Virus record (IMG/VR): IMGVR_UViG_3300036851_000303 | Coordinates: 1-52,764 of that record | Reading direction: 5' to 3' (one strand) | From: a virus | DNA length: 52,764 nucleotides | Shown here: in pieces, positions 1 to 52,764 of the stretch | Layout: each line of letters opens with the position of its first letter | Numbering within the stretch: position 1 is the first letter of the stretch | Program-made: the position numbers and the translations under genes | The notes under the pieces: model-generated | The model's database searches: none | What the model was told of the DNA's origin: nothing | What the model saw: only the letters and a program-made list of their open reading frames with translations

Positions 1-127
1 GGGGCGCCAGCTCTGGAATTGGTCGGGCGCCCCGAGGAAGTGTGGCGGAGGGAGGAGGTCGATCACACCGCCTCCTTCAACTGTTCCAACCCCACCGCCA
101 CCGTAGACCGTCTTCGCGGCTTGGAGC
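1..127. repeat. Terminal direct repeat, left copy (circularisation overlap)
   Basis: Bases 1-127 are identical to 52638-52764. The minus-strand helicase gene begins within the right copy and its upstream neighbour ends within the left copy with a normal GTGA overlap, so the two ends join into a circle. The length of exactly 127 equals a common largest assembly k-mer, so the repeat is more likely an assembly overlap than a biological terminal repeat. Confidence 0.95.
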
Positions 128-515
128 ACGGCCGCTTACAAAACGTCGTCATCCCGGTCGGACTCTTCACACTCCTTCTCGGGATGAACGTCTTGCCACA
201 GGTAGGGCATACCGCCGTCTCCGGCAACCGCAGCGTCGCCCCGACTCGGTTCTGCGGCTCCGGTAGCGGCCTTGGCGGCTCAACCCCGACCTCGTTGTAG
301 AACTTGGCTTGGACGTACTGCCATTCGCGGTACATCACCAGTGCCTTGCGAAACCTGACTGCAGTCCCCCCGGTATCCGGGTGCGCTGCCGCGAGCCGCA
401 GCCTCCACGCCCGCCACTGACGTAGGAACTCCGCGTCGTGTACCGAGAGGTAGATGGTGCAGTTGTTTTGCTTCACCACACTCGGTCGGCCGTTGTAGGT
501 CGGAATGAGTTCCAT
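63..515 (-). CDS. Phage protein with HPD-type motif and C-terminal zinc finger
   Basis: A 150-residue protein of unknown function. Residues 40-75 contain AAAHPDTGGTAVRFRKA, a stretch like the HPD loop of J-domains that recurs in small phage proteins. The C-terminus has CPTCGKTF followed by FCKRPC, a probable four-cysteine zinc site. It is the gene directly upstream of the DinG/XPD-type helicase: its TGA overlaps the helicase GTG (GTGA) across the circle junction, so the two are probably translated together. The start ATG lies 9 bases after an exact TCTCCCCACATCA element, with no clear Shine-Dalgarno sequence. A DNA-metabolism role is inferred only from position. Confidence 0.75.
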   Translation of the reverse strand: MELIPTYNGRPSVVKQNNCTIYLSVHDAEFLRQWRAWRLRLAAAHPDTGGTAVRFRKALVMYREWQYVQAKFYNEVGVEPPRPLPEPQNRVGATLRLPETAVCPTCGKTFIPRRSVKSPTGMTTFCKRPCSKPRRRSTVAVGLEQLKEAV

Positions 516-524
516 CGCTTATTG

Positions 525-537
525 TGATGTGGGGAGA
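525..537 (-). promoter_or_regulatory. TCTCCCCACATCA element, exact copy
   Basis: Exact 13-base copy in the short gap between the KGG gene and the gene at 63-515. It reads in the direction of transcription and ends 9 bases before the downstream ATG. Confidence 0.7.
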
Positions 538-540
538 TTG

Positions 541-774
541 CTACTCGGGCGAATTGCCAGCTGTCGCCGCAGCGACCGGATTCGGCTCACGCATTGCGAC
601 CCGGCCCCGACCGCCGCGCGACACCTGGCCCCCCTTGCGACCGGCGATCCGGGCTTCTTCGGGTGTCCACTCGTGGGCGTTGCCTTTCTGGTGGGCGGCA
701 CGACCCCCCTTGGCTGCGATCTCCCGTTGCTTGTCTCGACTCATTGACGCAAATCCGCGGTCACGTACGCTCAT
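541..774 (-). CDS. KGG-repeat (YciG/Em-like) stress protein
   Basis: A 77-residue hydrophilic protein with the KGG motif family arrangement: GFASMSRDKQREIAAKGG (near residue 8), then HEWTPEEARIAGRKGG, then a residual GRGRVA. This matches the bacterial YciG/stress-induced acidophilic repeat proteins, related to plant Em proteins, which are linked to desiccation and stress tolerance. The start ATG at 774 has a good Shine-Dalgarno sequence (GGAGGAAC). It lies between a one-pass membrane protein and the gene at 63-515 in the leftward operon. Such proteins are unusual phage cargo; the assignment rests on the repeat pattern, and the role in the phage is unknown. Confidence 0.8.
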   Translation of the reverse strand: MSVRDRGFASMSRDKQREIAAKGGRAAHQKGNAHEWTPEEARIAGRKGGQVSRGGRGRVAMREPNPVAAATAGNSPE

Positions 775-812
775 TGTCTGTTCCTCCTTTGTTATCTAGG
801 CCTGTGGGGCAA

Positions 813-935
813 TCATTTCAGCCACAGAATCATGGCACCGGCAATAATCATTGTTACGATGAACCCGAGATAGACCCATCCACTGTGCTGCTCCGTGTCG
901 GGCGGGTTGTCATTGCCGCGCAAGATGCTACTCAC
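813..935 (-). CDS. 40-residue single-pass membrane protein
   Basis: A small gene starting at a GTG that overlaps the TGA of the preceding gene (GTGA), which indicates translational coupling. The product has a polar N-terminal half (about 20 residues) and one hydrophobic helix, YLGFIVTMIIAGAMILWL, ending in a lysine just before the stop. No family is recognised. Coupling, clean reading and spacing to the next gene's Shine-Dalgarno sequence support it. An inner-membrane location is inferred. Confidence 0.65.
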   Translation of the reverse strand: MSSILRGNDNPPDTEQHSGWVYLGFIVTMIIAGAMILWLK

Positions 936-1240
936 GGCTCTCGCTCCGCACCACCTGTCAGTGATTCGTCAGGATCGGCTTGCTTGACGTGCTTGCCGGC
1001 AACCCGCGCCGCATCCACCTCGTAAATCTTGACGTGCGTGCCGACTTCCCAGTACCGCTTGCAGTGGGGACACTGGAAAAAGTAGAAGAAATCGCCGTCG
1101 AAGTGGCAATGCGCCCCGCACGCACAGTGGATGTCGCAGCACACGTCGGTGCCCTTCCACTGAATCCAGATGTGGGGCTGGCCCTCAAATTGGGGGCTTT
1201 CAATATCGAGATGTGAAGGCGGATGTTTGTAGTCGCTCAT
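932..1240 (-). CDS. Conserved phage zinc-binding protein
   Basis: A 102-residue protein opening with MSDYKHPPSHLDIESPQFEG, a start shared by a family of small phage proteins. It then has WIQWKGTDVCCDIHCACG, a CxCG knuckle, and QCPHCKRYWEV, forming a probable zinc ribbon (residues about 32-70). Its ATG overlaps the stop of the upstream gene (ATGA) and its own stop overlaps the GTG of the next gene, so it sits in a coupled string. Function unknown; the family is recognised only from sequence pattern. Confidence 0.8.
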   Translation of the reverse strand: MSDYKHPPSHLDIESPQFEGQPHIWIQWKGTDVCCDIHCACGAHCHFDGDFFYFFQCPHCKRYWEVGTHVKIYEVDAARVAGKHVKQADPDESLTGGAEREP

Positions 1241-1449
1241 TTGGCTCGCTCCGCACCACCAGGAGAGATTGAAATAACCGACGGCGCCGCGAATCGCAGA
1301 AGCGCGCCGCAAATGGGACAGCATCCGCCGTGAAGCTGCTGCGACACTGAGCCCGGAAAGACGAATACGCCACAGCGACAATGACGGCCGATCCGGCGAA
1401 TCCGCCGCTCGGTGATAGCCCGCCGTAGGCCGACACGCGGAATCTTCAT
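1237..1449 (-). CDS. Small cysteine-rich protein
   Basis: A 70-residue protein starting at an ATG with an upstream GAAGGA. It has an arginine-rich N-terminus (residues 5-25), then HCRCG and GGCCPICGA, which together could bind one zinc ion. Its stop overlaps the start of the next gene (ATGA). No family recognised. It probably binds nucleic acid or a protein partner, inferred from the basic region and zinc knuckles. Confidence 0.65.
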   Translation of the reverse strand: MKIPRVGLRRAITERRIRRIGRHCRCGVFVFPGSVSQQLHGGCCPICGALLRFAAPSVISISPGGAERAK

Positions 1450-1471
1450 GGCTGTCCTTCCTGCTTCTCGC

Positions 1472-2014
1472 TCATGCCGCGTCACCAGGAGAGGGGGGTA
1501 AAGGCATCCAATGGGTGGGCTCTGGCTCATGTTCCCGTCGAAGCCTCCCGTAAAGCACCCAATCGTTATCCGTATGAAAGTAACCAACCGTGAACCGATG
1601 ACGCCCGGCGTAGGGCACGGCCAGCAGCACCGTTTGTGGACCGACATATGTTGCTATCGGCAACCACGGGCCGATCCCGGCCTGGGGGGACGCCTGAGGT
1701 TTGGTTCCGTGGCTGGGATCGATAAAGCATGCCGCAATGTGCCCCGTGTCTTGATGCAGTTCAGGCGCGATGCACCAATCGGGTTCCTGTGGGGCCTGGG
1801 GGGCCGCAAGGGCGGCTTCCTGGAGCATTCGTTCCAACTCCTTCAGAACCGACGGTGTGATAGACGGGCTGTTGCCGACATGCTGCCCGCCCTTGCCGCG
1901 TGCCTCGATCAGTGCCCGTTCACGAGACACGAACTGCGACAAACGCTCGATCAACTGGGCCTGCCGCTGGGCCGTCATAGGGATCACAGAAGGGATCACA
2001 CCCTTGTCGGACAT
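1472..2014 (-). CDS. DUF551-domain protein next to attP
   Basis: A 180-residue protein. The last third fits the DUF551 pattern: GPWLPIATY, LLAVPY, YFHTDNDWVLYG, then THWMPLPPSP close to the end. The N-terminal half is helical and polar. The ATG at 2014 follows a G-rich Shine-Dalgarno sequence. Its first 12 codons lie on the left GGGATCACA arm-type repeat (1980-2003), so integrase bound to its arm sites could affect this gene. DUF551 has no assigned function. Confidence 0.75.
   Translation of the reverse strand: MSDKGVIPSVIPMTAQRQAQLIERLSQFVSRERALIEARGKGGQHVGNSPSITPSVLKELERMLQEAALAAPQAPQEPDWCIAPELHQDTGHIAACFIDPSHGTKPQASPQAGIGPWLPIATYVGPQTVLLAVPYAGRHRFTVGYFHTDNDWVLYGRLRREHEPEPTHWMPLPPSPGDAA
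1980..2003. repeat. Integrase arm-type repeat, left
   Basis: A 24-base unit made of two GGGATCACA words, GGGATCACAGAAGGGATCAC followed by ACCC. It recurs 23/24 identical and in the same orientation at 2187-2210. The two copies flank the tRNA-derived core, 57 and 78 bases from it, as expected for integrase arm-type sites. Confidence 0.7.
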
Positions 2015-2059
2015 TCAATCCCCCCAGACAACATTAGCGCGTACCCGCCCCCCGCGTTG

Positions 2060-2109
2060 CCTGCCTTGGGCGCAGGGGGTCGCTGGTTCGAATCCAGTCG
2101 CCCCGACCA
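2060..2109 (+). other. attP: attP core: 3' half of a tRNA-Pro(TGG)
   Basis: These 50 bases reproduce a tRNA from its anticodon arm to CCA. There is a stem CCTGC/GCAGG around the loop CTTGGGC (anticodon TGG at 2067-2069), the T-arm GCTGG-TTCGAAT-CCAGT, the 3' acceptor strand CGCCCCG, discriminator A and CCA. The 5' half is absent, so this is not a tRNA gene. It would restore the 3' end of a host tRNA-Pro(UGG) after integration. It lies beside the integrase gene and between two direct arm-type repeats. Confidence 0.88.
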
Positions 2110-2143
2110 AATCACCAGTTTCCCGCGCCAATCGATCACGACC

Positions 2144-2155
2144 GCCCCACATCAG
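2144..2155 (+). promoter_or_regulatory. TCTCCCCACATCA element, variant (CGCCCCACATCA)
   Basis: The conserved 10-base core CCCCACATCA lies in the attP region, between the tRNA core and the right arm repeat. It points against the direction of the neighbouring genes, unlike most copies. Confidence 0.5.
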
Positions 2156-2186
2156 GATACTGGTGGTTACGGCGGGTTCCGAAAAG

Positions 2187-2210
2187 GGGATCACAGAAAG
2201 GATCACACCC
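2187..2210. repeat. Integrase arm-type repeat, right
   Basis: Second copy of the 24-base double GGGATCACA unit, 23/24 identical to 1980-2003 and in the same orientation. It overlaps the stop codon of the small gene that follows int. Confidence 0.7.
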
Positions 2211-2412
2211 GCTCCGGGTCCGTTGGCAGTCCCCGCTTGATGCCCCACAGTAGTTGATACGCCTCTCCGTGGTCCGCGTCGATCTTGATACTCATAGAAC
2301 TGCCTTCGTGGTCCTCACGTTCGAGGAACTGGAGCGCGTGTCCGACATGGGGCGTAACCAATGTGAGATGCGTCTCGCCGTCCACGGCACTGATTTGTAC
2401 CAGAATGTTCAT
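2203..2412 (-). CDS. 69-residue acidic protein coupled to int
   Basis: The ATG overlaps the integrase TGA (ATGA), so the two are translationally coupled. The product begins MNILVQISAVDGETHLTLVT, is acidic and histidine-rich in the middle, and ends GLPTDPERV. No family recognised. Because it sits between int and attP it could be a recombination directionality factor, but it lacks the basic winged-helix look of known excisionases. That role is a guess from position only. Confidence 0.65.
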   Translation of the reverse strand: MNILVQISAVDGETHLTLVTPHVGHALQFLEREDHEGSSMSIKIDADHGEAYQLLWGIKRGLPTDPERV

Positions 2413-3509
2413 ACCCGCTCGAACGGCACCACGACACTCGTCGCGTCCACCGCCTCCTCCTCCACCCTGACCACCGCTTTCACGCTCGCCCTGATTCCAA
2501 GGTCCACGCGATCCATCGCGTCCCGAAGATCGTCCTTCAGCAGATGTGCGTAATGACGCTCCGTCACCGCGACCCCCGCGTGCCCGAGGATCTTGCTCAA
2601 CTTGTAAATGTCTCCACCGCTTTTCAAGTACCGCCACCCGAATGTGTGCCGCATGGTGTGCGGCCCGAGGTGCGGGATGCCGGCGCGTACCGCCGCCTCG
2701 CGAATCACTTCACGCAACCTCTGAGGGTTCTGCGTCCAGAGCTGCCCATCGTCGTCGAGCTGCTGTTGCAGCATCGGTACCAACTCAGCGGGAATCGGCA
2801 CCGTGCGCGTCTTCGAGAACTTGCCCGTCACACGGACAAAGCGTTGAGGAAGGTTAAGATCCGTCGATGCAATACCCCGGCACTCGTCAAGTCGGACACC
2901 GGTACCGAGAAGAAACAGTACGAAACGCTGGAACCGCGGGGACAGTCGTGCGAGGAGGTTCTTCTGCTCGTCGTCCGTGAGGAGCCGTTCGCGGACGGTG
3001 TACGCTTTGCGCTCGATGCCTTTCCACGGGTTCGTGATCTCGTGCCCATCTTCAATCGCCTGCTGCCACAACGCTTGTAGGAAGCTCCGTTCGCGCTGGA
3101 CCGTGTCCTCGCTGATCTTCCCGGGGGTTTTCCGCTTTGGGTTCGCCTGCACGTCGCCGCGCCGCTTGTTCAGATACCGCAGGCAGTCCGTCTTTTTGAT
3201 CTGGTCGAGCGGTGTACTTGGCCCGAAGAACGGCAGCGCGTGTGCCATGATCTGGCGATCCCGCTCGGGCGCCGCCTTCTGACTGCTGTACGTTTTTTCG
3301 TAGAGCGTCCACCACCCACCCAAGGTAGGTACTGTTTTCGTCCACCCGTGCTTGCCCGAGCGGATCTCCGTTTCGAGTTCGGACGCGCGGTGCGCGGCGG
3401 CGTCCTTTGTCCTCTGAGTCGCCACCGGGAATCCGGTCGACAGACGGTACAGCTCCCCCAGGATCTTCTTCTTGAAGTACCACACGCCGCCTCTTTTGAT
3501 CAGGGCCAC
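2409..3509 (-). CDS. int: Tyrosine-type site-specific integrase
   Basis: A 366-residue tyrosine recombinase that should integrate and excise the phage at the tRNA-Pro attachment site. The N-terminal part has a small arm-binding-like domain (RGGVWYFKKKILGE) and a core-binding SAM-like domain. The catalytic residues are all visible: R206 (GTGVRLDE), H284 and R287 (HTMRH), H310 (LGHAG) and the nucleophile Y320 (RHYAHL). I chose the GTG at 3509 because it has AAAGGGGG eight bases upstream; the open frame extends 22 codons further without a good start. The preceding HTH gene is in a different frame and runs far into int. Confidence 0.93.
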   Translation of the reverse strand: MALIKRGGVWYFKKKILGELYRLSTGFPVATQRTKDAAAHRASELETEIRSGKHGWTKTVPTLGGWWTLYEKTYSSQKAAPERDRQIMAHALPFFGPSTPLDQIKKTDCLRYLNKRRGDVQANPKRKTPGKISEDTVQRERSFLQALWQQAIEDGHEITNPWKGIERKAYTVRERLLTDDEQKNLLARLSPRFQRFVLFLLGTGVRLDECRGIASTDLNLPQRFVRVTGKFSKTRTVPIPAELVPMLQQQLDDDGQLWTQNPQRLREVIREAAVRAGIPHLGPHTMRHTFGWRYLKSGGDIYKLSKILGHAGVAVTERHYAHLLKDDLRDAMDRVDLGIRASVKAVVRVEEEAVDATSVVVPFERV

Positions 3510-3693
3510 GACGTTTCCCCCTTTCCATCCAGCGGTCGAGTTCCATTCTGTTGAAGTGAATTCGACCGTCCTCACTGCGAACGAAGGGAATCTTATTCCG
3601 ATGCACCAGCAACTTGATCGCGCCAGGCGTGCGATCGATGTAGCTCGCGCACGTTGTCACGGTGAGCCACATCGGCCACTCGGAAATCGGCAT
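3052..3693 (-). CDS. Helix-turn-helix (excisionase/MerR-like) protein overlapping int
   Basis: The first 60 or so residues look like an HTH_17/excisionase DNA-binding domain: LTVTTCASYIDRTPGAIKLL, then NKIPFVRSEDGRIHFNRMEL and DRWMERGK. After that the frame stays open for about 140 codons on top of int in another frame, and this part has the low-complexity, arginine/glycine-rich look of a shadow frame. So either the gene really overlaps int by 457 bases, or the HTH domain is joined to the integrase by a +1 frameshift or a one-base homopolymer error near AAAGGGGGAAA (3515-3525). Only the N-terminal domain is well supported. The gene could encode the excisionase or a repressor. Confidence 0.6.
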   Translation of the reverse strand: MPISEWPMWLTVTTCASYIDRTPGAIKLLVHRNKIPFVRSEDGRIHFNRMELDRWMERGKRRGPDQKRRRVVLQEEDPGGAVPSVDRIPGGDSEDKGRRRAPRVRTRNGDPLGQARVDENSTYLGWVVDALRKNVQQSEGGARAGSPDHGTRAAVLRAKYTARPDQKDGLPAVSEQAARRRAGEPKAENPREDQRGHGPARTELPTSVVAAGD

Positions 3694-3695
3694 CT

Positions 3696-4079
3696 TTAGT
3701 TGTCGTCCCGCTTCGACCCCGGCACCAAGGGCACATCGTTCACAGGATCAGGATTCAGCACCACCCCGCGCTGTACCAAACTCCGCCCCTGCTCGTCCGT
3801 GATCTCCAGTTGCTCGAAATTGACCCCGAATGCCCGCCCCGCTTGCGTAATGACCGCGCCTAACCCGATGCCCGCCTGCGCGAGCCGCTTCGTCACTTGT
3901 GCAAACACCACCATCTGGGCCTGCGGACTCTCCAGCCCTTCCGTCCCACCGACCCATGCGTTGTACTTCCGCTCCACGAGCGCAATAATTTCCCTGAGCA
4001 TTCGCTGCTCATCCGGCCCTTGCTCGTGGTCTTCCGGGTTCACGACGCCACCTTCGTCGCTGCCCTTATTCGTCGCCAT
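3696..4079 (-). CDS. Unknown protein of the integration module
   Basis: A 127-residue acidic protein beginning MATNKGSDEGG. It has a predicted helical middle (REIIALVERKYNAWVGG) and a glycine-rich turn AGIGLGAVITQAGRAFG. No motif I can assign. Its first 14 bases overlap the end of the RHH gene and its stop is two bases before the HTH ATG, so it belongs to the same operon as int. Confidence 0.7.
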   Translation of the reverse strand: MATNKGSDEGGVVNPEDHEQGPDEQRMLREIIALVERKYNAWVGGTEGLESPQAQMVVFAQVTKRLAQAGIGLGAVITQAGRAFGVNFEQLEITDEQGRSLVQRGVVLNPDPVNDVPLVPGSKRDDN

Positions 4080-4659
4080 TGGTCAGATTTGCTCCATCCC
4101 CGGCGTCTACTTCTAAGAGATGCTTGAACCGGGTCAGCAGCTCTCGTTCGTACCGGTCCCGCCAGTACCCGGCCGGCATCTCCCTAATCTGATGCCGCAT
4201 TTCGGTGACGATCTTCGCCGCCTCTCCTTGGGCGCCTGTGTTGATGTAGTTCTGGATCTGCCGAGTGGCCGTCTCGAAGATCCCCAGGAACTCGATGTTG
4301 TTCTCCTCGGCGGCGAGCAGATCGCGTATCGCATCGATCCGCCGCATCATTGAGGGGATCTCGGCGCGGCGTTCGAGATCGCGGCAGGCGCGGTCAATCG
4401 CGTACCGCACGATGTCGTTGGTCGAGCGGAAGGGGAACTTCTGACTCCGCAGGACGTTGTTCAGCACGGGCATGTACTGCGGGTGGACGCGCAGGGAGAC
4501 GCGCTCGGAGTGCCCGTGGCTGTCCTTGATGGGGATGAGGAACGAGCGTTCGGTCAGCTCCTCATGTGCAGTTTCGATGCTTGAGCGAACAGAATTGTGA
4601 TCTTCTGATGTGGGGTGATGCGTCCCCCGGAGACGTGGTGTGGCTAGCCCGTTCGCCAT
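4066..4659 (-). CDS. Ribbon-helix-helix-like DNA-binding protein
   Basis: A 197-residue protein. Residues about 50-95 fit an RHH fold: a strand ERVSLRVHPQ, a first helix, then the second helix FRSTNDIVRYAIDRACRDL. The C-terminal half is helical and charged (ETATRQIQNYIN, REMPAGYWRDRYERELL). RHH proteins are usually transcription repressors or segregation factors. Located in the integration module, it is one of two candidates here for a lysogeny regulator. The start at 4659 has AAGGA upstream. A near-exact TCTCCCCACATCA element (4606-4618) lies inside codons 14-18, so a shorter product is possible. Confidence 0.65.
   Translation of the reverse strand: MANGLATPRLRGTHHPTSEDHNSVRSSIETAHEELTERSFLIPIKDSHGHSERVSLRVHPQYMPVLNNVLRSQKFPFRSTNDIVRYAIDRACRDLERRAEIPSMMRRIDAIRDLLAAEENNIEFLGIFETATRQIQNYINTGAQGEAAKIVTEMRHQIREMPAGYWRDRYERELLTRFKHLLEVDAGDGANLTNGDE
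4606..4618 (-). promoter_or_regulatory. TCTCCCCACATCA element, variant (TCACCCCACATCA)
   Basis: One mismatch from the consensus, oriented with transcription. It falls within the first codons of the RHH gene. Confidence 0.55.
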
Positions 4660-4665
4660 AAATCG

Positions 4666-5139
4666 CTACAATCCTTGTGATTCGCGGGGAAGACGCCGAC
4701 GACGCCGGTAAACTCGCGCCCTGAGAGTCGAGTCTGCTGGTCGCACCGTGGGATCGGCCGCGTCGACTGTTCGCAAAGGCTGTGCCACCCGGACCCAATC
4801 CGCCATCTCGAACACCTTGCGACGTTGGCGGATGTGAGCTTCGAGCGTACGATCCAGCCGACCTGCCCGCACCCCGACGTGCTCGAAACGGGGATCTTCC
4901 CCATTTGCGCGCCGGGACCACACGTAGTAGAGCTTGTGCAAGTTCCGCCATTCGTTTCGGGTCCAGCCACCGCGATCGATAGCGGCTTCGAGGCGAAGAA
5001 GGAAGGCACGGGCGGAGGAGTGGTCGCCAGGACCGCATACAGGGGCGGTGCCACCAAGCATGGGCCAGTACGCCGCGGACCAGAAGCCGGGGCGGGTGGT
5101 GCGGTCCTGTTGATCGCCGCGCTCGGCGCAGACGCTCAC
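4666..5139 (-). CDS. Unknown basic protein
   Basis: A 157-residue protein starting at a GTG that overlaps the stop of the upstream gene (GTGA at 5136-5139). The middle contains RAFLLRLEAAIDRGGWTRNE and RNLHKLYYVWSRRANGEDP, which look helical. The C-terminus is very basic (RARVYRRRRRLPRE). No family recognised. The basic tail suggests nucleic-acid binding. An ATG further upstream at 5223 would overlap the previous gene by 88 bases and is less likely. Confidence 0.6.
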   Translation of the reverse strand: MSVCAERGDQQDRTTRPGFWSAAYWPMLGGTAPVCGPGDHSSARAFLLRLEAAIDRGGWTRNEWRNLHKLYYVWSRRANGEDPRFEHVGVRAGRLDRTLEAHIRQRRKVFEMADWVRVAQPLRTVDAADPTVRPADSTLRARVYRRRRRLPRESQGL

Positions 5140-5603
5140 GAGTTGCGATCCCTGCGACGAAGCCAGTAAGAGCCGACGTCCCCTGTGTGATCGTCGTGTT
5201 TTGAGGCTAGGATCGCTACACACCCAGAGTGCTCAGAGTGCCAGTCGGCGGGCGGGTTGCCCGCCTTGATGTAGCACGCACAGCATTGCGATGGGCCGTT
5301 TGAGTCCCAGTGCCGAGCGGGCTGACCACACTCGCACACGAGCGGGACGCGAAAGCGGTCGCCCGGTTTCACGCTGTCGGTACCGATGGTGATTGCCCCG
5401 GTCCCAACGTTTTTGATCTCGATCTCTCTTGTACTGACTGTCGTACCCGATTGGTTCCCGGGTGGCGGAGATCCCGGGTGCTTCTGTTGTGGGCGCACCT
5501 CCCACTCCATGATCCCCTCGTCAGTCGTCGCAAGCATGATGAACTTGTCACCGCGCTTGGTAATCGCCAGATTAGACAAAGCCCAATTAGACAAGTCCCA
5601 CAT
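5136..5603 (-). CDS. Unknown protein with cysteine cluster
   Basis: A 155-residue protein. It starts with a short duplicated stretch (LSNWALSNLA) encoded by two TTGTCTAAT repeats. It has a strand-rich middle with RGDKFIMLATTDEGIMEWEV and VKPGDRFRVPL, and a C-terminal knuckle VCECGQPARHW followed by CCACY that could bind zinc. Overlaps both neighbours by short distances. Function unknown. Confidence 0.65.
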   Translation of the reverse strand: MWDLSNWALSNLAITKRGDKFIMLATTDEGIMEWEVRPQQKHPGSPPPGNQSGTTVSTREIEIKNVGTGAITIGTDSVKPGDRFRVPLVCECGQPARHWDSNGPSQCCACYIKAGNPPADWHSEHSGCVAILASKHDDHTGDVGSYWLRRRDRNS

Positions 5604-6462
5604 CCTCTCGATGCTCCGCCGCGTAATTACACCCTCTGAACCGGTTCGCGCGATCGTAGTGCGCCGCGATGTTCAACCCGCAATCCGCGCAGTCCCCGAG
5701 CGCCCCGATACTCGCGGGCGGCTTCCGCAGAATCGGCTGCTCGGGTACCACCGGCTCGTCGTAATCATCCGCCTTGTCCCGCCCGCGGAACAGCGAATTG
5801 CGCGTGTCCCTGAGTACCCGCTTCACCTTCTCCGGTGTGGCGCCCGCATCGAGCATCATCTGCTCAACAACATCCAAGGGTAGTACCGCCGCGTCCGGGT
5901 CGAGGTCGCGTACCCGCCCCCGGAGCTTCCCTGGTCGCAGATTCGGTACCGCCTGCACCGGTCGTGGAGGGACCCCGAAATCGCGTAACGCATCCGCCAC
6001 CAACGCGCGGATGAACGAGCGGAGCTGTGCCTCGTCAATCTGTTGCCCGCTTCCCCTGCCGTTTTCGCCGAGACTCGTGGTGCGTCCCGTAGTAGCAGGT
6101 ACCGCCGGCCCCTCAATCGGACGACCATCCGGCCCAACGCGTACCCCTTCGAGGAAGGGTACCAATGTGCCCGTTCTGACGTCTTCAATGAAGTACCCGC
6201 CCCCGCGGTGTACCAGACTCACCGGGGAGTACTCCGCAATCCTGTTGCGCACCGTCCGTGTCGCCAGTCCCCCTGTTCTCAACGTGTACGTGTGATCTGG
6301 GTGCAGCGTCACCACCGGGGTACCTCTGTACCTCACCTGAATGTCGCCCGCCTCGCCCGCTTCACCAGGCGCCCGCCTAATCTCAGTGCCCCGCCGCTTA
6401 TCGACCTGTACGACCACGCGTCGCCCCAAGCGGCGCAGGATCTCCTCGTAGGTCATTGCCAT
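5587..6462 (-). CDS. Conserved phage protein, two-domain
   Basis: A 291-residue protein starting at MAMTYEE, chosen because a strong Shine-Dalgarno sequence (GGAGGT) sits nine bases upstream. The N-terminal 90 residues show a pattern seen in many phages: IQVRYRGTPVVTLHPDHTY, then LRTGGLATRTVRNRIAEY. A linker and an acidic helical segment follow (EEAQLRSF-like, VVEQMMLDAGATPEKVKRVL). The end has a cysteine knuckle (GDCADCGLNIAAHYDR...GCNY). Function unknown; it shares the operon with small zinc proteins. Confidence 0.75.
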   Translation of the reverse strand: MAMTYEEILRRLGRRVVVQVDKRRGTEIRRAPGEAGEAGDIQVRYRGTPVVTLHPDHTYTLRTGGLATRTVRNRIAEYSPVSLVHRGGGYFIEDVRTGTLVPFLEGVRVGPDGRPIEGPAVPATTGRTTSLGENGRGSGQQIDEAQLRSFIRALVADALRDFGVPPRPVQAVPNLRPGKLRGRVRDLDPDAAVLPLDVVEQMMLDAGATPEKVKRVLRDTRNSLFRGRDKADDYDEPVVPEQPILRKPPASIGALGDCADCGLNIAAHYDRANRFRGCNYAAEHREDVGLV

Positions 6463-6581
6463 TCGTGTCCTACCTCCGTACACGTCATAACGCCTTTTGT
6501 AGGAAGATCGAACGTCAAAGTGGGATCTTCCGACGCCTGAGTGACGTTAGGAGCAATCGGTGTACCGGCGTAGTGTGACAC
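6453..6581 (-). CDS. Possible 42-residue protein
   Basis: An open frame from a GTG at 6581 ending VMTCTEVGHEWQ, whose stop overlaps the start of the next gene (ATGGCAATGA). It fills an otherwise empty gap, as coupled small genes do elsewhere here, but I see no Shine-Dalgarno sequence, and an 8-base inverted repeat lies within it. Low confidence. Confidence 0.3.
   Translation of the reverse strand: MSHYAGTPIAPNVTQASEDPTLTFDLPTKGVMTCTEVGHEWQ
6502..6531. repeat. Inverted repeat GGAAGATC/GATCTTCC
   Basis: Perfect 8-base arms separated by 14 bases in the gap before the gene at 5587-6462. There is no T-run, so it is more likely an operator or an mRNA structure than a terminator. Confidence 0.45.
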
Positions 6582-6595
6582 AACGAGACAGTGTG

Positions 6596-6778
6596 TCAAG
6601 AGCGTTCGTAGGGGAGTCGGAGGAGTTCTGCACGCTTCGTACGAGACACGTAGATGTCGGCGAGGTCCGGGTTCGGGCCGGTGAGGAGGTAGAGCAGTGC
6701 CCGCTTCGTAAGTAGGGCCGCCCGCTTCCACCAGGGTAGCTCAGGGGCGAGCAGGGTGCGGAGTACAGCAGGGCGCAT
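6596..6778 (-). CDS. 60-residue basic protein
   Basis: A short protein, MRPAVLRTLLAPELPWWKRA..., with an amphipathic region (LTKRALLYLLTG) and basic C-terminus. It is preceded by an exact TCTCCCCACATCA element and then AGGAGG 13 bases before the ATG. Its 3' end contains TTGACA (6595-6600), possibly a -35 box for the following gene, but no good -10 is seen. Function unknown; membrane association is possible. Confidence 0.6.
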   Translation of the reverse strand: MRPAVLRTLLAPELPWWKRAALLTKRALLYLLTGPNPDLADIYVSRTKRAELLRLPYERS

Positions 6779-6798
6779 AGGGGTCTAGATGCCTCCTG

Positions 6799-6811
6799 TG
6801 ATGTGGGGAGA
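6799..6811 (-). promoter_or_regulatory. TCTCCCCACATCA element, exact copy
   Basis: Exact copy oriented with transcription. It is followed at once by AGGAGG, the Shine-Dalgarno sequence of the gene at 6596-6778. Confidence 0.7.
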
Positions 6812-6842
6812 TAGCAAGGGACGGGCCATACTAAGCACGAGC

Positions 6843-7067
6843 CTAGTAACCCTCTCCATCGGAAAGCGGCACCAAAGGGCGCCAGTCATCGATCCGGGTT
6901 GCCCGACGCTGCTGCATTCGGATACTACGGGCCATTGCTTCCCGGTTTGACCAGACCTGGTACATGTCATAGGCCCCTAGGCTACGACCAGCGCGCTTTG
7001 CCGTACGCTCTGGGTGTGGGTGCGCGTAGCCGATGCCGGCCGCGAAGCTCAGTGTGTAACGTCTCAT
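6843..7067 (-). CDS. 74-residue basic protein
   Basis: Starts at an ATG with GAGAGG five bases upstream. The product begins MRRYTLSFAAGIGYAHPHPE and has many arginines (NREAMARSIRMQQRRATRID), ending PLVPLSDGEGY. The N-terminal YTLSFAAGIGYAHPHP is recurrent in small phage proteins. No function assigned. Confidence 0.6.
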   Translation of the reverse strand: MRRYTLSFAAGIGYAHPHPERTAKRAGRSLGAYDMYQVWSNREAMARSIRMQQRRATRIDDWRPLVPLSDGEGY

Positions 7068-7081
7068 GCCCGCCTCTCTTT

Positions 7082-7228
7082 TCAACCGTAGTAGTACCCG
7101 TCGTAATACCCAGCCGCGTACCCCGGCAGCCGGCTCGTGAGCGCCATCGGCGAGGGCGCTAGGCGGAGGTACCGATCCAGTCGCCCGGCGTGGTGCCCGT
7201 CGCGGTAGTAGGCGAGGAGGAGGATCAC
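7082..7228 (-). CDS. 48-residue protein with tyrosine/glycine-rich tail
   Basis: Starts at a GTG overlapping the TGA of the upstream gene (GTGA), an overlap used repeatedly in this operon. The product MILLLAYYRDGHHAGRL... ends in GYAAGYYDGYYYG. The short hydrophobic start is too short for a clear membrane helix. Unknown function. Confidence 0.5.
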   Translation of the reverse strand: MILLLAYYRDGHHAGRLDRYLRLAPSPMALTSRLPGYAAGYYDGYYYG

Positions 7229-7659
7229 TCTTCCCAACCGGCCGCGTTGTGCTTGTGGTACCGTCCGTGGCCTTTCGGGAGGGTGCAACGCATTCCCGAT
7301 AATGTGGCGTCGCACTGATCGTCCGTCGTGGTGCCGTCGATGCGGGCGAGCAGGACGCGAGCGTCTGTCTGCCAATCGCCCGGTATGTCCACCTGATCGG
7401 GGTCTGCGTCTGCGATAGCTTGCAGTAGCTCGCGCATCTCCGGCGCGGCTGCAATCAGGCGGGCGTTGGCCTGCCCTTCGGGATGCGTCAACAGGTGGCG
7501 CGTCCAGTCCTCGCGCACTGTGAACACAACGGGATCATTGCAGTGAATCGGCCGATGGTCAGTCACGAGTTGTAAATCGCCTTCATGTGCGCCCGTTCCG
7601 GTATTGACCGTCGTGCGTCCCCAGCTCCACGGCCCCGGCGTATGCTTCGCTGCACTCAT
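7225..7659 (-). CDS. HTPGPW-type phage protein with C-terminal zinc knuckle
   Basis: A 144-residue protein of a widespread phage family recognised by an N-terminal HTPGPWSWGR and a later EGQANARLIAAAPEMRELL helix. The C-terminus adds CDATLSGMRCTLPKGHGRYH, a CxxxxxxC...H-type knuckle. Family members have no established role. Its own start lies within the end of the paralogue at 7656-7988 and its stop overlaps the next GTG, so it is part of a coupled series. Confidence 0.8.
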   Translation of the reverse strand: MSAAKHTPGPWSWGRTTVNTGTGAHEGDLQLVTDHRPIHCNDPVVFTVREDWTRHLLTHPEGQANARLIAAAPEMRELLQAIADADPDQVDIPGDWQTDARVLLARIDGTTTDDQCDATLSGMRCTLPKGHGRYHKHNAAGWEE

Positions 7660-7988
7660 ACTCCCCCCTTCCGTACCGCCTCCAACAATTCCCTGACCCG
7701 TACCGGCACACTGCCCGGTAGCTCCAGATCAATGCCCTTCAGGTACCCCATATCCAGCCACCATTCGACGACTCTGAGCAGCTCGACGCCCGCTTCGTAC
7801 AAACTCGGTGCGCACGCCATCATCCGCCCGTTCGCGTCGTGCTCAGTCGGGAGTGTGTACGGTGTCACATGATCGATGTGCGCCAAAGGAACGGTCAACG
7901 CGCGATCGGCGTAGATCGTTCCGGCGCTGTAGTACCACGGCCCGTGTGTAAATCCGGCCTGATGTGGGGAGATAGGCGTTTGCGCCAT
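7656..7988 (-). CDS. HTPGPW-type phage protein (paralogue)
   Basis: A 110-residue relative of the next gene. It has FTHGPWYYSAGTIYAD near the start and NGRMMACAPSLYEAGVELL as the equivalent of NARLIAAAPE. I use the ATG at 7988, which has AGGTGG five bases upstream and overlaps the previous stop by one base (TGATG). Codons 6-10 coincide with an exact TCTCCCCACATCA element. Tandem members of this family suggest duplication. Function unknown. Confidence 0.75.
   Translation of the reverse strand: MAQTPISPHQAGFTHGPWYYSAGTIYADRALTVPLAHIDHVTPYTLPTEHDANGRMMACAPSLYEAGVELLRVVEWWLDMGYLKGIDLELPGSVPVRVRELLEAVRKGGV
7960..7972 (-). promoter_or_regulatory. TCTCCCCACATCA element, exact copy
   Basis: Exact copy oriented with transcription. 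It lies inside the first codons (ISPHQ) of the gene at 7656-7988. Confidence 0.65.
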
Positions 7989-8611
7989 CAGAGCCACCTA
8001 TGGCGCAAGGCGTACCCGTCCCTGTGCTTGACACCAGGTCCGCGATGATCGGCGCTCGGGATCTCGCGGAACTGCTGGCAGTCGCATCCCCCGACTTCGC
8101 ATCGGCCGCGCTGCTTCGCGTCATCCCACGATGTGGCGTCGATGACCTCGTGATTATAGTGCTCATGCCCACACTCGCATTGCCGCCGGCTTCGGGCGTT
8201 CTGATGTTCGGGCGAGGGGCAATTATCCCCTGTGCAGTCGTACTCCGGGTAAATCGCGTACGACAGGGAGTGTACAAGGTGAAACCCCATATCCATGCCG
8301 CAACCGCCGACGATCAGTCCGTCGCCCTGCTTCGCCTGCGACAGACCAAGAGCCGCGGCCACCGCGTGATTCGGATGGATAAAATCTACCTTTGGATCAC
8401 TGAGACTGAGCCCGCCTAGCTCCTTGCCAGTCTTACGATCGACGCTCGGTATTTGGTGCCGCTCGATCTGCGGTATTACGACGCGAATGCGCCGCGACAT
8501 ACCTGACCGCGAGACGTGGTCAAGAATTGTGTAGACGGTATCCCCTGATTTGATCCATTCGCGCAGTCGCGCAATCGCTTCGGCGCGATCGGACTTGCTG
8601 TAACGTGCCAT
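7988..8611 (-). CDS. SRSGMSR-type phage protein with C-terminal zinc finger
   Basis: A 207-residue protein. Residues 20-48 carry the pattern TVYTILDHVSRSGMSRRIRV found in many phage hypothetical proteins. The C-terminal region has CECGHEHYNHE...GRCEVGGCDCQQF, a recurrent zinc-binding module. The start ATG at 8611 is set by a TCTCCCCACATCA-type element immediately followed by AGGAGG and then CAACG-ATG. Function unknown; the conserved basic motif suggests RNA or DNA contact. Confidence 0.8.
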   Translation of the reverse strand: MARYSKSDRAEAIARLREWIKSGDTVYTILDHVSRSGMSRRIRVVIPQIERHQIPSVDRKTGKELGGLSLSDPKVDFIHPNHAVAAALGLSQAKQGDGLIVGGCGMDMGFHLVHSLSYAIYPEYDCTGDNCPSPEHQNARSRRQCECGHEHYNHEVIDATSWDDAKQRGRCEVGGCDCQQFREIPSADHRGPGVKHRDGYALRHRWL

Positions 8612-8621
8612 CGTTGCCTCC

Positions 8622-8634
8622 TGATGTGGGGAGT
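8622..8634 (-). promoter_or_regulatory. TCTCCCCACATCA element, variant (ACTCCCCACATCA)
   Basis: One mismatch. Its last bases merge with the AGGAGG Shine-Dalgarno sequence of the gene at 7988-8611, so a protein bound here, or pairing to the RNA here, would affect initiation. Confidence 0.65.
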
Positions 8635-8637
8635 TAC

Positions 8638-8871
8638 CTAAGCAGGCTCCCCCTGTGCAATCTTCCCCGTCGTCGTGTCGCGCAACTTCAGGCCGGCGCC
8701 AATGGCCGCCATCAAGATCGCGATCCCGCACCTGTGCTCACAGTCAACCGCGCGTTCGGGATTGGTGTGGCTGTCGGGTACGTGACACGCCATCCACAGG
8801 CGCCCTACTTCGGTACGCGGGCGGATGGAGATGATCGTGCCGTGGTTCGTGGTGTCGAGATCAGCTCGCAT
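8638..8871 (-). CDS. Small conserved phage protein
   Basis: A 77-residue protein with NHGTIISIRPRTEVGRLWM near the start, a pattern (H-G-S/T-I...P-x-S/T...W) common in small phage proteins of early regions. Two cysteine/histidine pairs (ACHV, DCEHRCG) may be structural. The start is set by a G-rich Shine-Dalgarno sequence, GGGGGAGG. No function known. Confidence 0.65.
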   Translation of the reverse strand: MRADLDTTNHGTIISIRPRTEVGRLWMACHVPDSHTNPERAVDCEHRCGIAILMAAIGAGLKLRDTTTGKIAQGEPA

Positions 8872-8884
8872 CCTAGTCCTCCCC

Positions 8885-8968
8885 CTACTTCGCCCCGCAA
8901 CGGGGACACGTTGAGCCGGCCCACACAGGCCAGCGGTAGTCGCACTTCCAGCAGATACGCTCATTCAT
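8885..8968 (-). CDS. 27-residue zinc-ribbon microprotein
   Basis: A very short gene whose ATG overlaps the TGA of the preceding gene (ATGA), with GGGAGGT upstream. The product contains CWKCDYRWPVWAGSTCPRCG, a textbook CxxC-N12-CxxC zinc ribbon with almost nothing else. Tight coupling on one side and a gene start 14 bases after its stop on the other support it. Too short for most gene finders. Function unknown. Confidence 0.7.
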   Translation of the reverse strand: MNERICWKCDYRWPVWAGSTCPRCGAK

Positions 8969-9174
8969 GCGACCACCTCCCGCACGAAGTACCCACGACC
9001 CGTGAGACGACTGCGAAGATCAAGTACGCGTACGCGCGTTTGCAGCGGTACACGACGCCAGTACCCAGCCCACTGCCCCCGCTGGACGAAGTACATCAAC
9101 TCGGTTTTAGGTGTAGGCGCGGGGTTGGAAATACGCCCACTTGTGACAGAAGCTAACCACTTACTCTGTGGCAT
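8965..9174 (-). CDS. 69-residue basic protein
   Basis: Starts at an ATG overlapping the end of the previous gene, with a strong GGAGGAGGAGG upstream. Sequence includes MYFVQRGQWAGYWRRVPLQT and a basic C-terminal RVRVLDLRSRLTGRGYFV. No recognised family. Coupled to the zinc-ribbon microprotein downstream. Confidence 0.6.
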   Translation of the reverse strand: MPQSKWLASVTSGRISNPAPTPKTELMYFVQRGQWAGYWRRVPLQTRVRVLDLRSRLTGRGYFVREVVA

Positions 9175-9472
9175 CGTCGTCCTCCTCCTCCTCCTCGTAC
9201 ACTGGCGCGCAGCACTCGCCGGCCTCTTCCGCCGTCCGATGGTCCTGCCCGCATTCGTGGCACTTGTACCGCCGGCCATTCGGGCACCCGTGTTCGTGTG
9301 TGGCGTGACCGTTGACCGCGAGTGCTTCACACTGTGAGCACCCGATCTGAATAGCGAACTCCTGATCGGACGGGTCAACATCGTCGGTATAGTCGGCCGA
9401 CGCAATCTCGGAATTGTCGAACCCGCGATCGATCAGACTGTCGAGCAGGGCGTGTGCTTTGGCGGCGTTCAT
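9161..9472 (-). CDS. Phage zinc-binding protein (CSQCEAL family)
   Basis: A 103-residue protein with CSQCEALAVNGHATHEHGCP, a hallmark motif of a widespread small phage protein family, then YKCHECGQDHRTAEEAGECC, a second cysteine cluster. A long acidic tail (EEEEEDDD) follows, encoded by the purine-rich run that also serves as ribosome site for the next gene. The start ATG overlaps the upstream stop. Possibly a DNA-mimic or protein-interaction factor because of the acidic tail; this is inference. Confidence 0.75.
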   Translation of the reverse strand: MNAAKAHALLDSLIDRGFDNSEIASADYTDDVDPSDQEFAIQIGCSQCEALAVNGHATHEHGCPNGRRYKCHECGQDHRTAEEAGECCAPVYEEEEEDDDATE

Positions 9473-9954
9473 GACTGTTCACCTGATGTGGGGAGAATGA
9501 GCCGCGCGAAACGATACATGAGCCGATCGCGCGGCTCGTCGTACGACTCCTCGATCTGTTCCGTTAGAACGTGGTGAAACGTTTCCGAGAGGCAGTCCTT
9601 GATGTCGTTTCGATTGCGGCCTGTGATCGTCAGGTCAACTTGGCCTATGAACGATGGGCGAGCTGTGATCGTGTGCTCCGTCCATCCGTCGTACATCCCG
9701 CCATCGTTCATATGGTGAAATGACGCGTGGATAACGATCTTCTCCTCAGTGCACTCGTCAAGGTCAATCGTGCACCCCGAGTCGATACCCGAGCCGGAAG
9801 GTAGTACGTCCTTACACATCCGCTCAACAGCATCGGCGTGCTTATTGAGCCATTCCGTATTGCCCGATGCCTTGCAGCGGTGATAGGCGCCGATGGCGCC
9901 AGCCAGGAGCTTGTACAGCGGCTCGACTCTGGATCTACCTGCGACAGCGGTCAT
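9469..9954 (-). CDS. Conserved phage protein (LPSGSGIDSG/FHHM family)
   Basis: A 161-residue protein matching a family common in phages. It has ASGNTEWLNKHADAVERM, then LPSGSGIDSGCTIDLDEC, FHHMNDGGMYDGWTEHTITA and TGRNRNDIKDCLSETFHH. The start at 9954 follows a TCTCCCCACATCA-type element and GGGAGG. No biochemical role is known for the family. The gene upstream of the neighbouring membrane protein (10123-10392) resembles its middle part, suggesting partial duplication. Confidence 0.8.
   Translation of the reverse strand: MTAVAGRSRVEPLYKLLAGAIGAYHRCKASGNTEWLNKHADAVERMCKDVLPSGSGIDSGCTIDLDECTEEKIVIHASFHHMNDGGMYDGWTEHTITARPSFIGQVDLTITGRNRNDIKDCLSETFHHVLTEQIEESYDEPRDRLMYRFARLILPTSGEQS
9484..9496 (-). 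promoter_or_regulatory. TCTCCCCACATCA element, exact copy
   Basis: Exact copy oriented with transcription. It lies in the last codons of the gene at 9469-9954, just ahead of the Shine-Dalgarno sequence of 9161-9472. Confidence 0.65.
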
Positions 9955-9974
9955 GGTGCCTCCCGTACCTGATC

Positions 9975-9987
9975 TGATGTGGGGTGA
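9975..9987 (-). promoter_or_regulatory. TCTCCCCACATCA element, variant (TCACCCCACATCA)
   Basis: One mismatch, in the 37-base gap between the small membrane gene and the gene at 9469-9954, followed by GGGAGG and the ATG. Confidence 0.65.
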
Positions 9988-9991
9988 TACT

Positions 9992-10123
9992 CTACCGTAC
10001 CAGCTCCGACAATGGCGCGCGTACACCCCTAGTGCGCGCAGCATCGGCGGCCGAGTCGATTGCTCGGCCGAGTGTGTAGATCATGGCGACTGTGAAGATG
10101 AGTAGCGCGAGGAAGAGGCGCAT
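9992..10123 (-). CDS. 43-residue membrane microprotein
   Basis: The ATG overlaps the previous TGA by one base (TGATG). The product starts MRLFLALLIFTVAMIYTLGR, one N-terminal hydrophobic helix that could be a membrane anchor or uncleaved signal, followed by an alanine- and arginine-rich tail. No family recognised. It is the second gene of the leftward operon. Confidence 0.6.
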   Translation of the reverse strand: MRLFLALLIFTVAMIYTLGRAIDSAADAARTRGVRAPLSELVR

Positions 10124-10392
10124 CACTCCACCCAGTCAGCGCAACCCGCGTCATTTAGATCGCACGTCACTAAGCCCTGGTCCATTCGCGTGAATGCATC
10201 AGTCCACAGCTCGTCGCGTTGAAGGGCGGTCGTTGGACGTGCAGTGATTACTAGCTCGTGAATGTCCCCCGGCCAGTGCTTGCCGCGCGGCGCAGCGATA
10301 CGGATCGTGAACACAGACCCGGTCTGTTCCCATTCGACAGAGGCGCCGATGCGCTCAGCCTCTCTGTAAACCGCGTTCTTGGGGAACCTCAT
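10123..10392 (-). CDS. First gene of the leftward operon, unknown
   Basis: An 89-residue protein starting at an ATG with GGAGG five bases upstream. It contains WPGDIHELVITARPTTALQR and FTRMDQGLVTCDLNDAGC, faintly like the FHHM-family protein at 9469-9954. As the gene nearest the control region it may be the first expressed after entry. Function unknown. Confidence 0.65.
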   Translation of the reverse strand: MRFPKNAVYREAERIGASVEWEQTGSVFTIRIAAPRGKHWPGDIHELVITARPTTALQRDELWTDAFTRMDQGLVTCDLNDAGCADWVE

Positions 10393-10436
10393 ATCGCCTC
10401 CATCTGGGATCCCGGGATCTAATCTATACCTCAATC

Positions 10437-10447
10437 GTCCCACATCA
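10437..10447 (+). promoter_or_regulatory. TCTCCCCACATCA element, degenerate (GTCCCACATCA)
   Basis: Lacks one C of the core and points away from the adjacent leftward gene. A second degenerate form, CTCCCCACAATC, follows at 10468-10479. Both are weak matches. Confidence 0.35.
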
Positions 10448-10519
10448 GACCCCTGCAGTACGTGTACCTCCCCACAATCGTCCAAACACTAGCATAATCA
10501 TTGCCTCCAACCGTCCTAT

Positions 10520-10535
10520 CGTCAACCCTTTGACG
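10520..10535. promoter_or_regulatory. Dyad operator CGTCAA-N4-TTGACG, copy 1
   Basis: Perfect 6-base inverted repeat with flanking AT and CT identical to copy 2 (10632-10647), which lies 112 bases away. Two identical dyads upstream of the leftward operon are typical of dimeric repressor operators. Confidence 0.7.
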
Positions 10536-10598
10536 CTGTTCTACCGGGTTTCCCCGCGTCCGAACGCGTAACCGCCTGCTGCTCAACGACTTAGCATG

Positions 10599-10616
10599 GT
10601 GTCGGAATACCGACAC
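10599..10616. promoter_or_regulatory. Dyad GTGTCGG-AATA-CCGACAC
   Basis: Perfect 7-base inverted repeat lying between the two CGTCAA dyads. The different half-site implies a second regulator or a structural element. Confidence 0.6.
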
Positions 10617-10631
10617 TCCAAACGCCAATAT

Positions 10632-10647
10632 CGTCAACATATTGACG
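10632..10647. promoter_or_regulatory. Dyad operator CGTCAA-N4-TTGACG, copy 2
   Basis: Second perfect copy of the dyad at 10520-10535, with the same flanks (AT...CT). TTGACG inside it also resembles a -35 box in either direction. Confidence 0.7.
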
Positions 10648-10757
10648 CTTCTACCTCATCCGTAGGGCGCACAGGGATCACACGTACGCGAGCCGACACC
10701 CAATATCGAGCGAATCACTCAGCGTTCGGCCCAAGGTTCGCGCCCATGTCGGGCGCA

Positions 10758-10777
10758 GGGGGGCGAGGGGCGGGGGG
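10758..10777 (+). other. G-run block
   Basis: Three G-runs of 6, 4 and 6 bases separated by 3 and 1 bases, directly followed by a C-run. It could form a G-quadruplex or a tight G6/C6 hairpin. Confidence 0.5.
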
Positions 10778-10801
10778 ACCCCCCGGCGATGTGACTCCGA
10801 C

Positions 10802-10837
10802 TCGACCGGGGTGGGGGTGTCCCGGTCGAATTTTTTG
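10802..10837 (+). terminator. Rho-independent terminator, plus strand
   Basis: A 9-base stem TCGACCGGG/CCCGGTCGA with a G/T loop (10811-10820), followed directly by ATTTTTT. It would stop rightward transcription from left of 10.8 kb, for example an antisense or short regulatory RNA starting in the operator cluster. Confidence 0.75.
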
Positions 10838-10877
10838 TAGGAGGATACGGTCGGGCTACAGTGGGTATCTGGGTATC

Positions 10878-10968
10878 GGGATCAGGGGGATCTAGGACTA
10901 GGGATCAGGGAATCAGGGATCAGGTACCTAGGGGGATCCGGGATCGGGGATCACTGCCACCAGGGATC
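10878..10968. repeat. GGGATC array (iteron-like)
   Basis: Eight copies of GGGATC in 91 bases (starts at 10878, 10887, 10901, 10916, 10933, 10940, 10947, 10963), several within the longer word AGGGATCAGG. Spacing is irregular (7-17 bases). It is dense in GATC and is followed by an AT-rich patch, as in iteron-type origins. Confidence 0.6.
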
Positions 10969-11197
10969 TAATAGGGTACGTCAGTCATATATAAGTACAA
11001 GAAGGAGAACAGGATCTACGATTGGGAATCCCGGGCGAGTACGTGGGTACCGGGGGGTACGGGGGACGGAGGGTGTGGGAGGGTGCGAGGGTGGAGCCGC
11101 GGTCCTCTGGTACCCCAGGATGGGCAACGCGAGGAGGATGCGCGCAGTAGGCGCCCCGAGGTCCGGTACCGCAGCTCCGACTCCTAGTCTACCACCA

Positions 11198-11210
11198 TCT
11201 CCCCACATCA
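11198..11210 (+). promoter_or_regulatory. TCTCCCCACATCA element, exact copy upstream of terminase
   Basis: Exact copy in rightward orientation, 10 bases before the TGGTATGATTCTTGC element. It covers the region where a -35 box would be for TATGAT. Confidence 0.7.
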
Positions 11211-11220
11211 GACCCTACTC

Positions 11221-11235
11221 TGGTATGATTCTTGC
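11221..11235 (+). promoter_or_regulatory. Late promoter candidate TGGTATGATTCTTGC
   Basis: Contains TGG-TATGAT, an extended -10 box with 5/6 match, and also GG-N10-GC spacing like sigma-54 promoters. Two related copies exist at 17783-17797 and 30807-30821 on the other strand (TGGCACGATACTTGC and TGGCACGATTCTTGC). It ends at the GTG proposed as terminase start. Confidence 0.5.
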
Positions 11236-12009
11236 GTGGAGCAGTACGCGAACCTCCTATATCCCGATCCCCGCGAAGGTCAGGGTCGTACCGTACTGGG
11301 GGGTACGGGGGGTACGCGAAACCCCTCTAATCAGGGGGTTTCGTCACACACGTGGTCCCGCCCCCGGCGCAAGCTCCCGCCTGAGCCCCCCAACGCTATC
11401 CCGGTATCGCAGATCCCCGACGCGCTCCTCCCCCCGGATCCCGGTCCCGCGTCCGAGCTGGTGAAGGTCGGGGAAGTGTGCGGGTACGAGGTCCACGCGC
11501 GGCGTACGGTAGTCGAGCAGGCGGCTCGGTTCCAAGAGGCGCTTGGGAAGGACCGCTGGCCCGGTGATGCACTGCTGGCAACGATCATGGCGCTCCGCAT
11601 CGGGATCAAGCCCACCCCCACCTACCGCGAGATCGCGCGGATGCTCAATATGTCCGAGCGGCATGTCCTCCGCATCGCCAAGCGCGGGAAGAAGGATCAA
11701 GTCGTCGAGCGGGAACTCAATCGGCTCGATCGCGAGGGGCTCCCGATGGCGGTCGAGAACGTGCTCGAAGGGCTGCAGGAGCGCGACAAGGACTACACGC
11801 TGGAGTACCTCAAAGGCCGCGGGGTGTTCCGGCAGAAGCACGAGACGGTACAAGACCCGAACGCGGTCGCAGCCTTCACCGGGCTCGTGGTGCAGTTCGT
11901 CCACGACGGGAGCGCCGCAGAGATCAAGGCCGGCGCCATCATCGCCAACCCGAATCGCGCCCTGGCGCCGGTACCAGCGGCGGTACGTACCCCGGACTCG
12001 CGTGAGTAA
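11236..12009 (+). CDS. terS: Putative small terminase subunit
   Basis: A 257-residue protein, the first gene of the rightward unit and directly upstream of the large terminase. The middle contains GIKPTPTYREIARMLNMSER followed by HVLRIAKRGK, a helix-turn-helix able to recognise packaging DNA, then long charged helices (VVERELNRLDREGLPMAVEN) suited to oligomerisation. The N-terminal 60 residues are proline-rich and less certain, and the GTG start sits within the promoter-like element, so translation may begin later. Its stop lies just past the GTG start of the large subunit. The TerS identity is inferred from position and the HTH. Confidence 0.7.
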   Translation: MEQYANLLYPDPREGQGRTVLGGTGGTRNPSNQGVSSHTWSRPRRKLPPEPPNAIPVSQIPDALLPPDPGPASELVKVGEVCGYEVHARRTVVEQAARFQEALGKDRWPGDALLATIMALRIGIKPTPTYREIARMLNMSERHVLRIAKRGKKDQVVERELNRLDREGLPMAVENVLEGLQERDKDYTLEYLKGRGVFRQKHETVQDPNAVAAFTGLVVQFVHDGSAAEIKAGAIIANPNRALAPVPAAVRTPDSRE

Positions 12010-13666
12010 AACTCGTACCGCGAACAAGGACGTCTACCTCCCGCCGATCAACCGATCCCTCACGCACGACAGCGAGGGGAACGAGATCAACCCGAAGCTC
12101 GGGCCGACGATCTCGCTCGCACTCCGCGGGCAGCCGCTCGTCCAACTGCTGTACAACCCCGTACAGGAGTCGTTCCTCAAATCCATCCTCCTGCGGCGGT
12201 GCGAGTTCTGCATCGAGATCGACCCCGGGACAGGCGAGCCCGCGGGTTTCCTGTTCCCCGTCGATTTCGCGCGGAAGGAGTTCGCGCAGCACTGCCCCCG
12301 GTGCGACCGCAAGGGGCTCCGCGTCTATCAGAACCTCCTGATCCGCGCCGGCCGGCGGTTTGGCAAGACGCGCATCGGCACCCTGGCGACCATTCTCGAA
12401 TCGCAAATCCCGAATACGAACCACTGGATCTGCGCGCCCACGTACCCGCTCCTCGACGAGTTCGCGATCCCGACCTTCTTCAAGCAACTCCCGCAGCGGC
12501 TCGTGGACGAGGGGTACTGGAAAGAGAGCGACCGGCACCTGTGGTTGCCCAACGGTAGCGAAATTAAGTTCGTCTCCCTCGACGACCCCGAGCGTGGCCG
12601 CGGATCCGGCCTCGACACCCTCTGCCTCGACGAAGCGGCGCTCCTCGTCAAGAAGGCGTGGGAAGTCGCGTCGCCGGCTCTGACCGACAAGGCGGGTGCG
12701 GCCTGGGTCATCACCACTCCCCAAGGTGGCGACTGGACCGAGGACGTGTTCGAGGAACCAGCGAAGGCGGGAGAGCCCGGGTACTGGTTCGCCGAAGCGA
12801 CCACCCTCGACGCGCCGCACATCCGGCACGAGGAGGTCGAGAAGAAGCGCAAGTCGATGTCGCCGGAGATGTTCGCGCAGGAGTACATGGCTCAGCGCGT
12901 CATCTTCACGGGCGCGATCTTCGGGGATCTGCTGGAGAAGTGCGCGGTCGATGATTCAACGGACGACGGATTCGCGGTCCTGAAATCGCTGATTCCCGAA
13001 TGGCCGGATATTGACCCCTCGCGATCAGGCATCATCGGCCTTGACCCCGGCGCGGATCACCCGTTCGGTGGAGTGAGCATCGTATCGACCCCCAAGGGAC
13101 TCGTAGCGATCGATGAGTACTGCGAGCGCTACAAGCCGGCCGCCGAACACAAACGCAGCATCCGTGCGATGGCGCAGGCCGCTAGTGTGCGGCACGCGAT
13201 CGACCGCTCGCAACTCCAGATGCAGATCGAGCTGGCGCAACCGCCGCACCGGATCTTCTCCACGCCAGCCGAGAACGACGTCGTTGCCGGCATCGAGCGC
13301 GTGAAGTCGTGGGCGATCGTCGGGCGGCTGTTCATTGTGAAATCCCGGTGCCCGAAGCTCCTGAAGCAGTCGACGCGGTACCGCTGGAAGGATACGAAGT
13401 CCGCGAAGGACGAAGGACTCGGGCGCCAGGAGCCGATCAAGAAGGACGACGACATTCTCGACGCGCTGCGGTACGCGCTCATGTTGTGGCCGCAGCTCCC
13501 CGAGCAGTTCGTCGCGGCGATCGTCACCGAAACGCCCAAGGTGCGCGACCTCAGTCTGCTCCCCGACAAGCAGCGCGCGGAAATTGAGCGTATTCGGCGG
13601 AGTGACGCGGCCCACGACTCAGAGGAACAAGAAGTAGTAGCAGGGATGGCTGAGTTCTATGCCTAA
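12002..13666 (+). CDS. terL: Large terminase subunit
   Basis: A 554-residue packaging motor. The ATPase domain has a Walker A variant AGRRFGKTRIG (about residues 116-126) and Walker B TLCLDEAAL (about 205). The C-terminal RNase H-like nuclease shows GLDPGADHPFGG (about 345) and DDDILDALRYALM (about 482). The start GTG overlaps the end of terS. The frame is open much further upstream, but that part overlies terS and is rejected. It cuts concatemeric DNA and translocates it through the portal into the procapsid. Headful packaging would suit the absence of an obvious cos site. Confidence 0.95.
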   Translation: MSKTRTANKDVYLPPINRSLTHDSEGNEINPKLGPTISLALRGQPLVQLLYNPVQESFLKSILLRRCEFCIEIDPGTGEPAGFLFPVDFARKEFAQHCPRCDRKGLRVYQNLLIRAGRRFGKTRIGTLATILESQIPNTNHWICAPTYPLLDEFAIPTFFKQLPQRLVDEGYWKESDRHLWLPNGSEIKFVSLDDPERGRGSGLDTLCLDEAALLVKKAWEVASPALTDKAGAAWVITTPQGGDWTEDVFEEPAKAGEPGYWFAEATTLDAPHIRHEEVEKKRKSMSPEMFAQEYMAQRVIFTGAIFGDLLEKCAVDDSTDDGFAVLKSLIPEWPDIDPSRSGIIGLDPGADHPFGGVSIVSTPKGLVAIDEYCERYKPAAEHKRSIRAMAQAASVRHAIDRSQLQMQIELAQPPHRIFSTPAENDVVAGIERVKSWAIVGRLFIVKSRCPKLLKQSTRYRWKDTKSAKDEGLGRQEPIKKDDDILDALRYALMLWPQLPEQFVAAIVTETPKVRDLSLLPDKQRAEIERIRRSDAAHDSEEQEVVAGMAEFYA

Positions 13667-13820
13667 AGCCCTTGAGCGAAAACTGCAACGGGAGGCGGCG
13701 GTGCGCGGCTTCGATGAGGCACGGACGAACGCGTACGTGTACGGGACGCTCCGCAAGACCGGATGGAAGCCAGCGCGCGAGAAACGCACGCGAGGAGGAA
13801 AGCGACATCATGTGGGTTAA
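13659..13820 (+). CDS. Small conserved phage protein (MPKALE...KTGWKP)
   Basis: A 53-residue basic protein starting 8 bases before the terL stop. It begins MPKALERKLQREA and contains AYVYGTLRKTGWKPAREKR, a pattern found in many phages as a tiny protein near head genes or in early regions. It ends on top of the next gene start. Function unknown. Recognised from the conserved YVYGTLRKTGWKP word. Confidence 0.75.
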   Translation: MPKALERKLQREAAVRGFDEARTNAYVYGTLRKTGWKPAREKRTRGGKRHHVG

Positions 13821-14118
13821 GCGGCAAGTGTTCATCGATCTCATCGCTCGGGCGGCCTCGCTCTCGTCGACCGCGGAGTGGCTGCGGATTCGCGTCAACC
13901 AGCTCGAACGCGAGAACGCGGTGCTCAAAAATCAGAAGTTCCACCTCCCCGTCGACGTCCCCGAGATCGAACGCGTGGAGCCGCCCGAGCCTCTTCCTGG
14001 CCGGGTTGGGGTAAGGGACGCTGGTCCGCAGCCGCCGTCTGTGCAGGATCTCCTCGTCGGCAATATCAACATGGAAGACATGGGCGACGAGGAAGCGCGT
14101 CGTCAGGGCATCGAGTAA
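13810..14118 (+). CDS. Coiled-coil protein between terminase and portal
   Basis: A 102-residue protein starting MWVKRQVFIDLIARAAS, with GAGGAAAG upstream of the ATG. Residues 20-42 (EWLRIRVNQLERENAVLKNQ) form a short coiled coil. The proline-rich middle EPPEPLPGRVGVRD is encoded partly by a copy of the 23-base repeat (13991-14013). It ends DMGDEEARRQGIE. It may be a head-assembly accessory; no family recognised. Confidence 0.65.
   Translation: MWVKRQVFIDLIARAASLSSTAEWLRIRVNQLERENAVLKNQKFHLPVDVPEIERVEPPEPLPGRVGVRDAGPQPPSVQDLLVGNINMEDMGDEEARRQGIE
13991..14013 (+). repeat. CTGGCCGGGTTGGGGTA repeat, copy 1
   Basis: Perfect 17-base core preceded by CTCTTC, inside the coding sequence of the protein at 13810-14118. 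One of six copies in the genome. Confidence 0.8.
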
Positions 14119-14121
14119 CCA

Positions 14122-16431
14122 ATGGCTCAACCTCAGACCGGCGGCGCCGTCGCCGAACCCATTCAGGGCACGAACTCACCCACATCGGGCAAGGTGCTCC
14201 CGTTCCAGCCGAAACCCGACGCGTACCAGAACCTCGAACGGCAAGTCGAGGTCTTCAAGGAGGTCCTGAAGCAGTCCCAGGAGTCCCGCGCCGTGTTCGA
14301 GCGCGCGTGGTGGCGGATCCTGATGTACCTGCTCAAGCGGCAGTGGATCTTCTTCGACACCAAGCGGAATCAGTGGCGGGACAAGCGCCTCGCGAAGTGG
14401 ATGCCGCGGCCCACGAACTCGAAGATGAACGAGGGGCAGCAGACCTTGCGGTCGATCTTCGCCGCGATTCAGGTGGGGACGATCTCGCGCCCGAACGGGA
14501 CCGATCCGCTCAACGTAACGACGGCGGAAGTCTCGGATGCGTTGGAGCCGCTGATCCGCGAGGAACACGACATGGCGGCGGTGACGCGGGATCAGGACTT
14601 CTGGCTCACGGGACTCGGGAACGTCATTCTGCACCCGTGGTGGAACCCGGATGAGGGCGAAGTCACGATGATCCCTGACGCGGAGTGCCTCGATTGCGGG
14701 CTCGTGCATCCCGCCGGCACCTTGGATCTCGCGGAGCCTGCGTGCGAGAGCTGCGGCAGCCCCAATGTGCAGCCCATCGAGGGGTCGGAGCAACCGATCT
14801 CCCGCGGCAAAGGCGACACCGACGTGTGCTCGCCGCTTGAAATCCTGGTGCCGAGTGGGTACCAGCAGTGGAAGGATGTACGGGAACTGATCCGCGTCCG
14901 GTGGCGGAGTAAGTCGTACGGCGAGGCGCACTACCCGCCCGACGTGCTCGCCAAGATCCAGTGGGTCAAGGCACCGCAGGAGCGTAGTCTCCAACTATTG
15001 AAAGCACTCGCGTCGCAGTCCGACCTCACGGCGACACCCTTCATGTCGGGCGGGACCGGCGATATGTCCGAGAACGAGGGGTGCGTCGAGTACGAGATGT
15101 GGCTCAAGACGCGGCCGGAGTTCCCGAAGGGGTACCTCGGGCGCTTTGTCGGCGAAGGCGATCATGTGCTCGCGATTCAAGATCCGCAGCAGTCGTTGCC
15201 GGGGCCGATCCCGTACACCGACAAGTACAAGCGCCCCCTGTGGCCGTGGATCCACATCGGGTACGACACGTTCGGGGGGCGCCTGTGGTCGCGCGGGCCG
15301 ATGGAGGATCTCATCCCGCTTGTCGACAAGCTGAATCGGCTCGACGCGCGCATCGAACTCGCCACCGATCGCATGTCAAATGGGATCTGGCTGGAGCCGA
15401 AGGGGAGTGAGGTCGAGCGGCTCACCGGAGAACCCGGGATCATCGTCCGGTACAACGCGCTCGGGACCAACGGGCTCGGCAAACCGGAACGGATCGACGG
15501 GCAGAACATCCCGGCGAGCCTCTTCGCGTTACGGCAGCAGTACGTCGACGAGATCGAGCAGGCGATCGGCACCCATGACGTGTTGAAGGGGGAGCGTCCG
15601 CCGAATGTCGAAGCGTTCTCCGCGATTCAAGCCCTCATCGAGCAGGGCCAGCGGCGATTCACGACGGTATTTCAGGAGCGCGGGCGCGGACACCGCGAGT
15701 GGTACGCGATTGCGCTCGAACTCGAACGCGATTTCGGCCCCGAGGAGCGCGTGAAGGCTATTCTCGGCTCGAACCGGACGTGGTCGCACGAAGCGTTCAA
15801 GAAGGCGGACCTCCAAGGGAGCGTCACGATTCTGGTGGAGGACGGGAGCACCGTCCCCAAGACCGCGCTCGGCAAGCGCGCCGCGATCGATCACGCGAAC
15901 CAGCTCGCGCTCATCAACCCGCAGGATCCCGACCAACTGTACGCGGTCCTCAGCGAACTCGGGCTGAAGAACCTGATCCCGCGTATCGACAAATCGGTCT
16001 CCGCGGCCCTCCGCGAGCAGCACTTGTACGAGCAGTGGATCGCCGGCGGTCGACAGGAAGGCACCAACCCGCTTGTCCGCATCGACTACGTCGACGACGA
16101 TCCCGTCCACGTCGCGCAGCACAAGATGTGGGCGACCTCGGACGCGATTCGCGATCTCATGCTGGCGGACCCGACTGCGATGCAGGAGATCCAGATGCAC
16201 ATCTGGGAGCACGAGAACGGCGTGTTCCAGCAGGCGATGATCGCCGGCATGGCGGATGGAAAAGGCGGGCCAGGGGGCGGGACGCCCCCCGGGGATGGCT
16301 CAGGAGGGGAGGGTGCGGGCGCGAGCGGTGGAGGACCGCAAGGGAGTAGTGCGCCAGGCGGCGGGCAAAGTATGAGGAACTCCAACAGGGAGAGCGCGAA
16401 TCCTGCTGACGCGACTCCGCGCGCGGCCTAG
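14122..16431 (+). CDS. Portal protein
   Basis: A 769-residue protein, length and position typical of podovirus portals (P22 gp1 is about 725). It has an N-terminal helical stretch (YQNLERQVEVFKEVLKQSQE), ERAWWRILMYLLKRQW, IHIGYDTFGGRLWSRGPMED as in podoviral portal stems, and a long charged C-terminal helix region. An insertion with CLDCG...CESCG (about residues 192-217) may bind zinc. The C-terminus is a flexible glycine/serine tail. It forms the dodecameric ring that anchors the terminase and later the tail. Confidence 0.85.
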   Translation: MAQPQTGGAVAEPIQGTNSPTSGKVLPFQPKPDAYQNLERQVEVFKEVLKQSQESRAVFERAWWRILMYLLKRQWIFFDTKRNQWRDKRLAKWMPRPTNSKMNEGQQTLRSIFAAIQVGTISRPNGTDPLNVTTAEVSDALEPLIREEHDMAAVTRDQDFWLTGLGNVILHPWWNPDEGEVTMIPDAECLDCGLVHPAGTLDLAEPACESCGSPNVQPIEGSEQPISRGKGDTDVCSPLEILVPSGYQQWKDVRELIRVRWRSKSYGEAHYPPDVLAKIQWVKAPQERSLQLLKALASQSDLTATPFMSGGTGDMSENEGCVEYEMWLKTRPEFPKGYLGRFVGEGDHVLAIQDPQQSLPGPIPYTDKYKRPLWPWIHIGYDTFGGRLWSRGPMEDLIPLVDKLNRLDARIELATDRMSNGIWLEPKGSEVERLTGEPGIIVRYNALGTNGLGKPERIDGQNIPASLFALRQQYVDEIEQAIGTHDVLKGERPPNVEAFSAIQALIEQGQRRFTTVFQERGRGHREWYAIALELERDFGPEERVKAILGSNRTWSHEAFKKADLQGSVTILVEDGSTVPKTALGKRAAIDHANQLALINPQDPDQLYAVLSELGLKNLIPRIDKSVSAALREQHLYEQWIAGGRQEGTNPLVRIDYVDDDPVHVAQHKMWATSDAIRDLMLADPTAMQEIQMHIWEHENGVFQQAMIAGMADGKGGPGGGTPPGDGSGGEGAGASGGGPQGSSAPGGGQSMRNSNRESANPADATPRAA

Positions 16432-16451
16432 GACGTTCATTGGTGTGTGCC

Positions 16452-16467
16452 GTTCATTATAATGAAC
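16452..16467. repeat. Perfect 16-base palindrome GTTCATTATAATGAAC
   Basis: Lies between the convergent portal and minus-strand gene ends. GTTGTTCATTAT is repeated directly 24 bases apart on the minus strand, the second copy forming the last codons of the gene at 16476-16841. AT-rich and without a T-run, so an operator rather than a terminator. Confidence 0.55.
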
Positions 16468-16475
16468 AACTGTGC

Positions 16476-16841
16476 TTAATAATGAACAACCTTGCTCTGA
16501 TTGAGCTTGACGATCACGTCGGCGATGTAGCCCCCGACGATCTCCGGCTGCGGGTTGTACCCCTGCACGTTCTCGTCGCCCCAGTACTTGTCGTACCGCC
16601 ACCCCGTCCGAAACGTCATCAGCCGATCTGAGAACGGGCGCGGCACCACGATCGACACAAACGGCAGGTTGCGTGGGACTGATCGCGCGACCATCAACTG
16701 CCACTGGCCGTTCTCGCTGCTCCAGAGTCGGTACTGCGGCTCGTCGGGCGACTTGAACGAGAGTTTTCGCTGTACGGCCGCTGCGGGTTTGCCGAGGATG
16801 CGTGGGTCCGTTCCCTGGTTGACGTATCCCTGATCAGGCAT
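16476..16841 (-). CDS. Unknown minus-strand protein (cassette gene 3)
   Basis: A 121-residue protein in a reversed cassette between portal and scaffold. Its pattern (PQYRLWSSENGQWQLMVARS, PFVSIVVPRPFSDRLMTFRT, GWRYDKYWGDENVQGYNPQP) is strand-rich with many aromatics; no family recognised. Its ATG follows a copy of the 23-base repeat by about ten bases with no Shine-Dalgarno sequence, so this repeat may set its expression. Its reversal inside a late operon suggests a moron expressed separately. Confidence 0.65.
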   Translation of the reverse strand: MPDQGYVNQGTDPRILGKPAAAVQRKLSFKSPDEPQYRLWSSENGQWQLMVARSVPRNLPFVSIVVPRPFSDRLMTFRTGWRYDKYWGDENVQGYNPQPEIVGGYIADVIVKLNQSKVVHY

Positions 16842-16851
16842 TTGTAGCCGT

Positions 16852-16874
16852 TACCCCAACCCGGCCAGATAGAG
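16852..16874 (-). repeat. CTGGCCGGGTTGGGGTA repeat, copy 2
   Basis: Perfect core preceded by CTCTAT, in the 42-base gap upstream of the gene at 16476-16841 and oriented with it. Confidence 0.85.
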
Positions 16875-16883
16875 CGTTCGTAG

Positions 16884-17291
16884 TCACGCGCGTCCTTGTC
16901 CAGCGTGCCAACAGCGATGGCAATTCGCGCAGAGTACGACGCATTTCGCTTTCTCGCGATTGAACTTCTCATCCGACGCAGCCAAAATCAGCACCGCGAT
17001 CTTCGCTTCTTTCGTCGCGGGATCGATGTGGTGTAAGTCTAGACACGCGATTCGATCTTCGCCACAAATTACACAGGGGCCAAGTTCTGCTCGTCGGCGC
17101 CACGCGCGTTCTGATGCCCGGATTGCGCGATTTTTCCAGTCGTCTAGATGCTCGCGGTAATTTTTATGGTGAATCCTTTTCGTGCAGGTTCTACATGCCC
17201 GTCTACCGTTTCGCGAATAGATGTACGTGTTGGCCTTGTCGAAAGGGTGTCCGTGCTTGCAGTGTGTCTTCTTGGCGTTGAATCTAGACAT
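16884..17291 (-). CDS. HNH homing-type endonuclease
   Basis: A 135-residue protein with an N-terminal zinc knuckle typical of phage HNH enzymes (HCKHGHPFDKANTYIY, then RRACRTC). It also has a complete HNH core: CVICGEDRIACLDLHHIDP (two cysteines, then H87-H88) and CVVLCANCHRCWH. Such enzymes nick or cut DNA and often spread as mobile genes. It is less GC-rich than its neighbours and runs against the late operon, both signs of recent arrival. Its start overlaps the end of the hydrolase gene upstream. Confidence 0.92.
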   Translation of the reverse strand: MSRFNAKKTHCKHGHPFDKANTYIYSRNGRRACRTCTKRIHHKNYREHLDDWKNRAIRASERAWRRRAELGPCVICGEDRIACLDLHHIDPATKEAKIAVLILAASDEKFNREKAKCVVLCANCHRCWHAGQGRA

Positions 17292-17778
17292 GCCATACTA
17301 CGCGGTACGCGGGAGAGCTGAGGAACATACCGGGACTGACGGCATCTGCGTCGTAGCCGTCAGCGAACGGTTGTATACCGCCATGTCTCTGCCACCGAGT
17401 TAAGAACTCGGAACAAAACATTTTTTGGTTCTCGCGTCCTTGTAGTCTCGCTATAAAAAAGGCAGTCAAACCGAGCCAGTCGTACTCCTGCCCGTCGACC
17501 GTGTCGAACCACGCCATCGCTGATCCAAGGTTGAACGACGCGCACGGACGCACCACCGCGTACAGCCCCTCCAGTCGTAGAGGGTAGTTCGCGACTCCGA
17601 GTCCGTCGCGCGCCGCGACGCTCCGTCCCCCACCCACGTACCCCTCGCAGTGACTCACGACCGACCACGTCTTGATCTGAATGAGCCGCGACAGTACCCC
17701 ACGGCTACGGTAACAGAGCACGTCACCGGACCGGATCTTGACAATTTGATGTGGGGGGCTTGGTGGCCTGACTTGCAT
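17284..17778 (-). CDS. NlpC/P60-like (permuted papain-fold) hydrolase
   Basis: A 164-residue protein with features of the circularly permuted NlpC/P60 superfamily (YiiX/YebB type). These are KIRSGDVLCYRSRGVLSRLI at the start, a catalytic histidine in SVVSHCEGYVGGGR, a middle QEYDWLGL, and a likely catalytic cysteine in MFCSEFLTRW. These enzymes act on cell-wall peptides or on lipids. As first gene of the reversed cassette it could modify the host envelope during lysogeny, or aid lysis. The ATG at 17778 lies inside the proposed promoter element, so a later start is possible. Confidence 0.7.
   Translation of the reverse strand: MQVRPPSPPHQIVKIRSGDVLCYRSRGVLSRLIQIKTWSVVSHCEGYVGGGRSVAARDGLGVANYPLRLEGLYAVVRPCASFNLGSAMAWFDTVDGQEYDWLGLTAFFIARLQGRENQKMFCSEFLTRWQRHGGIQPFADGYDADAVSPGMFLSSPAYRVVWHV
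17747..17759 (-). promoter_or_regulatory. TCTCCCCACATCA element, variant (GCCCCCCACATCA)
   Basis: Conserved core with two changes at the 5' end, oriented with the hydrolase gene and lying in its first codons. Confidence 0.55.
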
Positions 17779-17782
17779 CCTA

Positions 17783-17797
17783 GCAAGTATCGTGCCA
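17783..17797 (-). promoter_or_regulatory. TGGCACGATACTTGC element (sigma-54-like)
   Basis: On the minus strand TGGCAC-N5-TTGC fits the -24/-12 consensus of sigma-54 promoters, just ahead of the hydrolase gene. TTGTCT lies 17 bases upstream of CACGAT as an alternative sigma-70 reading. Confidence 0.5.
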
Positions 17798-17887
17798 GAA
17801 TCAGGACGTGAAGACAACGTCCCCAGGCGAGTACGGGCTCGCGGCGACGGCCTCAAAAACCGCCGCAAATCAACGGTAAGGGAAGAC

Positions 17888-18844
17888 ATGGCTAACGAGA
17901 ACCCTCAGGACGGCACCCCCGCCGCAGCTTCGTCCAGCGGCACACCGGCAGGCGCGACCACCGGAACCTCCCCACATCAGACTTCGACTGCGACCGGTAG
18001 CACATCTGGTGCCACCTCTGCAGTCGCCTCTGGTGGGCAGTCCGCAGCTCAGCAGACAACCGGACAGAGTGGGTCTACCTCTGCCGGAACTGCCGCCGCT
18101 GCCGGTACCGGCAAGCCTGACGAGGATCGGTCACAGTGGCATCCACCTCATGTAAATCGACGGCTGAGCAAGGAAAACGCTGAGCTGAAGCGCAAGTTCG
18201 AACAGGCGCAGCAGCAGCTCGCGGCCGTGACTGGCATTCAGCCACCGGCGGCTCCCCACTCCCCCCACCTTCCACCCGGCGTGACGCTGGAAATGGTCGA
18301 GGCGGCTCGTGCTGAGTTCGCCCTCGTCCATCCGCGCCTCGCGCGCCTCGCGGAACTCGACGACGAGAAGCTCGACCGACTGCTGAAGTTTGTCGACACC
18401 GGCATCACGTCGTTCGAGAGCAGCGAGGAAAACCAGTGGAAGCGGCACGGCGCGGCGGTGATGCGCTCGCTACAGTCGGAAGTCAAAACGCAGGTCGGCG
18501 AACTCACCGAGCGCGGGATGGGGAAACTCATCGCGACGTTCAACTCGCTCTTGCGGACTGACGACGACTTCTTCGAGCGGTACGCCAACGGCGACCCGCA
18601 GCTCGTCGTCGATTTCGTGAACGAATACAAAACCGACGTGCTCGACCCGTATCACACGAGTCGCGCGTCTGCCTCCACCACCACGGTCGCGCGTACTCGC
18701 ACCCTTCCTCGGGCTGGCGCGTCCTCGACCGTCGTTCCTGCGGGCGCTGCCGGTGAGCCGGCGCTCGACCCGAAGGATCCCGACGCCATCCACAAGCGCG
18801 CATTCCAGCGCATGGAGCAGCGGCGGAAGGCCGTGGCGGCCTAG
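17888..18844 (+). CDS. Scaffolding protein
   Basis: A 318-residue protein directly before the major capsid gene. The N-terminal 90 residues are low-complexity (S/T/G/A-rich). Then come a coiled coil (NRRLSKENAELKRKFEQAQQ), a helical middle with acidic stretches (LARLAELDDEKLDRLLKFVD), and a basic C-terminal end (HKRAFQRMEQRRKAV) as used by scaffolds to bind capsid protein. The ATG at 17888 has GGGAAG upstream. It guides procapsid assembly and then leaves. Assignment rests on position, composition and coiled coil. Confidence 0.75.
   Translation: MANENPQDGTPAAASSSGTPAGATTGTSPHQTSTATGSTSGATSAVASGGQSAAQQTTGQSGSTSAGTAAAAGTGKPDEDRSQWHPPHVNRRLSKENAELKRKFEQAQQQLAAVTGIQPPAAPHSPHLPPGVTLEMVEAARAEFALVHPRLARLAELDDEKLDRLLKFVDTGITSFESSEENQWKRHGAAVMRSLQSEVKTQVGELTERGMGKLIATFNSLLRTDDDFFERYANGDPQLVVDFVNEYKTDVLDPYHTSRASASTTTVARTRTLPRAGASSTVVPAGAAGEPALDPKDPDAIHKRAFQRMEQRRKAVAA
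17967..17979 (+). promoter_or_regulatory. TCTCCCCACATCA element, variant (CCTCCCCACATCA)
   Basis: One mismatch, rightward, inside the low-complexity start of the scaffold gene (codons for TSPHQ). Confidence 0.5.
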
Positions 18845-18868
18845 CCCGAATCTGAGGTTTCTCCCCAA

Positions 18869-20182
18869 ATGGCAACTGGCACCAACACACAGGTATTCGA
18901 CGGCGCCCTGAAGGACGACTACGAAGATTTCGTCGCGGACGGCGTCAGCAACAAGAACAAGTTCAAGGAGATCTTCAAGGCGCAGCAGATCCCGCACGGA
19001 GGCCGCTCGAAGAAGTTCACGACCCACGTCGGCCGTAACGCGGGCGTCATGGCGTCTGGCGAAGACGGCGGGATCGCCGCGGCCGGCGCGCAGAAGTACG
19101 TCCAGTCGGAAGTGCGGACCAAGAAGGTCATGGGCCGCGTCCGCTACACCCAGGAGATCCTCGACGACTCGATGGGCGACGAGAACTCGTTCGTCGACGC
19201 GCGTAAGGACGAGATGAACCGGCTCATCGACGACTTCGCGCGGAAAGAGGAGCACTACTGGTGCTCGCTCCGCGGCATCCTCGCGTACCTCTCGGGCGAC
19301 CCGGGTACCGATGCGGACGAGGTCGAACTCGACAACCCCGGTGGGTTCACGCACGCGAGCTTCGGTAACCGGTTCGTGGCACGCGACATGTTCGTCGGCG
19401 CGGTCAACCCGTCCACGGGTGCGCTGCGTGCGGGCGTCGTGAAGGTCAGCTCGGTCAACTCGGATGGCACCGGGTTTACCCCTGACGCTTCGATCAACGC
19501 GGCTTGGGCCGACAACGACTACCTCGTGCAGTGTGCGACCTCCGCCACAACCGACGTGGGCGACTCCAGCTTCGAGCAGGCCCCTACGTCGATCCTCGAA
19601 CTCATCGACGACGGCACCTACAAGACGAACTACTTCAGCGTCGACCGCGATATCTACGAGACGCCGGTCAACGCGTACGTGAAGGCGACAACCGGCGCCC
19701 TCTCGTTCGACGTGCTCCAGCAGGCGAGTGACGTGGCCGATCAGCGGTTGGGCGGGCGCATCGACAAGCTCGTGATGCATCACAGCACCCGCCGGCTCTA
19801 CATCCAGCTCACGGAAGCGGATCGCCGGTACTCCACCAGCGGCTCGCTCCGCAAGCCGGACGGCGGCACCGCGGCGTTCCAGCAGGAAGAGGATCTGACG
19901 ATGGGGAACGTCCCGATCATCGCGATCCGCGACTTCCCGCTCGACGTCATCGTCGGACTTGACTCGGCCAATATGGGCGCGAAGCAGTACGTGTCCGAAA
20001 AGGGCCGCTGGGTCGACGACGACGGCAGCATTCTGGTCCGCGACGGCACGGGCAACTCCGCCAAGCACGCGTTCGAGGCGTGGTACTTCCGGCGTCACGA
20101 GAATTACGTGGCGTACCCCGCGAAGTGCATCCGTCTCGATGGCGTGACGGGTCAGTCGCTCGTGGTGGTTCGTAGCGAGTAG
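18869..20182 (+). CDS. Major capsid protein
   Basis: A 437-residue protein at the expected place after the scaffold. It is similar in length to P22 gp5. Features include a charged N-terminal arm (DDYEDFVADGVSNKNKFKEI), a long helix-like region with RYTQEILDDSMGDENSFVDA, and a C-terminal strand region MGAKQYVSEKGRWVDDDGSI and HENYVAYPAKCIRLDGV. The HK97 fold is expected from context. A strong hairpin follows the stop, as is common after highly expressed capsid genes. An upstream GAGG with CTCCCCA near the ATG serves as ribosome site. Confidence 0.88.
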   Translation: MATGTNTQVFDGALKDDYEDFVADGVSNKNKFKEIFKAQQIPHGGRSKKFTTHVGRNAGVMASGEDGGIAAAGAQKYVQSEVRTKKVMGRVRYTQEILDDSMGDENSFVDARKDEMNRLIDDFARKEEHYWCSLRGILAYLSGDPGTDADEVELDNPGGFTHASFGNRFVARDMFVGAVNPSTGALRAGVVKVSSVNSDGTGFTPDASINAAWADNDYLVQCATSATTDVGDSSFEQAPTSILELIDDGTYKTNYFSVDRDIYETPVNAYVKATTGALSFDVLQQASDVADQRLGGRIDKLVMHHSTRRLYIQLTEADRRYSTSGSLRKPDGGTAAFQQEEDLTMGNVPIIAIRDFPLDVIVGLDSANMGAKQYVSEKGRWVDDDGSILVRDGTGNSAKHAFEAWYFRRHENYVAYPAKCIRLDGVTGQSLVVVRSE

Positions 20183-20190
20183 TCAATCGG

Positions 20191-20226
20191 GTAACAGGGC
20201 CATGTTAATTAACACGGCCCTGTTAC
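20191..20226 (+). terminator. Long hairpin after the capsid gene
   Basis: An 11-base perfect stem GTAACAGGGCC/GGCCCTGTTAC encloses, after one A/C mismatch, the palindrome TGTTAATTAACA. No T-run follows, so it may slow polymerase or protect the capsid mRNA 3' end rather than terminate fully. Confidence 0.7.
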
Positions 20227-20257
20227 TTCAAAGGGCAGTAGAGGAGAGAGGAAATCA

Positions 20258-20713
20258 ATGGCACGCCGCACCGAAATCGTCACCGTCGTCAACCGCACCA
20301 GCGCACCGATCCAGTACATGTACGACGCCGCCGAGCACATCCTGCAGCCTGGCGAGAACGCGATTCCCGTACAGCATGTCAGGTTCGCGCGGACGCAGAA
20401 CATCGTCATGGGGAGCGAGAATCCCCTCAACCCCGCGCAGTACGTGTCGCTGATCGGCGTCAAGGCTGCGCCCGGCAAGAAGCAGATCGACGATATCACC
20501 AAGATCGAGTTCGTGGTCGACGACAAGCGGCGCATCCACGCGATGTTCGAGGACGGTACCACCATGCCGGTCGGCATCGAGCGGATCGACCGCAGCCGTC
20601 TTGGGCAGGAACTCCAGAATGTCGTGATCGAGCGGAACCGGATCCCGCTGCGGTCCTTCGAGGTCGAGCGCACGTCGCTCCACGACTCCGCGGCCGGCGC
20701 GATCGGCGGGTAA
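20258..20713 (+). CDS. Head-associated protein, unknown
   Basis: A 151-residue protein after the capsid gene, with a good ribosome site (GGAGAGAGG). Strand-rich start (RRTEIVTVVNRTSAPIQYMY), GENAIPVQHVRFARTQN, then KIEFVVDDKRRIHAMFEDGT. The beta-rich look and position suit a decoration or head-completion protein. Its stop overlaps the next ATG (TAATG). Confidence 0.65.
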   Translation: MARRTEIVTVVNRTSAPIQYMYDAAEHILQPGENAIPVQHVRFARTQNIVMGSENPLNPAQYVSLIGVKAAPGKKQIDDITKIEFVVDDKRRIHAMFEDGTTMPVGIERIDRSRLGQELQNVVIERNRIPLRSFEVERTSLHDSAAGAIGG

Positions 20714-21372
20714 TGGGCGTCGCTCTGGCCGCGATCCCCGCGAACTGGCTCTGCGAGCCAGGGCGGAATCCGTTCAATCTCCAGCCGCCACCGGAGACGT
20801 TTCGGCGGGAACTCGCAGCGTACGACCCCGACATCGTCATCTTCCCGTCCGCCCAGCGGTTCGGGTACTGGCTCACGCGGCGTCGGAGGCTCACCAAGGG
20901 CATCCAGACGGTCCTGAATCTCACGAAGGACTCCGCGGTCATGGCGCGGAACGACCTGATCCCGGTCACGCTGTTCGGCGGACACATCACCTGGGGCGCG
21001 AACGTCCTTCAGTGGCTTGCTGACCGCGACGTGTGGCGGCACGGTGGTGCGGATCGCGCTGCCGACATCGCTGACGAGCAGGACAAGCAGGCGGACGCTG
21101 CCTATAACCGCTGGCGCGACGGCGAGAACACGGCCCGCGCCAAGAGTATGTATCGCACCTACAAGAGGCGCGTTGGCGAGTCCATCGTTGTTGGCGACAC
21201 CGCCCGCGGCTATACCCCGATCAAGCGTGGCGCACGTACCGAATCCGACGTACGCCGCGATCTCACTCTCAGTACGGGCTCGGCGCCCGTGCCCCCGACT
21301 GCTCCGTCTGTCGTCCTCCCCGGTGGGTGGGGACAGACCGCCTCGGGCCTCGTCACCCCGCCGACTACCTAA
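20713..21372 (+). CDS. Structural-region protein, unknown
   Basis: A 219-residue protein coupled to the gene before (TAATG). It contains AYDPDIVIFPSAQRFGYWLT followed by RRRRLTK, LIPVTLFGGHITWGANVLQW and a charged helix (RWRDGENTARAKSMYRTYKR), with a P/S/T-rich C-terminal tail. No family recognised. Position indicates a virion or assembly protein. Confidence 0.6.
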   Translation: MGVALAAIPANWLCEPGRNPFNLQPPPETFRRELAAYDPDIVIFPSAQRFGYWLTRRRRLTKGIQTVLNLTKDSAVMARNDLIPVTLFGGHITWGANVLQWLADRDVWRHGGADRAADIADEQDKQADAAYNRWRDGENTARAKSMYRTYKRRVGESIVVGDTARGYTPIKRGARTESDVRRDLTLSTGSAPVPPTAPSVVLPGGWGQTASGLVTPPTT

Positions 21373-21385
21373 CAAGGATCAGTAA

Positions 21386-21856
21386 ATGGCTATTTCTGTT
21401 GAAGGCATCCACCTTGCGAAGCGCAAGGTATTCAACTACCTCTCCAGTAGCACGAGGGGCAATCCCTTCGTCCACGAGCAGATGCGGGCGGTGTTCTCGT
21501 ACTTGGCGCAGCACGGCGTCAACCCGGATCTGCAGTTTGTTCCGTACGCGGATCTTTCTGCCGACACGGTGATCGCCGACGCCGCGTGCAAGATCTACGC
21601 GATATTCGGCAAGAAACGGAACACTGCCACCGACGCGTTCTTCAAGGGGAACGATTCGGCGACGGTGACATCGGGAACCGACGACGACATCAACCTGTCG
21701 TTTCTCATTGCGAACCAAGTGCAAGTCTGGATCGATCCGGCCGGATGGGCGATGGCGAATGGCTTCACCATCGCTAGCGACACGGCCGCGAACGGCACCA
21801 CGAGCACGACGGCGGGCGACGGGCCTGACGGGTTCGTGCTACTCGGCAACCCGTAA
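21386..21856 (+). CDS. Structural-region protein, unknown
   Basis: A 156-residue protein. A helical start (IHLAKRKVFNYLSSSTRGNP) is followed by VFSYLAQHGVNPDLQFVPYA and a strand- and threonine-rich C-terminal half with ANQVQVWIDPAGWAMANGF. Hairpins precede and follow the small block 20258-21856. Unknown virion component. Confidence 0.6.
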   Translation: MAISVEGIHLAKRKVFNYLSSSTRGNPFVHEQMRAVFSYLAQHGVNPDLQFVPYADLSADTVIADAACKIYAIFGKKRNTATDAFFKGNDSATVTSGTDDDINLSFLIANQVQVWIDPAGWAMANGFTIASDTAANGTTSTTAGDGPDGFVLLGNP

Positions 21857-21865
21857 TCGCTGTGG

Positions 21866-21895
21866 GTGTGGGGAGGGTAGATACCTCCCCACATC
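21866..21895 (+). terminator. Hairpin built from TCTCCCCACATCA-like arms
   Basis: Stem GTGGGGAGG/CCTCCCCAC with loop GTAGATA; the arms extend to TGTGGGGAGG/CCTCCCCACA. The right arm is a 12-base match to the 13-base element and the left arm is its complement. It is the only place where the element is present as an inverted pair. Confidence 0.6.
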
Positions 21896-21958
21896 TCGTT
21901 TCGTAACTTGCGGGTCGAGCCGAGGCCGTACCCGCCCTTTTGTGAAGGATTTACCTCG

Positions 21959-22582
21959 ATGCCTGCTGGTAATGTTGTTCGCTCCTCTTCATTGATCGGC
22001 CCTGCCGGTCGCCCCAACGCCAACTCTGTTCGTGTCGATGGCGATACGGACACCTTCAAGTTCGGAACCGGTGCGTCCGGTACGACTGAGAAGGAAGCCG
22101 CGGATCTCACGTCCACACAGACCGTCTCGGGTAAGACGCTGACGAACCCCGTCATCAACAGTGCGATGGTCGCGGGCGGCTCCACACTTACCCTGACTGC
22201 CGCCTCGCACGACGGCAAAACTATCGCGCTCGACACTGCCGCTGGCACGACGATCACGCTCCCGGCGGCCTCGGGTTCCGGCGCGCGGTTCCGCTTCGTC
22301 GTGACCGTCGCCGCGACCTCAAACCAGCACCGGATCAACGTCGTCGGCAATGACGCCTTCTTCGGCAACATCTTCGGTGCCCAGGATGGCGGCGTGACCG
22401 TTGAGGCATGGGAGGCTGCGGCAGACGCGGACCAGATCAACCTGAATGGCACCACGACCGGTGGCCTCAAGGGCGACTGGATCGAACTCGAAGACATGGT
22501 CGCCGATGGCTGGTCGGTGCGTGGACTGATTGCGCAGACCGGTGTGCAGGCGACGCCGTTCTCGACGGGCCAGGTTAGCTAA
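21959..22582 (+). CDS. Beta-rich structural protein
   Basis: A 207-residue protein starting MPAGNVVRSSSLIGPAGRPN, with AGGA nine bases upstream. It contains SGKTLTNPVINSAMVAGGST and AAGTTITLPAASGSGARFRF, a pattern frequent in phage structural and tail proteins. Likely a capsid-surface or tail-adhesin module. An ATG further upstream (21908) lacks a ribosome site. Confidence 0.65.
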   Translation: MPAGNVVRSSSLIGPAGRPNANSVRVDGDTDTFKFGTGASGTTEKEAADLTSTQTVSGKTLTNPVINSAMVAGGSTLTLTAASHDGKTIALDTAAGTTITLPAASGSGARFRFVVTVAATSNQHRINVVGNDAFFGNIFGAQDGGVTVEAWEAAADADQINLNGTTTGGLKGDWIELEDMVADGWSVRGLIAQTGVQATPFSTGQVS

Positions 22583-22584
22583 TC

Positions 22585-22968
22585 ATGAGTGAAGGCTATC
22601 TGCGCCAGCGCCGTTTCTACGAAGATCGCAGCAAGGATTCGTTCCTTGCTGCGACCGATACCGGCAAGGCCGATATCGCGACCGTCCGCAACGCGAGCCA
22701 CACGCTGTACATCCAGCGGATTGTCTACGTCCCGAGTACCGTCAGCGCGACGGCGCTCACGATTCAGGATGATGCTGGTACGCCACTCGTGATTGGCTTG
22801 ATCCCCGCGTCCCAGGCCACGCCGTACGTGATCGAGTTCGGTCCCACTGGTCGCGCGTTGACCGAGGGCAAGAACCTAGACATCACTGCGGCCGGTGCTG
22901 GGCCGGCGGGGACGATTCACGTCGAGGCGTACAACAAGCTCACTGCTGCGGCTGTCACGGCTCCGTAA
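22585..22968 (+). CDS. Structural-region protein, unknown
   Basis: A 127-residue protein beginning MSEGYLRQRRFYEDRSKDSF. Residues 35-110 are strand-rich (HTLYIQRIVYVPSTVSATAL, PYVIEFGPTG, AGTIHVEAYNKL), suggesting a compact beta fold like decoration proteins. It follows the previous stop by two bases, so it is coupled. Confidence 0.6.
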   Translation: MSEGYLRQRRFYEDRSKDSFLAATDTGKADIATVRNASHTLYIQRIVYVPSTVSATALTIQDDAGTPLVIGLIPASQATPYVIEFGPTGRALTEGKNLDITAAGAGPAGTIHVEAYNKLTAAAVTAP

Positions 22969-22977
22969 GGCTGCCGC

Positions 22978-23280
22978 ATGGGCGTTGTGCGTTCTGTCGC
23001 GAGGTCGGCGACCACGATCGACACAGTCTCGTGGACGGCGATTACTGCGCCGATCCACGGCAACCGTGTCGTACTGACGCCGCGGGCGGGTACCGCAGCA
23101 GTGAAGTTCCGCACTAACGACGGGAGTGCGGCAACTGAGTTCACCGTGAATGCAGGGATCCAAAAGATGTACGACATGCCGTCGAGTGACGGGCGTCCGT
23201 TCGGGTTCACGTCGGACGAGACGGTGATTTACGCCCAGGCGGTTAGCGGGACCGGCCCGGTAGATGCGGATTGGAGTTAG
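22978..23280 (+). CDS. Small beta-rich protein
   Basis: A 100-residue protein: MGVVRSVARSATTIDTVSWT, ITAPIHGNRVVLTPRAG, FTVNAGIQKMYDMPSSDGR, ending GTGPVDADWS. Probably all-beta, similar in style to the neighbour before it, perhaps a related decoration or fibre-tip protein. No family recognised. Confidence 0.55.
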   Translation: MGVVRSVARSATTIDTVSWTAITAPIHGNRVVLTPRAGTAAVKFRTNDGSAATEFTVNAGIQKMYDMPSSDGRPFGFTSDETVIYAQAVSGTGPVDADWS

Positions 23281-23284
23281 ACCG

Positions 23285-25843
23285 GTGTTTGTGCGAATTA
23301 CAGGTGCATCAGAACTAGTCCCGACCGTGCGAGCCGCGCTCGCGAGTGTCGGGGTAACGGTCGTACCTGACCGGTTGGCGCGACTCGCGCAATACACGGT
23401 GGACATCAACGATACCGACGATGCCGTCATCGTGTTCGATTCGGTCGATAGCCCTCGGGAGCGGCAGATCCTTGCGACGATTCGCGGGCTGGCGGGCGCA
23501 GTACGAATCTGGGACGAAGGGGGGAACCGTGACACCGATACGCTCAAACTGTTGGTCCCGAGGACCGCGAAAGCATCGGAGGCAGTCGTGAAAGGGCTCG
23601 TGCGTTCGTTGCAATCCCCACCGCGCCGTTGGAAGAAGGCGCTCGGTATTACCGCGCTTGTGGGCACGCTTTTACTGCTGGCCGCGAGCGCATTTGCCCA
23701 GACGAGTGAAGTCACGATCGTGCAAGGCAGCAACACCGCGACCGTGAAGGACACTGGATCGAGTGATTCGCTGTCGGTCGCCGTCGTAGACGCAAGCGGG
23801 AACCAAATTACGAGCTTCGGCGGTGGGACGACTGACGCCGACGACGGGTCGATCGCGGGCGGGCAAACGGTCGGGCTCAGCGCAGCACTGGCAAATGTCT
23901 GGAGCGGGGCCGCGTGGGTGCGGCTCACGCAGGGTCAGGCAACTATGGCGGCATCGCTGCCAGTCGTGATAGCCAGTAATCAGTCGTCGCTCTCGGTGTC
24001 ACAGGGGAGCGAGTGGTCCGTGTGGGCGGCCAGCAATGTCTTGCACGGCGAGCCCGATGCTGATGGCCCAATAAAGATCGGCGGACTTGCAAGTGCGGCA
24101 GTGCCAACCGCTGTGGACAATGGGGATCGAGTGAATGCCTGGTTCGCGCTGAATGGGCAGCAAGCAACGATGTTAGCAACATCAGACGGCAATTTGATTG
24201 ACAACGCGACAGGAACAGCGAGCGCGACAGCGAGAGGCTTACTAATCCGCGGACACCAAGCAGCAATTACGGCAGTGACAGGTACACTGACGGTAGGTGG
24301 CGCTGCGCTCACGGCATCGAACCTTACAGGGATGGGAAGCGTTGTCGTGTCGTTGATAGCTGATAACGCCAGTGACAGCGTTGAATTTCAAGTCTCAGTC
24401 GATGCGGGGGCCAACTGGAGCGAGACGGCGTGTTTTGAAATGGCTCGTGGCGGTGTGTCACAAGTAGTGTTAGGCACGATATCGACTGAGGCAGCCGTGC
24501 CGGATACAGCCAGAGCGATTTGGAGTTGCAGCTTAGAAGGAGGCATCACTGATTTTCGGGTGGTGGATTTGACTGGCGTCGGAGTAATCACAGTAAGAAT
24601 TCATCCCGCCGCGGAACCGGCCGTGCGGTTCGTAGGTGTCGCTGGCACGACATATAACGATGTGCCAGACGTAGGGCCGCCCGTCAAAATCGGTGGTCGA
24701 GCCTCTTCGACCGCTCCGACAGCCGTCGCGACTGGCGATCGCGTGAACGCATGGTTCGGGCTCAATGGTCAATTGTTCAATCGACAGACCGATGGGACGA
24801 ATTTCATGCCGATGATGGACGCAGCAGCACGTCGCGGGTTCATGCAACCATCGGATGGAACTGACAATGCACAGGTAACAGCGACAGCAGGAGGCTCACT
24901 CCAAGTGGAATGTGCGGCTGGCTGTGGCGGCGCGGCAACATTCGTCGATGGTGGCGCTGGTTTTACGCAAGAGAGCAGCAGCGTGAATGCGCCCGCGGGA
25001 TTTATTTTCGATGATGCGATCGGAACAACGCTTACTGAAAATGACATCGCCGCGGCACGAATCACGGCGGCGCGCGCGCAAGTCATGCGTGTCGAGGGAG
25101 CGACGCGCGGCACTTACGCAACACTCACGGGCACATCGGTAGACGTGAACTGCACAGGCGGGTGTGGGTCACCGGCTGCCAGCAACCTCGTCACAATTCA
25201 ATTACCTGTCGAGAGCGTGGCCGCGCCCACCGCGGCGGTCTGGTATCTCAAACGGCAGTGGACGGTTCCGGGGGCTTCTGGCATCTTCATCCCGACGCGG
25301 GCATGGGCCGCAGCTGCGACGGCGGGCACGGAAACGCTAATCGGCGGCGCGTTGAGCATGGGCTCGTTCAACGTCTCGACCAACGCGTTCACCGATGGTA
25401 GTTCCGTTGCTGCCCCTCGGTCGTTCGGCCGCCTGATCGGATGCGTAACGACAGTGATGTCGGCAACGGCCACGACCATCACGGTGACCTACACCGACGA
25501 CCAGGGCAATACAGGCAACACGACGACAGGCGTGGCGTTCGCGGCCTCGTCTCCGGTCGGCAACTGCTACGACTTCCCGCTGGCGACGACGACCGGGCAG
25601 ATGCGAGACAACGGCGTGCGCGATGTGACAGCGGTCAGCGACACCGCGGCGCCAACCGGCGTCGTGGAACTCTTCGGCTTCAATACGACCCTTGACGCCC
25701 GCGCGCCGACAGCGAACGTCATCGAATGGTCAACGTCGGACATCGGGCAGATTGCGAACCCAGAGCAGATGATGATCTTGTTCAAGCAGGCGGCAACGAC
25801 GGCACAGAACCGACATGCGGGATTTACCGGCGCTGTCCGGTAG
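23285..25843 (+). CDS. Large structural protein with internal signal-like segment
   Basis: An 852-residue protein from a GTG with GGAG upstream. Residues 1-110 form a small alpha/beta domain. Residues 114-139 are RRWKKALGITALVGTLLLLA followed by ASAFAQ, which looks exactly like a signal peptide with its cleavage site but lies inside the frame. The rest is beta-rich and has two copies of a module, KIGGLASAAVPTAVDNGDRV and KIGGRASSTAPTAVATGDRV, each followed by NAWF-LNGQ, known in phage structural proteins. A GTG at 23600 could give a separate exported product. Part of 23900-25200 is less GC-rich than its surroundings. It may be an adhesin-like tail protein. Confidence 0.7.
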   Translation: MFVRITGASELVPTVRAALASVGVTVVPDRLARLAQYTVDINDTDDAVIVFDSVDSPRERQILATIRGLAGAVRIWDEGGNRDTDTLKLLVPRTAKASEAVVKGLVRSLQSPPRRWKKALGITALVGTLLLLAASAFAQTSEVTIVQGSNTATVKDTGSSDSLSVAVVDASGNQITSFGGGTTDADDGSIAGGQTVGLSAALANVWSGAAWVRLTQGQATMAASLPVVIASNQSSLSVSQGSEWSVWAASNVLHGEPDADGPIKIGGLASAAVPTAVDNGDRVNAWFALNGQQATMLATSDGNLIDNATGTASATARGLLIRGHQAAITAVTGTLTVGGAALTASNLTGMGSVVVSLIADNASDSVEFQVSVDAGANWSETACFEMARGGVSQVVLGTISTEAAVPDTARAIWSCSLEGGITDFRVVDLTGVGVITVRIHPAAEPAVRFVGVAGTTYNDVPDVGPPVKIGGRASSTAPTAVATGDRVNAWFGLNGQLFNRQTDGTNFMPMMDAAARRGFMQPSDGTDNAQVTATAGGSLQVECAAGCGGAATFVDGGAGFTQESSSVNAPAGFIFDDAIGTTLTENDIAAARITAARAQVMRVEGATRGTYATLTGTSVDVNCTGGCGSPAASNLVTIQLPVESVAAPTAAVWYLKRQWTVPGASGIFIPTRAWAAAATAGTETLIGGALSMGSFNVSTNAFTDGSSVAAPRSFGRLIGCVTTVMSATATTITVTYTDDQGNTGNTTTGVAFAASSPVGNCYDFPLATTTGQMRDNGVRDVTAVSDTAAPTGVVELFGFNTTLDARAPTANVIEWSTSDIGQIANPEQMMILFKQAATTAQNRHAGFTGAVR

Positions 25844-25853
25844 GGGGTGACAC

Positions 25854-26105
25854 ATGCGTGCACGATGCACTTGGGCTGAGTTCCTAAATCTGATGGATAC
25901 GTTGAGCATGGTGGGGGCCGTCATCATTTATTCTGTCGCGCAGAATGCGGATGGGCAAGATGTCATCGCGGCAGTGATTGTAAAAACGACCAAGCTGGGC
26001 TCAACCTCTATCGTGCTGGATGGCGAGGTGCCGGAGAATGAGTTTCTGGCCGCGTCCCTCCTCACAGCAGCCAGCAAAGTCAAGGTCACAGAAGTCGTCA
26101 GTTAG
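25854..26105 (+). CDS. 83-residue protein, unknown
   Basis: Starts MRARCTWAEFLNLMDTLSMV. The middle has strand patterns (MVGAVIIYSVAQNADGQDVI, KLGSTSIVLDG) and the end is helical (LAASLLTAASKVKVTEV). Weak ribosome site. Unknown function; probably virion-related by position. Confidence 0.55.
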   Translation: MRARCTWAEFLNLMDTLSMVGAVIIYSVAQNADGQDVIAAVIVKTTKLGSTSIVLDGEVPENEFLAASLLTAASKVKVTEVVS

Positions 26106-26133
26106 CGGACTAGCGGACTAGGCACGTAGATAG

Positions 26134-26841
26134 ATGGCGACCCTGATCTCCACGAATATCACGAATGCGCGGAAGCATCTCCGCGAGACGACCGCGAGTT
26201 TCTGGTCGGACGCGGAGCTGCTTGTTCACGCGCTCTCGGGGTGCAGTGACGCGTGGCGGCGGGTGGTGGATCTCCATCAGGAGCATTTCCTCACCATCGA
26301 CATCACGAACGTGACGATGGCGGCGGATACCGCGACCCTGAGTGGCATCCCGTCCAACTGCTTCCGCGTCGTCAGCATTGAGGCACGCGACCTGACCTCG
26401 TCAAGCGCGAATCTCGGGCTGGAGTTCTCGCCGCGGGACTGGAACCACCCGGATATGGCGAACGCGCGTCGGCACGCCAACATCGACCCCAAGGGGCAGA
26501 CGGTGTACTACACCGTGATCGGGCAGGGGCCGCCAGTCGGGACGCTGACGGTGCGCGTGGCCCCGAAGGTGACGTCGGCTGTGAATCTGACGCTCGCGTT
26601 CATTCCGACGCACGGCGCTGATAGCTCCGACGACAACAACCCGATCCCGGGCGAATCAGACTTGGCGCTTGAAGCGTGGATCGTTGCCCACGCCCGCGCG
26701 AAGGAGCGGAAGGACGGGAGCCCCGATCCTGAGTTCATGGCGATCTACGAGTCGCAGATGGCGAAGATCCTGACCGCACTGACGCCGCGTCAAGAGCAGG
26801 AACTCGAAACCGTTGAGGGGATGTTCGAGGGGTACTTCTAA
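26134..26841 (+). CDS. Head-tail connector (gp4-like adaptor)
   Basis: A 235-residue protein starting ATLISTNITNARKHLRETTA then FWSDAELLVHALSGCSDAWR. This helical opening is typical of podoviral adaptor proteins that extend the portal. A strand-rich middle contacts the next ring in the family. The C-terminus is helical again (FMAIYESQMAKILTALTPRQ). It sits between the head genes and two large propeller-like proteins, as P22 gp4 does relative to gp10. The ATG follows a doubled GCGGACTA word. Confidence 0.7.
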   Translation: MATLISTNITNARKHLRETTASFWSDAELLVHALSGCSDAWRRVVDLHQEHFLTIDITNVTMAADTATLSGIPSNCFRVVSIEARDLTSSSANLGLEFSPRDWNHPDMANARRHANIDPKGQTVYYTVIGQGPPVGTLTVRVAPKVTSAVNLTLAFIPTHGADSSDDNNPIPGESDLALEAWIVAHARAKERKDGSPDPEFMAIYESQMAKILTALTPRQEQELETVEGMFEGYF

Positions 26842-26853
26842 ACGGCGGATCAA

Positions 26854-26866
26854 TCTCCCCACATCA
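26854..26866 (+). promoter_or_regulatory. TCTCCCCACATCA element, exact copy
   Basis: Exact copy ending two bases before the ATG of the next gene, in the place of a Shine-Dalgarno sequence, and the only conserved feature of this 27-base gap. Confidence 0.7.
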
Positions 26867-26868
26867 CA

Positions 26869-28221
26869 ATGGCCGACCGCCAGTCCACCCCCGCTGACGA
26901 CGACGTCATCCGTAACTACGAGTTCGGCGCCGATGGTGTCGATCTCGTCACGGATCCGCTCCATCTGTCGACGAAAGCGTTGACCCAGGCACAGAACGCC
27001 GAGATGGCGCCGGATGAGTCCAAGGGTGGGCGGCTCGTGCTCAGTAAGCGGGGTGGGCTGGCGATCCTCAACGGGTCGGCGCTCGCGGGGACAGTACTTG
27101 GGCTCCTCGGACTCCCACTGAAGACGACGTACACCAAGACGCTGTACGCCGCTCGGCAGACCGAAGACACGAATAGCTTTACGAAGACCACGAACGGGAC
27201 GACGTGGGCGGACACGAGCACCCCGCTCGACCCTGCCGCGAACGACAAGTATCAGGACAACACGAACGAGCAGACACAGCGCCGGCACGCCTCGTTCAAG
27301 AATTTCATCGTCTACCCCGGCGACGGGTACACCCAGGACACCGACAACCCGACTATCGCGTTGTGGGACGGGACGGAAGCGTCGACTGTCACCACCGTCC
27401 CCATCGGCCCGAGCAGCAACGGTAACCCCCCGTTCGTCATCACCGACGTGCTGACCGCGAACGGGACGACCTACCTCGCCATCAGCGATCCCGGCGGGTC
27501 CGCTCCTGATCGCCCTGGGCGCGTGCTCGCCATCGACCTCACCACGGGGACGATGCGCCAGATCGCGAGTGCGTTCGGGGGTGGTACCGGGGAAGTCTCG
27601 GGGGGCGCCCCAGCGTGCCTTACGTTCTACATGAACCAGCTCTGGGTCGGGCTCAACGGCGAGTCCACCACGGATGGGATCGGGAAGATCGTCCGGTGCT
27701 ACCCCGACGTCGATACGAGCTGGACAACGGACGTGTCGAACCTGCGCTCGCACATCACCTCCCTCGTCGCGTTCAAGGGGGATCTGTACGCCACCACGCG
27801 GTCGTCGGTATCGGCGGGTGCCACGATCACGAAGCGCAGCGTGACGGCGGGGACGTGGGCGACACAGGTGACGAGCGGTGGTGGGGCGGGCGGAACGGGG
27901 CACTACGCGCACCTGATTGTGTACAGCAGTGCGCTCTACGCGGTGGAGTACCACTCGACGACCCCGATTATCCACATCGTCACGTCCACGGACGGCGCGA
28001 GCTGGTCAACGAGTCGTGATGTCGATTCAGTGGATGGCGGGGTAGCGGGGAACCTCCCCGGCGGGTCAGTCCTCTTCGGGAGCGATCTCTACGTCTCCTT
28101 CCGCTCCCTCAGCGTGAGCGCGACAGACGGGTTCATCATGCGCCGCGCGAGTGGCTCGTGGACAAAGGTACTCACGGATAACATCGGCGGCCCGATGGCG
28201 GTCCTGACGGAGACGTCGTAA
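26869..28221 (+). CDS. Beta-propeller-like tail/plug protein 1
   Basis: A 450-residue beta-rich protein with many Gly/Thr/Ser turns and repeated strand blocks (VLAIDLTTGTMRQI, FYMNQLWVGLNG, VAFKGDLYATTRS, IVYSSALYAVEYHS, VLFGSDLYVSFRS). These look like blades of a propeller. It shares style with the next gene. P22 gp10, a propeller-containing plug, occupies this place in related layouts, so a tail-hub or DNA-retention role is likely. Confidence 0.65.
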   Translation: MADRQSTPADDDVIRNYEFGADGVDLVTDPLHLSTKALTQAQNAEMAPDESKGGRLVLSKRGGLAILNGSALAGTVLGLLGLPLKTTYTKTLYAARQTEDTNSFTKTTNGTTWADTSTPLDPAANDKYQDNTNEQTQRRHASFKNFIVYPGDGYTQDTDNPTIALWDGTEASTVTTVPIGPSSNGNPPFVITDVLTANGTTYLAISDPGGSAPDRPGRVLAIDLTTGTMRQIASAFGGGTGEVSGGAPACLTFYMNQLWVGLNGESTTDGIGKIVRCYPDVDTSWTTDVSNLRSHITSLVAFKGDLYATTRSSVSAGATITKRSVTAGTWATQVTSGGGAGGTGHYAHLIVYSSALYAVEYHSTTPIIHIVTSTDGASWSTSRDVDSVDGGVAGNLPGGSVLFGSDLYVSFRSLSVSATDGFIMRRASGSWTKVLTDNIGGPMAVLTETS

Positions 28222-29825
28222 TGGCATTTCTCATCGCTCAGGGCGCGGGATCGCTCTACAAAATCGACCTCACCACGGGCACCGAGACAGCGCTCACCCT
28301 TCCGACCGGGGTGACGCTCTCGACGACGCGAAAGCCGAAGTTCGCGGTGCTGAAGAACTTCGTCGTCATGGTCAATTCGCCTTCGCGGAACCTCGCCATC
28401 GACGCGGAAGGCACCGTACGCGTCCTCGTCCCCGTCCCTCCGACTCACGGCCCTGATCCGAGCGTCACTGGAACCGGCCTCACGGGGTCGTTCAAGTACT
28501 ACCAGGACTTTTTCGTGAAGGACAGCGACGGCAACGTCCTGATGCGGTCGCCTCTGAGCGACTTCTACAAGGAGATTTCGCCTGCGAACCAGAGCGTCCT
28601 GCTGTCCGACATCGCGAACTCTCCTGACTCCGTCACCGGCAAGGGCATCTACCGGAACCTCACAGGCGGCACCGCGAAGTTCCACCTCCTCGACATCGAG
28701 GACAACACCACACGGAGCATTCTTGACGGCGCCTCCGACGATACCCTCGAACTCCTGCCCTCGATGGCGGACGAACTCCTCTCCCCGCCTGGCACCGTCC
28801 CCGGCGTGCGGATGAAGACCATCGTCGAGTGGAAGTCTCGGCTGTTCGGGGTGTCGAACATCGACCCAGATACCGTCTGGATCACAGAGCAGAACAAGCC
28901 GTGGGCGTGGACGCACAAGCTCGTCGCGCACCCGAGCGGGAGCGACCACATCGGCATCGTCGGCTTCGCGCCGCGCCGGGACCATCTGGGCATCATCAAG
29001 CGCAACGGAGTGTGGCAGATTTCCGCGCAATCGGGCAGCACGGGCATCGATCTCGACGACGTGTCGGTGCAGCAGATCTCCCCCCGCGGCGGTAGCCTCT
29101 CCCCAGACACGATTGTCGTGTGGAACGACCGCGCGTGGTGGCTCGGGAACGACGGGTGGTACGAGTGGTCGTACGAGGGGGTCAAGAACATCAGCGACGA
29201 ACTCGTGGCCCCGTGGTTCACCAGCGACACATACTTCACCCGCTCCCGGTTCCCGAACGCGTTCGCCAAGATGAACGAGGCACGGCAGTGCGTCGAGCTG
29301 CATCTCGCCGCAGCGGGGTCGAGTGTTGAAGATCGGTGGGTGCAGTTCAGCCTCCTGACGCGGAAGTTCTACGGGCCGCACAAGACCGGCCTCTTCACGC
29401 CGAGCCACGCGGCACATCTGGTGGACGAGAACGGCCTCCCGGTGTGCATCGTCGGCGGCTCGAATGGGGTCGTGTACACCGCGAACTCCGCCAACGCCCG
29501 TGACGGCGCCGCGACCGCGATCGACATGGACTGCTACGGGCCGTTCCACCACGGGGGCAACCCGGACGCGTTCCACCACTTCGGCGAACTGTCGTTCCTC
29601 AGCAAGATCCAGGGAAGCGGGAACCTCACGATTACGCCGTACGTGGGCGGACTGGACGCGTCTGCTGGAGCCACGATCTCGCACGACATGACGCTTGGGC
29701 GACAGCTCCTCCGCCGGCTCGGACAGGGGCGGTTGGTGCGGCTGCGGGTGCAGCAAGCCACCGTCAACGTCGCGGCGGTGCCGTACGGGTACGAGTTCCC
29801 AGCCTTTGAGATTGCGCGGCGTTAG
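28221..29825 (+). CDS. Beta-propeller-like tail/plug protein 2 (gp10-like)
   Basis: A 534-residue protein whose ATG overlaps the preceding stop (TAATG). It has blade-like repeats: LYKIDLTTGTETALTLPT, FAVLKNFVVMVNSPS, VEWKSRLFGVSNIDPDTVWI, RDHLGIIKRNGVWQIS, RAWWLGNDGWYEWSYEGV. The phrase FGVSNIDPDTVWITEQNKP (coordinates on the ground, phage name, value) is common in packaged-DNA stabilisation proteins such as P22 gp10. A tail-hub or stopper function is inferred. Confidence 0.7.
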   Translation: MAFLIAQGAGSLYKIDLTTGTETALTLPTGVTLSTTRKPKFAVLKNFVVMVNSPSRNLAIDAEGTVRVLVPVPPTHGPDPSVTGTGLTGSFKYYQDFFVKDSDGNVLMRSPLSDFYKEISPANQSVLLSDIANSPDSVTGKGIYRNLTGGTAKFHLLDIEDNTTRSILDGASDDTLELLPSMADELLSPPGTVPGVRMKTIVEWKSRLFGVSNIDPDTVWITEQNKPWAWTHKLVAHPSGSDHIGIVGFAPRRDHLGIIKRNGVWQISAQSGSTGIDLDDVSVQQISPRGGSLSPDTIVVWNDRAWWLGNDGWYEWSYEGVKNISDELVAPWFTSDTYFTRSRFPNAFAKMNEARQCVELHLAAAGSSVEDRWVQFSLLTRKFYGPHKTGLFTPSHAAHLVDENGLPVCIVGGSNGVVYTANSANARDGAATAIDMDCYGPFHHGGNPDAFHHFGELSFLSKIQGSGNLTITPYVGGLDASAGATISHDMTLGRQLLRRLGQGRLVRLRVQQATVNVAAVPYGYEFPAFEIARR

Positions 29826-30800
29826 ATGAGCGACAAACTCATTACCGTCAAGCCGTACACCCTCGCGGGCACCCGCGAGATGGAGGACGCCGATCAGATG
29901 TTCGGGATCCTCTTCAACAACATGGCGAAGTTGAAGGCGGCGGTCGGGCTGACGGGCGATGACGACGATACGGATACCGGTATCAACGTCACCGAATGGC
30001 TCAAAGGTCCGTGGACACTCGACAAGGTCAAGCCCACTGACAACATCGCGGTCATTCGTCAGGATCCCGTCAGCGGTACCACGTACGATGATTTCGCACC
30101 GGAGGGGATCGATACCGCCGTCGCGATCGAATTAGAGCCTACCGGTAACATCACGATCACTGGCATCAAGCAGTACGCGCGCATTCGACGACTGCTCGGG
30201 ATCATCAACCGCGACTCCTCGGCGCAGATCACACTGACCGACGAGGGCGCGGGAAGTATCGCCCGGTACCGTTTCGACCTCCCTGACAATCTCAGTGTTG
30301 TTATTGGGCCGAAACAGGCCGCGTGGATGTACTACAACATCGGGTCCGAGCGGTGGCAGTTGTTCATCACGCCGCATGTGTCTGGTGGGTTGGCCAGCAG
30401 TGCATCAACATTCGGGACCGCGTCCGTTACTCTCACTCATACGCAGATGCAGTCGCTGAATACCTCGCCCGTGCAGATCAAGGCGGCCGAGTCGGGCAAG
30501 ATCATCGTGCCGTTTCACTGGACGATGCAGCAGGAGATGGGCGCGACGATCTTCAGTGCGGCACCAGTCGTCACACCCGCGTACGCCGGATCCAGCACGG
30601 CGCTGTGCGCGTCACTGTCTGTCTCGAATGTGGCAAACCGCAACCAGACGCAACACGACATCGGCTCAGCGTTTTCGGGTGGCGCGGGGACCAGTTACTC
30701 CAATACCGCTGTAAACATCCGCAGTTCGGCGGATCGGACCGATGGATCGGGGACATTCACGTTCTCGATTGCGTACCACCTGATCGATTCGGTGTTTTAG
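29826..30800 (+). CDS. Tail fibre/spike-type protein
   Basis: A 324-residue protein starting right after the previous stop. N-terminal helix (AGTREMEDADQMFGILFNNM) perhaps for attachment to the tail; acidic linker DDDDTDTG. The rest is beta-rich with ASVTLTHTQMQSLNTSPVQI and a C-terminal Ser/Thr-rich part (GTFTFSIAYHLIDSVF), as in receptor-binding or fibre proteins. A reasonable candidate for host recognition. Confidence 0.6.
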   Translation: MSDKLITVKPYTLAGTREMEDADQMFGILFNNMAKLKAAVGLTGDDDDTDTGINVTEWLKGPWTLDKVKPTDNIAVIRQDPVSGTTYDDFAPEGIDTAVAIELEPTGNITITGIKQYARIRRLLGIINRDSSAQITLTDEGAGSIARYRFDLPDNLSVVIGPKQAAWMYYNIGSERWQLFITPHVSGGLASSASTFGTASVTLTHTQMQSLNTSPVQIKAAESGKIIVPFHWTMQQEMGATIFSAAPVVTPAYAGSSTALCASLSVSNVANRNQTQHDIGSAFSGGAGTSYSNTAVNIRSSADRTDGSGTFTFSIAYHLIDSVF

Positions 30801-30806
30801 GGTTCG

Positions 30807-30821
30807 GCAAGAATCGTGCCA
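30807..30821 (-). promoter_or_regulatory. TGGCACGATTCTTGC element
   Basis: Best sigma-54-like match on the minus strand (TGGCAC-N5-TTGC), yet no minus-strand gene follows. Read rightward as GCAAGAATCGTGCCAGAATAG it ends 8 bases before the ATG of the gene at 30834. Confidence 0.5.
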
Positions 30822-30833
30822 GAATAGAAACAT

Positions 30834-31106
30834 ATGGGACGCGAAGCTCGGCGGAAAGCGGCGGAACGGCAGATCAAGAAGGTTGAGGCGTGGAAGGCGG
30901 GGGTGCCAACGCTGGTGCAACTTACGCAGGACGCGTACAAAGCACTGCAAACGGCGATGGAGAACTCGGTCAAGGTCGAAGGTGTTATCGTGCAACTCCG
31001 TCGCGCCGCCGAGCAACAGCGCCGTGACGCGATGATCGCCGCTGGCCTGATCCCCGGCCACACGTACCGAATGAACGCGGATCGGCTGACCGCGGAACTG
31101 GTGTAA
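30834..31106 (+). CDS. 90-residue coiled-coil protein
   Basis: A basic, helical protein (MGREARRKAAERQIKKVEAW, LTQDAYKALQTAMENSVKVE, RRAAEQQRRDAMIAAGLIPG). It follows the fibre gene and begins the block of probable ejection proteins. No Shine-Dalgarno sequence is evident; the start lies just after a promoter-like element. Function unknown. Confidence 0.6.
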   Translation: MGREARRKAAERQIKKVEAWKAGVPTLVQLTQDAYKALQTAMENSVKVEGVIVQLRRAAEQQRRDAMIAAGLIPGHTYRMNADRLTAELV

Positions 31107-31110
31107 CGGC

Positions 31111-31941
31111 ATGGCAGGTAAGGTTCTTCCGTCGAGTGGGATCAGTCCGGCGAGGGTCCGTAGCGATAGGCCTCAATCTATCGGGATCGGCGCCCCCGCC
31201 CCTACAGCAGGAGTGGCGTACAACCCTGGACAGGACCTGTCAGGGCGCGATCGTACTTACGGCGTACAGCGAGAGCAAGAGGCGGCAATGGCACCGCAGT
31301 GGGCGTCGTACGCGCATTACGAGAACGCGGAAGCGGAGCGGGCGCGCGCTAGCAACGAGCGGATGGCGCAACAGCAAGTGCCGTTGGCGCGCACGTCGTC
31401 AGGCCCCGGGTCGTCTACGCTGTCGATACCGCAGCTCCCGCCGCCAAAGGTCCCCGGGCCGTCGTATCAGGAAGTGTGGGCGCGTGAGGACAAGCTGCGG
31501 GCGGAGGACCGTAGTCGAATGAGCGCGGGCCGCGAGAAAGCCCTCGCGGGGTTGCAGGGGATCTTGTCCGAGAGTTCGGCTCCGGTCCCGTTCAACCGTC
31601 AGGATTCGCCGGAGTTGGAGGGCGCGAACGCGCTCGCGTACGGGCGTGCGAAGGACCGCATTGGGCGGGAACGACTGAACGCGGTACGGTCATTCCAAGG
31701 CGTCATGGATACCCGCGGACTAGCCGGAAGCACGGGACGGAGTTTCGAGAGCGGCGGGGTCGGCAACATCCTCGCAGGCGGCCTCGATGAACTCGGCGAC
31801 GTGTCGCTCGCGCAGGCGCAGGATACGGTCGGGCGGAATCGCGCGGTGTACGACCAGCAGGTACAAGCGCAGGAACGGCGGAAGCAAATTGCACTCAGTG
31901 CGCTGGCGGCGTTGTACCAGCAGTACGGGATGGCGGTGTAA
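31111..31941 (+). CDS. Probable ejection (internal virion) protein 1
   Basis: A 276-residue protein, Ala/Gln/Arg-rich. It has a disordered N-terminal half (PAPTAGVAYNPGQDLSGRDR) and helical stretches (YAHYENAEAERARASNERMA, VSLAQAQDTVGRNRAVYDQQ, QERRKQIALSALAALYQQYG). Three such proteins in a row before the lysis genes match the place of podovirus ejection proteins (P22 gp7, gp20, gp16). Confidence 0.6.
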   Translation: MAGKVLPSSGISPARVRSDRPQSIGIGAPAPTAGVAYNPGQDLSGRDRTYGVQREQEAAMAPQWASYAHYENAEAERARASNERMAQQQVPLARTSSGPGSSTLSIPQLPPPKVPGPSYQEVWAREDKLRAEDRSRMSAGREKALAGLQGILSESSAPVPFNRQDSPELEGANALAYGRAKDRIGRERLNAVRSFQGVMDTRGLAGSTGRSFESGGVGNILAGGLDELGDVSLAQAQDTVGRNRAVYDQQVQAQERRKQIALSALAALYQQYGMAV

Positions 31942-32789
31942 TGACGAACGCGTTCTCAATGTCGCTTGATGCCAGGTCGCGGGCGCGACAGGCACGGAAC
32001 TCGCGATCCATCCACGAACCAAGGCCGATTAACAGCCTCCCAGACCCGCGGTGGGACACGTATTTTCAGATGCTGCAGGATCGCGGGGTCTCGAAAATGG
32101 CGGATGCGTCGGTCGGGGCGAAACGTGGGATGTTCCCGGCGGCTCGCGCGCCGTACGCACCCACAGGACCAAACGCGATCCGCCCACAGAAACCGATTCA
32201 GTCTCATCCAACCATTGGTGGTGATATGCGCTCCATGATGCCGACGACAACCTACGGCGCCGACGCGGAAATCGCTCGTCGCAGTCGCGAACTCGCGCTC
32301 CAAGGGCTTGAGGCTGGGCGGGAGCAGTTCCGCCTCGCGGGTGAGCCGCAGGCATGGCAGCAGCAGCGGCGGAACATCGGTGCGCACGGGACGATCGAGG
32401 CGCCAAACGAGTTCGCGTTGCGGATGGGGCGAGAAGGTGCGGCGGAGCTGACCGATCCGAGTACCCCGCGTGGGGCACTGCGCGAGCAGGAAGTCGGCGA
32501 GAAGCTGGAGGGCATCTACCGCCAGAACGTCTTGCCGGCGCAGATCGGCGCGCAGTCGCGGCTCGGGGTTGCCGACATCAATGCCGGGGCGGATCGGTAC
32601 GCGGCGGATCGGCGGACTGAGGCTGCGCAGGCTGGGGACATGGAACAGCGGCGCGCGGCGGCACTGCGGGCGTTGACGGATCTCATTGGGTTCGATACCA
32701 GTGAGTTCGAGGACACCGAGCTTGACGAACTCGAAGACGCGCGGCGTCGAGCGCGCAACCTGTACGGCGACGACATCGAACTCCGGTAG
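31941..32789 (+). CDS. Probable ejection protein 2
   Basis: A 282-residue protein, coupled by TAATG. Arg/Ala/Gln-rich, with a long helical region (EIARRSRELALQGLEAGREQ, ADRRTEAAQAGDMEQRRAAA) and an acidic C-terminal segment (TSEFEDTELDELEDARRR). Composition and place fit an internal virion protein released with the DNA. No specific family seen. Confidence 0.6.
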   Translation: MTNAFSMSLDARSRARQARNSRSIHEPRPINSLPDPRWDTYFQMLQDRGVSKMADASVGAKRGMFPAARAPYAPTGPNAIRPQKPIQSHPTIGGDMRSMMPTTTYGADAEIARRSRELALQGLEAGREQFRLAGEPQAWQQQRRNIGAHGTIEAPNEFALRMGREGAAELTDPSTPRGALREQEVGEKLEGIYRQNVLPAQIGAQSRLGVADINAGADRYAADRRTEAAQAGDMEQRRAAALRALTDLIGFDTSEFEDTELDELEDARRRARNLYGDDIELR

Positions 32790-32791
32790 TC

Positions 32792-35455
32792 ATGCCGTCG
32801 CGCACCTACACTAACGCTGACGCGAATCGCCAGTACGGCAAGGGTCGCACCGAGTTCGGCTCGTGGATGCGCCCTCTGAGCGGGCGGGTGGATCCGTACG
32901 CGGGGCTGGAGGACACCCCCGACATCGACAGCGTCATTCGCGACGCCAAGGATACGTACCGGCGTACAGCCGGGCGGGGCGCTGGTGTGGTCGACGAGAC
33001 ACTGCGTCGGCTGGACTACGACCGCGCTGAAGAGAGCGCACGCCGCAAGTCGAACCCGCTCACGTCACTGGTGACGTCGGTGTTCTCGCCCGAGCAGCGC
33101 GAGTCTGTGGCGCGGCGGATTGAGGGCGATAGTCGGAACAAGGAGGGCGTCTGGCCTCGGTTGCGGAGCTTTGCTGCTGGCGCGGTCGGTGGCGCCGGAG
33201 AGGGCTCTGAGTGGGGCGGCGCGATGGGCGAGATTTCGCCCCTGAACGTTGCCACCGGGTTCGGTGTCACCAAGAACCTCCCCGCGATCTCGGCGGTACG
33301 TGGGATGTCTCGTGCGGCCCAGCGGGTTGCGCGTCGTTCGACCCCGCGGAGCTGGGCACAGGGGATGGAAGAACTCGGCGATATCGCGGTTCCGTCTTAT
33401 AATCCCCCCACATCAGGCGTAACGGATGGAGGGGGTATGGCTCGCAATCGCGGTGGGTTCATGTCCTGGCTACGGGGGAACGGCGACCAGACGGGGAAGA
33501 CACTGGATCCGCGGAAGGCACTGGATCCGAATACGTGGAGCGGCGTCCCTGACCGTCCTGCTCCGGTACGGCGCGCCGCTGATGTACCGCCGACGCGCGA
33601 CGATGGCTCGCGGCTCGCGTCACAGTTGGGCCTTGGGCGGCTCCGTCCACGCGAAACCCCGACTGTTGAAGAGGCGTTGACCGACGCACTCGAAGCGGCT
33701 CGCGCGCCACAGCAGCCCACGCGTGTCTCCATGCCCACCGCTGCTGAAGTCGTCCCTCGCAGCGGCACGGCATCCGGCGCGGAGTCCCTCGCGCGTCGTG
33801 CTGAACAGGCGAGTCGCGCCCCGCAGCCGACACTGAACGAATGGGAACTGATGGACGACCCCGTCTTGAGCGTGGTCGACGATATTCCCACGCCGCAGGC
33901 CGCCACCGCCGATCCGAACGAGATGGCGTCGTTCCTGAATCGGTTTATGAATCTGCGGGGCGCTGGGCCGCGTCGCGCACTCGCAGGGGAGGCACCGCCG
34001 GCCGCTGTCACACCGACACCAGATGCGCCGGTCCCATCTCTGCGCGACGTGTTCGCCGGGGAGCGCCCGATGCAACGTGGTGGCGGGCAGCTCGCCCCAC
34101 AGACCGACCCCGCCCGTCTCCTCCCCGCGTTCGGCGAAACCGCGGAAGGCATGGCCCCGCAGCGGCTCGGGATCGGGCGGCCGACGCGCACCCTGCGACC
34201 GGAAGCCACGACCATGCAGCTCGCGAATGAGCTGGCGCAGTCGCAGCTCGGGCCGGGCGCGCGCGTGAAGTCGTTGAAGTCGTACCTGCGCCCCGAGGGG
34301 AGTGACGAACTGTCGAAGGCGCTTCGGCAGCGGGCGCATATCGCGGACTCCGGGGCGAAGCGACAGGGGATTGGGAGCGAGGCGGGCCAGATCGATCCCG
34401 CCCTCCTCGGGTTCGCGGCGCGTACCGGCGGCGGTGCGCTCGTCGGGAGTGCGAAACCGGAGTGGGTCGGCGCCGACGAGGGTGAGCACGTCGAAGGCGG
34501 CGTGAAGGGTGGGCTCCTTGGCGCCGTAGCCCCGAGTATTGCTCGTGGCCTTGGGCGCATCGCGAAGGCCGTGCCGCAAGGACTCCGTCCGCTTGGTCGC
34601 CAGATCATCGACGAAGTGCAGAACCTCCGGTACATGGGGGCGTTGTCGGGGCGCGCTATCCCGAAGTCGATCGCGGGCAACATCGGGGCGCCGTTTATTG
34701 CTGCGGCGGAACGAGGGACCACGGCACCAATTCGGGAGTTCTTCAACCCACGCACCGTGCGTACGTGGTTACGCGAACTGCGTAACCCAACTGTCGATGC
34801 TCACACGATGGAGCAGCAGGCGTCGCCCAATCTGTTCGGGCGCATCCTGGGTGCGGGTGACGTCGCGACGACGGAAGCTCTGGAGCGCGTGCCGGGGATC
34901 TCGGGTGAAGACGCGGCGCGGTATCTGCTGCGGACGCCTACGGGCAAGCTCGGGTTTACTGGTCCAGTCGACAAGGTGCTGAAGTCGCGGCTCGGTAAAG
35001 CGGGCCTGATGTTCCAAACGACGCCGCTCAACCAAGCGGTACACGGGGCGAGTGCGGTAGCTGGCGTCAACGCACCGCAGGGTGTGTCACCCAATCGTAT
35101 GCGTGCCCTCGCAGGACTGGCGGCGACCGCTGGTGGCGCCCAGGTCGGACTGACCGAGGATTTCGACGATCCGCTCGACATCGCCATGACGGCACCACTC
35201 CTCGGGCCGTACTCAGTTCCGTACCTTGCAGCAGCCGCGGCAGCGAAGGTCGCCGAGCGCGGGATCGGAGAGGCGCGCGAGATCGCCCGCGGCATCTCGC
35301 CGGCCCCGGAACTCGGGATGGACGTCATCAACCCGAAGCAGTACCTCCGCCCGATCCTGCGACCGGCGATCGATACCTACTTCCCCGAGAAGTCCGCGGG
35401 GCAAGGTCGAACCCGCCGCGCCAAGGCATCCCGTAGTCGTCGTCCTCGACAGTAG
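32792..35455 (+). CDS. Large ejection-type internal virion protein
   Basis: An 887-residue protein. Long disordered, proline-rich segments (about residues 210-480) separate a helical N-terminus from an Ala/Gly-rich C-terminal half with hydrophobic helices (LIGFAARTGGGALVGSAKPE-like, TAPLLGPYSVPYLAAAAAAK) that could insert in a membrane. It ends in a very basic tail (RTRRAKASRSRRPRQ), likely DNA-contacting. P22 gp16-like function, DNA translocation into the host, is inferred from size, hydrophobic stretches and order. A short tandem repeat encodes DPRKALDPN. Many other open frames overlie it and are rejected. Confidence 0.65.
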   Translation: MPSRTYTNADANRQYGKGRTEFGSWMRPLSGRVDPYAGLEDTPDIDSVIRDAKDTYRRTAGRGAGVVDETLRRLDYDRAEESARRKSNPLTSLVTSVFSPEQRESVARRIEGDSRNKEGVWPRLRSFAAGAVGGAGEGSEWGGAMGEISPLNVATGFGVTKNLPAISAVRGMSRAAQRVARRSTPRSWAQGMEELGDIAVPSYNPPTSGVTDGGGMARNRGGFMSWLRGNGDQTGKTLDPRKALDPNTWSGVPDRPAPVRRAADVPPTRDDGSRLASQLGLGRLRPRETPTVEEALTDALEAARAPQQPTRVSMPTAAEVVPRSGTASGAESLARRAEQASRAPQPTLNEWELMDDPVLSVVDDIPTPQAATADPNEMASFLNRFMNLRGAGPRRALAGEAPPAAVTPTPDAPVPSLRDVFAGERPMQRGGGQLAPQTDPARLLPAFGETAEGMAPQRLGIGRPTRTLRPEATTMQLANELAQSQLGPGARVKSLKSYLRPEGSDELSKALRQRAHIADSGAKRQGIGSEAGQIDPALLGFAARTGGGALVGSAKPEWVGADEGEHVEGGVKGGLLGAVAPSIARGLGRIAKAVPQGLRPLGRQIIDEVQNLRYMGALSGRAIPKSIAGNIGAPFIAAAERGTTAPIREFFNPRTVRTWLRELRNPTVDAHTMEQQASPNLFGRILGAGDVATTEALERVPGISGEDAARYLLRTPTGKLGFTGPVDKVLKSRLGKAGLMFQTTPLNQAVHGASAVAGVNAPQGVSPNRMRALAGLAATAGGAQVGLTEDFDDPLDIAMTAPLLGPYSVPYLAAAAAAKVAERGIGEAREIARGISPAPELGMDVINPKQYLRPILRPAIDTYFPEKSAGQGRTRRAKASRSRRPRQ
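33403..33415 (+). promoter_or_regulatory. TCTCCCCACATCA element, variant (TCCCCCCACATCA)
   Basis: One mismatch, rightward, within the coding sequence of the large ejection protein. TATAAT (33398-33403) immediately precedes it. Confidence 0.45.
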
Positions 35456-35460
35456 GCCCC

Positions 35461-35709
35461 ATGTTGGAACCCTCGAATCAGGAACTCCTCACACATATCC
35501 TCTACATCAAGGAGCGGGTCGACGAGCACACGACCGACGTACGCACCATGCTGACGACGCAGGGTGATCACGAGACGCGGATCACAGTCTTGGAGGAACG
35601 GACCCCCGCTCAATCTGGCCGGGTTGGGGTAGGGGGCATCGTGCGGGCTGCGGGGGCGTTTATTGGTGGGGTAGTTTCGGGCTGGCTTGGCGGGAAGGCC
35701 GGCGGGTAG
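35461..35709 (+). CDS. Holin-like (XhlA-type) protein
   Basis: An 82-residue protein: a charged coiled-coil N-terminal part (LLTHILYIKERVDEHTTDVR, DHETRITVLEERT) and one glycine-rich C-terminal membrane helix (IVRAAGAFIGGVVSGWLGG). This resembles haemolysin XhlA-like phage proteins, which act with holins. It lies 260 bases before the endolysin. The linker AQSGRVGVG is encoded by a copy of the 23-base repeat. A role in lysis is likely but not certain. Confidence 0.65.
   Translation: MLEPSNQELLTHILYIKERVDEHTTDVRTMLTTQGDHETRITVLEERTPAQSGRVGVGGIVRAAGAFIGGVVSGWLGGKAGG
35609..35631 (+). repeat. CTGGCCGGGTTGGGGTA repeat, copy 3
   Basis: Perfect core preceded by CTCAAT, inside the holin-like gene, at the junction of its coiled coil and membrane helix. 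Confidence 0.8.
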
Positions 35710-35839
35710 CACCCCACAACCCCGCTGCTGCGAGTCCTCCCCACAACAGCGCAAACGCCCAATCCCCTTGAGCGGCGCCTATGCCTACGAAGATCGCGAA
35801 CGGGGTGAGGGCGAGACACCACTTCCACATGCCGCGCAT
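35660..35839 (-). CDS. Antisense small membrane protein
   Basis: A 59-residue protein on the opposite strand within the lysis region. It overlaps the end of the holin-like gene by 50 bases. Two hydrophobic stretches (WCLALTPFAIFVGIGAA and WAFALLWGGLAAAGLWGA) with a basic tail (RRPSRQASPKLPHQ). A copy of the 23-base repeat lies 43 bases upstream of its ATG, oriented with it. Possibly an antiholin-like or superinfection-related moron; no family recognised. Confidence 0.5.
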   Translation of the reverse strand: MRGMWKWCLALTPFAIFVGIGAAQGDWAFALLWGGLAAAGLWGATRRPSRQASPKLPHQ

Positions 35840-35881
35840 TCTACACCCGTTAGTATGGTCGAGTTGCACCCTCGTAGCGGA

Positions 35882-35904
35882 TACCCCAACCCGGCCAGAT
35901 AGAG
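35882..35904 (-). repeat. CTGGCCGGGTTGGGGTA repeat, copy 4
   Basis: Perfect core preceded by CTCTAT as in copy 2, in the gap between the antisense membrane gene and the endolysin. Confidence 0.85.
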
Positions 35905-35915
35905 TCGAGCTGTAA

Positions 35916-35928
35916 CCTCCCCACATCA
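35916..35928 (+). promoter_or_regulatory. TCTCCCCACATCA element, variant (CCTCCCCACATCA)
   Basis: One mismatch, rightward, 42 bases before the endolysin ATG and 12 bases from the oppositely oriented 23-base repeat. Confidence 0.6.
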
Positions 35929-35970
35929 GGATCGTTGACGGCATGAGCCTTGCGACTAGGCCGAACACCC

Positions 35971-36519
35971 ATGAACGCTGAGGATCGCGCCAAGTTACGA
36001 AAACAGTTGGTCTTACACGAAGGTCGTCGAGCTTACCCGTATAAGTGCACGGCGGGGAAGTGGACGATCGGCGTCGGGTTCAATTTCGAGGACCGCGGCC
36101 TTGATGCGCTCTCGAAAGCGATAGGCCGCGAGGTCAATTTCAACGATCTCGTCAGCCGCGGGCTCACCGACGCCGAGATCGACCGCGCGCTTGATCACGA
36201 CATCAACTACTTCGAGGAGCGGGTCCGACACTACTTCCCGCAGTACGACCAACTCGATCCCGTGCGGCAGCGGGTCATTGTCGACTTCGCGTTCAACCTC
36301 GGGAAGCGGGCGCTTGGGTTCACGGCTGCTCTCGCCGCGCTGAAGAACGCCGTCGACTGTAAGAGCCTAGAACGACAGCGGCTCTACTACTGCGAGTGCG
36401 GTGCGCACATGATGAACTCACTGTGGGCGACTCAGGTCGGCGACGGCGCCGGAAAGAGGTACGACCGCGCCGAGCGCCTCGTGAATATGATGCGTTCTGG
36501 TCAGGACTACTCGCGGTGA
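35971..36519 (+). CDS. Endolysin, T4-type lysozyme (GH24)
   Basis: A 182-residue muramidase. The E-8aa-C-5aa-T catalytic pattern is visible: E17 in LVLHEGRR, C26 in YPYKCTAG, T32 in KWTIGVGFN. The position taken by aspartate in T4 lysozyme is cysteine here, a known variant. VDFAFNLGKRALGFTAALAA matches the downstream helical part of the family. There is no signal peptide, so it needs a holin to reach the wall. It cuts the glycan strands of peptidoglycan at lysis. The ATG follows a gap with a TCTCCCCACATCA-type element. Confidence 0.92.
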   Translation: MNAEDRAKLRKQLVLHEGRRAYPYKCTAGKWTIGVGFNFEDRGLDALSKAIGREVNFNDLVSRGLTDAEIDRALDHDINYFEERVRHYFPQYDQLDPVRQRVIVDFAFNLGKRALGFTAALAALKNAVDCKSLERQRLYYCECGAHMMNSLWATQVGDGAGKRYDRAERLVNMMRSGQDYSR

Positions 36520-36831
36520 ATGTCGGTCGCCAGTCGCATTGCCGCGCGTGCTCGTCAGTGGAAGCGGGGCGTTCGTCCGCGTTGTCGCACATGCGAGGCA
36601 CGTACGGTCGAACGCTCCGCTTGGGTCAATCGGGACCACTACATTTGTGGCCCGTGTTACCGGCAGTTGCCGAGAGTCAAACGAATTCACGACAGTCCGA
36701 AAACACGGGCCGCCCATAGCCGAGCCTACAAGAAATACACCTCGCGCCCAGAGATCAGGGACCACAGACGATGGCATCGACGCAGTTACGAACGACGAAG
36801 AAGACTGGCAACAAGCGTTTCGAGGATCTGA
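36520..36831 (+). CDS. Small zinc-finger protein, basic
   Basis: A 103-residue protein starting at the base after the endolysin stop. RCRTCEARTVE and ICGPCYRQLPR form a four-cysteine knuckle; the rest is strongly basic (SRPEIRDHRRWHRRSYERRR). This is the arrangement of the N-terminal part of some HNH/homing enzymes without the nuclease. The last 60 bases overlap the next gene, so either the end or the next start is uncertain. DNA binding is likely. Confidence 0.55.
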   Translation: MSVASRIAARARQWKRGVRPRCRTCEARTVERSAWVNRDHYICGPCYRQLPRVKRIHDSPKTRAAHSRAYKKYTSRPEIRDHRRWHRRSYERRRRLATSVSRI

Positions 36832-37673
36832 TCGAATCGACCGTCCAGTACATGGACAAGCTCGCAGGGCGGATGCGACCAAATGAACATCCCATGACCT
36901 CGGGGATGGTGTACGGCGAGCAGGCGAAGTACGTCTCGTGGCAGATCCCCGACAAGAAGTTCTCGTCGATCGAGCTGATGCAGATTACCGATGTGCAGTT
37001 TGGGCACGTTACCACCAAATACGATCGCGTGATCGAGTACAGGGATTGGGTGCTCGCAAAACCCAATCGCTTTATGTTTTGGACAGGGGACAATGTCGAC
37101 GCGTGGGCTCTCTGGTCGCCAGGCCGCGCCTTCGACCAGATCGCTGATCCGCAGTCCCAGGTCTATAAGTTCTGCGAAGTGTGGGCGCCCGCGCGCCACC
37201 GCATCCTTGGGTACGTTGGCGGCAACCACGAGCGTCGGGCGATCCCCGCGTTTGGCGACCTCGGTACCCTCATCGCGACCCTGCTGAAGATCCCGTACTC
37301 CAACGGGCGGCAAATCATCGACATCTACTTCGGCAAACACCAACCGTTCCAGACGATGCTGTGGCACGGGGTCGGTGGCGCGCGCACCAAGGGAACAGTG
37401 GCGCAGATCCTCTCCCGGTTCATGGCGCACGGGAACGCGCACCTGTACCTCATGGGGCATGTGCATCAGCCCTTGGTGCTACCACTGTGGAAGGAGGTCG
37501 CGGACCCTGCTCGACACCGGGTGCAGTTGCGGAAGTCAATCGGGGTCGTGGGTAGCTCGTTCATGGAGACGTGGAACAGCTACGGCGAGATTTCGGGGTA
37601 TGGCGCGAGCGACGTACTGATGGGGAACGCGCGGTTGGAGAACACCGGTAAATGGGAGGTAAGCCTCCGATGA
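36771..37673 (+). CDS. Calcineurin-like metallophosphoesterase
   Basis: A 300-residue enzyme with the ordered metal-binding motifs: D74/H79 (ITDVQFGH), GDNVD (106-110), GNHE (151-154), a later WHGVGG and GHVH (about 229-232). These hold two metal ions and cleave phosphoesters of nucleic acids, nucleotides or proteins. It lies after the lysis genes and overlaps the exported protein that follows (ATGA). Phage members of the family can act as nucleases or as counter-defence against nucleotide signals; here that is only a possibility. Confidence 0.88.
   Translation: MASTQLRTTKKTGNKRFEDLIESTVQYMDKLAGRMRPNEHPMTSGMVYGEQAKYVSWQIPDKKFSSIELMQITDVQFGHVTTKYDRVIEYRDWVLAKPNRFMFWTGDNVDAWALWSPGRAFDQIADPQSQVYKFCEVWAPARHRILGYVGGNHERRAIPAFGDLGTLIATLLKIPYSNGRQIIDIYFGKHQPFQTMLWHGVGGARTKGTVAQILSRFMAHGNAHLYLMGHVHQPLVLPLWKEVADPARHRVQLRKSIGVVGSSFMETWNSYGEISGYGASDVLMGNARLENTGKWEVSLR
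37655..37668 (+). promoter_or_regulatory. Hairpin covering a Shine-Dalgarno sequence
   Basis: GGAGG-TAAG-CCTCC just ahead of the ATG at 37670. The ribosome site of the exported protein is paired with CCTCC unless ribosomes translating the phosphoesterase open it, which would enforce coupling. Confidence 0.5.
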
Positions 37674-38017
37674 GGTATCTCCCCACATCACTCTTCCTGT
37701 TGGCGCTCCTCGCGACGCCTGCCGCGGCGCAGACCATTGACGCCGGCTCCGAGGTCGGCCGCGTGTTCAACGTCGCCGACGGTACCTACGTCCGTGCCGT
37801 ATCCCTTAATCTCACGATCGCGTTCGGCGACGTCTACATCTCCTCGACCAACTACTTCGAGAACGGCTCCCGCTGGTTCGAGCACGACTTGATGTGGGGG
37901 TGGGAGAAGACTCGGGGGCGCGTTACCTTCTCCGCCTCTGGCGGGTACTTCATCTGGCGGTACGGCATCAAGGATTGGTCCGGGTCGCTTGGGTTCCGTG
38001 TGCGCCTCCGTGAATGA
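37670..38017 (+). CDS. Exported beta-rich protein
   Basis: A 115-residue protein with a classical signal peptide (MRYLPTSLFLLALLATPAAA, cleavage before Q21). The mature part is strand-rich with alternating aromatics (YVRAVSLNLTIAFGDVYIS, RVTFSASGGYFIWRYGIKDW, LGFRVRL), like a small outer-membrane barrel or periplasmic protein. It may alter the host surface, for example to block superinfection. Start codon overlaps the phosphoesterase stop. An exact TCTCCCCACATCA element lies in codons 4-8. Confidence 0.7.
   Translation: MRYLPTSLFLLALLATPAAAQTIDAGSEVGRVFNVADGTYVRAVSLNLTIAFGDVYISSTNYFENGSRWFEHDLMWGWEKTRGRVTFSASGGYFIWRYGIKDWSGSLGFRVRLRE
37678..37690 (+). promoter_or_regulatory. TCTCCCCACATCA element, exact copy
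   Basis: Exact copy, rightward, in the signal-peptide codons (LPTS) of the exported protein, 8 bases after its ATG begins. Confidence 0.6.
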
Positions 38018-38193
38018 CGAAGCGATTCTGCGACCGCTGTCTGAAGGATCTCCCGTCCGCCCCCGCAGACACGACGACGTTCATGCTGAAGGAAGGCGAC
38101 CAAACGTGGCGAGTGGTGGTCAGCGTTGCGCGAGAGCGCGATCTCTGCAAGCCATGCCGTAAGGAGATCATCACGAAGGGGCAACCAGCATGA
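38014..38193 (+). CDS. 59-residue zinc-finger protein
   Basis: A short gene whose ATG overlaps the stop before it (ATGA) and whose stop overlaps the next ATG. It has FCDRCLKDL at the start and DLCKPCRKEI near the end, a CxxC...CxxC zinc site with a short strand region (WRVVVSVA) between. Too short for simple gene lists but clearly coupled on both sides. Function unknown. Confidence 0.75.
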   Translation: MTKRFCDRCLKDLPSAPADTTTFMLKEGDQTWRVVVSVARERDLCKPCRKEIITKGQPA

Positions 38194-38747
38194 CGGATGG
38201 CGCCCTCGCGTGGATCGGCCAAGTCGTCGAGTGGTTCGGGCGGTTCATTCCGCGGTGGATCATCCTGAACACGACTGAGGGTGCGGTCGCCTTCGTCCGC
38301 GGTGCTCACCCGGTCGAACTCGGCCCCGGGGTGCATTGGTACTGGCCGGCGTGGACGGAGATCAAGGCGTGGGTCGTGGCGCGGCAGTCCATCAATCTGA
38401 CGACGCAGACGATCACGACGAAGGACGACAAGGTGCTCGCTGTCGGCGCGGTCATCGTGTTCCGAGTCACCGACGCGCTCACCCTGATCACGAAGACCTT
38501 TGATCCTGACGTGACGATTCGCGCGGTCGCAGCCGGGGCGATACACGCTGCCTGCTCGGGTGTCGAGTGGGCGGAGCTGAAGATGGCGAAAGACGACGGG
38601 AGCCTCGACACAATGCTGCGGCGAGAGCTGCAGCGGCGGCTCGGGCGACGGTTCGGTATCAAAGTGCTGGACGCGACGCTGACGGATTTCGCGCCGTGTC
38701 GAGTGCTGAAGGTGATTCAAACGACGGCATCGGATACGGAAAGTTAG
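38190..38747 (+). CDS. SPFH/Band 7 (stomatin-prohibitin-like) protein
   Basis: A 185-residue protein with an N-terminal hydrophobic segment (IGQVVEWFGRFIPRWIIL). A Band 7-type domain follows: NTTEGAVAFVRGAHPVELGP then GVHWYWPAWTEI, QSINLTTQTITTKDDKVLAV, GAVIVFRVTDALTLI, ending with the helix LRRELQRRLGRRFGIKVLDA. SPFH proteins form membrane rings that organise proteases and lipids. In E. coli, HflKC influences the lambda lysis-lysogeny decision through FtsH. A phage-encoded relative could act on membrane or protease control in the host. Coupled to both neighbours. Confidence 0.8.
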   Translation: MTDGALAWIGQVVEWFGRFIPRWIILNTTEGAVAFVRGAHPVELGPGVHWYWPAWTEIKAWVVARQSINLTTQTITTKDDKVLAVGAVIVFRVTDALTLITKTFDPDVTIRAVAAGAIHAACSGVEWAELKMAKDDGSLDTMLRRELQRRLGRRFGIKVLDATLTDFAPCRVLKVIQTTASDTES

Positions 38748-38757
38748 AGGAGGACAA

Positions 38758-39126
38758 GTGATAAACGAGATCATCGAAGGGCTGCGGCAGGCGTTTCCCC
38801 ACGGACACCCGGATTTCCTGCCGACGACGGTGCGGGAGATGGAGTTGCACAGCCTGAAGAACCACGACTACGCGAAGGGTGGACACGCGCTCGGGAACTT
38901 CACCCGCGTCGCCGCGATCCTGGCGAACTACCCGAACCTGAAGCTCTCTGACCAGCGTGTCGTCGCGCTCGTGTACGCGCTGAAGCAACTCGACGCGGTC
39001 CTCTGGGGCCTGAACAGCAACATCCAGCACAAGGTCGAGGGGCTGAACGACCGACTGCAGGACATTTCTGTTTACTCGAAGATCGTCATGTGCATGAACA
39101 CGGAGGCGGCACGGGACCGTGGGTAA
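38758..39126 (+). CDS. Conserved phage protein (NHDYAKGG type)
   Basis: A 122-residue helical protein starting at a GTG with GGAGGA upstream. The phrase ELHSLKNHDYAKGGHALGNF and the later ALVYALKQLDAVLWGL, KVEGLNDRLQDISVYSKIVM fit a phage family of unknown function, resembling DUF6378-like proteins. Conserved H, D and N residues hint at a metal site. Its last bases overlap the next GTG. Confidence 0.65.
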   Translation: MINEIIEGLRQAFPHGHPDFLPTTVREMELHSLKNHDYAKGGHALGNFTRVAAILANYPNLKLSDQRVVALVYALKQLDAVLWGLNSNIQHKVEGLNDRLQDISVYSKIVMCMNTEAARDRG

Positions 39127-39385
39127 CTGGCGCGAGTACGGCCAAATCTTCACGCGCGGCTTCACTATCGTCTTCCTGACTGCCACGAACGTCTACCAGG
39201 TGTCACACGCGCACTACCTCGGGGCGTTCGTCGTCGGGTTCCTGATCTCGGCGGTTTGGTGGAGCAACGCCCGCAAGAGCAACCGTTCTGAACTCCCGCT
39301 CGCGGGGCCGTGTTACGCGCTTGGGGCCGGGGCTGGAACGGTCGTCGGTATGGTCCTGTCGACCCTGTTCTACAATGGTCTGTAG
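39119..39385 (+). CDS. Two-helix membrane protein
   Basis: An 88-residue protein from a GTG inside the end of the previous gene. Hydrophobic segments FTIVFLTATNVYQV/YLGAFVVGFLISAVWW and LGAGAGTVVGMVLSTLFYNG separated by a polar loop (NARKSNRSEL). It may be an extra holin or a membrane partner of the SPFH and lipoprotein genes. No family assigned. Confidence 0.65.
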   Translation: MGNWREYGQIFTRGFTIVFLTATNVYQVSHAHYLGAFVVGFLISAVWWSNARKSNRSELPLAGPCYALGAGAGTVVGMVLSTLFYNGL

Positions 39386-39396
39386 GGATGTCCGCT

Positions 39397-39418
39397 GGTA
39401 GGCAGGAACGAGCCTACC
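39397..39418 (+). terminator. Hairpin GGTAGGC/GCCTACC
   Basis: Seven-base stem with loop AGGAACGA between the membrane gene and the lipoprotein gene, ending next to the GTG start. The loop holds AGGA, so it may modulate translation rather than terminate; no T-run follows. Confidence 0.45.
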
Positions 39419-39419
39419 G

Positions 39420-39848
39420 GTGGTCCGCCTCGCCGCGATTCTGAGCCTCTCCCTCCACCTGATCGCGTGCGGCGCGACCCGAGCGCCAGGACCGCCCCCC
39501 GCCCCCACGCTCCCTGACGTTCCCCCGATCCGCGTCCGCGTTTACCCGCGCATCGGGATCCCGCCGATCGATCGCGTCAACATCCAGATCCTCATCGTCC
39601 GCCACCCCGACAACCGGAAGTACTGCCTTGAGGTCGACGGGCCGCACCTGTACTCCTCGTCGTGCGAGAACCTGTCGGGGATGACGGCGCCGTTCCTTTA
39701 CCCGCGATATGTGCTCGGGCTGGCGCAGGCGGGGAAGTACACCGTCACTGCGACGCTGTACCGCGCTCCCGATGTGGAGAAGCCGTACCGCGTCGCGTCG
39801 GATGTGGTGTACGCAGGGACGATGTCGCTGGCGGGGATTGCGGACTAG
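39420..39848 (+). CDS. Lipoprotein (possible outer spanin or surface protein)
   Basis: A 142-residue protein with a lipoprotein signal: VRLAAILSLSLHLIACG, lipobox LIAC at residues 15-18, then a proline-rich stretch (APGPPPAPTLPDVPPI). The remaining domain is strand-rich with one cysteine pair (KYCLEVDG, SSSCENL). Last gene of the rightward unit. The lipobox and proline-rich start resemble Rz1-type outer spanins, but it is longer and has an extra folded domain. Supports a diderm host. Confidence 0.7.
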   Translation: MVRLAAILSLSLHLIACGATRAPGPPPAPTLPDVPPIRVRVYPRIGIPPIDRVNIQILIVRHPDNRKYCLEVDGPHLYSSSCENLSGMTAPFLYPRYVLGLAQAGKYTVTATLYRAPDVEKPYRVASDVVYAGTMSLAGIAD

Positions 39849-39857
39849 GGGCTAGTC
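39843..39857. other. Short dyad at the convergent gene ends
   Basis: GACTAG-GGG-CTAGTC spans the stop codons of the two convergent operons, which are three bases apart. There is no T-run on either strand; whatever stops the two transcripts here is not a standard intrinsic terminator. Confidence 0.4.
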
Positions 39858-40121
39858 GTCGTTCATTACGGTGCCGCCTGTATCGGTTACGCGCTTTGGC
39901 GTAGCGGTTGTTGTGGTAACGGGATCTCCGCCGCACGCAACGGTCTTGCGATAATCGAAGTACCCACACGTCGAACAGCGGAACTCTAGCCCCTCGACGT
40001 GCGGAAGGTTGTCGGACGTATGCGGCCACGTCCCCGGAAGAGTGAGCCACGAGTTGTAGTAACGAACGTACTTCGGCCCCTCCCACTTACCGCCGCCGCA
40101 CTTCGGACACTGCTTACTCAC
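39852..40121 (-). CDS. Zinc-ribbon protein, last gene of the leftward operon
   Basis: An 89-residue protein with QCPKCGGGKW near the start and LEFRCSTCGYF about 40 residues later, a two-knuckle zinc ribbon. The C-terminal part is threonine-rich (DPVTTTTATPKRVTDTGG). Its start overlaps the end of the gene upstream. Function unknown. Confidence 0.7.
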   Translation of the reverse strand: MSKQCPKCGGGKWEGPKYVRYYNSWLTLPGTWPHTSDNLPHVEGLEFRCSTCGYFDYRKTVACGGDPVTTTTATPKRVTDTGGTVMNDD

Positions 40122-40432
40122 GACTGCTGCCCAACCTCTCTAACGTCAACGCGCGGGAAGTGAACTGTGCGTTTCGATCGCGCGATCGTAGTGGGGTCTA
40201 CACCGTTCTCAATGAGCAACGTATCGTCAATGAATGTTCGACTGCCCATGCCTACTGTGACACTCCACTTATCTACTCGGCCTTTCTCAATGCCGTGAGC
40301 AACGAAAAGAGCGCCGATTTCGTTGTTAAGTTCGTCAATACGTGCCTCGGCGGTGTTACGTTCTGCGGTTCTCCGCTGGCGCTCGGTGACGAGCGGGTGG
40401 AGCTGCGCGTAGAGTTCGGGATCAAGTGACAC
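40118..40432 (-). CDS. 104-residue coiled-coil protein
   Basis: Starts at a GTG overlapping the preceding stop by one base (TAGTG). The first half is a coiled coil (HPLVTERQRRTAERNTAEAR, IDELNNEIGALFVAHGIEKG) and the second half short strands (WSVTVGMGSRTFIDDTLLIE). Unknown function. Confidence 0.65.
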   Translation of the reverse strand: MSLDPELYAQLHPLVTERQRRTAERNTAEARIDELNNEIGALFVAHGIEKGRVDKWSVTVGMGSRTFIDDTLLIENGVDPTTIARSKRTVHFPRVDVREVGQQS

Positions 40433-40827
40433 TAGACTTCCCTCCAATCGAAAGCGCGGTCCTCGTCGCTGTACGTCGGGGGCACCACCACTTTTTGAAA
40501 CACGATGATCGGAAAGTAGTACCACGCCTCAAACCGGTGAAACTTGTACTCGGGTCCAGTTAGGGCACGGACCAGAATCGTGCCATCTTCGTCAACCCAC
40601 TTCGCTTCACGCGGGTATCCGCTCCGAGTGTTGCCACCGACTTTGAACTCGATTCCAAGGCGGGACAATTCGTCTCGGGCGATCTCTTCGGCGCGCGGCG
40701 TGAGGAACTGCCTGAGTACCTCGGGTTCGCGGTAGCTTGTTACCTGCTCTCCCGAGATTTCGACTTTGACCATGACCTTCTGACATCCGGGGAACCAGCA
40801 CACGTACCACTTCAAGTTCAAGTTCAT
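40432..40827 (-). CDS. 131-residue protein, unknown
   Basis: ATG with AAGGAG upstream, overlapping the previous TGA. Starts MNLNLKWYVCWFPGCQKVMV, with a CxxxC pair, then strands (VKVEISGEQVTSYREP), a helix (RAEEIARDELSRLGIEFKVG), and WVDEDGTILVRALTGPEYKF. No family recognised. It follows the polymerase genes, so a replication-accessory role is possible. Confidence 0.65.
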   Translation of the reverse strand: MNLNLKWYVCWFPGCQKVMVKVEISGEQVTSYREPEVLRQFLTPRAEEIARDELSRLGIEFKVGGNTRSGYPREAKWVDEDGTILVRALTGPEYKFHRFEAWYYFPIIVFQKVVVPPTYSDEDRAFDWREV

Positions 40828-40979
40828 TTCTCCTTCCGCAGTCGCCGAATAAGTGCTCGTTGCTCGTTGATCGTTGCCAAGAGGCGCACGAGCACGGAAA
40901 CCGCTACCCACTGTGACTCACTCTGTTTCGTGGCAACGATTTTCTCGGCAACTGCTTCCGCCAATTTCCGTGAAATCAC
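40824..40979 (-). CDS. 51-residue helical protein coupled to the polymerase
   Basis: A GTG start overlaps the polymerase stop (GTGA) and the stop overlaps the next ATG (ATGA). The product (MISRKLAEAVAEKIVATKQS, VAVSVLVRLLATINEQRALI, RRLRKEK) is a single amphipathic helix hairpin with a basic end. Missed unless overlaps are followed. Unknown function. Confidence 0.65.
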   Translation of the reverse strand: MISRKLAEAVAEKIVATKQSESQWVAVSVLVRLLATINEQRALIRRLRKEK

Positions 40980-42256
40980 ACTTCCCCCCACGTTTGGCCC
41001 TGGCTGGAGCCAGAGCACGTAATCGGTACCGCGAACATCTGGTACTCCGCGAGCGCCTCCTTGATTTCCATATCCAAGATGTCGTACGCCCACGTCTCGA
41101 ACTCGAACAGCAGTGCGTCGTGCGTGGGCAGCAGCAACTCTACCCAGATCCCCGCGGCACGCATTTTCTCGATCCGCTGCCACACGCTCCCCATCCATAG
41201 CCGGAAGATGTCGGCCGCCCCTGACTGAATCGGCGTCGCCTGGGCTTGGCGGAGTGCCTCCGCCTGTATCTGCTCGTTCGGGCTGTTCGCGGCCGGGAGC
41301 CAGCGACGGCGTCCCCGCCAGTTGGTGACGTAGCCGTACCGCTTTGCCTCTAGGTGCTTGCCCTCGATGTACTGCGCGCACCCCGGGTATCCCTTCATCC
41401 ACTCGTCGATGAAGGCGTCGCACGCTTCTACTGTCGTCTGCATTCCGTTCTTGAGGAGCTGGCCGGCGAGTCCGTTCCCGGTGATCCCCATGAGGATCCC
41501 GAAGTTGACGGCCTTGGCCGTGAACCGTTCGTGCTTGGTGATGTCGTCGATGGGCTTCTTGTAGATAACGTTTGCCGCAGTGGCTTTGTGCTTGTCGACC
41601 CCGGAGTTGATCTCGGCGATCATCAGCTCATCGCCTGAGTCGAACGCCATCACCTTCATCTCGACTTGGTCTAAGTCCCACTCGGCGAGACAATGACCAT
41701 CTGCGGGCACGAACCCATGCCTGACAAGCAGCCCAAGATCCGAATGTTTAGGGAACGCCAGAACATTAGGGTCTTTTGCCGCGAGGCGTCCTGTATCAGT
41801 CCGTGTGTACAGGATGCGCGCGTGAAGTCGACCATCGGTGCCGAGCAGTTCGAGCATGGGGTCCGCATAACGAGTCTTGAGGGTGTCGATCTCCCGCCGC
41901 TTGAGGATCTTGTCGATCGCGCCTTTGACTTCGGGGCGCGTCTTCGGGTCTTTACTGATGGCTTCAAGGTATTTGTCCTGTGTTGACCCCCGCCCCGTCT
42001 GCGTGCGCTTCTTCGCCCGCGCGTGGAGCTGGCGGTAGATCCAATCCGCGACCTGATCGCTGCTCCCGGGGTTCTCGGGGCCGCCCATCGCGTGGATCTC
42101 GGTGTCGAGGTCGGAGCGGAGGTCGCCAAGGTAGACGGAGAGGTCGCGGAAGTGGGCGAGATCGGCGAGGAGTCCTACGTCCTCCATGCGGCGGATGATC
42201 GGGAGGAGGCCCGCGTCGGATTCGGCGAGAGACCACGGGAGGCGGGGGACGCTCAA
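40976..42256 (-). CDS. Family A DNA polymerase, polymerase domain only
   Basis: A 426-residue polymerase without its own exonuclease. It starts at a TTG overlapping the TGA of the upstream gene (TTGA) with GAGGGAG eight bases before. Visible motifs: TDTGRLAAKDPNVLAFP, motif A DLDQVEMKVMAF (D194), motif B FTAKAVNFGILMG (about 245-257), motif C LLPTHDALLFE (H379-D380). Motif C reads HDA where most PolA proteins have HDE. The exonuclease is supplied by the coupled upstream protein. It probably replicates the phage genome. A longer upstream ATG start would overlap the exonuclease gene and is less likely. Confidence 0.92.
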   Translation of the reverse strand: MSVPRLPWSLAESDAGLLPIIRRMEDVGLLADLAHFRDLSVYLGDLRSDLDTEIHAMGGPENPGSSDQVADWIYRQLHARAKKRTQTGRGSTQDKYLEAISKDPKTRPEVKGAIDKILKRREIDTLKTRYADPMLELLGTDGRLHARILYTRTDTGRLAAKDPNVLAFPKHSDLGLLVRHGFVPADGHCLAEWDLDQVEMKVMAFDSGDELMIAEINSGVDKHKATAANVIYKKPIDDITKHERFTAKAVNFGILMGITGNGLAGQLLKNGMQTTVEACDAFIDEWMKGYPGCAQYIEGKHLEAKRYGYVTNWRGRRRWLPAANSPNEQIQAEALRQAQATPIQSGAADIFRLWMGSVWQRIEKMRAAGIWVELLLPTHDALLFEFETWAYDILDMEIKEALAEYQMFAVPITCSGSSQGQTWGEV

Positions 42257-43491
42257 TCGAAGCACTCCCTCAGCTTGAAGAACACCCTCCGCGTCGCGTC
42301 CGCGTCCGCACACGCGTAGGAGAGCACGTCCTCGAACGGCACATCGTCGAGCGTTGCGACCGGCATCTCGTACGGGCCAACCGCCTCATGAATCCCAGGT
42401 TGCTGGTCTCCCCAGAGCGCCCGCGGTCCTCGGGGCGACTTCAGACACCGCTGCACCGCTTTCCACACGGGGTGCTTCTTCTCTTTCGGGTGCGCGGGGG
42501 AGAATAGATCCTCAATTTGTTCGAGGAACGATGCCGCGAGCCGCTCGTTCGCCGGCCCCACCAGATCCTCGTAGTCCCGCATCCGCATCCCGCACAGCCG
42601 GTACGCCAGGGTCTTGAGCCCCTGCGGGAGCCGGCCGGCGAGATACGCGAGCTGCATCGTGTCGAGGACTTGTACGCGGCTCGGGTCGATGTGGACGCCC
42701 ATCGCATCGAGGACGCGGAGATCGTGGGGGGCGTAGTGCATGACGACGGTGGGGCGGTACTCGTCAATCGACCGCTGAAAGCACGCGAGGCTCTTGGGCG
42801 ACGTGGCACGAATCAGGGTAGCGTGCCGCATGTGCCCCGAGAACGTCAGGCACCACGGGTGCTCGACGCTACCCTCGGTGTCGATGGTGACGACGCCGTC
42901 CGCGAACTGCGGGTGACGATCAATCAGTCCGGCGTCGCTCTGCCACGAGTAATAGACGGGGCCGGTGTCGACCGTGTGCAGCGCGAGGTCGCCCCGCAGG
43001 TACCGCGCCAACGCTTCAAAGTCCCGCACCGTCAGCGCGTAGAACTCGGGCTGATGAAGCCCCGCCGCTGGGTGATGCACCGGCACCACCGTCCCTTCCC
43101 ACCGCGCACCCTGGTACTCCACCGAGGCGTGGTGTGGTAGTCCCCCGCACAGCTCCATGCTGGCCCACGGGCCGAGGAAGTAGCGGGTACTAATCAGCCC
43201 GAGGGGAACGATGACCTCCGGCCCCGCCCCGACGATCTCGCCCCAGAGGTCCGCGAGGTCGCGCTCGATCTCCTCCGGTTTGGGGTCGCGGTTGTTCGGG
43301 GGGCGCTCGCGACAGACGTTGGTGATGAAGACGTCGTCGCGCTCCAAGCGGCATGTGCGGCGGAGCCAGTAGTCCAGCTCGTTGCCGGCTTTGCCGACGA
43401 AGGGGATGCCGCGCTTGGCCTTTTCCTCGCCAGGCGCTTCTCCAACGAGCATCACGCGGGCCATTGGGTTGCCGACGCCGTCAACCCTCAT
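42253..43491 (-). CDS. Uracil-DNA glycosylase fused to DEDDy 3'-5' exonuclease
   Basis: A 412-residue fusion. Residues 10-150 are a family 4/5-like uracil-DNA glycosylase: [38 protein letters not shown] and HHPAA (139-143). Residues 195-412 are a proofreading domain: DTE (204-206), [10 protein letters not shown] (D257), YACADADAT (Y392, D396). The four cysteines of the usual iron-sulfur cluster are not all evident. It stops exactly where the polymerase starts, so a protein that elsewhere is one chain is split here into two coupled chains. It probably scans template for uracil and proofreads. Confidence 0.88.
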
Positions 43492-43678
43492 TGATCAACT
43501 CGCGAAGCTCGCGCGCTAGGCGCGACAGCTTGGCTCGGGTTTCAAGAATGCGGTTCTGGTCACGACGGTTGAACGTCTGGCACGCGTGGACGTACAGTTC
43601 CTCGGCCTCGGTATCGAGTGCCTGTGCGGCAGCGCGCACCGGCTTTCGCAGGTACTCAACGCGCACGCGGGACCACAT
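43481..43678 (-). CDS. 65-residue helical protein
   Basis: [20 protein letters not shown], then [20 protein letters not shown], then [18 protein letters not shown]: one long charged helix or coiled coil. It overlaps the methyltransferase end and the start of the glycosylase/exonuclease gene. A polymerase-associated or clamp-like role is imaginable; no family seen. Confidence 0.65.
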
Positions 43679-44216
43679 GAACGTCGGACGGGATACCGTC
43701 CTTGATCCACACCATCCACGCGCACGTCACCGAATCGGTCTTCCCGTTGCCCGTGAAGGAGATCCGGGGAAGGACAACTAGGTGCGTCGGTGGAAAGGTG
43801 TGCAAGAACTCAGCGCGGTTCGCGACCGGTTCAAGGAACGAGAGCCGTAGGAGCATCGCGACGCCGAGCCGCGCGTGTTCGTACGCGAGGGGGACGATCT
43901 GATGCGCGCGAGAGAACGGTGGGTTCGAGACAGCCCAATCGAAGACACGCGGTACGTCGCCCGATCGCGGGTCGTATAGCCCGAGCTGCCACCACTGCAC
44001 GTCGGCCGCGTCCTCGTGTGTGTCAGCCGGCATTGCGGGGTCGATGTCGTTCGTCGCGACGTCGCATCCGTGGCAGATCAGCGGAACTGCGATATTCCCT
44101 GAGCCGGCGCACGGCTCCAGTACGCGATGATGTGGGGAGATGGGTACGCGTTTCAGCAGTTCCGCGACCGCACTCTCAGGCGTGAAGTACTGGTCGTGCT
44201 TCCTACGTGGCGACAT
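43656..44216 (-). CDS. DNA methyltransferase (NPPF, adenine-type)
   Basis: A 186-residue enzyme. It has the target-family opening HDQYFTPESAVAELLKRV, the AdoMet-binding motif I VLEPCAGSGNIAVPL (about residues 32-46), and the catalytic motif IV SNPPFS (about 94-99). NPPF is typical of N6-adenine enzymes of the type I/gamma class. It may protect phage DNA from restriction. Codons 26-30 carry an exact TCTCCCCACATCA element. The start at 44216 is chosen because the upstream frame overlies the next gene. Confidence 0.88.
   Translation of the reverse strand: MSPRRKHDQYFTPESAVAELLKRVPISPHHRVLEPCAGSGNIAVPLICHGCDVATNDIDPAMPADTHEDAADVQWWQLGLYDPRSGDVPRVFDWAVSNPPFSRAHQIVPLAYEHARLGVAMLLRLSFLEPVANRAEFLHTFPPTHLVVLPRISFTGNGKTDSVTCAWMVWIKDGIPSDVHVVPRAR
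44128..44140 (-). promoter_or_regulatory. TCTCCCCACATCA element, exact copy
   Basis: Exact copy, leftward, inside the methyltransferase gene (codons for ISPHH), about 75 bases after its start. Confidence 0.5.
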
Positions 44217-44466
44217 CGACGACGACCCCCTTCCCGACTTGCTGGTACACCGCGAGGTCCGTCTCTCGGGTCGGGGCGAACGTCCCATCCGCCAACACGT
44301 AATGGCAGTGCAGCTCGGCGTCTACCACATGCATGTCAACCCGATCGTGGTATGTCACCCGCCGTGGTCGCCTCACCGCTAGCCGCTCGGTATACGTCTG
44401 CGGCGGCGGGAACGGCACCTCCACCTCCCGACTCTTGCCCTTGGCGTCCAGCAGGATCGCGCGCAT
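44203..44466 (-). CDS. 87-residue protein, unknown
   Basis: Starts MRAILLDAKGKSREVEVPFP and contains RRVTYHDRVDMHVVDAELHC and YVLADGTFAPTRETDLAVYQ, a compact alpha/beta pattern with several histidines. It lies between the receiver-like protein and the methyltransferase, with which it overlaps by 14 bases. No family recognised. Confidence 0.65.
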   Translation of the reverse strand: MRAILLDAKGKSREVEVPFPPPQTYTERLAVRRPRRVTYHDRVDMHVVDAELHCHYVLADGTFAPTRETDLAVYQQVGKGVVVDVAT

Positions 44467-44471
44467 CGGGC

Positions 44472-44897
44472 TCACGCGGCCTGCTCGACGGGGCGGCGCC
44501 GCCGGTGCTCGATGTAGAACGGCAGGATCATCTCGAACGTCTTCGGGTCGAACGCGTGGCGCGCGACCGGGATCCCCTCGTCGTGCAGCAGGCGCATCAT
44601 CGCCCACGCACCAGACGGATTCCACGAATGCACAATCGCGTGAGTCTGGGTGTCGATGCGGTCGCGGACACGGAGGAGGAACTGGTAGCCGGTATTGGGG
44701 TCATGGCTCTCAACGTAGGTGCGTCCCCCGAGATCGTGGTCGAGCAGGAGGAGGTCGTACGGTGGGGCGAAGATAAAGAGCGCAGAGTCGGCATCTGTCG
44801 CCAGATGGATCTCGTCCGTGTCTCCGATGTGTTCAGACAGGGTACGGAGGAAGAACCCAATACGGACGGGGTCGTCTTCGAGGATGAAAATTCTCAT
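44472..44897 (-). CDS. Cyclic-phosphate-processing receiver-like (cREC) protein
   Basis: A 141-residue protein with the fold pattern of receiver domains: RIFILEDDP (E7, D8, D9), YDLLLLDHDLGGRTYVESH (D53-H54-D55), NTGYQFLLRV, then IVHSWNPSGAWAMMRLLHDE. This fits the cREC family described as cyclic-phosphate-processing receiver domains, thought to act on cyclic phosphate ends or signals. No output domain or phosphorelay partner is present. In a phage next to two methyltransferases it could belong to RNA repair or counter-defence. Function is an inference. Confidence 0.75.
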   Translation of the reverse strand: MRIFILEDDPVRIGFFLRTLSEHIGDTDEIHLATDADSALFIFAPPYDLLLLDHDLGGRTYVESHDPNTGYQFLLRVRDRIDTQTHAIVHSWNPSGAWAMMRLLHDEGIPVARHAFDPKTFEMILPFYIEHRRRRPVEQAA

Positions 44898-45109
44898 TGC
44901 ACCAGGCCCAGCCGCTGAGTGGCTTGGTTCATGTAGATCGCGATCTCGCGAAGTACGTCGTAACGCCCACGGTCGTACTCGCCTGCACGCGAACTCGGAA
45001 CCAACTGTGTACGGAGCTGCGAGAGCTTGTTCTCCAGCGTGGTACGAAATTCGTTGTGCGCTCGGGCGGCGCGCAACATCTGCGGTATGTCGTCAACGTC
45101 TATGGTCAT
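44894..45109 (-). CDS. 71-residue helical protein
   Basis: The ATG overlaps the stop of the nuclease gene upstream (ATGA) and the last bases overlap the receiver gene. Helical and charged: IPQMLRAARAHNEFRTTLEN, RYDVLREIAIYMNQATQRLG. No family recognised; coupled between an ERCC4-type nuclease and a receiver-like protein. Confidence 0.65.
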   Translation of the reverse strand: MTIDVDDIPQMLRAARAHNEFRTTLENKLSQLRTQLVPSSRAGEYDRGRYDVLREIAIYMNQATQRLGLVQ

Positions 45110-45831
45110 TCGCGTCCTATCGCCTCGGTGATTCGGGAGGCAAGTGTCTTGCCGATCCCCTTCACTCCGAGCCACGTTTTCACATCGGCGTTGATCATTT
45201 CGAGCGTGCTCCCGAACGCTGCGGCAACTGCCTCGCTCCGGTCGTGCCCTACCCCTGGCAATTCAGCGGCAATACGACGGCGAAGGGGAGGGGGTACGAG
45301 GAAAGCTGTATCCGGTCCCCGGTGGAGAGCAAGATGTGAGCGGTGCTTGTCCCAGGCTTTGTCGTTCCACCACCCGTACAAATCGGCGACGACGCGGGCG
45401 GTTTCCTCGCGGGAGTAGGTACGTCGGACACGGACGCCTGCCTTTACTTCGAGAGTGGTGAGGTAGTTCGAGACTTCGCGGTACATGAACCGCCGCCGGC
45501 CGAGTTCGAGCGGTCCCCACTCGCGACCCCGGGGGATTTCGAGTACTCCATCATCGCCAGGGCGCCAGAGCCCCTCGACGATCAACCAGACGTGGTCGTA
45601 CTGGCGGAGGAGTCCGGGGAGCTGGTGTCCCGAGAGGCGCTCGACGTTCAGGAGGTCACGGAGCTTCTTGATCTCGACGCCGATGGAGAGGGAGTTCTCG
45701 CCCTCAGGGCCGTGACCGAAGAAGGCGCAGTCGGCGAAGTCGATCCTGGGGATGACCTCGACGGTCAGGCCGAGACGCTGGAGCAGGGGTTCGAGATCCC
45801 CGGAGCCTACTCGGGCGTCGAGGTAGAGCAC
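45106..45831 (-). CDS. ERCC4/XPF-type nuclease
   Basis: About 241 residues. Signatures of the ERCC4 nuclease: LDARVGSGDLEPLLQRLGL at the start, DFADCAFFGHGPEG, and VEIKKLRDLL, the family ERK-type motif. The end WLGVKGIGKTLASRITEAIG is a helix-hairpin-helix DNA-binding element, as in XPF/MUS81. It should cut branched DNA (flaps, forks, recombination intermediates). The GTG at 45831 is the likely start; a GTG five codons earlier is also possible. Confidence 0.85.
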   Translation of the reverse strand: MLYLDARVGSGDLEPLLQRLGLTVEVIPRIDFADCAFFGHGPEGENSLSIGVEIKKLRDLLNVERLSGHQLPGLLRQYDHVWLIVEGLWRPGDDGVLEIPRGREWGPLELGRRRFMYREVSNYLTTLEVKAGVRVRRTYSREETARVVADLYGWWNDKAWDKHRSHLALHRGPDTAFLVPPPLRRRIAAELPGVGHDRSEAVAAAFGSTLEMINADVKTWLGVKGIGKTLASRITEAIGRE

Positions 45832-46349
45832 ACCTGTTCCCAGCACGTAAACCAACGTGCGCGCTGCCCTCGCCCACACCCGACCGCGACGACCGCGACC
45901 TCCTGCCAGTCCTTCGGCGGGCGCGGCCACTCGTAATGGATGATGCCTACTCGACCGCCGGGACGAACCGCGGCGCAACAGTTACGCAGGACTTCCGATG
46001 CCGATGGAAATACTCCAGCGCCAACGGCGTAATGAGTCGCGTCCTCGGGCGAATAGGGAGGGTCCGCAAGTACTGCAGCCCAATAGCCCCCGGCAGGAAG
46101 GGGCTCACGTACATCTTGGCAATAGTCGGGAGCCAAAGTGGGATCCAGATCAACGGTACAGTCATTGGGACCGAGTCCTCGGTAGGGGTAGTCACGGACT
46201 TTGCCACTGCAGACGTGCAGGACGGGATCGTCGAGATGCACCCCGAGGAGCGCGCGGGCGCGGTGGAGGAAGCCGGCGGGGTACGCGCCGTAGTACGCGA
46301 CCTTGGGGCGCGCGAGGATCCAGATGTCGGTCAAGGGGCGGTAATTCAC
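45807..46349 (-). CDS. DNA methyltransferase (DPPY type)
   Basis: A 180-residue enzyme starting at a GTG overlapping the previous stop (GTGA). It has LLGVHLDDPVLHVCSGKV (AdoMet motif I region), CTVDLDPTLAPDYCQDVREP, catalytic motif AAVLADPPYSPEDATHY, and a C-terminal Rossmann strand RVGIIHYEWPRP. DPPY marks N4-cytosine or N6-adenine methylation. It is the second methyltransferase in the region, distinct from the NPPF one. Confidence 0.85.
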   Translation of the reverse strand: MNYRPLTDIWILARPKVAYYGAYPAGFLHRARALLGVHLDDPVLHVCSGKVRDYPYRGLGPNDCTVDLDPTLAPDYCQDVREPLPAGGYWAAVLADPPYSPEDATHYAVGAGVFPSASEVLRNCCAAVRPGGRVGIIHYEWPRPPKDWQEVAVVAVGCGRGQRARWFTCWEQVCSTSTPE

Positions 46350-46672
46350 CGCTCCACCTCCAGCACCAACCTGACTCGTACTCCCCGCGCCGCGAGTTCG
46401 CGTAGCCGCATACACACGACCGCTTGGGGGGGTGCCGCGATCATGAATCCCTGCTTTGGGTTGAAGCCAATCGTGGCGTAGCACTCCTCGCGCTCGGTTT
46501 CCGTTTGACTGAGTGGCCCCATCGCCAACGTATACGCCTCGGCGGACGCGGTCTGCCCGTCCACGCGTTGCGGGCACGCGAAATCCCAGAGAGCGCCTGC
46601 GAAGACGCCCGCGAGGGCGAGGTACACCGGGAGGCGGTAGGAGTACGGGCGGAACGAGACGCGGGTCTTCAT
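46346..46672 (-). CDS. Membrane-anchored protein
   Basis: A 108-residue protein with one N-terminal hydrophobic helix (LPVYLALAGVFAGALWDFAC). A longer soluble part follows with QTETEREECYATIGFNPKQG and MIAAPPQAVVCMRLRELAAR, probably periplasmic. Coupled on both sides. Unknown function. Confidence 0.65.
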   Translation of the reverse strand: MKTRVSFRPYSYRLPVYLALAGVFAGALWDFACPQRVDGQTASAEAYTLAMGPLSQTETEREECYATIGFNPKQGFMIAAPPQAVVCMRLRELAARGVRVRLVLEVER

Positions 46673-46758
46673 CCCCGGAACAGGAAATAGAGCACCATGA
46701 GCCCCGCAATGGCGTACGCGACTGTCTCAATCAGCGCATTGATCTCTGCTGGTGTCAT
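46669..46758 (-). CDS. 29-residue single-pass membrane microprotein
   Basis: The ATG overlaps the stop of the ATPase gene (ATGA). MTPAEINALIETVAYAIAGL followed by MVLYFLFRG is a single transmembrane helix and little else. Its stop lies at the start of the next membrane-anchored protein, so the two may act together. Found by following overlaps. Confidence 0.65.
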   Translation of the reverse strand: MTPAEINALIETVAYAIAGLMVLYFLFRG

Positions 46759-47585
46759 GCCCTGCACTCCGCCATGAACGCGGGCGCCCACATCTTCCGC
46801 CCCGGCACCTCGAACTCGATCCCTGAGTCGTCCCGCGTCGTCAGGTTGTCCCGCACCACTCGACAGAACGTCTTCCCCTCGCGCCGATCCAGCAAGCACA
46901 AGGTCTGCGCGTAGTACGGCAGCCGCGGCGCCCCCTCGATCCCCACGTCAATCCCGAACTCGCTTCGTACCTCCTTCCGCCCCTCGCTCTCCTTGCGGAA
47001 GCTGTCGGCGCGGGGAGGCTTCGCGATGGTGGTCGTCAGCAACACGTTGAGCGTCTCGTGCTGCGAGATCCGCTCCAAGAAGGCCCCGTCGTGGGCGCCT
47101 TTCGTGATACTCCACAAATCGTCGGGGCGCGGGGTCACAGGCGGCGCGTTCTTCAGATTCAGGTTCTCGCGCTGCATCTTCTCCTTGCGCCGTTCGAGGT
47201 AGATCGCTTTATCGAGTCCGGTGACGGCGTTGTACCCGAGGTCTTGTGCTTTCTCCCAAACCCGAGACATGCTCTCCACCGCGAGCCAGTCGCCAGGCGT
47301 CGCCATCTGGAGGATCTGATCCGTCGCCTCAGTGATGTCGTTCATCACGGGGCAGTGGTAGTACGCGATGTTCTTGGGTGCGTCGGTGCCCCACGACTTC
47401 AGGACTGGCGGGAGCTTGTTCTCTGTGTCGATCACCCAGAACTGGTTGCCGGGGTGGAACGCTTCCATGAAGGCCGCGAGGGAGACGAGGGCGGATGATT
47501 TGCCGCTGCCGTCCTTCCCCGCCACGATAATCATTTCCCGCGACGGCAGGGCGAGGAGTTCAGCGAGTGTGAGCGGTGCGTTCAT
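46755..47585 (-). CDS. RecA/Sak4-like P-loop ATPase
   Basis: A 276-residue ATPase with Walker A VAGKDGSGKSSALVSL (about residues 21-36), a Walker B-like DWLAVESM (about 98-105) and a central helical insert (YLERRKEKMQRENLNLKNAP). Size, motif spacing and its place beside a Cas4/RecB-like nuclease match the Sak4 group of phage RecA-like recombinases (single-strand annealing or strand exchange). KaiC/DnaB-like ATPases are the alternative. Confidence 0.82.
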   Translation of the reverse strand: MNAPLTLAELLALPSREMIIVAGKDGSGKSSALVSLAAFMEAFHPGNQFWVIDTENKLPPVLKSWGTDAPKNIAYYHCPVMNDITEATDQILQMATPGDWLAVESMSRVWEKAQDLGYNAVTGLDKAIYLERRKEKMQRENLNLKNAPPVTPRPDDLWSITKGAHDGAFLERISQHETLNVLLTTTIAKPPRADSFRKESEGRKEVRSEFGIDVGIEGAPRLPYYAQTLCLLDRREGKTFCRVVRDNLTTRDDSGIEFEVPGRKMWAPAFMAECRA

Positions 47586-47591
47586 GTTGTC

Positions 47592-47843
47592 CTAACTCTG
47601 ATCGGGATGGAACGTCTCCATCGTTTGACCGAACTTGCCCTTGGGCTTCGGGAAAGTCTCTCGGTAGAGCGCGTATTTCGGGGTGACCTTAATCAGCCCC
47701 GCGAACTCCACCACGCGCCCGAGGAACTCGAACGGCATCAGGTGCTCCGGTAGCTGGTTCCCGATCTGCCCCGTATGGCCGATGATGCAGTGCATCCCTT
47801 TGTGCTGTCCCTGCGTCGCCTCAAAGACGAGCCGCTTAACCAC
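47592..47843 (-). CDS. 83-residue protein between nuclease and ATPase
   Basis: Starts at a GTG within the last codons of the nuclease gene. Sequence VVKRLVFEATQGQHKGMHCI, IIGHTGQIGNQLPEHLMPFE, VKVTPKYALYRETFPKPKG-like. Strand-rich, no recognised family. Its place between nuclease and ATPase suggests a recombination accessory. Confidence 0.65.
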   Translation of the reverse strand: MVKRLVFEATQGQHKGMHCIIGHTGQIGNQLPEHLMPFEFLGRVVEFAGLIKVTPKYALYRETFPKPKGKFGQTMETFHPDQS

Positions 47844-48480
47844 ACAACATCCCTTTTCTGATGGCGTGCTGGAGGAGCATCGCCCAATTTCGGAGCTGGT
47901 CATCGGGCGGAATCTCGAAGATCCACGACAGCAGTTGCGGTCCCGTCCCGCCCATGCCCTTGCTGTAATCCCCGTTGACGAAGAACACGATGAGCTGCGC
48001 CTCGACCATGCCGAGCCCGGGGTACGCTTGGTTCAGCATGTAGAGGTAGCCCTTCATCTGCACGAACCAGTGCCAGAACTTCCGGTGCGGAGTGAACAGG
48101 CCGTTCTCGATGGTCCCGATCCCACCGCGCGACGACATCCACGTCGCCTTGTACTCGGTGAGCCGCCACGGCGAGGGGGTGATGTCGATCCCGTCTGGGG
48201 AGCCGATGATCCCGTCGCACTCCACTTCGCCAGGCCGTAGGAGTCCGGGGTGCCGTGCCGAGAGTCCGAGTTCGAGAATCTGCTCGAACGCCGAGCCGGT
48301 TTCGACCCGGATCAGATCCATCGGCTTGTCGGGGTCGAACCGCTTCCGATCCATCTCGACGCAGATGGACTTGTAGATGTCGGACAGGTGCAAGCCACCG
48401 CTGCGGACGTGCGGCACGTTCAGCTCGTGCCGCACGATGAGATCGGCGGGAGAGATGTCGACGGTCGAGACTAGCTGCAT
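47836..48480 (-). CDS. Cas4/RecB-like PD-(D/E)XK exonuclease
   Basis: A 214-residue nuclease. It opens with a domain-start pattern (DIYKSICVEMDRKRFDP) and an RVETGSAFEQIL helix. The catalytic PD-(D/E)XK signature is visible: D96 in IIGSPDGIDITP and E109/K111 in RLTEYKATW. A later FVQMKGYLYMLNQAYPGLGM is the conserved Q/Y motif of RecB-type nucleases. In phages this type resects DNA ends for annealing by the neighbouring recombinase. It lacks the cysteines of Cas4 iron-sulfur members. Confidence 0.88.
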   Translation of the reverse strand: MQLVSTVDISPADLIVRHELNVPHVRSGGLHLSDIYKSICVEMDRKRFDPDKPMDLIRVETGSAFEQILELGLSARHPGLLRPGEVECDGIIGSPDGIDITPSPWRLTEYKATWMSSRGGIGTIENGLFTPHRKFWHWFVQMKGYLYMLNQAYPGLGMVEAQLIVFFVNGDYSKGMGGTGPQLLSWIFEIPPDDQLRNWAMLLQHAIRKGMLCG

Positions 48481-48483
48481 CCC

Positions 48484-48750
48484 TCACAGCTTTTCGAGAT
48501 TGACGCGGTAAGAGCCATGAAGCCGGTAGTAGGTCGTGTCGACCCACCACACCAATTCGCCGCCACTCTTCCCTATCTCTGGGCAGAAGGAGGGACACGC
48601 AATCACACGACCCGTGAGGCGATCCCCGCATAGGTGACGAACGCTGGCGCCGGGCCGTAGCGCAGCACGTTGCTGGGCAAGCTCCCCTTTCAGGGCGTCA
48701 ATTTCGTCTTGAAGGGAGAGGATCTTGTCTTCAATCTGACGTGCCGTCAT
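48484..48750 (-). CDS. 88-residue protein with coiled coil
   Basis: Coiled coil at the N-terminus (QIEDKILSLQDEIDALKGEL), then a strand-rich part with HLCGDRLTGRVIACPSFCPE and GGELVWWVDTTYYRLHGSYR. Overlaps the gene before it by four bases. No family assigned. Confidence 0.65.
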   Translation of the reverse strand: MTARQIEDKILSLQDEIDALKGELAQQRAALRPGASVRHLCGDRLTGRVIACPSFCPEIGKSGGELVWWVDTTYYRLHGSYRVNLEKL

Positions 48751-49001
48751 GAGCAGAACCTCCGCACGTTGTAGAACGCTTCAGAGACGTCGGGGTTGTT
48801 GATGTAGCGGAGCAGGAGCTTCTCGGCTTCCTCACGCATCGGATCGGTGTTGATGGTGTCCTCTGCCACGATGGCGAGCATCTGGAGTTGCTCGATCATG
48901 TCGTCACGCCGAACCGGTGTGAGCACGTCGTTGAGGTACGCCAGTCGCCGCTGATCGCTCAACTGCTCCCAGGCTTCCCGCGCACGGTCCCGTCGCGCCA
49001 C
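48747..49001 (-). CDS. 84-residue helical protein
   Basis: Starts at a GTG: ARRDRAREAWEQLSDQRRLA, then DDMIEQLQMLAIVAEDTINT, PMREEAEKLLLRYINN. All-helical and charged; possibly a dimer. Coupled to the coiled-coil protein downstream. No function assigned. Confidence 0.6.
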   Translation of the reverse strand: MARRDRAREAWEQLSDQRRLAYLNDVLTPVRRDDMIEQLQMLAIVAEDTINTDPMREEAEKLLLRYINNPDVSEAFYNVRRFCS

Positions 49002-49007
49002 CGCGGC

Positions 49008-49175
49008 TTATCGCTCCCCGCGGTCGAGAATCCCAACAGTCGAGCTTTGCATCGCTTCACCGGTAGCAGGAACTTCGATAGTGGCGGACGGGCTGAACGG
49101 GGTCGCCATGTCGTCGCAGGCCGCCGTCATCAGAGCGCCGAGGATGATGAGCACGTAGAAAAGTGGTGTTCGCAT
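49008..49175 (-). CDS. 55-residue lipoprotein
   Basis: Signal with lipobox: MRTPLFYVLIILGALMTAAC, mature part DDMATPFSPSATIEVPATGE. The ATG follows GGGAGTAAC. It sits alone behind two terminators in an early region of cytoplasmic enzymes. Tiny phage lipoproteins often block receptors or act in exclusion; that is the likely role here, but unproven. Confidence 0.7.
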   Translation of the reverse strand: MRTPLFYVLIILGALMTAACDDMATPFSPSATIEVPATGEAMQSSTVGILDRGER

Positions 49176-49202
49176 TGTTGTTACTCCCAGTAATCTCAGT
49201 TT

Positions 49203-49236
49203 GAAAAACGGGGCGGAGTTTCTCCGGCGCCGCCCC
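49203..49236 (-). terminator. Rho-independent terminator, minus strand
   Basis: On the minus strand, stem GGGGCGG/CCGCCCC with an inner CGGAG/CTCCG hairpin, followed by GTTTTTC. It lies between the gene at 49425 and the lipoprotein gene. Confidence 0.75.
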
Positions 49237-49329
49237 TCACCGTCGCGTGTTCTCTTCTTCAACCCCGGTTTGTCGGGTCACGCAGTTTGGTATGCGGGCG
49301 GGCGGAGCGAACCCCGCACCCCGTTGCCG

Positions 49330-49352
49330 TACCCCAACCCGGCCAGAAAGAG
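49330..49352 (-). repeat. CTGGCCGGGTTGGGGTA repeat, copy 5
   Basis: Perfect core preceded by CTCTTT, leftward, between the two terminator hairpins upstream of the lipoprotein gene. Confidence 0.85.
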
Positions 49353-49382
49353 CAGCTCCGGGGGATACCGCCCGCACAAATT

Positions 49383-49413
49383 CGATTTCAGTCGCGTAAA
49401 GCAACTGAAATCG
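49383..49413 (-). terminator. Hairpin after the gene at 49425-50327
   Basis: Perfect 10-base stem CGATTTCAGT/ACTGAAATCG with an 11-base loop, 12 bases after the stop codon. AATTTG follows on the minus strand, so it is a weak terminator or mRNA stabiliser. Confidence 0.6.
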
Positions 49414-49424
49414 TTACTTTCCGT

Positions 49425-50327
49425 CTACGCAGCCGGCGCGAGCGTCACCTTCGTCCCGTCGAACGCCACTGTTCCCACCATCGCGTCGCCCTTCATCACC
49501 GGGGCGCCGACGATGGTCGGGAGGAACTCGCTGGCATTCTGCGAGAGGAGCTTCGTCGCGTTGAGACGATTCGGGTTCTGCGACAGGATACGGAACGAGA
49601 GCGGGCCGAGCTTGGCCTTCTCGACTGCACCCGCGTTCTTGTCGTCGGCGAGGAGCTGCACGACGGCGTCGAGGGCGGCATCGCGGGCGCCGTTGTCGGC
49701 CATCGGGCCGCCAGCAGCAGGAGTCGCGGTGCCCGGATTCGGGGCCGCACTCTTGGCAGTCGCCTTGGGCGCGGCCGTCGTTGCCGGTTTCACCGTGTTC
49801 TCCCACGGCAACGCGACGATCTGATCGACGAGCACGATCGTCCGCTCCTTCTTGCTGTCGTCCTTCTTCTGGCCCTCGACCATACGCGTCTTGTCTTGGG
49901 CCTCCGACCGCAGCTTGACCCGCATCCCCTCGAACACGCTCAGGTCGTCGCCGATCCGGTCCTGCGGGAACCCGCCCTGCCCTGACACATGCGGCGCGTT
50001 GACGATGGAGTTGACGAACTGCAACGCGTTCGAGTCCTTCGGCAGACCCTTCTTGTTGCCGAAGACCTTGAACCGCTTCCCGTCGTCACTCGGGATCCGG
50101 TGCTCGGGGTTGCCGGCGGAGTAGTGCTGAATGCGCGGCTGCTTGTCGGCCGCGAACGAGTCGACGTGGAACTGCACTGCGATGGCGGGGACGGCGGGTG
50201 TGACCTTGCCGTCGTAATCGGTCGTCGCGGCGCGGCAGGAAACGATGGTCGCCTCAACCCCGTCGAGATACGCGGAAACGTCGGCATTCCCGGGGAGAAG
50301 ACTTGCGTAGGTTGCGGTTTCGCTCAT
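49425..50327 (-). CDS. Probable single-strand DNA-binding/recombination protein
   Basis: A 300-residue protein. The first 170 residues are strand-rich and polar (YLDGVEATIVSCRAATTDYD, VPAIAVQFHVDSFAADKQPR, GMRVKLRSEAQDKTRM). An Ala/Pro/Lys-rich linker follows (TTAAPKATAKSAAPNPGTAT), then a C-terminal helical and strand part. Such a layout occurs in phage ssDNA-binding proteins encoded near Sak4 and Cas4-like genes. It is followed by a strong hairpin and a terminator, suggesting high separate expression. Family not identified with certainty. Confidence 0.55.
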   Translation of the reverse strand: MSETATYASLLPGNADVSAYLDGVEATIVSCRAATTDYDGKVTPAVPAIAVQFHVDSFAADKQPRIQHYSAGNPEHRIPSDDGKRFKVFGNKKGLPKDSNALQFVNSIVNAPHVSGQGGFPQDRIGDDLSVFEGMRVKLRSEAQDKTRMVEGQKKDDSKKERTIVLVDQIVALPWENTVKPATTAAPKATAKSAAPNPGTATPAAGGPMADNGARDAALDAVVQLLADDKNAGAVEKAKLGPLSFRILSQNPNRLNATKLLSQNASEFLPTIVGAPVMKGDAMVGTVAFDGTKVTLAPAA

Positions 50328-50356
50328 GTGTGTGCGTTGCCCCTTCTAATAGACGG

Positions 50357-50767
50357 TCAGATGTTCTGATGTGGGGAGATAGCGACATCTGTGCCAACCT
50401 CCCCGGTTTCAACGAGAGACGGTGAGTCGGGCACCGGGATCTCGGGACTCGGGATCCCAGGATCTTCGGTGGTTTCTGGCCGGGTTGGGGTAGCGGCAGC
50501 ATCGGCGGGGGGTGCTGGCAGCACCATTGTGTCGCGCCCGCACCGGTTGCAGCGGAGCAGGTTGGCGATGACCCGCTGCATGTGTTTGACTGGCTTCAGG
50601 CGACCGCCGCACCCGCAGAAGTGGTGTCCAGCCTCGCGTGCGCGACGGATCGCGTGCGCTTCAGCGGCGTCGACCATGCGGCGGATACTGGCGTGCGCGC
50701 GGCGCCGTGCGAGTTGGCGACGGGCGGCAGCGTTCGCGGTGGAGCGGCGTTTGCGGCTAGCGGGCAC
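50357..50767 (-). CDS. Zinc-binding basic protein
   Basis: A 136-residue protein from a GTG. Very basic N-terminus (PASRKRRSTANAAARRQLAR), then CGCGGRLKPVKH...CNRCGRD, a zinc ribbon. The C-terminal half is proline-rich and partly encoded by a 23-base repeat copy. The last codons (ISPHQNI) carry an exact TCTCCCCACATCA element. Probably binds nucleic acid. Confidence 0.65.
   Translation of the reverse strand: MPASRKRRSTANAAARRQLARRRAHASIRRMVDAAEAHAIRRAREAGHHFCGCGGRLKPVKHMQRVIANLLRCNRCGRDTMVLPAPPADAAATPTRPETTEDPGIPSPEIPVPDSPSLVETGEVGTDVAISPHQNI
50367..50379 (-). promoter_or_regulatory. TCTCCCCACATCA element, exact copy
   Basis: Exact copy, leftward, at the end of the zinc protein gene and 40 bases before the ATG of the gene at 49425-50327. 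Confidence 0.65.
50470..50492 (+). repeat. CTGGCCGGGTTGGGGTA repeat, copy 6
   Basis: Perfect core preceded by GGTTT, pointing right inside a leftward gene. Confidence 0.8.
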
Positions 50768-51050
50768 GACGACCGATTGATTCTCCGCCGAGTGGTGCGG
50801 TGGTAGCGGAGTCGTACTGGTTTGGGTTTACAGCGTCGGTCCCCGCCTGTGTTCCGCCGTCGTAGGCAGACGCGTCGTGTAGGACGTGGGGTCGGTAGAT
50901 TCGGTAGAACTTCTCTTCCGTTTGCTCTGGGCGGTCGATGTAGTTTTCTAATTCGTTGAGCATGTCGGCCTTGTCCATGAAAACAAGAGTCTGACAGGCT
51001 ACCTGCACTACAAACCCGTTGAACACCCTACGAATTGTTACTTCGCGCAT
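50757..51050 (-). CDS. 97-residue protein, unknown
   Basis: Starts MREVTIRRVFNGFVVQVACQ, a strand hairpin, then LNELENYIDRPEQTEEKFYR, and a disordered C-terminus. The opening resembles small phage proteins with a strand-helix fold. It begins one base before the helicase stop. No function assigned. Confidence 0.6.
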   Translation of the reverse strand: MREVTIRRVFNGFVVQVACQTLVFMDKADMLNELENYIDRPEQTEEKFYRIYRPHVLHDASAYDGGTQAGTDAVNPNQYDSATTAPLGGESIGRRAR

Positions 51051-52703
51051 TTACGTGGCCTCCTGAGCGGACAACTTCGGCAACGGCTGCGGCAAGGTGT
51101 CCGAGATCCTGATTACAGCTTCATGGAACCATTTCGGCGCGAGATCCTTGTACTTCCCGAGGAACCACACCGCGTGCCCGTCGACAATGAACGTCTCGCA
51201 CGAGTCATCGGGGGCGCGCATCCCTCTCCCGACCGCCTGCACCAACTCCTGCATCGCGAGGTACGCGGAGTAGTCCGCATCCTCCGCCGTCCGTGCCTTC
51301 AGGATCGGATCCCGCGAATCGGGAAACGGCACCTTCGTCACGATCTGGTACTCGCATGTGTCGTACGCGAAGTCGTACCCCGTCGTCACGCTCGGGCTCA
51401 CGAGGATCGTCCCCGGCCCTGCCTTCTTGAACTCCTCAATCACCTGGCGCGTCGTGTAGGAGTCGTGCGAGATCATCGCGTCCCGGTATCGCAACATCTG
51501 TACCAACTGGTTCCGCCGCTTGTAGCTCACCGTATGGATGATGCCCTTACGGTCCCGACGCCACCCGAGGATCGTGTCGATAAGCGCGACCCACCGCCGC
51601 ACATCGTCGTCGTCCATGCGGAAGTCGACCCGGGGCGCAGACTTCACGAGGTACACCGGCCGACGTTCCTTCGCGAATCCGCTACTCGCCTCGTAGTAGT
51701 CGACGTCCGCCTTGTCCAGCCCCAGCAGATCCGCCGTCTTCGGACGGAAGGTCGCCGACATCAGAATGACCTTCTCCACCCCGCGGAACAGCGCCTTCTC
51801 TGCGTACCCAGCGACCCAGATCGGGTCGAACACCACGCGATCCGTCTCCTCGTGGAAGATCCAGTCGTCGGGGTGCATCCCGGCGATCGACTGCAGCAAT
51901 CGGTGCATGTAGGTGAGCTTGATGAACCGCCCCACGTCTCGCGCGCTCCGGGGACGTGACACCCCCGCGGCATCGTCCGACTCGTTCCCCTCGCGTTCGA
52001 GTTGGTGCCCGAGTCGCTCCGCGTGTCGGCGTGCCCACGTACTCCACACAACCATCTGCTCGGGCTGCGACCCGATCGGGAGCGGAGGGATCGTCGCGCT
52101 CAGGTAGTGGGTGACGTCCTGGTACCGCAGTTCAGTAGAGAGGAACCCCGCGAGTTCGTCAGGCGCCGCATGTGCCTCGTCGAGCACGAGAATGTCGAAC
52201 TTCCCGAGCCCCTGGCCGAAGCGGTACTGCGTCATCCAGTACGCGTAGTTGGTGACGAGGAGCTGGGCCTGCTGGGCGCGGCGGAGGGTGTCGTAGTACA
52301 GGCACCCCGCGTCCTTCAGGCTGCAGGCGACCTTCGCACGACAGGGACCGCGGTCACAGGTCGCGGGGTACTCGACCGCACCCGCCAGCTCGCCATCGGG
52401 GCGTACCGCCAAGCACTCGTAAGCCGACTGGCCCATCGCGACCGTCAACCCGAGTTCCACAAATTCGCGGGCGATCTGGTCTTGAAGCGCCTTCGTTGAT
52501 GTGAGGATCGCGGTGCGCTTTCCAGTGAGGATCTGGAGCATCACGGCGAGGAGGCTCTTGCCGGCGCCAGTCGGAAGCACGAGCCCCGCGAACCGCTTCT
52601 CGGTGTCGATGGCGCGGAGGAGTGCCTCGGCCTGGTCGGGGCGCCAGCTCTGGAATTGGTCGGGCGCCCCGAGGAAGTGTGGCGGAGGGAGGAGGTCGAT
52701 CAC
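51051..52703 (-). CDS. DinG/XPD-like iron-sulfur DNA helicase
   Basis: A 550-residue superfamily 2 helicase. Q-motif-like QSWRPDQAEALL, Walker A LPTGAGKS (about 43-50), and a four-cysteine insertion CDRGPCRAKVACSLKDAGC (about 116-134) typical of the iron-sulfur cluster of XPD/DinG. Also DEAH box LVLDEAHAA (about 172) and motif VI QAVGRGMRA (about 510). XPD-type helicases unwind 5'-3'. The GTG start overlaps the stop of the gene at 63-515 through the circle junction. It is probably the replicative or repair helicase, as no DnaB-like gene is seen. Confidence 0.9.
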   Translation of the reverse strand: MIDLLPPPHFLGAPDQFQSWRPDQAEALLRAIDTEKRFAGLVLPTGAGKSLLAVMLQILTGKRTAILTSTKALQDQIAREFVELGLTVAMGQSAYECLAVRPDGELAGAVEYPATCDRGPCRAKVACSLKDAGCLYYDTLRRAQQAQLLVTNYAYWMTQYRFGQGLGKFDILVLDEAHAAPDELAGFLSTELRYQDVTHYLSATIPPLPIGSQPEQMVVWSTWARRHAERLGHQLEREGNESDDAAGVSRPRSARDVGRFIKLTYMHRLLQSIAGMHPDDWIFHEETDRVVFDPIWVAGYAEKALFRGVEKVILMSATFRPKTADLLGLDKADVDYYEASSGFAKERRPVYLVKSAPRVDFRMDDDDVRRWVALIDTILGWRRDRKGIIHTVSYKRRNQLVQMLRYRDAMISHDSYTTRQVIEEFKKAGPGTILVSPSVTTGYDFAYDTCEYQIVTKVPFPDSRDPILKARTAEDADYSAYLAMQELVQAVGRGMRAPDDSCETFIVDGHAVWFLGKYKDLAPKWFHEAVIRISDTLPQPLPKLSAQEAT

Positions 52704-52764
52704 ACCGCCTCCTTCAACTGTTCCAACCCCACCGCCACCGTAGACCGTCTTCGCGGCTTGGAGC
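52638..52764. repeat. Terminal direct repeat, right copy
   Basis: Identical to bases 1-127; see the left copy. It contains the helicase start and part of the preceding gene's end when the molecule is closed. Confidence 0.95.

Follow-up and report, generated by a model that had tools for sequence, protein, structure and literature searches.

The window analysed here comprises all 52,764 nt of IMG/VR record IMGVR_UViG_3300036851_000303. It carries a terminal repeat of 127 nt and is circular; the repeat is most simply explained by a complete circular phage genome, so that the attachment site in it would be attP, not attL or attR. A gene for a tyrosine integrase and an excisionase-type helix-turn-helix (HTH) gene adjoin a 50-nt core that corresponds to the 3' half of a tRNA-Pro(TGG), and paired direct repeats flank this core on both sides (Table 1). 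The DUF551-type ORF at the left arm starts with ATG at 2014, which is preceded by GGGGGGATTGA. On the minus strand of 1996-2248, ORFs antisense to the core read ...GATGFEPATPCAQG...; translations of this type opposite tRNA genes are a familiar spurious product, which automatic annotation may call a gene.

Table 1. Features of the predicted attP region (coordinates of the window).
Feature	Position	Strand	Description
DUF551-type ORF	1472-2014	-	PF04448 at the cut-off, E = 3e-4; left arm corresponds to codons 5-12
Left arm	1980-2003	+	P1 1980-1988 GGGATCACA, P2 1992-2000 GGGATCACA; period 12
Predicted attP core	2060-2109	+	tRNA-Pro(TGG) 3' half; begins with the anticodon stem 5' strand and ends with CCA
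Predicted core-type site	2060-2076	+	CCTGC / GCAGG inverted repeat (anticodon stem) around a 7-nt overlap
Right arm	2187-2210	+	P3 2187-2195 GGGATCACA, P4 2199-2207 AGGATCACA; period 12
Small ORF	2203-2412	-	69 aa; ATG overlaps the int stop codon; own stop codon inside the right arm
Tyrosine integrase (int)	2409-3509	-	366 aa, GTG start at 3509; PF00589, E = 1.6e-22
Excisionase-type HTH ORF	3052-3693	-	HTH at residues 9-59; HTH_17, E = 1.3e-5; phrog_66

The core (CCTGCCTTGGGCGCAGGGGGTCGCTGGTTCGAATCCAGTCGCCCCGACCA) is identical over its full length to positions 28-77 of the host tRNA-Pro(TGG), and contains the anticodon stem, the loop (TGG), the variable region, the T arm, the 3' acceptor strand, and CCA. 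The 27 nt on its 5' side match the tRNA at 7 of 27 positions, and ARAGORN found no whole tRNA in the window. A preliminary description had proposed a 50-base core made of the 3' half of tRNA-Pro(UGG) in an attP next to int, which is correct almost to the nucleotide. Folding this half-tRNA as RNA was also tried and adds nothing.

Exact matches to a 45-mer of the core were sought in 84,980 species, giving 38 loci in about 36 genomes. At 30 of these loci ARAGORN calls an intact tRNA-Pro(TGG) gene whose 3' part is the match, while at L012 the tRNA-Pro is a separate gene, apart from the match. Nearly all of the genomes (32 of 36) belong to one class of Acidobacteriota, which we take to be Vicinamibacteria because it includes a Luteitalea MAG; the remainder are one Gemmatimonadetes, one Bryobacterales, and two Betaproteobacteria MAGs. 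Three MAGs titled Acidimicrobiia also fall within the Vicinamibacteria class. The full 50-mer is present in 35 of 193 Vicinamibacteria genomes, mostly inside intact tRNA-Pro(TGG) genes, and the search of candidate hosts that had been suggested at the outset to name the host therefore returned a host class. Judged by attB identity, which is not in itself proof of infection, Vicinamibacteria are most likely the hosts of this phage. A search of 396 Acidobacteriota genomes found no lysogen of this exact phage. The terminase large subunit (TerL) has no close relative in viral contigs, and its family, with matches in 20 of the 193 class genomes, is uninformative on the host. Known phages gave only short tRNA-like matches, in cyanophages, and among the matches listed their integrases are all less than 30% identical. 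In cyanophages S-H35 and S-B64, an unannotated 47-nt stretch is 87% like the 3' half of tRNA-Pro (in S-H35, KY945241.1 near 40174-40220, or L050 3001-3047); the annotation of S-H35, the one record inspected, lists no integrase closer to it than 3 kb.

The two arms, GGGATCACAGAAGGGATCACACCC on the left and GGGATCACAGAAAGGATCACACCC on the right, are identical at 23 of 24 nt, so that three of the four words are perfect and the fourth reads AGGATCACA; the 24-base direct repeat of two words initially described on each side of the core is thus present. As an estimate of chance, two simulated 150-nt flanks shared an exact 12-nt repeat in 2 of 3000 trials. Genome-wide, GGGATCACA pairs at a spacing of 12 make up only the two arms, with no other near-perfect pair; one further loose pair, in which each word has two mismatches at most, is located at 7520, where about 0.5 are expected per strand. 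The preliminary description had also pointed to a stray word at 10673. This word (AGGGATCACACG) does exist, but chance alone would give 0.3-0.5 single words per strand, and it therefore carries no weight and was rejected as a signal. The arm pattern matched viral contigs eight times; none of these has a tRNA-like core next to the words (judged by eye), and none contains a tRNA gene or matches the query integrases. Among the 193 class genomes, the exact pattern was found at both att ends of one integrated element, L009, and in two other genomes, and the reversed pattern was absent.

The integrated element in L009 (G001, Acidobacteria MAG NC_groundwater_1409) provides the strongest evidence that the arm words matter. 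It is just 3.4 kb long and is bounded by an intact tRNA-Pro (1660-1736) on one side and by a duplicate of the 50-nt core on the other. Its integrase is 61-62% identical to that of the window, and an HTH gene lies alongside and overlaps int, as in the phage. The ends of the element carry GGGATCACAAAAGGGATCACA at -79 and +76, and the words stand at -79/-67 and +76/+88 from the core, compared with -80/-68 and +77/+89 in the window, within surrounding flanks that are otherwise unlike those of the window. Prophages adjoining tRNA-Pro(TGG) had been predicted, with junctions at another locus or the lack of a host tRNA-Pro bearing this 3' half as grounds for refutation; L009 supplies such an integrated element with a relative of the integrase, no junction elsewhere was seen, and the host tRNA-Pro with the core was found.

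Two further relatives add to this comparison. L073 is an otherwise different phage of 52,942 bp, with an integrase that is 64% identical and a TerL without recognisable similarity to that of the window; its core matches at 49 of 50 positions, its arms agree with the paired consensus at 16 of 18 and 14 of 18 positions, and its right arm lies at +76. L004, whose core is the same and whose integrase is related, has a single recognisable word, GTGATCACA at +76; an inverted copy follows at about +110. No left arm is recognisable in L004, which makes it a partial exception that counts against reading the words as attP arms. The orientation of the core relative to int, in which L004 and L009 are opposite to the window and L073, likewise counts against our preferred explanation. 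The arms of L009 keep their orientation to the core, so that in this element int and the attP module as a whole are inverted with respect to each other. The gene int always points at the core, from its 3' side in the window and L073 and from its 5' side in L004 and L009.

In an AlphaFold2 model of the integrase, residues 3-50 are predicted to form a beta-beta-beta-alpha domain (pLDDT of about 80-89), followed by putative core-binding helices and then by the catalytic domain. The best fold match in the PDB is full-length lambda Int (1z1b); at an overall pTM of 0.47, the arrangement of the domains is not readable from the model. Residues R206, K233, H284, R287, H310, and Y320, among which K233 is the presumed catalytic lysine, are invariant in five relatives. 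Taken together, the catalytic residues, the putative arm-binding N-terminal domain, and the arm-type sites flanking the core point to a heterobivalent, lambda-type integrase. The product of the HTH ORF is likely the recombination directionality factor; its match to TIGR01764 (excise) falls below the cut-off. This ORF overlaps the start of int in another frame, and L009 and L004 have the same arrangement. Because the HTH ORF runs out of frame deep into int in all three (int starts at 3509 in the window; 3574-4032 and 3773 in L009; near 5290-5832 and 5567 in L004), the gene overlap is conserved.

We are highly confident that the core and its flanking arms constitute a genuine and clean attP of a temperate phage with a lambda-type integrase. 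Besides their part in recombination, the arms could also be operators, such that Int binding would control the DUF551-type gene or leftward transcription through attP, which we consider unlikely. As initially reported, the arms do overlap genes, with the left one inside the DUF551-type ORF and the right one across the stop codon of the small ORF, and an integrase whose att site overlaps its promoter is known to repress that promoter (PMC2951348). However, no promoter-like site was found within 1800-4200, a compact genome is expected to have such overlaps with gene ends, and the ORFs overlapped in L009 and L073 differ from those of the window. Autorepression as in KplE1 does not follow either, since int is transcribed towards attP here, unlike intS of KplE1 (PMC2951348). 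Interference of Int with transcription, as read from the arm-gene overlap, is thus possible but unsupported, and it is quite unlikely that the words double as operators through which Int at the left arm ties genes beyond attP to the recombination state. If the operator function were real, integration would switch the DUF551-type transcription unit off or on.

Very unlikely, in our estimate, is an attP in which the GGGATCACA words bind the excisionase, that is, the HTH protein, instead of the integrase. Excisionase operators are direct repeats about one helical turn apart (PMC7498355), and the HTH gene is adjacent and is also conserved in L009 and L004. Yet the words are spaced by 12 rather than 10-11 nt, other elements at tRNA-Pro have their own pairs on both sides (L025/L032 and L035, see below), and the pairs on the two sides of the core are matched, as are the arm-type Int sites of Cluster J mycobacteriophages (PMC3706429), which favours Int as the binder. 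That the tRNA piece is a passive fragment left by imprecise excision, or the relic of a phage tRNA, is highly improbable: although L075 and L032 have fossil integrase genes of the window's type beside such fragments, the 50 nt are perfectly identical to present host genes, the genome is circular and complete, int is intact with all catalytic residues, and the arms are conserved and match those of the integrated L009.

Returning to an attP whose arms are bound by Int, the position of the crossover is suggested by partial tRNA-Pro copies in viral sequences. A pattern lying wholly in the T arm and acceptor, with L073 added, gave 24 such copies. All 24 keep the whole anticodon loop, including T33 and G37 (with anticodons TGG, GGG, and CGG), whereas identity in the D half averages 6.8 of 27 positions, which is at chance level; together these features place strand exchange in the anticodon loop. 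Retention of the anticodon stem's 5' strand varies between copies. In L003, the match to the host tRNA starts with the first loop base, although the pattern by which L003 was first found starts there too. In the window, the left edge of the homology falls at tRNA position 28, at the anticodon stem-loop. The overlap would be the 7-nt CTTGGGC of the loop (2065-2071).

Integration may then proceed as follows. The N-terminal domain of Int would hold the paired GGGATCACA words on both sides, while its core-binding and catalytic domains would recombine the 50-nt core with the 3' half of the host tRNA-Pro(TGG), exchanging strands in the anticodon loop at the predicted overlap. The 27 nt of the host 5' tRNA would be joined to the phage copy, so that an intact tRNA-Pro is rebuilt at the prophage end that carries int, and the opposite end (the 1-2059 side) would retain a 50-nt fragment. 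Two junctions are predicted, one reading host flank + CGGGGCGTAGCGCAGCCTGGTAGCGCA + window from 2060, the other window up to 2059 + core + host flank. Encoded directly ahead of int, the HTH protein probably directs excision, and we infer that the phage is active.

This anatomy is already known from other phages; what is new is the attP of this phage and the prediction of its host and attB. The Cluster J mycobacteriophages (Omega, BAKA) have paired arm-type sites and a 44-bp core in an attP 3' of int (PMC3706429). As in the window, their core corresponds to the 3' part of a tRNA gene and starts on the left in the anticodon loop (PMC3706429), a tyrosine integrase is accompanied by paired direct-repeat arms on both sides, and an HTH protein is the candidate directionality factor. 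In contrast, they use tRNA-Leu, another host, and TGCATAC-type 10-mer arm words, have extra inverted sites at the start of int that were not seen in the window, and integrate as demonstrated by experiment. The 'A' (anticodon-loop) class of Islander, with 2083 islands listed (PMC4383910), shares the 3' tRNA fragment, the crossover in the anticodon loop, and the restoration of the tRNA by the element; the window differs in its host class, Vicinamibacteria, and in that the site is deduced from a free phage genome. Lambda has arm-type sites on both sides, a core-type inverted repeat, and a beta-beta-beta-alpha N-terminal domain (predicted for the window), while the tRNA gene as target, the arm words, their spacing, and the directionality factor set the window apart. 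In phage-tRNA-dependent lysogeny, a short core fails to rebuild the tRNA and the phage carries a tRNA of the same kind (PMC10865867); in the window, the 50-nt core rebuilds the tRNA and there is no tRNA gene.

An exact insertion site that can be tested, and a predicted host class, are thereby available for an uncultured environmental phage. To our knowledge, few temperate phages of Vicinamibacteria have been described, and attP and Int could serve as an integration vector in this uncultured clade, for which genetic tools are scarce. Other elements also occupy tRNA-Pro(TGG). On contig JAFDVO010000004.1, L025 (4622-4698) and L032 (1122-1168) bound a 28.5-kb element reaching from an intact tRNA-Pro to a partial core, with identical GGCTGACAATTGGCTGACAAT words and with word pairs of its own, GGCTGACAA, on both sides. 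A short element in L035 is flanked on either side by GCGGCCACA/GTGGCCACA-type words, of which the left pair has a spacing of 12, and L007, L021, L024, and L027 have GGGGTAACA pairs directly after the core. Tandem word pairs thus recur at tRNA-Pro with words that differ by lineage, which marks tRNA-Pro(TGG) as an integration hot spot in Vicinamibacteria for several integrase lineages, each with its own paired arm words, and such lineage-specific words should be useful for reading arm-site specificity from sequence. Beyond the 28.5-kb element lies an integrase of the window's type with an eroded N-terminus. In L085 (1270-1600), a gene for an integrase of another type apparently ends and is followed by GGGATCACAAAAAGGATCACA and then by a sequence resembling the 3' end of another tRNA; here, the same words may serve a different integrase and target.
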